A DNA stretch of 64,000 bases from Hypomesus transpacificus (taxonomy: Eukaryota > Chordata > Actinopteri > Osmeriformes > Osmeridae), in assembly GCF_021917145.1 (NCBI RefSeq), contig NC_061063.1:7454876-7518875 (forward strand). The letters are read 5' to 3'. How positions within the stretch are numbered: the first letter of the stretch is position 1; each line of letters starts with the position of its first letter. The translations under genes and the position numbers were made by a program. Shown here piece after piece: positions 1-64,000 of the stretch. Below the pieces are notes generated by a model. The model worked only from the letters and a program-made list of their open reading frames with translations, was not told where the DNA came from and did not search any database.

Positions 1-388
1 TTCACTCTGAATCTTCCAAATTACACATCTTTAGGAGGATATGTGTCTGATCAAGTCCTTTTAATACTTTATGTAATTTCTCTGTAACTACTTAACAATC
101 CATCCTTCTAAACTATTTTCCTCTTTACGTCAAACGACATCAGTCTGTGCACCTGGCAAGTTTTCTTTTTCTTGGACGATTGCACTGCAGCAACTGAATG
201 AGCATCAGGTGAAGTCCAGAATAGTTCCCTGTGTTTTGTGTTGTTTAGTTAAGAAATGTCTTTCTGTTTTGAGCTAACCTTGTTCTGCTGAGTTTGTAGT
301 TAGCTATCACAGCCACAGCCTGTTGTGTGAGTTCCAACGAGTGCTGGGCGTTAATGTGTTCCAATTTGGGTTTCTGGTTTTCTTCCAG

Positions 389-870
389 AGACTTTACCAC
401 ACTACCAACTCGGAGGATCCAGGCAGAGGTAAGTCTCATTGTTTCCCGACTGCTTCCTTTGCAAACAGCCGTCCCCATTTCGGTTCTGTTTCGCCGACAC
501 GCACAGCAGACTCCATTCGGGATCACAACAGGATGGAGCCCCTTATGCTTGAACTGAGTTTCATATCCCTACCAGTATTGTTCATGTCCCATGAAGTGGG
601 GAAGATGTACAGAATGATTCTGGAATGTCTTCCCTCCACTTGGTTCACTGTCTTCCTCCTCTCTGAGTCTTTCTGTCCCTCATCCGCTCCCTCCTTGGTG
701 TCTCATCCCCTGTCCCCCTCCTCAGTGTGGGTAGTGACCTGGGGCTCCTGCACTGGGAGAAGGGGGGAAGCTGGACGGAGCTCGAGAGAGAGGAGGACAA
801 GGAGGAGAGGACTGGCAGCCCTCTGGAACGGACGCTCAGTTTCTTACGCAAGATGGCGGGCAATCGCAAG
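389..870 (+). CDS. arhgef2: arhgef2 upstream exons for a longer N-terminus (partial, gene continues left)
   Basis: Two exons fit an alternative long isoform: 389-428 (40 nt, entered and left in phase, donor gtaagt) and 726-870 (145 nt, ending in phase 0 at gtactt). The second reads through [18 protein letters not shown], a segment found just before the C1 domain in long GEF-H1 isoforms, and joins in frame to the exon at 8016. The first exon begins mid-codon, so the start of this isoform lies left of the window. The 726-870 exon is well supported by its coding content. The 389-428 exon rests only on splice sites and phase. Confidence 0.7.
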
Positions 871-3509
871 GTACTTTTTTTTACTTTTATCCATCAATAT
901 TGATGTGTTTTCTGCTTTCTGACTTCCACTGGAGCCAGTGAGGAGTGTCAGTTTTCCACGATGCTATGTCCTCTCTAACTAGTCGAACTTTGTTCCAAGT
1001 TGAACTTGGCCTCTGTCAATGCGCAGTCTGATACCGGAACATGATAGCAGATTTTGCACAACTGCCTATTAGGAGCTTTAAGGAAAGCATTGCTGAACCC
1101 CCAGCAGAGGGCAGTGTTTAACTGTACCGTGCCATGTCACTGCCAGCTCCCCGTCAGTTCCCTCGCTCTGACGCAGTACATCTGGAACGGTGTTCGTCCC
1201 ACTGTCGTCATTAGTGTTGTGGGTCAGCGTCATGCTGCGTGCTGTCTCACTGTTGTGTGATTCAGTAGAAACGTCCTGAGTCACATAATTCAGGTTATTA
1301 AAAAAAAAATGGGACAGCCTAAGCCAAGAAGCTACTGTGAGGGTGACTCAATCATTTGTTCTTTTTCTTGGGCCTAAAATATCCTGTGCATCATACATAC
1401 ATGCACACACATACACACACACACACTCACATAGTTTTGTTCTGCACAAAAGTTAGTAGTTTGTAGTTAATAGGGTTATCTTACCAATTGGTAGTTCTAA
1501 CAAGATTTGAAGTATGCTGTATGTTTGTTTTTATTTTCTAGTGAGTAATAGCGTGTTTGTTCTCTGCAGGCTGGTTCTGTGTATTAGCTAGTCTCTCCTT
1601 TACAGTAACTGACTGGTTGTTAACAGGAAACTGTCCTCAGGCTGCATCAGTTGAGTGCTGACAGATGACATCATAAGCTTGTGATAAAACAGTCCCCCAG
1701 GCACAAGAAAACTGCTGTGAATGTGGTTTGTTTGTGTGGGTGCGTGTGTGTGTATGTGTGTATTGTCACCCATGACCCCATGATATTCCACAAGGTCCAC
1801 TTCACTATAGGTCACACCAACAGGCTGTCATAATGATGTGACAGATTACTAAATAGTTAAAACGCATTGTGCCTATGTTATAGACAGAGAGAAAAAATAC
1901 TGCAACAAAACAAGAGCTACCCATGCCAGTGACAACATGAAGGTTAAATGTAGTCTCCAGTCCAGTATTCCTGGCTTTTCAGGTCTCTGAGACCTTCATC
2001 ACACCTCCTCTAGTGTAAAGGTACTTTCTAAAAAGCATTGAAAGCAGCCCACACACTGGGGGTTGTGTGAGTTTCAGCAGTTTATTGGGGGTGAGTGTTT
2101 GCTGTTATGAGTCTGGAACATTCTTTTTCTTTAGAGGTGGATTGGGGATTAAGACTTTAGTGACCAATTAGTGACACCTACTTCATGGTTGGTTATTGCA
2201 TGTGTGGTGTGTTGAACTTCATTGTCTTTGCCTACGCGTAGTATCAGTGTTCAGCCTGTTTCGTGTCTGATCGGCTGGTAGTGTTTTTGAGGTGGAAGAC
2301 TGGGTGTGTTTGATACTGTAGGTGAACAAGCGCCATTTATGTCTCTCCCTCTCTGCCTGTGCCTACATGAGTAGGCTTGTGTCGCCAGTGCATCCTGTAG
2401 CCCCTGACTAGATCTCCTGTCTGTTCCTTACCCCATCTCTCCCCCCCCCCTGTCACACACACAGCCCTGGTACCTGTGCTGTTATTTTGGCCCAGACACC
2501 CAGTGTGCATTCCTGGAGCTGAGTGACAAGACTTGTGGGTGAAGGCTCCCAGCACCTGGTCATTATCTCACTGGAGCGCAAGCTGTGGAGCTCTGAGACA
2601 CCTACACATTATAGACCCAAAATACACTTAGTGACAGGCGTACACTTGTGTACAAGCACACACACAGACAGCCAGGAAACACACAGACAGACTCTGAGTT
2701 ACACAACTCAACCTACAACATCCCCACCATACTATCCCCCTGTCTCTACAGTTATATACACACATACTTTCTGCTCTGTCCATGCTAGTATTGCAGATAC
2801 ACTTTAGTACACACACACACACACACACTCCCTAAGTGGCACAGCTCTGCAGCGGAGCGGTAACCCACGGCAACGCGCGGATCTGGCACTGGCCAAATCC
2901 AACAGTTGCTGTCGAGGAAAAGCCTGATAGTGGGGCCGCACTGCCAAACATGTCACACTGCCACTCTGTCAATCCACAAGAGTGTGTGTGTGTCTGTTGC
3001 TAGTGCCGATTAGCACGTCCTTGAATGTCACAAAGACCCTTCACTCCCACACTGCTTCCCTGAGATGAAGCCTTATGCAACACCTACTGCTGGTAGCATG
3101 TGGTACACATAGAGGTAGGGCCAGATAGCGGACAGTGAATCCGTGAATGATTTGAATCTTGGGACAACACTCCATCCTATTGGAGTGGATTACTACCACC
3201 CAGAAGTGGAGCCAGATGTCAGCCTAGTATCACACAACCCTCACTGACCATATCCATCCCCTGACAAAAAGACATGAATGGTATATTCATATATTCATGC
3301 CCTCGTAGCTTCCGATAACATGAGGTCATGACTGAGTAAACTCAAAAGATGAACTTTACACACACACACAATTTTGGTCACAAATGATAAAAACCTTAAA
3401 CATTATTTGACCAAAGAGCCCTTTGTTGGATGATGTTGTTTTCTGTAACTCTAAAACACAAGACTGGTTGTCTGTTGGAGAATTGGACAGGGGTAGAGGT
3501 ACTGCATTG

Positions 3510-3541
<32 letters not shown>

Positions 3542-5228
3542 AGGGAGAGGGAGAGGGAGATGGAGAGGAGTGGGGGGAAAGAGAGAGAGAGAGGATTGGG
3601 GGAGAGAGAGAAAGTGAGGGGAAAGAGAGAGAGAGGGGGAGGGAGAGTACAGAAACTGCTCTGTGGAGGTCCGCCCACTGAACAATCTGTCCTCTTTAAC
3701 TTTGATCCTTCTAATAGATGGTTATATTTATCACTAGTCAAGAGAGAGATGGAGAGAGCTGAGAGAGAGAGACAGAGAGAGAAGATGATGTGGCGATACA
3801 GGAAAATGGTTCATAAAGTAATTATTTCAAGGTCACTGTGTAAAAGTGAGAAACACGTCTTCTCAAAAAAAGGCAATGTACGAGCCACAAAACAACAAAT
3901 ATAAGTCAGAATTCCCCAGAAGCTATGGCATTCTCTAATAGAAAAATACCAAGCAAAATGACCATGTATTAAATCTAAGAGCCACGGAAGAAAATCCAGT
4001 TAAAGTAGTTAATGTTAACTATATTTCATGTCTGTAATTCTCTCTGTATACTGTCTCTCTAACTCCACCTCACTTTGAGACTGTAACAAACAATTTATAT
4101 GATTAATTAAGTGCTGGTCTGGCAGAGCAAGCTGGCACCAGATGTTGTTGAAGGAATATTGTCATGGACACCAACCCCATCCACTCAGAACTTAACTCAT
4201 GTACAGTATAAAACTTGATGGAAGTGGTTGCTACTTCCTGTAGTAAACCTGTGGGTTTACAACTAATTTGGTTTGCACACTTTGAATATGCCAGTGTTTT
4301 GATTGTAATTAATCTAGGAATCAACTATTTTAGAGGCATAGCCGACTGTGCATTTGACACAGGTGTGTATATTACACACTAACTATTAAAAGAGACTCAT
4401 GCCTGACTTCTAAGGTTAAATAAAAAAAGTTACGAGCATGTGTCCTTCCAGTGACAGGGAGATGCTGCTGCGGTTATGCTTTAAGGGTTGGTTTTGAAAC
4501 CAGACCTCCTCCAGTAGGCGCGGTTTTGGATGCTGCGCTCACGATATCTACTGTTGAAAAAAAGAACACATACGAATTTCCTGTATGAGAAAGCCACCGA
4601 TAAAGCACCAGCAACGGCGATCCTTAGGCAGGGGATACCTAACTGCTTTACCGTGTTTCTTTCAGTTACGAGTTAGGCTACAATCGTTATTTGCGATTGA
4701 TAACTAGTACCGCACCAAAAGCAGATAGAAAGCCCCGTTTTACAGACAGAAGAAATACGCCTCAAAGACTTATCTTATTTTAACGGATCTGGATTTCAAC
4801 ATGTCCAGAGTCGCAGATTTATCAAAAATTCGACAGGAAAGGATGAGGGAAATCAGTTTGCGGGTGAGTTTGACAAAATTATTGGATTAATTGGTTCGTA
4901 ATTGTGTTTTACAATAGGTTATTATTACAATAATCTACCATTTTGTATATGTTAAAAACGGTATACAGGCTGAATCAGGATAAGTATTCCGTTTATGAAC
5001 TATCAAAATGCAGCTGTAGCTGAAGCTGCTGGTTTAAGGAAGTTTGCGCAACAAGAGTGCAGCAACTTGGCAAGAGGAACAGACGCACTCGCCATTGTTG
5101 GCCATCCCCGGTGCAGCTGGTTTGTCACTTTATTTTCAGTCTCATTATTATGGTCACTAATAAGACTGCACAAAGTATATTTGTGTCTGTAACGGCCTAT
5201 GTGCCTGTGAGTGTGCGTGTGTGTGGGT

Positions 5229-5272
<44 letters not shown>

Positions 5273-5711
5273 GACAGAGAGAGAGAGCGTTCGCTCTTTC
5301 TCGAGAAGGATGGAGCGTGCCCTGAACCACATGGTCAAAGATACCGGTGTGCGCGCGCTCATGAGGGCGTCCGCGTATAGGAAACACTTTAACCTGATCC
5401 ATTTGACATGTAACACATTATTCATCACGCATGACATTGGATTCACAACACGATGGGATGCTGCATTGTATCCACACAGTAAAGCGTAGAGTATCAGAAG
5501 ACAAGATAGTGAAAATAAAACAGTAGTAGTTCATCTACTGGATCTGCCCAATATTCCCTGTCTCTGTCATGCTGTGTTTTAGCAGCAACGGATTAGTAGA
5601 CATGAGTAATGTTCCTGCCCTCCTGGACAGCACTGTTCTAGGCATGTGTGGGTGTCTCATTTTATTGAGATGCTCTAGCAAGAGTATATCAGAGTGGAGA
5701 TGAGTGTATTC

Positions 5712-5745
<34 letters not shown>

Positions 5746-8700
5746 AGCAGTTAGCATAGGCTTCATGTGCCCTTTTTTACATGGTAAGTAAGTTTTTTAC
5801 ATGTCAGTATGTAGGCCTTTGAAAAAGGACACGTGTGTGTGTGTGTGTGTGTGTAAGGTATGTGGACTCATGCAAGCTCTTTATTGAGGTGAGTGAAGCA
5901 AGTGTGTGTGTTTGTGTGTGCGTGTGTGTTTGACTATAGCAACGGTTGCCATAGAAATGCCACTCTGTCGGTGTGATATTATCTGCTTTCTCTAGCACAG
6001 TGGATAACTGAGAAAACCTTGGCTTTTCAGTATCATACAGTACAAGCACAGTCCAATATTACACCCAGCATCCACTCACTGTAGTTTACACAGAAGGTAT
6101 GAACAGCGCTTACCAGGGTCAAATGATTCATTGATCTACAGGGGGGCAATGATATTCTGTAGACAAGACATTTCTTTCTCATTGAGTCTTGACATGCAAG
6201 CGAATAGACATGAGTTTTACAATTTATGAAATGAAATTCACTACACTTACTGCAGTACATTAGTCATACAAAGTCATTATGCTGATTTTACATTAGGGGT
6301 GATTTGTGACGAAGATGATTCCTTTTACCAGAGGTTGACTAATAATCTTAATTTCCTGTATAACAGGGCTGCATGTGCACAACCTCTGCACATAATGTTC
6401 AAACCTGGTTACACAAACTAGTTTCCTCCGACGGCAAGGTGGGAGGGAGAGACTGAATAGTGCAATCTATAGTACACTGGGGAAAGTGTGTAGGAGAATG
6501 TTTGTAGGCGTGAATGTGTTTTGGAAGAAGAAGACTGAGGGCGAAGGTTTGCTCAAGATGGGAGGGCAAAATCAAGAGGAAGTGGAGAGAGGTGCAGGAT
6601 ATGACATCAGACAGGGAGCAATGATGAGTAATGATCAGTAAAGGCTGAGATCTGTCTGTGACCATTCACCTCAATGGTTCTTGTTTCAGTTTGCACTCTA
6701 TGAACCTCCAGAACATTCCAGTACAGTGACCTTAACTTGCAGTGTGGTAAAAAGACTTGATCTTCTTATCGTTCTCAGGGTCCAGATTCTGTCAGCCTCG
6801 CATCCTACTGTGTGTTATGTCGGTCAGGGAGACTAAACTTAAATCCACCCCAGGCTCCACTCTGCCCAGTGTACCTCCAGAGAACAGAAACCAGGCTACA
6901 GGGCCACCTCAATCCACACAGCAGTAGAGTTTACTCCCAAACTGGAACACACATCTCTGTCTCTCTCTCTCCCTCTCTCTCTCTCCCTCTCTCTCTCTCT
7001 TTCTCTCTCTCTCCCTCTCTAGAGACAGGTCTACAAGGTGTGTATACACTGTATATATATATATAATTATACAGACCTGTGTTTGTGTGTTTGTTAGTCA
7101 TTAGTGAGTTAGGGATTTCCTCTCAGAACATATGTACGTACTCCTGCTGCTAAAACCTGTGATGTTTTAATGACAGTGTAAACATCAGTACTTCTACAAA
7201 CACTGAATATAGTACAAATCTATAGACATCTCTGTCTCCCTTCCACCCTCCATCCTAAGTGTACCCACTCTCAGACCAAAACTAATTCTAGCTTATAGCA
7301 CATTGACAGATTTATACTAAAAACAGGGCCTGCTGCCTTTTCTGTTGGCCTACTTTACAAAATGTGCCTTAAATCATTAGAGGATCCAACTAAGTATGTG
7401 TGAAATTTCTAGATTATTTTGTATTTTGCTGTTTTGCTTGACCCTGTGGTCGATGTTTATCAATCTTCCTGTTTCATAACCTTGGCATGTGAGGATCACA
7501 TAAAGCTTCAACTCTTCCTCTCAAATCTACCCTTCTCACTGCATGAAGTAACCGATGAACAGAAGGGACAGAAATAATAGTAGGAGGTGAAGAAAGAGGG
7601 TGAAAACAGAAATCAGTTTATCAATTGTGTCTTGAAAACAGCATTTCAGAGCTCTTTCTCTGCCCCTGCCTCACTCTCTTCTCAATTAAATGTTGTGGAA
7701 GTTTTAACAAAGGCGTTTCTTTACATACCCTGTTCCTCCTATCTATAGCTGTTACCTTATACACGCTTAACCCCACCCTCCATAGCCTTAAAAAGAGGAA
7801 GTCTGCACTGTGTGTTTCCTGTGCGTAAAGTCAACATGATATGAAACTCGACATTCCCTGCAAGACACAGGTGTTCACCGGCTGTTCTTCTAGTTCACAG
7901 GTTCCAGCAGAATTTCTCTTCCACCCTTTGTTTTTCAGCAAATGAGATCGATCAATCAGATCACTGTTGTTTATGACGGGGGTCCTTCTCTGCTGTGTTG
8001 GGTGTCTTTCTTCAGAACAAGGAGAAGGAGCGCATGAGGGAGCGAGAGAAAGAGGCTCGGGAGAGGGAGGCTCGCTACAGCAACGGCCACCTCTTCACCT
8101 CCCTCACCATCTCTGGTACCACCCTCTGCTCAGCCTGCAACAAGAGCATCACAGCCAAGGAGGCCCTGAGCTGTCCCAGTATGTATGACCTCTGCCACCT
8201 CTTCTACCACCACTCTAGCTACAGTACGGCTGGATTGGAATTGTACTTTGGTTGCCGTCTGTTACCGAAGATATGATTGTAGTATTGAGTTTTACTCTCC
8301 TCTCTAATCCCATCCGTTTGACAGCACTAAATCCACATACTTCAATGGAACACCTCTATGGGGTTTTTTTTTCAAAGGAAATGTGTGTTGGAGTAACTAC
8401 TAAACCTCATTGGTGGAATTCTTACATCGTAACAATAGTCATTATTGTTGAATGTTTTAAGTATGCACATACATCTATGGTACATGCTGACACTGACTAA
8501 AAAAGAACAACAGTTTTCTCTTAGATTAACATGGTGATCAGAGACTGGGTGAGAGGGTTTAGAATCCCCCCTGGGTCTCTACCTCCCTTAGTTCTGAGTC
8601 TGACTTCCTGTCCTAGAACCCTGCACAGGAAGTGAAACTGATTTGAAACAATGGAAGCAGCAGCCAGGAGGAGATGAGACAGAAAAGGAAGTTGGATAAA

Positions 8701-11700
8701 AGAGAGGAGGTTAAAAAAAAAGCACAGAAAAAGACAACTTTGAGAAATAAAGTCACTCATTTGTTGTCCAATTCCTTACAGCCTGCAACGTTACCATCCA
8801 TAACCGCTGTAGAGACACATTGCCTAACTGTGCCAAGATGAAACAGAGGGTAAGATCCCTTTACACAATATTATGTGTTTGACAAACACATCCATTCATA
8901 CTAAATATTCACTGTGTTCACTGGGTTCATACAACAATGGACATTTGTATTTAAATCTGTGTCATTTATGCATTTTAACATTTAACGCTTACTCACGCTG
9001 ACCTTATGGTATAGTTTGCTAGATGCATTGTAGCTAGCTAGCACATGTAGCTAAACTCTCCTCATATCCACAGCAACAAAAGATGGCTCTCATGAGGAAC
9101 AACTCCTCCAATGTTACTCTTCGTACCAAAAGTGAGTCGAAACGCACCAACGAGTGGCCCACTCCACTAACCCTACACAACATGTTCGATGAAATGGCAA
9201 ATACATGTTGAGTCGTTGATATGAAACTGCTCCTCCTATTCCTTCGCCTCACCCCCCTGCCTCACCTCCCTGCCTCACCCCCCTGCCTCACCCCCCTGCC
9301 TCACCCCCCTGCCTTACCCCCCTGCCTCACCTCCCTGCCTCACCCCCCTGCCTCATCCCCCTGCCTCACCCTCCTGCCTCACCCCCTGCCTTACCCCCCT
9401 GCCTCCCCCCCTGCCTCACCTCCCTGCCTCACCCCCCTGCCTCACCCCCTGCCTTACCCCCCTGCCTCCCCCCCTGCCTCACCCCCCTGCCTCAACCCCT
9501 GCCTTACCCCCCTGCCTCCCCCCCTGCCTCACCCCCCTGCCTCACCCCCTCCCCAGCCCCCCTGATGAGGGAGCGGCCCAGCTCAGCCATCTACCACTCA
9601 GACAGCCTCCGCCAGTCCCTGCTCGGCTCCCGTCGTGGACGCTCAGGCCTCTCCCTCTCCAAGAGCGTCTCCACCAATAATATTGCAGGGTGAGTTCTGA
9701 CTCCGCCCACATGGCCTGTGCTCTAGAACTGGGTGGAGTTATTGGAGATCCCCTGCTAAGGATAGGTGGGATTGCTACACTGGAGAAAGAAAATATAATG
9801 TTGGAACCAAATTGTTTGGTCAAAATGTTGGTGGTGTTTGTGATTTTATGAGTACCCTTTGGGCTTAGTCCATAAATAACCAAAAGTTTAAAGGTTTTAC
9901 GGTTTTAGCCTAACACCCTTTCAAAATAATTATAATAAAGATAATGATAATAAAAATAGACCACAGATAATAATAAATAACAAAGCCAACATGAGAGAGG
10001 TGTGATGTTGACAGACATATTTTAACCCATGCATGACGACTCATCTTTGTGTGTGTGCGTTTGTGTGTCAGGACACAAGCATGAATAGTGTAATTCACAG
10101 TGGTCATTGATTGGTATGTATTGTACATATGTGTGCCATTGTAATTGTGTTTTGTGTTGTGTCTTTTATGTGTGTTTGTGTCTGCTTGGGTTTCTGCTCC
10201 ATCTATGAATTTTCTTGTTGTGATTGGATTTATATCTGTGTTTGTTGTGGGTGTGTTTGTACATGTGTATAAATGTACACTCAATGTCTTGGGATTAATT
10301 ATTTTGTTTGGATGGATGTTATTTACACATGCATGTCATGTATGTGTGTGAGTGTGTGTGTTTGTGTGTGGTGTGTGTGTTTGTATGCTTCTATATACGT
10401 GTGCTTGCATGTGAATGTATATCCCTGTGTCTTGCTGCCTGTGTGTGTGTGTGTGTGTCCTGGTCCATGCGTCTGTATAGGAGCCTGAATGATGACTCTC
10501 CCCTGGGCCTGCGTAGGATCCTGTCCCAGTCCACAGACTCCCTGAACTTCAAGAACAGAGCCATGTCCATGGAGTCTCTCAACGACGAGGGTGAGACTGA
10601 GCTCTGTTCAACACAAACCAGATGTCCTAACAGAAAAACAAGTCTGCCAGTAAACCCACCGAGCCCTCTGTTTCGGACGGCTGTTTGTATTTGTGATTTT
10701 ACCAATGTGTCGTCTCTTGCCGATCCAAATGTTTGGATCGATAAGAGGTCGATGTAACGTGGACTTCTGCCTTCAGGAGAAGTCTACTACGCCTCGATGC
10801 TGGAGGAGATGGAGATAGAGGGGCGGGACTTTGAGGCAGACTCTTGGAGCATGGCGGTGGACTCCGCCTACCTCCAGACGCATCGCAAAGACGTCATCAA
10901 GAGGCAGGACGTCATCTACGGTGAGAACGCCCTCCCCCCCCCCCTCGGACAATTGACTTCTGTCTTTGGAGCAGTTCTCTTCACTTCAACATCTCTTCAC
11001 CCGAAACGCGCGTGTAAAAGTCTGACCTCCCCTCCTCCTCCTCCTCCGCCCCCCCCCCCCCCCCCCCCTCAGAGCTGATCCAGACGGAGCTGCACCACGT
11101 GCGGACGCTCCGCATCATGGAGCGAGTGTTCCGCCAGGGCATGCTGGAAGAGGTGCAGCTGGAGCCGGGCGTGGTGCACGCCATCTTCCCCTGCCTGGAC
11201 CGCCTGATGGCACTGCACGGCCGCTTCCTGGCGCAGCTTCTGACCCGGCGCAACCACAGCCTGGAGCCGGGCTCCTCGTACAACTTCACCATGCACCAGC
11301 TGGGCGACGTGCTGCTGGAGCAGGTAACACACGGGACATATGCGCGGGACGGCACACGTGCGCACTGTACGCGTGACGCCGCTCCGCCCAGTTGAAAGAT
11401 TCTACAGTTTTCCTGACACTCAGAATTCCCTGAGACCCTGAGTTTCTGTTTCTGGAAGCGGTGCAGAATAAAACGCTGCACACACAGTTGTTGCGGCTGA
11501 AGACCTGCTGTTGGCGGTTCATTACTGTGTGTGTGTTCTAGTTCTCAGGCCAGTATGCTGATGAGATGAGGAAGACTTATGCCGAGTTCTGCAGTCGACA
11601 CCTGAAGGCTGTTAAACTGTACAAGGAGCTGCTGGCCAGAGACAAGAGGTTCCAGTACTTCATACGGGTGAGCATACGTCCTTGCTAGTTCCCTGAATAG

Positions 11701-13628
11701 GTCTTCAGGGAATTTAAGAGCAAGAGTTATATCAACACGGACTCTAGCAACTTAGGCTTGAACAGCTGGCATCCAGCCAAGTATTTTATTCAAATATAAG
11801 TTCTGAATTTAGAACTTAATTGAATTTGTAGCTTGATAGTGAACCCTATGAGAAAATCTCTCTTTCTCTCTTTGTGTTTCCAACACACTCTCTTGTTCTC
11901 TCTCTCTTTCTTTCTCATCCGTGTCAGCGGGTGAGTAGAGGTCAGCTGCTGCGTCGCCATGGTATCCAGGAGTGCATCCTGTTGGTCACCCAGCGCATCA
12001 CCAAGTACCCGGTCCTATTCCAACGTATCCTCGACAACACCAAAGGTGAGCCAGATAACCGGTCGGATTCTTCCACAACTCAAAGCAGGGCCATTTCTCA
12101 TACAGCCTCTCTCCCTCCACCAGACAACGAAGAGGAGGCTCAGTCGTTTGTCCAGACTCTGGTTGTGGTCAAAGAACTGCTCAGCTCGATCGACCAACAG
12201 GTAGCTACGTAAGACCCTGCTAGCATGCGTAAGCTCGCCGCAGGCCAACCTATAAGAGAGAGGGCTAGTGTGGGGACCCTTGAAACACAAACACATACAC
12301 ACTGTTCCTCTGGCGTGGGCCAGGTTCTGGAGCTGGAGCGGACCCAGAGGCTGCAGGAGATCCAGGCTCGGTTAGACCCACGAGCCGAAGCCAAGGTTAG
12401 AGACGGGCAGCTGTTCCGAGGAGGCGAACTGCTCAGGAGAAGGCTCATCCACGAGGGCACGCTGCTCTGGAAAAACCCTGGCTCCAGGCTCAAAGGTCAG
12501 TGCTGTGTTTGCCTGTGTGTGTATGCATGTGTGTGTGTGCCTGTGTGTGTGTGCCTGTGTGTGTGCTTTCTCCAGAGAGAGATGCTTTAGGGATTTGTCT
12601 CCTGACAGTTCTAGACCTAGTTCATGAGTTTATGCTCAATGTTTTGGTAATTCTTTCACATTGGATAGTATTGCAGCAGCTGTACAACTGTCATCCCAAC
12701 TGCAAGGATGGTGGCAGGCTGGTTAAACATGTTGGTTACTTGTGTGTGTTTGGTCATAGATGTGCAGGTCCTTCTGATGACAGACATCCTCGTTTTCCTG
12801 CAGGAGAAAGACCAGCGATACATTTTTCCTTCCCTGGTATACACATGCATTCATCACTCATTGATCTTATTGATAGTTTATCAAACATAATTGATGTAAT
12901 CTATGTTATTTTATTCTCACTTTGTATTCCCCCATATCTCTCTCTCACTCTCTCTAGGATAAGCCTCCAGTCTTGTCTCTGCAGAACCTAATACTGAGGG
13001 ACATAGCCAATCAGGAGCGAGGTCTTTTCCTCATCAGCGACTCCTCCCCTCCAGAGATGTACGAGGTCCACGCAGCTTCGAAAGAGGACAAAAACACCTG
13101 GATACGCGTCATACAGCAGACAGTCAGGAGGTGTGGAACCCACACACCCTGTTACACAAACACACTTGTACACACACACACAAATACACAAGCTCACAGT
13201 GTGTTGTTGTCCCTACAGTTGTCCATCTCGAGAGGAGTTTCCTCTCATAGAGACTGAGGATAAGGCCCTTCTGAGAAGACTGAAAGGTCAGCACTGAAAA
13301 CGTCACACATGCTGCAACATGATGCTAACATGGCAAAGGAACACTCAGCTTATATTAACCACTATGTAACTACACAGCAATACATTCAACAAAAACATTG
13401 TAGGACATAGGAATTGCTATAAGCCCAATTGGGAAAAGTGAGGTGACTTTATGGATATATCAGCCAGTTCCTCAGCCACGGCTCTCCTTCCTCTACCTCA
13501 CTCTTTCTCTTGTTCTCTCTCTCCCAACAGTACAGCATGTAGTTCTCTGTCAGTGTGTAGGAGGACAAGTGTGAATCCACCCTCCTACACAGTGGAGGAA
13601 GGCATCTATACTGGATATCCATCATCTT

Positions 13629-13676
<48 letters not shown>

Positions 13677-16600
13677 TTCCTCTCTCTCGGGAGGAAGTGC
13701 TATGCATGATTAAGATATACCTACACCTTTCCACAATGGAGACAATCTATTGGCAAGGAACCACAGTTACTGACCCATCCATTTGAATGTAGCCCTCTGT
13801 TCATGTTTCTCCTCTTCCCAGCTGACATCCAGCAGAAGGACCGAGAGGTGTTGGAACTTCTCCAGGAGAGGGTCACACTTTTCTCTGACCTGGCTGAGGT
13901 CACGGGGGGTCAAGAGGTCACACTGCCCCCCAACTCCCGCAACCTGTTCCGGGCCGACACGCCCCAAGCCCCCCGGGGGGAGAAACTCCTCATGGACGCC
14001 GTCGCAGAGGGTGCGCTAGTGGGAGGGGAGGAGAAAGGGAGGAAGAGATCAATTAGAGAGAGAGAAGCAGGCTACTTGTGTTATGCTACAGATAAAGGGA
14101 GGGGTGGGGGGTTTCCAAGAGAAGTGATGACAGAGAGATATCACGAGAAAGAGAGATGTGTGTAACTATTTATCAACTAATGACTACTGCCATAACCTTT
14201 TACTTGAAAGATTGAGTGTCACATTGCTATTTTATTGGCCACGCACTTTATGTAACCATAAGCTGAGAGAATGTAATTCTCACTATGCTACTGATGCCCT
14301 GTGCAATGTGCTGGCACAAGATGGCTGCCAGATGGATACCATTTCTGGTATGCAATTTAGGTAACTGGGATCTAAGATGCCTCGATACACCAAGCAATTT
14401 CTAGACAAGCCAATAATTCAACCATCAGTCTGTATGAGTATGAATTAATCACATCCTAATGTCATTGTCATGGAGTCCTAAATTTAAAAAAATTCATTTG
14501 ATGATACATTGGCTTTCTTATTATACTTGAAGCATACTGATGATGCTACATGCGTTTGTGTTTGTCAGTGGACAGGCTGAGTGAGATCCTGCTGGGCTTT
14601 GAGATCCCTCTCCCCTGCAGTTTCACCAGACAGCAGAACCACACTGGGGCGCTAGTGATCAGTAAGTCCCTTCGTTGCCAGTGAGTTGCAGGTGACTATG
14701 CTCGGCACATATTGTACTCCATGTTTTACATTGATAAGTAGTACCAGCTGTCCCACTATAAACACATGTAAGGATAGTGACGGACTGGATGGTCATGTTG
14801 GTTACATTTACATAACGTTTGACATACATACAGTGCGCATGGTGAGTACAGTCGATGATCAGGTTTGCTTTTTTGCTTGATCTCAGATGGTCAGGAGATG
14901 GTCATCAATGGAACAAACGAGGCCCCAGCACCACAGGTCAGGTTATTTATCTGTCCATCAATCAGCAGATGTGGACCTGTGATCATAATATGATAAACCA
15001 TTTAACATTGAAATTGATTCATTCCTGAACACATCAGTGTGTAAGTCTTTCGGATGTATATTTGGATGATTAAAAGCAATTTCCACTGATTGTGAGTAGA
15101 TGAAAGTAATTCACAGATCCTTGTTATTTCGTGTTTAAATATCACAGGACCGCAATGGGAATCAAACAGGAGAAAAGCCGCCCAATGAGGTGAGACATTA
15201 ACCACAGCTAAGCAGCTTGATCTTTGTGATTCAACTAGATATCAACTGTTTAAACAGGATGTATGTGTGTCTTGCAGGAAGTATGTCAGAGGCTGGTTAA
15301 TCTGAGTGCCCATCTTCACGCTCTCCAGGTCAGGTTACTTTTCATCTTTATCGTTATGTGTACAACTATACATGACTACACTCTGTTGACTTTGCCATAT
15401 GTCATATTTGATCAACGTTGGGCTGATCCCACAAACAGGTCTTTGCCTGTTTCACTTCCATAGTTAAGAACTGGTTTAGTCCTTCAACAGAAGCATTGGG
15501 ATCGTTCTACAGACACACTTAATTACATGAAACATGTGCTTCTCCCAGGCTGCTGTGATAAAGCAGGACTCCATCCTGGAGCTCTGCCTGCGGCCCGAGG
15601 GGGCGGTCCCCATGGGCCGGGTGTGGCGCTCCCTGTCACGTGACGCAGGCATGGCCGAGGCCAGCACGGGGGCAGCCATCGGGGAGCTGACCCTGCTGCA
15701 GAGACAGCACAGTCTGCTCCAGGAGGAGCTGGGCAGGCTGAGAGGGGCCGAGGGCCGGCTGAAGGACAGCGAGAAGGCCCGCGTCCAGCTGGAGAGGCAG
15801 GTCCGCGACATGAAGGCCAGCAGCACCACCATCACATCTGTGGAAGGTCCCGGAAGCTCAGAGAAGGTTGCTGAACTAATATGTCTGTTTTTATTCCATC
15901 TGTTATAATTCCATTCATTCCAAGATCATTTTTAGGGAGGTGTGGGGGGTGGGGGTGGTGGGAGGGACTTAGTCGACTATCTAAACTTCTAATCTTCCAT
16001 TTCATATCTGCCATTGGTCCTAGACACCCGCTTCACGTAGAGGGAGTGAGACAGCCCCCAGCGGCGACGCTGCATTGGCTGGCCAGGAATCCGTCGACCA
16101 GTCAGACGGCCTGCAGGACTGCAGCGATGTGGAAGTGGACGTGACGTCAGACGAGGAGGATGAAAAAGTGTCACCTCGCTCCGAGAGCCCCCGAGGTCAG
16201 AGATACAACTTCCTACTGTAGCGAAACATGACTGGACGTAGCTAAGAGTTAGCAACTATCTCAATAAATGGGCCCCCATATCATTCCCTGTGTCAGAGAC
16301 ATTCAGTTGAACGTAACTGAAAATATCAGACGATGCGTTTTTCAAGAAGCGACATCCACACTGTGGTATTATTAATCAGGAATGCACTTCGGAAGAGATG
16401 GGATTCAACTTTACCCTCTCCTTAATGCTAATGCAAGCCCACACACGCTTATGTAATACATTGATTTTTTGTTGAGGCACAAAATGTCTCTTAACACAAA
16501 TACTTTTTTCAAACACACAACACACAGTGCAGTGTGTGTGTGTTTGCATGTGTACACACTGAACCTTACCTCTATTTAATGCTCTCTCTATTACTGTACT

Positions 16601-16887
16601 GTACGCGTGTGGGAGGATACAGCTTTCCTGTGTCTGTCTCTGTCTTTCTGTTGCTCTCCCCATCTCTATCTGTATCCTGTTCAAATATAATGAAGAACAA
16701 TACAGTGCTGCTGTCCCTGTATGGTTGTTCAACTGTGACCTATGTGAATATGAAGCATTGATATAACAACGGTATGACAGATTGGAAGTTGTTTATCCAT
16801 TTGACTTTTCTTTCAGATCTCCAGGACATTCCAGAAGAGAGCGAAGCAGGACCAGACCCACGAGAGTCTAACGTGTCACACTGCTAA
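389..16887 (+). CDS. arhgef2: Rho guanine nucleotide exchange factor 2 (GEF-H1), multi-exon
   Basis: Activates RhoA; in this family the protein is held inactive on microtubules and released on depolymerisation. Short-form coding exons: 4801-4863, 8016-8178, 8782-8849, 9074-9131, 9557-9689, 10481-10590, 10777-10920, 11073-11323, 11542-11667, 11928-12045, 12124-12200, 12324-12495, 12760-12836, 12958-13130, 13219-13286, 13822-14010, 14569-14661, 14887-14936, 15148-15189, 15278-15328, 15549-15866, 16024-16195, 16817-16887. Every junction keeps phase, giving 928 residues (human about 986). A complete C1 zinc finger lies near residues 38-91 (H-x12-C-x2-C, then CPTC and H-x2-C). The DH domain spans about 247-437 (starts [13 protein letters not shown], contains [10 protein letters not shown]), PH about 438-578, and a C-terminal coiled coil about 743-848. 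The serine-rich linker ([20 protein letters not shown], then [10 protein letters not shown]) is the GEF-H1 signature. The donor at 15867 (gttgct) is weak; an alternative is at 15846. Family assignment is firm. Confidence 0.95.
871..4800 (+). other. arhgef2 intron, no further exon recognised
   Basis: Holds CA repeats near 1395-1425 and 2805-2830 and a long GA-rich microsatellite near 3510-3660. Open frames here are low-complexity shadows of these repeats. No coding segment with splice sites was found. Confidence 0.5.
3510..3660. repeat. (GA)n / GGGAGA purine microsatellite
   Basis: About 150 bp of almost pure purine on the + strand, built from GA and GGGAGA units. Similar GA or CT tracts occur at about 5228-5290, 6957-7020, 13629-13690 and 19060-19160. 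Confidence 0.9.
4801..4863 (+). CDS. arhgef2: arhgef2 alternative first coding exon (short isoform start)
   Basis: A 21-codon exon beginning [20 protein letters not shown] and ending at a gtgagt donor. It joins in phase 0 to the C1 exon at 8016. Human GEF-H1 short isoforms also start MSR and continue with a basic helix rich in R and E, which this matches. It sits about 4 kb downstream of the long-isoform exons, so a second promoter just before 4801 is implied. I see no clear TATA box there. Confidence 0.85.
4864..8015 (+). other. arhgef2 intron between short first exon and C1 exon
   Basis: Contains GA (5228-5290), GT (about 5717-5742 and 5831-5853) and CT (6957-7020) microsatellites. No additional exon or recognisable mobile element was seen. 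Confidence 0.5.
9247..9553 (+). repeat. CCTGCCTCACCCC minisatellite abutting a splice acceptor
   Basis: About twenty tandem units of roughly 13-15 bp built on CCTGCCTCACCCC, with a few CCTGCCTTACCC and CCTGCCTCCCCC variants. The array ends three bases before the AG at 9555-9556, so it is also the polypyrimidine tract of the arhgef2 exon at 9557. The apparent 114-codon frame across it is a by-product of the repeat. Confidence 0.95.
11035..11070 (+). repeat. (CTC)n plus poly-C tract at arhgef2 DH exon acceptor
   Basis: A CTC-repeat followed by a run of about eighteen C, ending in CTCAG at 11068-11072, forms the acceptor of the first DH-domain exon. Poly-C runs of this length are length-unstable and error-prone to sequence. 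Confidence 0.85.
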
Positions 16888-17800
16888 TGACTGCTGTTCC
16901 AAACATGGCCTTCAAAATATTTGGACCCATTGTCACCGAAGCCCGACTTCCCACAATGGGCCGAAGAAAATTAGTTGTGAAATAGTCTTCCTCTTTTAAC
17001 TAAATAAGGAAGTAACATATTCTATATAGTTTTTTTTCCATGGCTTAGCTTTATAGAGTACACAACCCGTGGCAATATGTATGACATTATTTTGTGTTTT
17101 CGCGTTTTGGATGATCTGGATTTATGTGGCTTCATTTTGGAATCGTCAGTGGACTAATGAGGACCTACCAAAGTGGTGTTTCAAACAGAAGGGGGAGGAG
17201 TCAAGCAAAGATGGTTTTCCAAAGAAGGATATGCAAGAAATGGACTACAGATTTAATAGCCCTGTCTGGATGTTCAATCCTGATTGGCTTGGGCAAGACT
17301 TGCTGTATTATGGGCATTTTGTTTTTGTGTTTGGTTGCCTGTTAAATATTTCCATAATATGATGTATGAAAGTCACTGGTTAAAGGGACCCAATACATAC
17401 ACACATGGATTCACAGACACTGTAATGGATACATGTCTTTCACCACTTGAATCCTTTACATTTTAGTAATTATGATTGTCAACACTGTTTATGATGCTTA
17501 TGCTTTCTACTTATTTATTCCTCTATTTAAGCAAGTAATCCAATTGTAACATCTTATCAAGAAAGGCTGAATAGGACGATAAATAAGAAAAACTGTAGGT
17601 GCACTAATGAAATTGGATCTCTTGTTTACAATAAGTTTCACTTATGTTAAAATAATTATATTCATTTGTTGCATTTTCTGTCATGAGAATTCTTGCAAGA
17701 GTCTTGTGTGGCTTGCAGTAATCTTAGGAGTTCTTTCAAATGGAATGTTATCCAATTGGTAAGTCTTACACTTAAATAAAGTTGTACTGTATTTTCTGCT
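16888..17800 (+). other. arhgef2: arhgef2 3'UTR with polyadenylation signal
   Basis: Follows the TAA at 16885-16887. AT-rich, no coding potential. A canonical AATAAA lies at 17775-17780, so cleavage is expected around 17795-17805. Confidence 0.65.
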
Positions 17801-19122
17801 TGTGGACTAAAATGGACAACAAAGACAGTGTATTGAGGTGAATGTTCCGGAATGTAGACCTCGTCGACTTCCTTCGCACTTTGTGATCCCCATAAGGAAT
17901 ACAGAACTCAAGGTCAACACACTTTGAAAAAAGCCTTCATTCTTCTTAGTAAAGCCACTTTTGGGATGTTCACACAACGGACAACCAGACAACCCTCATA
18001 CCTGACTGTATTGTTCCTTTCCGGCAGGAATTAGGCCTACTTATTTCTGTATCATTGTGATTTCTGTTGTCTGTAACTCTGACAGTGCCATATTTTACTT
18101 TATTGTTTATAAATCTGGATGAAAAGTGCAAAATACTGTTTGGAGGGATAACTGTACTGCATGCAATTTCTATACAAAGCTATGACACATAGATTGTGAC
18201 ATCCAATATGACATTGACATGTTTTCCTATTTACCATCTGTCCACACTATTCTGTAGAACTGGTAATAATTGTCAGATCAACTTTTGATGACAAGACAGG
18301 CTATATTGATCAGCTGACCTTATTTATAAGATATTAGGTGTGTTCGACTTCATGCAGCACCGGCGGCGCCGTTAGACGGCAGGCGCCGCCGGCGCTGCAT
18401 GAAGTCGAACGCACCTAATGTTTGGCTTGTTCCTTCTGAACTCTTTCCTGAGGCCCATGCGTTTCCAGTCTGACCTTTTTAGTGGACGTATCTGTCTCCT
18501 TTCCCTAATACACAACTCATTCCAAACCTCTCACGTCAGCAGGGAGACTGATCTGAAACAATAGCTCAAATGTATTAAACCCTAAACCATCTACCACATA
18601 TTTTGAATATTTTGGGACGCCCACACGGAACACGTGCCCCCCCCTCCCCTTTTCATTGCGGGCTACCATCTCTTTACCTTGCTCTGTCTGTTCTTACTGT
18701 AGCTCCCCTACACCACACAGTGACTCCTCACTCTCTCTCTTGCTCCCATCTCAATCTCTTGTTCCATCTCGCCACAACCTGGCAACCATCTTTGACAACC
18801 AAGCTTCTCCCCTTCCCTCATCTCTTGAGTCTATTCCCAGAGACAATGTCAGCCAGGAGGCGTGTATTAATATCCCCAGAGGGGTACATAGCTGGCATAG
18901 TCCCTCCCCTGACCCTCTCCTATGGTCCCCTGTGCCCCCAAACACCCCATCCATCACTGTGGTGTCCCCTCTTCAGGCATAGCATTGTTGGCTGGGCCGA
19001 GTATGGCGGCTTGGGAGAGGAACAGAGGGAGTAGGGTTACAGGGAAACTGCTAGCTACCCATTCTCTCTCTCCCTCACTCTCTCTCCATCTCTCCCTCTC
19101 TCTCTCCCTCACCCTCTCTCCA

Positions 19123-19161
<39 letters not shown>

Positions 19162-20340
19162 ATCTCTCCTTAGTTCCTAAGCCAGCTAACCCGCTTCATA
19201 ATCCAAACAGCAGAAGCCGTTGTTTTGGCATTTGTCTTTTTCTAGGGGTAGAACTGGGTTGGCAATACTTAATACTATAAATCATATGCATAGTGTCACA
19301 TTTACAATAATATTTGTATGTATTGTAAATAAAACATACAAAATGCAATTCAGAGGTTAAAATAGATTTGGGTGTACATTTCTTGTATTTGGCACGTGTG
19401 TGTAGTGTTCATTGGGTGCAACTATTAACCTCCAAACTAAATGTGTTGTTGACTTTTGTGCCTTATTTTAACCTCTGCATATTCAACCTTTGACACCTAA
19501 CCATGGCTATGTTAGCCTTGCTTGGCACACTGTGTCTGCTCCCTACTCACTGTGACCATGGCTGGCAAGTTAGCCTGTTAAAATGAATGTACTAAAATAA
19601 TAGAGTTCTCATTGCAAAGGTCCAGAACATGATCAGCTGCTGTTGAATAGTATCGTAAGGCTATAAACTATTAAGAAATTCTCAAAGAAAGGAAGGTGTT
19701 TTTTTTTTATTGAACTAGGAAACCTGCTATCATTCTCACCCATCTTGTCAGGATTCAGACCATTCATATTGCCTACACGGCTTCCTAGATAATAAAGGTT
19801 GACATGAAACAATATCTACAACAGTGGTAAGGGTGTGCCCTGCTGTGTTATTGGAGTGTCCACCATCCTTAGCGACAAAAATGTGAGCTCTGTGTGACTG
19901 ACAGAAATAGAAGTGTATCTTTGTTTTATGATGGCTTCTGTCTCTGTGCATCCTTCTCATTCTTCCACTTGCAATGCACTTCTCTCTTATTCGATTTAGT
20001 TCTTTAGCATGCACACAACATGAAGAGAACATGTGACATTAAGATAATGTAAAGTGAAAGATGGTACTGTAGATTATGTAAAAAGCTGAACAGAGACAAT
20101 TGCACTAGACATTGTTTTATACTAATGAAGAAGATGATAATACTGTGTGGGTACAGACACAGTTTTAGCTAGGGTTCGATTCTTTTGTAAAATAGAGTTA
20201 GGGGTGGCCACGAGGATTAGGGAGGGGCCAAGAGGGAGGGCTCTTTCAAGGGGAGGGGCCAAACTCTTTCTGTGAAATAAATGCTCTCTCTTGATCCTGG
20301 ACTGAGTTTGGTCTCCCCTCTTACCTCTCTGCCTCCCTCC
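17801..20340. other. arhgef2-tpm3 intergenic region
   Basis: No gene recognised. Contains the hairpin element at 18333-18419 (listed separately), a CT microsatellite near 19060-19160 and otherwise unique AT-rich sequence. The last part (about 20200-20340) has GGAGGGGCC and similar GC-box-like motifs in front of the tpm3 start and may be its muscle promoter. Confidence 0.45.
18333..18419. repeat. Near-perfect GC-rich palindrome (38-bp arms, 11-bp loop), MITE-like
   Basis: Left arm 18333-18370 and right arm 18382-18419 are reverse complements at 36 of 38 positions, separated by an 11-base loop. The arms run ATTAGGTG...TTCGACTTCATGCAGC and end in a CGGCGGCGCC core. The surroundings are AT-rich, so this looks inserted: either a very short terminal-inverted-repeat element or the terminus-only relic of a larger one. 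No clear target-site duplication was found. Confidence 0.8.
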
Positions 20341-20478
20341 CCCCCTTTATCTCTCTCTCTCTCTCTTTCAGTTTATCAGGAACCAACTCAACCTCCTTCC
20401 CACTAGTGAGCCACTCTCGTTCTCTTTTGTCTTTGCATATTGTTCTTTAAAGTAAAAGCCAAACGAAAAACAGTAAAA

Positions 20479-32267
<11,789 letters not shown>

Positions 32268-34266
32268 AATTGTTGGAGTCCACTAGATCCCTCCTTCTCC
32301 TCCTTACTCACTCATCTGATTTCTCTCTCTTCTTGCTTCCTTTTCCTCACTCTTGTCACTCTCTGGCTTTCTCATATACTTTCTGCTGCAGAAACTACTT
32401 TCTGTGTGCAAATTGCACTGGGATTTCACCCCGGCAATGCTGACCACTTAAACATATTTGTGCCACTGTCTGAAGTCTTTAGCCATTTGATGAAACACTG
32501 GGTTCAAAGTATTTGTTCCACCATTATTGTTAATCAGTAAAAATACACTTACAGCACCGTTTAAGTTTTTTTTTTGGTACCGATAAGGCCTAATTTGAAC
32601 AAAGAACGGTCTAAACAAATCTGGTGAAAAGGCACAGATGATAATGTACACAAAATTATACTTTTTTTCTGCTTCACATTTAGTTGCTGGTTGACTCATG
32701 GCCCAGCTCCATTCTAGCTCTGTGCCCTGTCATTCACAGATCAGAAAAGATTAAGACTGGGGGTGAATCTTTACTTACTACTATGTTAAATGGAGCCACC
32801 AACATACTGGGAAGTGTTGATGCATCATTTCTGATTGCTGGGTTTGGGGCATTCATGCATTCTCCCTTCCATTTCATACGAATGTGTTTTGGGATCAAGA
32901 CCACTTTGGGTTATCCATCCTGAGGACTTCTGCAGTTAAATGTGTTCTTTTTCAAATGTTTTTTTGGTTTGTGTATTTCCTAGGTAAATTTGTTTTTGAT
33001 TATCATACTTGTGTCCTCATTAGTCCTATACCCATATCTACTTTTACCAAACACTGCACTTGTATAATACACTAACTGTTGCTCCCACCTCAGTTTTAGA
33101 ATTAAAATCTTGTATACTTAAGATTTATACTGGGTTAAAATGTCATTTGGCTAGATCATGTTATCAAGAATGGATCATTTTATCAAAGTGGGCTGCAAAG
33201 GGGAGTGCATGTCTCACATATAATGGACAGACATTTCAACTGCACAGCTGAAAGTTAAGAGTCTAATGGGAATAGGTCCATGTGAAAACAACTGTAAACA
33301 TGTAAAACTACAAAATTAGGAACACAAGGTTTGAACTGGAAAACTAACTAGAGAGAAATATATGTATAATCACTATGTAACCACGTTCCTTTTTGTATTT
33401 TTTTTGTTTTAAGAATAAAGACCATGATTTTTACGGATATAGAAAAGACTCTGCATCTTCATTGAAGCTGATCAATACACCTACACATCAGCATATAGTG
33501 CCTTTTGCCTCCCATAATATCCTTCTGGGGAAATACTCCTGTGCAGTGGCGGTCCTAGCACATTTGGCGCCCCGGGCAAGGTTTTCGCCAGCCATACGAA
33601 ACAAGCGACCGACACGACAAAGGTTGTGCGATACCGCAAACGCACTACCTTTTTTTAAGCCAGCAGAGGGAGCCAAACACAAGTCAAATGGAAAATTCTG
33701 CCCCTCTCCTCTTCCGTGACTAAAACTGCCCCTGCTCCTGTGGCCCCTCTGCAACTTCATCAAACATTACAAAGGAAGTGCCACGCAGTAAGGTAGGCTA
33801 AGTGGACGAGGGAAGATACGTCTATTAGTGCTTTCGGCCTGCTACGAGACCGAACGAGATTCTTATGGGGTGAAAGCTAGCAATTGTCTTTTGGTTACCG
33901 TGTCAAATTATTTCCATGAAAGAGGGTACAATTTATCCAAGTGGCAGTGGCACCACAGAGCCCTGACAGACACCCACCGGGGACTGTATAGAGTAACACA
34001 TTGACGTGTCATGAGATTACATGTTTTCCTTGATCTCGTGTTCATGCAAAACCATAATACGATTTTGAATAGCTTATATAATATTTTCTGGATATAATGA
34101 ACTTCACTTTTAAGGTTTTGAATAACCAGGTCCGTCCAGTAATGCCACACAACAGTCTAATCGAAATTTGGCGCAACCAATTAGTTTGACGGGCGCAACC
34201 CAGGTGTGCGTATTCAGTCAATTGACTTCCGAGCTTGATTGACAACTGCACGGGTAGCCCTATATT
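32268..34266 (+). other. tpm3 3'UTR and gap to next gene, with a likely repeat fragment
   Basis: To about 33435 this is tpm3 3'UTR. The rest has no gene that I can support. A segment near 33545-33600 (GGCGGTCCTAGCACATTTGG, then GCGCCCCGGGCAAGG) looks like an interspersed fish repeat fragment, recognised only by its general character. Confidence 0.4.
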
Positions 34267-37200
34267 ATGAATGATTTGTTAGTTGTATGTAAATGCATTG
34301 CATGCTCCACATTCGTTGCAATAATGATGTGGATCGCAAATATATCATTGGAAGTGCTTTTTTGGATGTCTTGTCATACATCCAACAATGAAGCATCTTT
34401 AGACTCAAGGGCTCTGGAAAATGAAAATAAAATGCATGTGCCCAACTGGAAGTACATCAGAGGTAAGGGTTTGTATAGGGAACATTTAATATATTATTGC
34501 TGTTATTTTAAACCTAAGACAGTGGTAGCACTAGCATGCACACTTAAGCTATGTCACATGGGCCAGTAGAACGCCTCAACTTTAATGAGCCACGTTTACA
34601 TTCTTTAGTAGTTTCTAAGTGCTTTTAACTTTTTTCAGATTCCAAGGCCACCCATGAAAAAGGAATGCAATCTCATTTCAACCAGCCATTGTATCACTGT
34701 GGCCATGAAAGTATTTCAATCAGGCTTCATCTTATCCGACTGGCTGACTTCTACTTCATGAAAGGTGGGGTGGGTTGAACAAGACCTACACGGAAATGGT
34801 GTTCTTTGCTAAAGGTTGTGTTAAGGTTATGCCACTTATTAAAACGGTACTGAAGGTAACATTTGGGCAGAATGTATTTTTTTTTTAAATCTTGCTGCCA
34901 TTCATCTATACAAAGTAAAACAAGTACACTTGGAGGCCACTCCAACAAAAAGCGTAGTATAAATGACTGGTCAACACAAGGTATAGCGGTGGCTGGGCCA
35001 GTTTAACAGGCTCTTGGTGGTCAGTAGTAGATTTTTTAGCCTGTGGTGTGAATGCTTAGCCTGACGTTGTCATACTCATAATTCTAGTCAGAATATGAGT
35101 CTGAGAACTCTCCGTTGGGCTTTGACTACAGGGCGTGTTTCAAACGAGCCTGGAAAACAAATGCCTCTTCGCTCAATTGGATAGATCTACAACCAATCAG
35201 AGCAACATAGTATGTGACGTATGTTAAGCACCACATAGTTGTTGTCAACAGAACTAAACTACAAGCAGACTTGAAGTATGCTTGAAGAATGAATACAAAC
35301 GATTTTTGCCGGTGTTGTAAAATTAATTTAAGGGTAGGGAGAGTACTTGTTCACACGGTCAACCTTTTTGAGCGAAACAATAAAGGGCAATGCATATACG
35401 AACAAGTTCTCCATTTAGGATTACAACTCCATCGGGGCCAGCTGATAAATTAAACTTTTACCGAATCCCGTAGGAAGGACGGCAAAAACATATTTTCCAT
35501 TGACAAATGCCTTGATTGCGTCTCTCTGTTCCTCTTTCAAAATTAATGCGCTGTCGATGTCTTCTAAAACAGACTCGATGGCAGAATCATAACATCCCAG
35601 ATCTCCAGCGGTAGCCATGTTTGTTCAAAACGAATTCAACTTAAACGCTCTTTTGTGACGTGGGTGATTACGTTACTGTTGATCATCTGTCCATCATCCT
35701 ATAAAGCCCGCCCGGCAATTTAATTGGTTCGCCCAGATTCTGGTTTTCTGTAGTTGGTCCCCAATACGAGACCCTCCAGACCCAACTTCCCGACCAAATT
35801 TTTTTTTGGGCGGGGAGAAGTTGGGCTGGCAGCCAGGCTAGTGAATGCTGACAAACCTGCTTGAAAGACAAGATCCAGGTTCCTGTACAGAAGGGCCTTG
35901 ATTTTCCTGAGACAGTATTATATAATTGTAACTTTTGGATGAAGTTTAACAGTGGACACCACTTTTCCCAGGTACATTACCTCCACTCTCACTGAGAATG
36001 TTACCAAAAGAGTGCCACTATGTTGAGATGGAACGTGGGCCATGGCTGCTGATTAGGTTATCCTACCAAGGTTGCTACATAACCCAGTGGGTATGTAAGA
36101 TTGTTTCATGTGATTGTAATGTATGCGATACCATTTGTACGCTACTTCAGCTACAAAGAAAGGCCTTTTTGGCCAAGGTTTGTTTGCCTTGTGCCTCATA
36201 GGAAAGAAAAGCTTTTGCATGACAACTACTCTGAAAAAGCTAGAAATTTCTCATCTTCATATGCTTTTTTCCAGATTGATGGGGCAGTCCAGTACCATTC
36301 TATGAATCTGATGTACTTTGATCGTCTCCTGATGAAGAATGTGACAGGCAATGCAATTTGTCAGACTCCAACCACCTCTCCTACCACTGAGGTTAGCTGT
36401 GGAAAGAAGAGCATGACTGTAAAGCTACCAGCTGGAACCCATAGGACTATGAGAGTGCTTGGTTAGTGCTGCATTTGTCTTGGCCTGTTGGAATACTATG
36501 TTTCATACGTCACTCAACATAATCCCCATTTTGTCTGATCTTGTAAATCTTTGATTCATGAAACTCTCTTCTTGGTGTGTGGTGTTTAAATACACCTGCA
36601 ACTCAAATTGCAAGCCTTTTGGTGGTAAAACTGGCAAGTCCATTGAGGGGTATAAAAGGACCAAAGATTGAACCTGAGTGCAAGTGAAGGAGGGCCCAAG
36701 CAATATGACTGGTGATCTTGAATGTATCGTGTTTACTTGACATTTGTTTACTCTGAAGGTCCACAAGCGCCGGATGAATACAATGTATCACAATTGGCGA
36801 GTAGTGATGCTTTGTTTGTGAAGTTTTCACAAAAAGTAAAGGTAAAGGCTTTATTTAAACATACTAGATTTTTTTTATTACCAAACTATTGAAAACATCT
36901 AATCAGATTGCATGTTATCTCCATTTCAGACAGAGTACGACGGTATGTCCCTGCAACTTGTATATCAGAACTTTGCTGGAGAGATGTCCACTGTGAAGAT
37001 ATCGTGTTCCTCCAGACATCCCAAGTCAAGGCGTTTCACAAGAGAGGTTGATGAAACTTTTTTGGATCTTTGGGATTTTCAAGACATTGCACCATACATT
37101 CAAGATGAGACCAGCAAAGCTCACTCAAGTTTTGAGTACTATGGTTTCCGGGATATGCCTACAGCTCCTTATGTTCCTAACTTGGCACCTCAGACTACAA

Positions 37201-40200
37201 AACGAGCACAAACTGCCCCCACCTGGCCATCACTGACCAAAACATTTCCTACACGCTCCCCTGCCCCAAATGTCCTAGACGATGAGTTCTGTGGTTTCCA
37301 ACAACTGTTTGATATTCCTTGTGTTCCTGCCACAATATCACTGACTAAGAAACCAGTGCCAACCACCACCTCCACTATGCCACTGACCAAAATACCATCT
37401 GCCATGGTAGAGCTATTTGATTTTGAGTACTATAGTTTCGAAGATATGCCAACAGCTCCTTATAGTCCTACCTTGGCACCTCAGACTACAAAACAAGCAC
37501 AAACTGCCCCCACCTGGCCATCACTGACCAAAACATTTCCTACACGCTCCCCTGCCCCAAATGTCCTAGATGAGTTCTGTGTTTTCCAACAACTGTTTGC
37601 TATTCCTTGTGTTCCTGCCACAATATCACTGACTAAGAAACCAGTGCCAACCACCACCTCCACTATGCCACTGACCAAAATACCATCTACCATGGTAGAG
37701 CTATATGATTTTGAGTACTATGGTTTCGTAGATATGCCTATAGCTCCTTATGTTCCTACCCTAGCACCTCGGACTACAAAACCAGCAACCGCAAGGCCAA
37801 GAGAAACCAAAACTCCAGACTCTACCTGCGTCCCTGCAATAAGAATACCAACATTTGAGTTCTGGTGTTTCCAAGATATGTCTACTGTTCCTTATGATCC
37901 CACTATCTCAATGCCGGAGCCCACCACCACCACCACGACGACAGCGGAGCCCTGGACCACCACCACCACGACAGTGGAGCCCTGCACCACCACCACCACG
38001 ACAGTGGAGCCCTGCACCACCACCACCACGACAGTGGAGCCCTGCACCACCACCACCACGACAGCGGAGCCCACCACCACCACCACGACAGCGGAGCCCT
38101 GCACCACCACCACCACGACAGCGGAGCCCTGCACCACCACCACCACGACAGCGGAGCCCACCACCACCACCACGACAGCGGAGCCCACCACCACCACCAC
38201 GACAGCGGAGCCCACCACCACGACGGCAAAGCCCACCACCACATTAATATGCCATGCCATTCCACCGTCAATCACAATGGATCCAGAAGATCTTGAGTTC
38301 TGTGGATTTCGAGAGGTGCCAACTGTTTCTCCTAATCCTACCATAGCATGCCCAACAACCATGCCACACCCCGCTGAAGGAATAGATCCAGAAGATCTTG
38401 AGTTCTGTGGATTTAAAGAGGTTCCCACCACCACCACGACAGCGGAGCCCACCACCACCACCACGACAGCGGAGCCCACCACCACCACCACGACAGCGGA
38501 GCCCACCACCACCACCACGACAGCGGAGCCCACCACCACCACCACGACAGCGGAGCCCACCACCACCACCACGACAGCGGAGCCGACCACCACCACCACG
38601 ACAGCGGAGCCCACCACCACCACCACGACAGCGGTGCCCACCACCACGACGGCAAAGCCCACCACCACCACGACGACAGCGGAGCCCACCACGACGGCAA
38701 AGCCCACCACCACGACAGCGGAGCCCACCACCACCACCACGACAGCGGAGCCCACCACCACCACCACGACAGCGGAGCCCACCACCACCACGACAGCGGA
38801 GCCCACCACCACCACCACGACAGCGGAGCCCACCACCACGACGGCAAAGCCCACCACCACATTAATATGCCATGCCATTCCACCGTCAATCACAATGGAT
38901 CCAGAAGATCTTGAGTTCTGTGGATTTCGAGAGGTGCCAACTGTTTCTCCTAATCCTACCATAGCATGCCCAACAACCATGCCACACCCCGCTGAAGGAA
39001 TAGATCCAGAAGATCTTGAGTTCTGTGGATTTAAAGAGGTTCCCACCACCACCACGACAGCGGAGCCCACCACCACGACAGCGGAGCCCACCACCACGAC
39101 GGCAAAGCTCACCACCACCACCACGACAGCGGAGCCCACCACCACCACGACAGCGGAGCCCACCACCACGACAGCGGAGCCCACCACCACCACCACGACA
39201 GCGGAGCCCACCACCACGACGGCAAAGCCCAGCACCACATTAATATGCCATGCCATTCCACCGTCAATCACAATGGATCCAGAAGATCTTGAGTTCTGTG
39301 GATTTCGAGAGGTGCCAACTGTTTCTCCTAATCCTACCATAGCATGCCCAACAACCATGCCACACCCCGCTGAAGGAATAGATCCAGAAGATCTTGAGTT
39401 CTGTGGATTTAAAGAGGTTCCCACCACCTCCACGACAGTGGAGCCCACCACCACGACAGCGGAGCCCACCACCACCACCACGACAGCGGAGCCCACAACC
39501 ACGACGGCAAAGCCCACCACCACCACCACGACAGCGGAGCCCACCACAACGACAGCAGAGCCCACCACCACGACAGCGGAGCCCACCACCACATTAATAT
39601 GCCATGCCATTCCACCGTCAATCACAATGGATCCAGAAGATCTTGAGTTCTGTGGATTTCGAGAGGTGCCAACTGTTTCTCCTAATCCTACCATAGCATG
39701 CCCAACAACCATGCCACACCCCGCTGAAGGAATAGATCCAGAAGATCTTGAGTTCTGTGGATTTAAAGAGGTTCCCACCACCACCACGACAGCGGAGCCC
39801 ACCACCACGACAGCGGAGCCCACCACCACGACGGCAAAGCCCACCACCACCACCACGACAGCGGAGCCATGCCCCACCACCACCACGACAGCGGAGCCCA
39901 ACAACCCCACCACCACGACAGCGGAGCCCAGCCCACCACCACCACCCACCAGCCCACCACCACGACAGCGGAGCCCACCACCACGACGGCAAAGCCCAGC
40001 ACCACATTAATATGCCATGCCATTCCACCGTCAATCACAATGGATCCAGAAGATCTTGAGTTCTGTGGATTTCGAGAGGTGCCAACTGTTTCTCCTAATC
40101 CTACCATAGCATGCCCAACAACCATGCCACACCCCGCTGAAGGAATAGATCCAGAAGATCTTGAGTTCTGTGGATTTAAAGAGGTTCCCACCACCACCAC

Positions 40201-40366
40201 GACAGCGGAGCCCACCACCACCACCATCACGACAGCGGAGCCCACCACCACGACGGCAAAGCCCACCACCACATTAATATGCCATGTCATGCCACCGTCA
40301 ATCACAATGGATACAGAAGATCTTGAGTTCTGTGGATTTAAAAAGATGCCTACTGATCTACCATAG
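34267..40366 (+). CDS. Secreted repeat-rich protein with ZP-N-like N-terminal region (unnamed)
   Basis: I do not recognise a named orthologue. Exons: 34267-34462, 34639-34764, 35972-36090, 36275-36461, 36759-36841 and a large last exon 36930-40366; all five junctions keep phase. The first exon gives a hydrophobic N-terminus compatible with a signal peptide. Residues about 85-237 hold a cysteine pattern (LYHCGHES, PKECHYVE, SYQGCYIT, NAICQT, VSCGKK) and a beta-rich YQGCYI...MNLMYFD block reminiscent of ZP-N modules of egg-coat proteins. NVT and NVS sequons occur. The last exon carries two ~97-residue repeats, then Thr/Ala/Glu/Pro mucin-like tracts alternating with ~61-residue modules containing DLEFCGFxEVP twice. 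As read, the frame stops at 40010 after a shift near 39930; the matching frame continues to TAG at 40364-40366. AATAAA follows at 40522. ZP-N kinship is inference. Confidence 0.7.
35289..35453 (+). pseudogene. Cys-rich N-terminal fragment inside transposon, convergent with helicase fragment
   Basis: 54 codons beginning MNTNDFCRCCKINLRVG and continuing LFERNN and LGLQLHRG. The C-x2-C start with a following LFE...LGL pattern is loosely like the first half of ZAD-type zinc-binding domains, but the second cysteine pair is missing. It ends by running into antisense of the helicase fragment, which puts the deletion junction at about 35430-35442. Domain naming is tentative. Confidence 0.5.
35421..35618 (-). 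pseudogene. RecQ-like helicase N-terminal fragment inside transposon
   Basis: 65 codons on the minus strand starting MATAGDLGCYDS. It has a motif-0-like LKEEQRDAIKAF followed by helicase motif I (Walker A) LPTGFGKSLIYQLAP. RecQ helicases have PTGGGKSLCYQLPA at this point. The frame stops three residues later, so every other helicase motif (II-VI), zinc-binding and RQC part is absent. It cannot be a working helicase. It is the truncated 5' end of a transposon-associated gene, or a captured host gene. Confidence 0.75.
37130..37720 (+). repeat. Two tandem ~97-residue coding repeats in the secreted protein
   Basis: A unit of about 290 bp is repeated twice and begins a third time near 37711. Each carries an FEYYGFxDMPTAPY-type motif, TAPTWPSLTKTFPTRSPAPN, a DEFCxFQQLFxIPC motif and a Lys/Thr/Pro linker. 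The two copies are nearly identical over most of their length, pointing to recent duplication or gene conversion. Confidence 0.9.
37915..40273 (+). repeat. Coding minisatellite (Thr tracts) alternating with five near-identical ~183-bp modules
   Basis: Tracts of CCCACCACCACCACCACGAC and AGCGGAG-type units (15, 21, 24 or 27 bp, encoding TTTTTTAEP variants) separate five modules starting near 38243, 38859, 39237, 39593 and 40004, plus a diverged half module at 40270-40366. Each module encodes PPSITMDPEDLEFCGFREVP and then GIDPEDLEFCGFKEVP. Modules look almost identical at DNA level, more alike than selection on protein alone would keep them. The antisense strand stays open for 685 codons only because the repeat lacks stops in that frame. 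Confidence 0.95.
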
Positions 40367-40599
40367 CGTTTGAAACTACAAAGCACCAACCACAACAGGT
40401 GCACCAATCGTAACCATTACAACGTCATGTTGAGAGACTACAATACCAGCAGGACCTGGTACCCCATACTCCTAATTTTCACTACAGCATATTCAATATT
40501 TTGACCCAGCATTGTAACACAAATAAAACAAGGTTGATCGACCTAACAAAGTTTTGACTTGCATTGTACCAAATTTAATTTAGATTTGTCACCCTTTCA

Positions 40600-40840
40600 G
40601 TACAAAGGATCATGGTTTTCTTGCCTTTGTGACCATCTGGTGACCTGGTGTAGCCAGAACAACTTGGAGCTCAACACTCTTAAGACAGTTGAGTTGATTG
40701 TGGATTTCAGAAAGAGCCCAGCCCCACTCATCCCCCATCATCCTGTGTGACTCCCAAGTCAACACCCAGGAGTCCTTCCATTTCCTGGGCATCATCATTT
40801 ATAAGAACCTCAAGTGGGAGCTGAACATCAGCAAGGGATT
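40600..40840 (+). mobile_element. LINE reverse-transcriptase remnant
   Basis: Encodes LVTWCSQNNLELNTLKTVEL, then IVDFRKSPAPLIPHHP. After a frameshift comes a sequence resembling the FLG...LKW segment. This is the late palm/thumb part of non-LTR retrotransposon reverse transcriptases common in fish. It is broken by frameshifts and truncated on both sides, so it is inactive. Confidence 0.75.
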
Positions 40841-41269
40841 TTTTTATTAAGGCCATTTATTTACAGATGCTTATCTAGTTTCTTGCATGCAAAGACCAGC
40901 CTTCTCAGTTTATTGACATCTACAGCATCTGCCCTTCCTTCATCGATACTCTTCCAGTCTCATCTGTTGTTTTTTTGGAGTTCATTGCACTTCTAAGACA
41001 ATCATTGTCCATTTCTCTCATTCTAATATAAATTTTATAGGAAGGCCCCCCAGACAACATACCTGTCAAACTGTCTTTTTGAAACCAGGTTTACCTGCCT
41101 CATAAGGTACCTTCATCTTCAGGCTAAATGGATGTTTAGCTACTACATATTTATATATAGTATAATAATGTATTTATACTTGTGACAGTACAAATAGCCA
41201 ACAACATTGAACATTGACACCAGTAAATGACATTCAGTTCTCAGTAATGCAGTAAGCAACAAAACAAGG

Positions 41270-44200
41270 CTAGTCATCTTCCTCAGACGAGGAGCGTGTT
41301 GCACTCTCATCACGATAACAGCGGGCCAGGATGCGTAGTTGTTCCAGGGACTCATTGAAGTCCCCAAGCTCGGTCCCTTGGGAAAGGAAGTTGTGGGCGA
41401 CTCTACGAGGATCTATGGAGCTAGCGGAGCGCTGCAGCTCGGATAGCCAGGGACCCAAAGCTGGGGTGGACTGGAGGGAGGTCAGGACAGGGAGGGACGA
41501 CACCCCAGGCCAAGACCCTGTAAGAGAGTATGTCAGTAATGCTAATGAATTGAACCCTCCTACAGTCCTGGGGGGGTCAGAACAACCTGATTTTCAGTGT
41601 AACTGAGCACAATAAAAAAAAAAAAAAAAGTTGATTGCTTTAGGGTCAATGTGACCCGAGAATCCTAGTGATATGGGCTGTACCAGTTTCATGTAAGAGA
41701 TTAGACTAAAACCATAATTTGTCTTTTTATTTTTTATTAGTGCATGTTTGGATTAAAAGGATGTTGGAAAGAGTAGTTACTCGGATTTTGTATTCAGTCT
41801 TAAAATTGACTTGTCTTGATTGAAGCACAAAAAAAAGAACATTCCAATGCACAAACACATTGGGCAATCTAGATGTTCATGGTAATATTAACAACCTTGA
41901 TTCATGTCTAATGTCATTGGGATTACAATTTTTTTATTTTGACGTTAAGGGGCACTAAAGAAGAAAACAGCTGATATATTCTATAACTATTTGATTGTAT
42001 TCTACAAGGGGTGGGGGGAAAAATGTATGTCTTCTAGCGATTCACAAAAAAAAAAGTGTGAACCTGGTACCCTTGGTTCAAATCTCACTCAAACCAATTG
42101 ATAATTAATTTAACTGATATCAGTTAAGTAATAGATTTAATTTATATTTTTTACATAATTTTTGTTGTTAATACATTTCATTTAGGCATATATTGAATAC
42201 AAATTTGATAAAAAATCGTGAATTGCGATTTTTTATCTAATAGTGACCAAGAATCGCATCGAATCGTGAGGTACCTAAAGATTCCCACCCCTATATTCTA
42301 CACTTATAGCGTAACATTGTTCCAAATTTTACGTGTTCAACGGTTTAGTTAAAGGATGAGACAAACTGGACCCCGAGTAGGTAATGGGTGTTAGTCAAAC
42401 AAAGGTGAATGTACTCACCGCCAGGGGGATGTACTTGGCTTTGTATTAATCCGTTTTTAGCCAGAGATTGGCTAAATATCTGTGGGAATGGTGATGTAAG
42501 TTTACTGGGGCTGGACACAAGCTGGACTGCTCTGAATAGAGATAAAAAGGAAATAAATGTTTAAGGGGACAATATGCGGTACGTATCTGTAGGGAAAAAA
42601 GTGCATGTACATTTGGGTTTAGGGTGACTCACAGAGGAGTTGTGGGGTAGTAGGAGCTTATATAGGATCCAAGGACGTCTTCTCCATTGCAGAGGCTATG
42701 CAACGGAGTGGGCAGCTGGGTGCTTGGGGTCAGCGAACTGGTGAGCAAACATAAAATCAGAAAAACAACCATCGATCAGTGATTAATAACTCCCTGAGTG
42801 CCCTGAGACCTTTCAGTGTTTGTTACAGTCTAATTGTATGTATATCTAAATGTATCCCTTTTGGCATTATCAACAAACACTACTTTTATAGATTACAGTG
42901 TTGTAAAGGCAAGGTAAAATGCAGCAATGCCCCAAGAGACCCTCACCTGACTAAGCTCTGCCCCTCTAAGCCCCTGAGCGTCACTGATTGGCCAAAACAC
43001 CGTCCGTCGCCTAATTCCGGGCAAGCTGATAGGGGTTTCCAAGGCAGCCCATCAGAACACTCCATCAGGGCACTGGGTAGACAGCTGCCTTGCGCCATGG
43101 GAAAGGGAATGGCACCATGAGCTGCAACCACCTTAAATAGCACACCATGTCATGTCACACAGTACGTACATTTAAAAAAAATAAAGCATTTCATTGCACT
43201 CTTATTTGAGTCTTAACAAATAATTGTGTGCATGGCATAACCTTCTTAACCCTTGTGTTATCTTCGGGTCATTGTGACCCACCGTCGTATTGCGGCAACT
43301 TTACCGGATACAAAAACAAAGTGAAGCATTTTCTTTTAACCGTCAGGCTGTCTCAGACCCCCCACATCGCAAAGGTTAAAAGAAAATGCTTTTTATTTGT
43401 TTTTGTATTGGGTAAAGTTGTCGCAACACAACGATGGTTCATTGTGAACCTTCGGGTCATGTGACCCGAAGATAACACAGGGGGTCAGGTGGCTGAGCGG
43501 TTAGGGAATCGGGCTTGTAATCAGAAGGTTGCCGGTTCGATTCTGGCTGTGACAAATGACGGTGTGTCCTTGGGCAAGGCAATTCACCCTACTTGCCTCG
43601 GGGGGAATGTCCCCGTACTTACTGTAAGTCGCTCTGGATAAGAGCATCTGCTAAACAACAACCTTCTGATTAATAGCCCGACTCCCTAACCGCTCAGCCA
43701 TCTGACCCCCACATAACCTTCTTAAGGTTTTCACACTGCATATGTTTTTTGAAGGAGGGCTCATCTCTCACCTTCCTCCCAGACACGGCCAGCGCATCAG
43801 CCATCTGCCCCATGGTGGTGTTGTGCCTCAGTCTGTAAGGCACAGTCATGGAGTCCAGAGCTAGAGCCAGGACTGCACTGGAGTGGTACCACAATGTGGG
43901 CTGTGACAAAGAGAGACAACAGAAAGGAAAAGGTGCATCAGGTTATTGGAACAATTCATGTCATATCCAGCATCTGTTTTCAACTGATTTAACAGGGTGA
44001 CAAAGGGGAACACCTTTAAAGAGGGGGTTGACCTACGTCGTAACTGAGAAGGGGGAAGGTGGTCGGGGAGGTGGGTCGTCTTCCTAACCCGCCCCTCAAC
44101 GTCAAAGGGCAGAAAAAGGAACTGTGATTGGCCATGTTGATGGTTCCTATGGCGTTGTTCATAAGGTGGTAGACTTCCTTCATTGGAGTCTGTGTATTGG

Positions 44201-46516
44201 ATTAAGGACAAATAATTATAGCAAATTTACACAATTGGAAGAAACTGGCATATAATGAGACAATACTTATAATGAAGGAATAGATCTAATGATCTGTTCT
44301 GTCAAATCACATTTGTCAGTTTCACTCACTGAGTCTCTGTAATTTACTGGTGCAAGTCCCCAGGTAAGAATGCCCCTCCCACTGTAGGAGTCTTGCAGCA
44401 TCTCAGTGACCTTTGAACCCAGCCCTGAGAAGCCATCTGAAAGGTCGCACAGCACTTGAAACCCCTGAGAGGGACAGGCATCAAGATGTCGAAGAGGAAA
44501 GAGTTATTGCCAATGTCATAATAACAGCTAAATAAAATAAGTTATGAAATGTCCACAATGTCCTCACACCCAAAAAAGATAAGCCTGCTTGGTAGCTGTT
44601 GCTTGCAATGTGTTAAGAATGTCATTGTTCAAAATGAACTTGAGTTATACTGTACACTTTGAGATCTATACCCTCTAGCAACAAAAACAGCATACCTTGG
44701 ATCAGTGCAGGGCCCATTTTTGGTGATTTGTGATTCAAAGGGTGAACAGTTACCTGTAGGTAGTCACATTCTTCCACAAAGAAGTGGAGTTTATCCTCCA
44801 GATCATCCAACACTGAGCCTTGCAGTAGAGCCTCCCCTTGGCCAAATGCCTCTAGCCGATGTGCTTCCCTGGACACATAGGTTCAAGTAATTGCCATGTA
44901 CATTTTCCATGTTTGTCTGTGTGTGTTCATCTCTTCAAAATGACTCAAACATATTTTTCACATCAGACTGTGTCCCACTTCAAACCGTGAAGGTGTTGCT
45001 CTCACCCATCATGGTTGTACTGGTTGATAACCAAGATGGTGCGAGGATGCAGGTGGATCCTCAGGAAGTCTGACCACACCCGCACGCTGCCCTCCAGTCT
45101 ATAACCCTTCTGAACTTTCTCCAGACGGCTGTTCACTGTATCCATGGCAACTGCCCCTGCATATAAGTTAGTGATAAATAATACAATGTGTCTGTGGTCA
45201 CGTGAGTGTGAACTCAATTCTATCATTGATTGTTTACGCTAATGTAAGATATTTATCAATATGAAACAGTAAAACCTATATTGAAAGGTGGCTGTCCGGT
45301 GTTTACCTGAACGTTGCTGCAACAAAGATGTGTCAAAGTCAGCTTCAGCCAATATCTCCCCCTTCTGGACACAAAGAACAAGAAATCATAGATCTTCAAT
45401 AGCAGCCTGGGGGCAAAATTCAGGTCAGAAACACAGTAGCTGCAAATTCAGCCCTTATGGCTCCCAAACTCTAGTTAGAAACACTTCAAAACTTATAGGA
45501 ATGTATGCAAAATGGTGATGGCCTCACCTACCTAGCTACTAATCATGAAAACAGATGTATAATTTCATCACAAAATATCATATAACTAAACATTACACTC
45601 ACATCTATCTTTTCCAGGTCTTTGAGGAATGAGTTTTTTGATGAGGGGCTTTCTTTGTGCATCATCACATTCCCTTTCCTGCAGCAGGGAGATACGAAAA
45701 CATATAATGATGCACGACACACACGCATCCATAAGTACACACCCAACACACACACTATACCATGTCAAGGCAGTAGGTTCTCTCCCGGTTTCATAAAGGC
45801 ATCCTTCCTGTCGTAGTGTCTGAAGACTTCCTGAAAATCACAAACATGCAGACAAGGGTAGTTTCCAGTACCTGCAGCAGCTATGACCCACATTTTAACC
45901 TAGAAACATTAATGAGCAGATTCGGTTTCCTGAAACAACGTGTGCTGTAAGAATCGTCCATCCACTAAAGTTTAAGGGAGGTTACAAGTTACCTTTTAGG
46001 TCCATGGAGATGAGGCGTGGCGTGTAAGTGACATACCCTCCCAGGGTCTGTCCCTCTCTGAACATTTCATTACACTGTAGTTCGCTAGGGGGCGAGTCTG
46101 GGTCGTATGACAAAGCGGCATCCTAATTCATTACAAAGGAGGGTAGCCTGGATCAGAAAGATTGCTCCTTCATATGTAAAATGTATCATTTTGCGTTATT
46201 TACACGTTTTCAAACATATTTGCTAATATCGTCATGCCGTTACTTTTGGTAGCTACTGTACACAACACATGCTAAGTTAACAAACTATAACTGTATAGCC
46301 TATGTCACGAATAGCTAGCTAGCTGACCAGCTATCAAGCTTTGTGTCTGCGGTTGTTCCTTGCATTTTTGGTTCATGCTAGTTCTACAGACAGTCGTTAC
46401 CGTAACAAAAGCTAGAGTATAACGATACTTGCTTGTAAATTCCACCAATGTGTTCCTACAAAGTTGGAGTAGTGCCCTAGTTGAAAAGTGATCACTTCTC
46501 TACAAAAGCTACCCAT
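41270..46516 (-). CDS. msto1: Misato, mitochondrial distribution and morphology regulator
   Basis: Tubulin-related protein needed for normal mitochondrial network shape. Exons on the minus strand: 46516-46433, 46122-45993, 45830-45761, 45678-45603, 45364-45307, 45156-45006, 44868-44754, 44464-44330, 44189-44037, 43900-43772, 43131-42947, 42737-42633, 42531-42419, 41517-41270. All phases agree and give 583 residues (human 570). Diagnostic segments: [20 protein letters not shown] at the N-terminus, [73 protein letters not shown] and [20 protein letters not shown]. Intron 1 appears to start with GC, not GT. The start ATG at 46516 is chosen because it opens the conserved N-terminal strand. Confidence 0.96.
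42190..42297. mobile_element. Probable DNA-transposon end or MITE fragment
   Basis: AT-rich sequence with internal self-complementary AATCG motifs that ends GAGGTACCTAAAGATTCCCA then CCCCTA. This resembles the ends of abundant fish hAT-type elements. It lies just downstream of the msto1 exon 13 donor, in intron 13. Assignment is from general appearance only. Confidence 0.35.
43248..43484. mobile_element. Long palindromic MITE, about 100-bp arms
   Basis: The left side (CTTGTGTTATCTTCGGGTCA, then GTGACCC, CGGCAACTTTACC, ACAAAAACAAA, AGCATTTTCTTTTAACC) reappears as reverse complement on the right (GGTTAAAAGAAAATGCT to GGGTCATGTGACCCGAAGAT, then AACACAGG). The arms meet around 43343-43373. The right end carries a further inner palindrome, CTTCGGGTCATGTGACCCGAAG. 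It lies in msto1 intron 10. Confidence 0.85.
43485..43716 (+). mobile_element. tRNA-derived SINE joined to an inverted partial SINE head
   Basis: 43485-43655 is a full SINE: box A TGGCTGAGCGGTTAGGG, CTTGTAA in an anticodon-loop-like position, box B GGTTCGATTC and tail GTCGCTCTGGATAAGAGC. It follows directly on the MITE right end. From about 43660 to 43712 the reverse complement of the SINE head appears (CCGCTCAGCCATCTGACCCC), making a second, nested palindrome. Confidence 0.85.
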
Positions 46517-47300
46517 ACTTGCTGGAACGAGTTGTTAAACTAGGCTTGCAATTACGATTTGTGATATAACTAGCTGACTGTCTAACAGAGTATTCGTCTG
46601 ATTCATTTAAAAGTTATTAGAACAAATGTATGAGGATGCCCCAAACGAAAACATGACAGCATTGCCAGATCAATCTAACGTGCTGCTGAACAGTTAACTA
46701 TCTGGATCCAACCCTCGCAAACTGTTAGGCGTCAACTATTGGATAGGATAAGGAGCTTTCAAAACAACTATTGGCTATACGAAATGTCCTCGACAATGTA
46801 GAACACAGTGTAACCAAACTACATAGAGACGGCTGTGCACCGCACATGGGTTACAGTGGGCGTACAGAGCCTTTTCGGACCAAAATAAGTTAAGCGTTAG
46901 ACCACATGGAATTGTAAATAAAATATTTCAATTTGTAGCGATTTACTTGTCGAAAATTCTTCTAAATGTAGGCCTATTTGTTACGCCGGTGTTAAACGTT
47001 CGCAAAAGCACACATTATGGCCAGTGTGGCTGTAGCTGTTGTTTCAAAAGGGGAACGATTTGTTCACTGAAATAGCCACATGTAATCTCTACAGTGCAGA
47101 ATACACAACGCAGTACGTGTCGCAGTTGCATTCTGGTTTATAGGATTAAAGGAGTTAATAAAATAAACTTGCTGGCATTAACATTGTAGCATTCACCCTA
47201 CAATGAATTTTGAGTGTAGGATATTAATTCACGAATATAATAAGTAAACACAAAATAATAGGCTACGTCACTAGGGGTGGAGTCATGAACAATCAAGTCT
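46517..47300. promoter_or_regulatory. Shared msto1/tmem79 head-to-head 5' region
   Basis: The msto1 start (minus) at 46516 and the probable tmem79 first exon (plus, ending 47456) face away from each other across less than 1 kb. No further gene is visible. This arrangement suggests a shared or bidirectional promoter region. I cannot point to specific factor sites with confidence. Confidence 0.4.
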
Positions 47301-47993
47301 TCCCAACAATGATTTACCTGTCGGTGGCCACACCTGTTCAACAACTAAGGTTACTTTTTCTTCCGAGTTCCTTATTTACGTCGTCAGATCAAAAGTCATA
47401 TTCTTACTGCTTACTTTGAACTTCTCTGTTTACTTTTTCTGCGGCGAAAAACCACGGTAAGTTCACCGACTAGATTGTTTTATTATGTCCTAAATATTGT
47501 AGGCTACATAGGCTAGATTTTTTACCTGTTTTGTTGGTTCACAGATTATGAGTAACTGCCCACATGAAACGTACAGTTTAGCGTATTATATCCGAATCAA
47601 ACCATGGTTATCGACATTCATGTGCTTTTCGACATTTTGTTCCCGAAAGAGCCTGTTCGTATTAGGAAATTAATATCGCCTAATTTTAGCATGTTATGAA
47701 GACATCATTATAACAATTTGCTATTAGCATTAGACCAATACTAGTTCAAGCACACACATAAAAAAACAAACATATTTCTTTCCTGCAGGGAAATCAGATC
47801 AAGCCTGTGGAGATACACTGGTGCAGAGATTATGCAGATCTAAATCATTGAGGACAGCATACTGAGACATGAGAGGATAACTAATATAGCATTCCTTAAG
47901 GTTTTCCCTGAAGTTACACCTTAGGCTGCATGTAAATAGCCTGAAACAAATATAAACACACGGTATACTTGTTGACACCGTTCTCTCCATTTA

Positions 47994-49647
47994 ATGTCTG
48001 AGCAACAAATTGGAAACCCAGAGAGAGGTAGCAATGAAAGACCTTCGAACTATGAAGCCAATGCAGAACCTCAAATCCCTAGAAATAGTCAGGATGGTTC
48101 AGAGCTCCAGAGCACCGCTGAAGAAAAGGAAGAAAAGTGCCAGTCAGAAAATAAGGCCAGATTCAAGTGGAGAGAAAGCATGCCAGAGGGAGAGAGATGG
48201 ATGAAAGACGGTGTCGAGAAGATGGGAGAACACAGTGACGGCAGTCATGGATCAGTTCCCGATAATCAAGACATGAACCGTGATTACCCAGAGGACTGGA
48301 CCTCAGAAAAGGAAGCACCGTTTTTTTCTCCGCAAGTCAATATAGTGTGCCCTTCATGGAAGCAGGAGCTTCCACAAGAGAATGAGGAAGAACTTCCGGA
48401 GAAGCGTCCCCTGATGGAGCCACATACGACCACAATCTCACCAGTGCAATACTATTCTGAGTTGACAGAGGAGGACGACGACTTCACATGTAAGTCATTA
48501 TGGTTTTTCTCTCCTGAATGATGTCATCTATGTTCTGTAGGCAAAGATGGATGAACAATCAACTTTGGATACTTAACAGTGTAGGCACCCACAATGCTTT
48601 AAGTTATGTCATGCTCAATATAAGCAAATGTAACTGTACTAGCAGATTTTTAGCAGACAAAACATTTTAAAGTCACATGATGTAATTCTGGCTAGCAGCA
48701 AGTGAAGTGATAACACTTAACTGGTCATTTCTAATGTTTATATTTATTCTTCTGTTTAGACATATGTGACAGTGACAAGCTGAAGCTCAGTGTGGGTGTT
48801 GCTGTGGCTGCACTGCTCTTCCCTCTGCTGGTGTGGGGAGGCTATGCTTTCTTGCCTTTCGATGCCCCATTGCTCGACAGTGCCCCACTCAGGCTTGTGT
48901 ACACACTGCGCTGCTCCTTTTTCGCTATTGTTCCCATTATGCTGGGTAAGGTTGTTTTTATTAAAGCTATGTTTTTGGTTTGTTACACATTACAGTAGGA
49001 TTTGTATTATTATCAGTGTATACTGAACTGGTATCAGGTTACCCAAGCTAGCTCATTAATGTATATTTTCCCTCCCTCCTTGCTCGTGCTCAATCTCTCG
49101 CTCTCTCTCTCTCAGGTGTTATGGTGCAAGGGGTGGCTCGGTTGCGCTATGGTGCGCTGACCCCCCTGTATGACGGGAGGGTGGAGAGCAGGGAAGTGTT
49201 GGTGCACTGGCACTTCGTCAGCGACTCACTGGCCCTCTTCCTCTTCTACTTTTTGCTGTTGGCTGTCATGGCCACATACATCAGCCAGGACTTTCTAAAG
49301 ATAGTCCCTCTGTTGACTATTGTCTTCACTTTTGGCAGGTGTGTGTTTTCATCTTTTGTCCATGTCCTTATACGGAGGTTGTGTGTGACAACTTTTATTT
49401 TGTGCAAGTATGATATTTTGCCATTCTCACTTTGTTCTATCCCTTGTTCTGTAGGTTGATTTACTGGGTCTGTGTGTCTTTGGGCAGCAGTGTGAGAGGT
49501 TTGGGATTTGGTCTTTCCTTCTTCCCTGTGCTGGTCATGCTGGGAGCCAACCTCTACTTTGTCTGCTCATCACTCAGAGAAGGGGCCATCTTTGATGTGG
49601 CCCCGCCCACCACTGCCCCACCTCCCAGGCAGAGATGGTTTGGGTGA
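47994..49647 (+). CDS. tmem79: Transmembrane protein 79 (mattrin)
   Basis: Multi-pass membrane protein; in mammals it acts in epidermal lamellar granule trafficking and at endosomes. Coding exons: 47994-48489, 48760-48945, 49116-49338, 49455-49647, all in phase, 365 residues. The N-terminal ~165 residues are acidic, polar and apparently disordered. Five hydrophobic segments follow (LSVGVAVAALLFPLLVWGGY; SFFAIVPIMLGVMVQG; LALFLFYFLLLAVMATYI; IVPLLTIVFTFGRLIYW; GLSFFPVLVMLGANLYFVC). Family hallmarks are PLRLVYTLRCSFF, ISQDFLKIVPLLT and the RLIYW..GSSVRGLGFGLSF block. A non-coding first exon probably ends at 47456 and splices to 47789. AATAAA at 50182-50187. Confidence 0.93.
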
Positions 49648-50189
49648 GGAGTGGCGTTAAAAGGAATGTCCTCAAGAGGAAAAATGTGGGTGAAGTGTAA
49701 ATGAGTCTATACAGCATTAGAAATACTGGGGTTAAGGGGAGATGTTGCCAAAACACGCCAAACAACTATGATAATGTTTACTTGGTTCCAGATTGACTGA
49801 AGGCCTTTCTGGATTATTCATGTACTTCGGTATTGTAACAATAATTCAACATGCTATTTGTAAAGTAATTGATAAAATACAGTGCCATTGTTTTTAAGAG
49901 TGGTGAAGGAAATTAATGCTGAAATGAACTGATAAACGTGAATGAATAATGTAGATCACAACTTTTCAGATCAAACTTTCTTATGATAAATGTACAATGT
50001 AGTGTACATAGGGAATACGACAATACAGAAATTTCACATTTATGTATTTCATGTGATTTTTGTATCTCTATAACCATTGTCATGCTTGTGGCTACACACA
50101 ATTGAATTACAATTTCTTACGACTGAATTTGTTTTATTTTGTATGCTGCTATATAAAACAGATTGATGAAGCCATAAATTCAATAAAGC

Positions 50190-53178
50190 AATCAGAGGGT
50201 TTTGCTTTTTTATCAATTTTAAATGATGACAATAGAATATTTCACTCAATTTGTCTATTTAATATATAAAATACGGTAAAACATACGCCAAAAAAGGATA
50301 AGGTTTCAAGGGACTTGGATACTTTGGTACAACAAACACTTTTTTGTAAAAGCGGTATAGAATTTTAACATATCAGTGCATACTTTGTATATGAAAATAT
50401 ACACAAAATGTATATCATTCTCAAAAACAACAAAGTAAGTATTTCTTACAACAAAAACCCAAAGAAGATAGCGGAACACAATATATTAGCTATACTTTAT
50501 CTTGTGTATTTATGCTACATTTCTTCTGAGATATTTTACTCATTTGTGATGCATGTTGTTTATTTCTACTGTTTATTAACATGATTCTTTTTAAGTTTCT
50601 TATCCCATGCTTGTTTATTTTCAAATTAAAAATTTCAGTTTCCATCATTTTATAAATATATTCTGTCTTAATTTAAATTGCACCATCAACTGGGTATTTT
50701 CCTTCATTGCTTTTGCTAATACCACAATGACTGATCGTGCAATTTTAGTTGTATCATAGAAGGAAACCAGTCTGTATACAATAAGGTAGATTAAATAAAA
50801 AAGGTTGGCTATTCTACACAAAATAGCTGAAAAATAAGAGCTTCATCATAATAATAATATTATTATTACTAGTAATAAGACAATTTTTTTTCTTTTACCA
50901 GCACAAATAAACACTTGAAAAATAGTGAGATAAAAAAACAAACATTGTACACAAAAAACAGGGTTGTGGATATTTCATTGCTCATATAGATTGTCTTGAG
51001 ACTACATTGCTAGATTGGAAAGAGAAAGCTATTTGTACATTAACAATGTGAAGGCCAATCTAGGTGGTGTCACTTTAAATTGCCTATAAATGACCTGTTT
51101 TGTGCCACAAAGCTGTCAGAGCAAAACTTGTGTCGAAAAAAAGTGATTCTTGGTGTAATACAGAGCAATCATGCCAGCCTCGCACTGTACATCACACTGT
51201 GATCTGCACATTCATAGTGAATGCAGCCACTAGTTCAACTACTGGTGATGGCCACACACAGTGAACCCTGGAATTCCCATGTCAGGCACTGATATTAAAT
51301 CAGTTATTTCCAGGTGTCTGTTCAAAATGACACTCAGAATTTGGTATTCACATTTGAACATTTTGTAAGATTAAAACTTAAATAGCTGGTAACTAATTTT
51401 ACAGATGAAATGTTTTTCTTAAACATAATTCTATAATGTATGCAGTACTGTAGTTTCAAGTGTATCCTTACTGATCTGACTTTACAGAATTATGAAATTC
51501 AGACCTACAATAAAATGTAGTTAATTAATCCAACTATCTACGTGAATAATTCAAGTTGTGTCCATCATTTTCATCTTATTGTGGGATTGGGTTCAGTGTA
51601 TGTGGCAAAATAACATTATGACATCACAGCAGGCCTCTTAAGAATGAATGAGAGACAAAAAAAGTGCACACCATCAACACTAGCATTAAATAGGTTACTA
51701 AACAAGGTGACTTACCACCTAGTGCTGCAGGGCTCCTGCATTGTAGCTTGAACATATCAAATTACACTCATATGCAAACAGATCCACTGAGAATGAACAC
51801 ATTGCTTGTTTTAGGGATACCTACCAAAGTTTATGCAAATATATTCATATGTACACTTATCGTCCTCACCAATTGCTTTGCTGCCGACTGAGGCGGTAGA
51901 AAATATAGAATGTCTAGAATACTGTGTGTTCTTGTATTCTGCTGTAGAGGCTCTTCTGAAACATATCCAAGTGTTAAACAGAGCTAAGAGAACATCAAAG
52001 CTTTTGTACGATAGGTGTTTCATAAAAAAAATTGAATTGTTACTTATGAACAATCATCAACAGTCTCAACCTTCAAATCTATAATGCATCACTTAAAAGA
52101 CCAAACACTTCCCTAACCAGAGAAACCTATGTCATAAACAACTGTCTAAGAGTAAAAACCATTATGCGTTTTCTGATTTCAATTATCATTGGGGGCAAAT
52201 TCCTTAAAAAAAAATAAAAAAAAACATGACTTCAGGCATCGTCACCGAAAGCCAATTCAAAGCCTGGCATAAGTCAATTTGTCACGTTTTTGAGCATATT
52301 CTGTTTCTACAATGCTCCTTTTGCATGTGATGAGGCATTTGGCATTTTAGTACAAGAGGAGGTTGATGTCGGCACTCTGGCAATGAGTCTCTACTTGTTC
52401 TAGGCCTTGATGAGAGTGCTAGTTGACGACGGAGTGCTACCTGAGTCTTTGGCTGGGCTTGAATGTTGATGTTGGTGCACGCAGTTTGTCTGCCCTAACC
52501 GCAAAATCCTCGCAGCCCGCCTGGGTCTCTTTTCAACTGAGCCGAGTCATGCTTGCTGTCACCCCAAAAGCTGCCTTTTCACAGACAGTGCTGATTGAAA
52601 AAATTTTTTTAGAGCAGAACTGTTGAGTGAACGTGGCAGTTAGTCCTGTGAGAAGCTCAGTCTACAACCCAGTCCACTCCGAGCACAGATTAACACAGAT
52701 CATCACAGATTATACTGTCAATCAGCAGATGCAGCTCAAATTTAATACATAAAGTTGTTGACTGTGCGGTCTACAAGCGAAGACTTTCATCTGGTCTTAA
52801 CATCGATGAGCAATCAACCTTGGGAGATAATATGCACTCTTAATACACCTGTCCACACCATCAAATTAAACAACCATTTAAAAGACGGCATTCCGATTGT
52901 GTCCTCTTCATATTCAATGAGATACCTTGTTCGAAAAAAAACCCACACATATCTGGCTCAGCTTCTGAGTCCTGTGGGACTGACCGGGTAGGTGGATTTA
53001 TAGGTTTAGATGGAGGCCGAGAGGGGCTAGACCTTGTGTGGAAGTGAACAAATGGCAGTGTCAATGAGGTGGGATAAGTGGGAGGGTGTGAGAAGTGTCC
53101 GTGTCTATATGTATTTATACGTGTGGTGTCAGTGTTAATGGTGCTTTCAGGGATGAGGACGGTTTGGCATTGCTGCTT
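50190..53178 (-). other. mef2d: Probable mef2d 3'UTR
   Basis: About 3 kb without coding potential between the tmem79 polyadenylation signal and the mef2d stop codon (read from the minus strand). It is strongly AT-rich between about 50200 and 52250. Mammalian MEF2D has a long 3'UTR, so most of this is likely transcribed with mef2d. The exact end cannot be read; several minus-strand AATAAA-like sites exist. Confidence 0.5.
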
Positions 53179-60371
<7,193 letters not shown>

Positions 60372-63300
60372 AATGGCTGGTGGTGGCGGTGGACAGCGGG
60401 TCCAATACAACAGGGTAGTGCCTTCTCCTCAGCAGTAGAGAGGTGGAGTGTAGCCTACTCGCTTTTTCTGGGCCCCAAACACACTCATGAACACACGCAC
60501 ACCAGCGTCAAAAAACACTTGCAAAGTCAAGTACTCCTCTGCCCGGGGTCTACTGTGAAAGGGCAGAGGGGTTACTTTCTCCCTTTCAGCGTTGCAGGGA
60601 TGCAGATGGCAGGACTGGTATTAATTCATCGTGTGGTTAGGGGAGGCAAAGGTGGCCGCTTCCAAATGACTGTTGTCCGTGAGGAATCTTTCACTCCTAA
60701 AATAAAACAGAGCAGAATCCTATGATTATTACAGTGTGATTCACAAACGGAATGTAGACATTTTACAGACATGAGGATGGTGACACAATACTGTGTCAGA
60801 ATCTGTTCTGCATTCAGTACATTAGCATGTCAGCATAGTAAGGTGTTCTGACCTGTTTGAGCAGAACAAAGTGTAGCTTACATACACTCACTGTCACACA
60901 CACACATGTTCATGTCAACATAGACAAACTGGGAATAGGTGTATGTTGCCTATGTTCCACTAAAACATAAGGCATGCTAACTGTTGCTAATGTAGCTTTT
61001 CACATTCCATCTATAGAGCTAGGCAGTGGACAACCGAGAGACTGAAAGTTAGCGAACTAGTAAGAGACTGAAAGAACTAGTAAGATATCTAGGAGGGAAT
61101 TCCCATGCACAAGAACGTCATAGCAAGCTTTGGTCGCTGTGATAAGCGACTAAAAATATCTTTGTTCTCACGACACACATTTCTTCCTTCAGGGGTTTGT
61201 GATTGCACTCCCTGCTCTCTCAGACAAATGTGTTTTTTCCCCCAGAGTGAGCACTAGCATATTAGCACCTCCCCTAACTTGATTTCAGTGGTGAAGGAGG
61301 TGAGCGAGTGACATGCAGTAGATAAAGCAGTGGTGGATTATTTTACTTGAGTGACTTTGTCCCCATGGAAAAATGTGCCATGCAACAGTTGAGTGGACTG
61401 GAGACACAGGATGACAGAATGGCATAAAGGTAATTTTAGTGTTAAATAATCTTCGACATTTTAGGAGGCCAATTTTTCTCCAATGTTGCAGAAGACACTC
61501 GTAATATTGTTGGTTTCCATGGCAGCCCGCCATTCTCATTATCTAACACACCATTTCCCCTCCAACCTCCGCCACTTCCTGCCAAAGCCACAGGATCTGG
61601 AACAAATCTCATTCCTTTTCACCTTCCACACACACAATATGTTCACTCGCTCCAGCGCCGCTTCATTTCCGTTTAGAATATTTCACTGCAGACTCACAGA
61701 GAGAGCCCCAAGGCAGAGTTACCTTACACGACCCATCCACTCCAAACACAGGGCTTTTCCTGTCACAAGACCGTTGCTCAGCTAAAGGGTATGGTTTAGG
61801 TCCTCATCTCAACATGTTTTACTGTCCTCTTCGCAGAACCAGACCCAACAGTTGACATTCAACCAAGTATTTAAGTACGTTCAAGAAGTTGTATGTAGGC
61901 CATGTAGTATTGCTGTGCTCAGCTGTAGTGAACACCTTCAGTGGAACAGCCAATGACTCTACATGATTCTGGCTTAATCTGCCCAGATACTGTAGCTAAC
62001 CTCTAATCAGAGCCCACCTGTGACCCTTACATGTGTCCTACTACCTCCCCCTTTACAAAGCTTACCCACATGCTAGAACAGTTGGTACCATACCTTGTGT
62101 TTAACACCCTGCCCATCTCAGTTGTCCCCAAACACTCATACGCTAGGAACTGTACTATCTTAGATACTTGTTCAAAAATCTATTGGGCAATTTGAAGTTC
62201 TTCATCTGGCTTTACTTTAATTATTTAACCAGTCCTATTTCATCATCCCATGTAGAGTACAACTGCAAAGCAAGGAAATACTGTTGGCAATACAGCTGTA
62301 AAACTCTCCAGCTATGCCACAAGCCATCCAATAACACTACACTCATATATTCCCATGAACACAGCTTTGTGGCTATTATGTAAATGTTGTAGCGTTTCCT
62401 CTTTCAAGTCCCCGCTTTTCTGTGGGATCATTGTGAGGCCAGATGGAAAATATGCAAACTCATTTCTGTAGCTGTTGGTACAGCCCTTGTCATCCACAAA
62501 ATGCCTTCTTTTGGCATCAACGGGTGCTGGATAGTGAGGGCAAGTCCACACAGGAATCCCCCCCCCCCCCCAAATTGAGCAGAGCACATTGGGAAACACT
62601 CCAACACACGTTCACACAATGTTACTTGTTACAGGACATCAATGGGAAACATAGACAGACTGAGTGACTGGAATATTTATCAAGTTGGATTACAGAGTGA
62701 AAGGCACATCCTTACAGCTGATTACAACTGACAGAATGGAATGGTATGAAGAAGTATCATACAATAAATAATTGATCAAGAACCATAGGGATACATTACT
62801 TTCTGTTATTAAGACATGGGTGCATTCAAAAACACAGAAATACTAATGGTGCATTAGACACCTTTACTTAAAACTGCAACATACCACCTAGTCATGAAAA
62901 ACTGAAAATATCCACTCAAGTAGGGTAAACATTTCTTCAACTCTGTAAAGCACTGTCAGTTAACAATCTGTGACATCTCTGAGCATCAGAAGCACCCAGA
63001 GGGTCATTCCCTGTGATAATGTCCATTATCAAACATTACATATGCTCAGATTAGCACTTAATCTGTCTTTAAAGCCAATGGCACTCTATTAAGGGAAGCG
63101 AAGGACTTGGGTGGACATTAAAGTTGATTTGATATTTTTTTTTTCCGTGTCTACTACAAGTGATCAATTAAAAAAAACTCTTCATTCCCACTCTTCTAAA
63201 AATGAGATTGGGAAATGTCTTTTGAATAAATAATCAGAAATTTAGCAGCTAGACATGACCATGCGATCATCCATTACCATGTAGTGGATACACTATACAC

Positions 63301-64000
63301 TATAATGTCTACCATTGCATTGCTGCAGACAAATACAAATCGAGCTGTGAAACAGCCAAGTTATTCACGTAGTCCAATACTTCCATGTTGAAATCCTTGA
63401 TGGGTTACTTATGTCTCATTATAAACCGGCAAAATTATATCCAAATAGAAATGTGGCAATATGCATTAAGATATCATTTTTGTAGGAACCTCATTTTGTG
63501 TACAGGTTAGACTTTAGGCATTTGGATCAAGTGTAGATTGGCTGGAACAAGTATTTTCGGTAATGCTTGTGTCCAGCATTCTCTGCTGCCCTCTGCATTG
63601 CTAGCCCTCATTACTATAATTGAGTCCATCCTCCTTCTTCCTCTACAGGCGCTGATGGCTCAATTAGGATCTTGCTGGAGGACTGATCAGACGGCAGGCT
63701 AGATAATGTGGACATAGCTCGACTCATGCTGAGTCTACCAAAACCACCTCACTATGACACACAGTGATGCAAATATTTGTAGGGGCATGCTTTAAACTCA
63801 ATCTCAGTTCCAGAGACATTCATGAAAAGTTTAGGATTTTATGATTGCATCGATGTTGTGAAAAGACAGCTATAGATAAAATCCATCACCTATAGGTAAA
63901 ATGAAGCTTTCCTTAAATTCCCACAAATCATTTGCTAACTGTGTTTATAATTCAGTATTCATCAAATACCTCAAATGTGGGGGAGGGTGAGTGCAATAAT
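60372..64000. other. mef2d 5' region, no gene recognised
   Basis: Upstream of the mef2d start codon on the minus strand. Contains the 5' leader, then unique sequence with short CA repeats and a poly-C run near 62560. Open frames are short, lack family signatures and lack plausible splice partners. It is most likely 5'-UTR intron or upstream regulatory sequence of mef2d. Confidence 0.45.

Follow-up and report, generated by a model that had tools for sequence, protein, structure and literature searches.

A smelt gene with two ZP-N-type domains and a long repeat tail: a divergent member of a paralogous family and a probable egg-envelope component

Gene structure and repeat tail

The window analysed here is a stretch of 64,000 nt on the forward strand of Hypomesus transpacificus (GCF_021917145.1, NC_061063.1:7,454,876-7,518,875), and all coordinates refer to positions within it. 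On its + strand lies a gene of six exons, whose five introns are all of the GT-AG type and have phases 1,1,0,1,0. Exon 1 (34267..34462), delimited by its ORF, its GT donor and hydropathy, encodes the start of a linker preceded by a signal-peptide-like N terminus, the hydrophobicity of which we confirmed (Kyte-Doolittle 15-residue means reach 2.21), in agreement with an earlier note on this DNA. The start at 34267 is uncertain, and Met20 (34324) may be the alternative; the European smelt protein described below begins at the equivalent of this residue. The first ZP-N domain begins in exon 2 (34639..34764), which carries Cys1 (residue 86, 34698-34700) and aligns without gaps to exon 2 of a paralogue; the domain continues in exon 3 (35972..36090) with Cys2 and a Y-x-G-C motif that contains Cys3, and ends in exon 4 (36275..36461) with Cys4 (36359-36361). 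The second ZP-N-type domain starts in the same exon (Cys at 36398-36400), has its middle part in exon 5 (36759..36841), which lacks two inner cysteines and counts 83 bases compared to 119 in the modelled paralogue, and ends in exon 6 (Cys at 37005-37007). In the frame of the head, exon 6 runs from 36930 to a stop at 40010 and goes on to encode diverged modules and a Thr-rich tail. Residues 1 to 285 contain 10 cysteines. The Cys-patterned region noted earlier turns out to comprise two ZP-N-type domains and not one region.

Exon 6 contains a 288-bp tandem unit (37130..37787, +; 2.3 copies) made of FEYYGF/DEFCGF modules, the first two copies of which differ by nine non-synonymous codons, one synonymous codon and one 3-base indel. 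Thr/Pro-rich arrays follow (37915..40005, +), including 177-bp blocks with two DLEFCGF modules each; the five blocks, starting at 38244, 38862, 39240, 39594 and 40007, the last of which ends at 40183, are 100% identical. An irregular Thr-repeat stretch, with limits set approximately by eye (39866..39985, +), marks the change of frame, and beyond the stop a further module array (40011..40366, +; stop at 40364-40366) continues in a different frame. Eight of the 11 DLEFCGF modules, up to 39764, are read in the frame of the head and of the older diverged modules, and the three beyond 40010 in another. The earlier description of six exons in phase holds for exons, splice sites and phases, and that of a last exon with Thr-rich tracts and repeated modules holds for the repeats, but in neither case does a single frame extend to 40366. 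The term mucin-like fits the composition of the tail (697 residues, 41% Thr, 15.5% Pro), although the frame breaks at 40010, and Pfam returned no mucin-associated domain in the head, in 37083-37910, in 40010-40363 or in the European smelt protein.

Homologues were searched for with queries of 327 aa (E<=1), 744 aa (E<=1) and 1217 aa (E<=10), the latter two scored on residues 75 to 460; the searches concerned relatives of the window protein with lengths of about 180-2130 aa. They returned zero, one and zero proteins, respectively, and the sole match was the uncharacterised LOC134006908 of the European smelt, O. eperlanus, with 89% identity over 97% of residues 75 to 460. LOC134006908 is likely the orthologue, as it presents the same head and the same first modules, although it has about 32 residues near the N terminus that are absent from the window protein and its tail is given in another, His-rich frame. 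The gene model is independently supported by this second smelt sequence. Within these searches, then, the protein cannot be matched to a characterised one, as stated earlier, even though a family of paralogues exists in the genome. A PDB sequence search gave no matches with the head and chance-level matches with either domain alone, and no literature on LOC134006908 was found. The reading of the same gene's repeat tail in differing frames in two smelt records also calls for caution in annotation.

It could be supposed that the gene is a decaying, partly pseudogenised member of its family with a tail that is mere minisatellite, as the break at 40010, the His-rich frame of LOC134006908, the two cysteines missing from the second domain and the ratio of nine non-synonymous to one synonymous codon differences between the 288-bp copies would suggest. 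However, the window shows no damage to the head, to any splice site or to the 1035 codons of the stop-to-stop frame of exon 6, a second smelt conserves head and first modules at 89%, the DLEFCGF modules keep the frame of the head together with older diverged modules up to 39764, and the garbled stretch could stem from the assembly of long repeats. We therefore regard decay as quite unlikely.

ZP-N-type domains of the head

In the window protein itself, the resemblance to known ZP-N domains is weak. PF22821, the Pfam ZP1/ZP4 ZP-N1 domain with a curated cut-off of 28 bits, matches the window head (residues 112 to 148, encoded in exon 3) with 18 bits (E=0.0041) and LOC134006908 with 16 bits (E=0.017), both below the cut-off, and chance-like Pfam rows of similar E were obtained for other pieces as well (RDM3_C, 0.0037, in the LOC134006908 tail; TcdB_toxin_midN, 0.017, in 40010-40363; DUF3146, 0.0094). 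A search of the smelt's own genome with the PF22821 profile gave no match at the window locus. The first domain has the four cysteines in both smelts, with gaps of 36/20/34 compared to 37/21/34 in chicken ZP1-N1 (6GF6) and 39/21/34 in human ZP4-N1; in ZP-N domains these cysteines pair 1-4 and 2-3, according to PMC6626044. A Tyr that may correspond to the conserved one of beta-strand F lies 12 residues past Cys3, compared to 9 in 6GF6 (counted by eye), and no cysteine occurs between Cys1 and Cys2, where ZP1 has its extra cross-linking residue (chicken C66).

In comparisons with single references, human ZP4-N1 was the only one of five to stand out against the first domain (1/2000 shuffles as good), the others being 6GF6 (16/2000), human ZP2-N1 (32/2000, and 26/1000 in a separate set, marginal), human ZP1-N1 (231/2000) and mouse ZP2-N1 (262/2000); the remaining ZP2 rows did not stand out. 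In the separate set, 2 of 14 comparisons had at most 5/1000 shuffles as good, and most failed. With a small ZP-N1 profile, the window head outranked 5000/5000 shuffles, though by a margin of 0.9 bit, and three shuffles scored above the O. eperlanus head, which took fifth place; this ranking is no more than suggestive. Two AlphaFold predictions for LOC134006908 had a mean pLDDT of 33.8 and 31.0, too low for use.

The second domain retains two of the four cysteines, two fewer than in the paralogues, and its sole Pfam row is C6 (E=0.049, below the cut-off). It stands out in comparison with human ZP2-N1 (0/1000 and 1/2000 shuffles as good). A by-eye impression of likeness to human ZP2-N3 was unsupported (120/1000 shuffles). 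In the modelled paralogue, the second domain is weakly similar to ZP1-N1 (chicken 17/2000, human 65/2000) and not to four other references.

A paralogue family in the same genome

The PF22821 search of the genome gave 13 exon matches, nine of which fall in four copies of one group on C9 (C9a), four of another (C9b) and one copy on C13. After reading of the surrounding regions the count rose to five, four and one, hence at least ten copies; those of C9 form tandem arrays, at 11.60-11.63 Mb and at 1.20-1.22 Mb, and the C13 copy lies at 77 kb. This count includes C9a1, with exon 3 in two overlapping frames, and C9a5, whose last exon has 70 residues before a stop, and excludes two exon-1-like pieces without other exons (L025 2350, L026 554). 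Two further matches over the cut-off, on C17, are of a different, ZP1/4-like kind, and other rows lie on C18 (one) and on C17 at 14.94 Mb (a third there, E=4.9).

One C9 copy (L013) was modelled in full, whereas exon ends in the others were set by similarity and not from checked splice sites. Its intron phases, 1,1,0,1,0, are identical to those of the window gene, its own PF22821 score (35.9 bits, E=1.1e-8) is above the 28-bit cut-off, and 66 of its residues align without gaps to the window head (equalled by 0/5000 shuffles under two gap settings and by 2/5000 under a third). Furthermore, the window head was compared with eight paralogue heads (all but those of C9a1 and C9a5), with 0/1000 shuffles as good in seven and 1/1000 in the C13 copy. 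Domain 1 of the paralogue had 0/2000 shuffles as good against each of human ZP1-N1, chicken ZP1-N1 and human ZP4-N1, and likewise against its own domain 2. Since phases, ungapped alignment and above-threshold score all concur, the ZP-N relationship proposed by the earlier note, weakly supported by the window protein alone, is strongly supported through the same-genome paralogue.

Identical phases and a homologous head thus assign the window gene, at the level of sequence, to a smelt family of ZP-N proteins with repeat tails. As in the window gene, the C9 and C13 paralogues present matching exons, two ZP-N domains and a long last exon, and a ZP module was not found in them. Different from the window gene, which is single-copy and Thr-rich, they keep four cysteines in both domains (eight aligned heads), their last exons are mostly proline-rich (20-30% Pro in eight of the nine tails read, C9a3 being omitted) and they form arrays on C9; the window tail has neither this Pro-rich character nor the C-terminal ends, identified by eye, that the paralogues share. 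The ZP-N exons 2 to 4 of the paralogues are under constraint, with dN/dS of 0.24-0.71 in 14 of 15 pairs from six heads and 1.49 in the closest pair.

An ordinary ZP1/ZP4 gene, with trefoil and ZP module missed or lying downstream, would share the order of ZP-N1 followed by P/Q-rich repeats, trefoil and ZP module described for avian ZP1 in PMC6626044, and a C17 gene does combine a ZP-N1 exon, a Pro-rich frame and a weak same-strand ZP-C match (E=0.0013, below the cut-off). However, no ZP family was found in the three + frames of 40367-47901, a region whose - strand holds Misato domains, and of the at least 72 matches of a genome search with PF00100 (ZP-C), none of those listed lies on the window's contig or on C9, which makes this explanation extremely improbable. 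Elsewhere in the window, ORFs that we take to be tmem79-like gave no Pfam match, and one presumed to be mef2d-like gave a Pfam row below the cut-off only, with MADS-box letters seen by pattern.

Comparison with known coat proteins and probable role

The sequence comparisons define a family template in which a hydrophobic leader precedes a tandem pair of free ZP-N domains of the ZP1/ZP4-N1 kind and one long low-complexity last exon, with no ZP module. With the ZP-N1 of ZP1/ZP4 (PF22821; 6GF6) the window protein shares four cysteines at nearly equal spacing and Y-x-x-C at Cys3, and with avian ZP1 an N-terminal ZP-N1 next to a repeat-rich region. However, trefoil and ZP module, present in ZP1/ZP4, were not found in the window gene, which adds a second ZP-N-type domain; the C66 that cross-links ZP1 filaments is absent, and the repeats are Thr-rich instead of Pro/Gln-rich. 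Tandem free ZP-N domains also occur in ZP2 (8RKE) and ZPAX, and human ZP2-N2 likewise has only two cysteines, but these proteins end in a ZP module and the sequence similarity of the window domains to ZP2 is weak. Abalone VERL carries many ZP-N repeats and resides on the egg coat, as proposed here for the smelt protein, but, different from the window gene, has a ZP module. With secreted mucins the protein shares a large Thr/Pro repeat tract.

The composition of the tail would agree equally well with a secreted protein of mucus, or of a surface coat other than that of the egg, whose ZP-N domains had been recruited to hold a mucin-like tail in the mucus of skin, gill or gut, and RNA from gill is reported in the O. 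eperlanus genome paper (PMC11966098). On the other hand, the paralogue tails are mostly Pro-rich and not mucin-like, and, according to PMC9154058, free ZP-Ns are reported only from egg-coat proteins and no non-reproductive protein with a duplicated ZP-N is known. A mucus role thus seems rather unlikely. Because free ZP-Ns have so far been reported solely from egg-coat proteins, the egg envelope is the likeliest site, and we favour, with moderate confidence, the view that within the smelt family the window gene stands as a single-copy, divergent member and encodes a probably secreted, ZP-N-only coat protein, most likely of the egg envelope. In such a protein, the ZP-N pair would bind itself or other coat proteins, the repeat tail, probably O-glycosylated on Thr, would project from the coat as a hydrated layer, and the scattered cysteines of the FCGF modules could make this layer cross-linkable.

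It is possible to hypothesize, tentatively, that in smelts free ZP-N pairs of the ZP1/ZP4 type, joined to giant repeat tails and to nothing else, constitute a class of egg-envelope proteins not described so far. Its members would be the paralogues, which number at least ten and of which nine lie in tandem arrays, and the Thr-rich outlier of the window. A stand-alone ZP-N protein was absent from the titles and abstract openings found, as was the phrase 'standalone ZP-N'. Smelt eggs attach by an adhesive membrane, and the proposed class could form a separate outer layer, for example this membrane, independent of ZP-module filaments. If this were true, a vertebrate would be using ZP-N domains as building blocks in their own right, and ZP1-type N-domains would not be missing from fish. 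A ZP-N-only secreted family with variable tails would moreover give a handle on lineage-specific layers of fish egg envelopes and represent a natural test of ZP-N action without ZP-C.

Gene structure and reading frame of the tail

The window gene, located on contig C4 of the 437-Mb assembly, is a genuine gene with one frame problem in its tail. It occupies 34267-40366 on the + strand and presents six exons, separated by GT-AG introns with phases 1,1,0,1,0. The phased six-exon arrangement proposed in the earlier note was recovered, except that a single frame does not extend to 40366, the head's frame being closed by a stop at 40010. Residues 1-285 begin with a hydrophobic leader and contain ten cysteines together with three N-glycosylation sequons; exon 6 goes on to encode about 280 residues of modules, including a 288-bp unit (2.3 copies), and a tail of 697 residues rich in Thr (41%) and Pro (15.5%). 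The cysteines and repeats described from the sequence were confirmed; the leader resembles a signal peptide. Two 288-bp copies (37134-37712) show nine non-synonymous codon differences and one synonymous, which is suggestive of fast change, the numbers being too small for a test.

Five 177-bp blocks within 38244-40183 are 100% identical; they may have spread very recently, been homogenised by gene conversion or been smoothed during assembly. The Thr tracts separating them differ in length. The fifth block and three of the 11 DLEFCGF modules (short repeats of exon 6) fall in a frame other than the head's. Since the Thr repeat is irregular immediately before the frame end at 40010, the break may be either an artefact of assembly or a true frameshift. 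Because the head's frame in the window also holds the older, diverged modules and 8 of the 11 DLEFCGF modules, it would be the likelier coding frame of the tail.

The only protein relative found, the uncharacterized protein LOC134006908 of Osmerus eperlanus (E=2.8e-221, 89% identity), was the sole match at E<=1 among 1732 candidates in the protein homologue search, and further protein homologue searches with the window protein returned no relative. Its N-terminal region contains about 32 residues absent from the window protein, and its record translates the tail in the frame yielding HHHHHDSGA repeats.

ZP-N relationship and paralogue family

Taken by itself, the head of the window protein offers a hint of a ZP-N relationship. 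It matches the Pfam ZP1/ZP4 "Ig-like" profile PF22821 at E=0.0041 (18 bits, below the 28-bit cut-off); this profile corresponds to the ZP-N1 domain, the chicken ZP1-N1 sequence (6GF6) matching it at 1.8e-34. The O. eperlanus protein scores E=0.017, ranking after a chance-like tail row, RDM3_C (0.0037). The first domain has four cysteines with a spacing of 36/20/34, where chicken ZP1-N1 has 37/21/34 and ZP2-N1 has 33/18/32. Among five references, human ZP4-N1 was the sole clear one, with 1/2000 shuffles as good, followed by 6GF6 (16/2000), human ZP2-N1 (32/2000) and the remaining two (231/2000 and 262/2000).

The window head gave seven matches in its own genome, all at the window locus, and the gene has no close paralogue. 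The PF22821 search of the genome gave 13 matches at E<=10, none at the window locus; the two over the cut-off are both on C17. By reading the regions around these matches, we located gene copies with exons matching those of the window gene: C9 carries five at 11.60-11.63 Mb and another four at 1.20-1.22 Mb, and C13 carries one. The single copy modelled in full (L013) has the same intron phases, 1,1,0,1,0, passes the PF22821 cut-off (1.1e-8) and aligns with the window head ungapped over 66 residues (score 70, reached by 0/5000 shuffles under two gap settings and by 2/5000 under a third). For eight paralogue heads, 0/1000 shuffles reached the score against the window head in seven cases and 1/1000 in one. 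Since the paralogues match the window head and L013 passes the profile cut-off, the ZP-N relationship inferred in the earlier note is real, settled at the sequence level by the paralogues.

The first domain of L013 matches the ZP1-N1 of both human and chicken as well as human ZP4-N1, with 0/2000 shuffles as good in each case, and shows no such match with the three ZP2 domains (104-950 of 2000 shuffles). The second domain is weakly similar to ZP1-N1 (17/2000 and 65/2000), unlike the other four references, and resembles the first domain (0/2000). In the window protein, the second domain has its outer two cysteines, the inner two being absent, and exon 5 is shorter.

Eight of the nine paralogue last exons examined encode 277 to 1157 residues with 20-30% Pro; the ninth stops after 70 residues. 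The ZP-N exons of six paralogues are under constraint, dN/dS being 0.24-0.71 in 14 of 15 pairs and 1.49, from six differences, in the closest pair. At C9:11.604-11.634 Mb lie at least five closely similar tandem ZP-N/Pro-rich copies, two with disturbed reading frames.

Surroundings and other ZP genes

Upstream of the window gene, on the + strand, are Pfam RhoGEF matches at 11.07-12.07 kb, belonging to what we take to be arhgef2, and tropomyosin-like matches below the cut-off at ~29.6 and ~30.7 kb; a 13-bp tandem array (GCCTCACCCCCCT, ~24 copies, 9246-9564) lies ~1.5 kb before the first RhoGEF match. Downstream, on the - strand, are Misato matches (~45.0-46.5 kb) and a MADS-box sequence pattern near 59.2-60.4 kb, presumably mef2d. 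Intron 2 holds a DEAD-helicase-like fragment (35424-35624, - strand; Pfam DEAD E=9.5e-6, 25.9 bits, just below the 26-bit cut-off), which probably belongs to a mobile element. On visual inspection, pieces at 40547-40860 look like a LINE reverse transcriptase; 40547-40747 matched nothing in Pfam.

No ZP family member was detected in 28000-34267 (+) or 40367-47901 (both strands), and three-frame scans found no ZP module downstream of the window gene or in the stretches covered at the C9 clusters. ZP-C (PF00100), searched for as a control, gave at least 72 exons in the genome, none of those listed being on C4 or C9; those on C13 (1.42 and 7.08 Mb) are distant from the paralogue at 77 kb. Numerous ZP-C exons occur at positions under 140 kb on C116 and C188, forming large ZP gene clusters.

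The interval C17:15.234-15.263 Mb contains, on the - strand, two genes in which a ZP-N1 exon scoring above the PF22821 cut-off precedes low-complexity, Pro-rich reading frames; downstream of the first gene are retroelement domains (reverse transcriptase, integrase). A weak ZP-C match on the strand of the second (E=0.0013, below the cut-off) suggests a full ZP1/4-type gene retaining ZP-N1 in a fish.

Putative role

The protein would be secreted, its ZP-N pair mediating either docking onto coat proteins or self-association, and its repeat tail forming a glycosylated, cross-linkable brush. ZP1 is described in PMC6626044 as cross-linking filaments via an additional cysteine; because this cysteine is absent from the window protein, a covalent bridge of the ZP1 type is unlikely. 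The tail alone would fit a mucus protein equally well. Our best guess is an egg-coat role, favoured because PMC9154058 reports free ZP-N domains from egg-coat proteins only. The domain is of a known kind in an unusual arrangement, common to the window gene and at least ten paralogues, and within the searchable literature this ZP-N/repeat-tail class is probably new.
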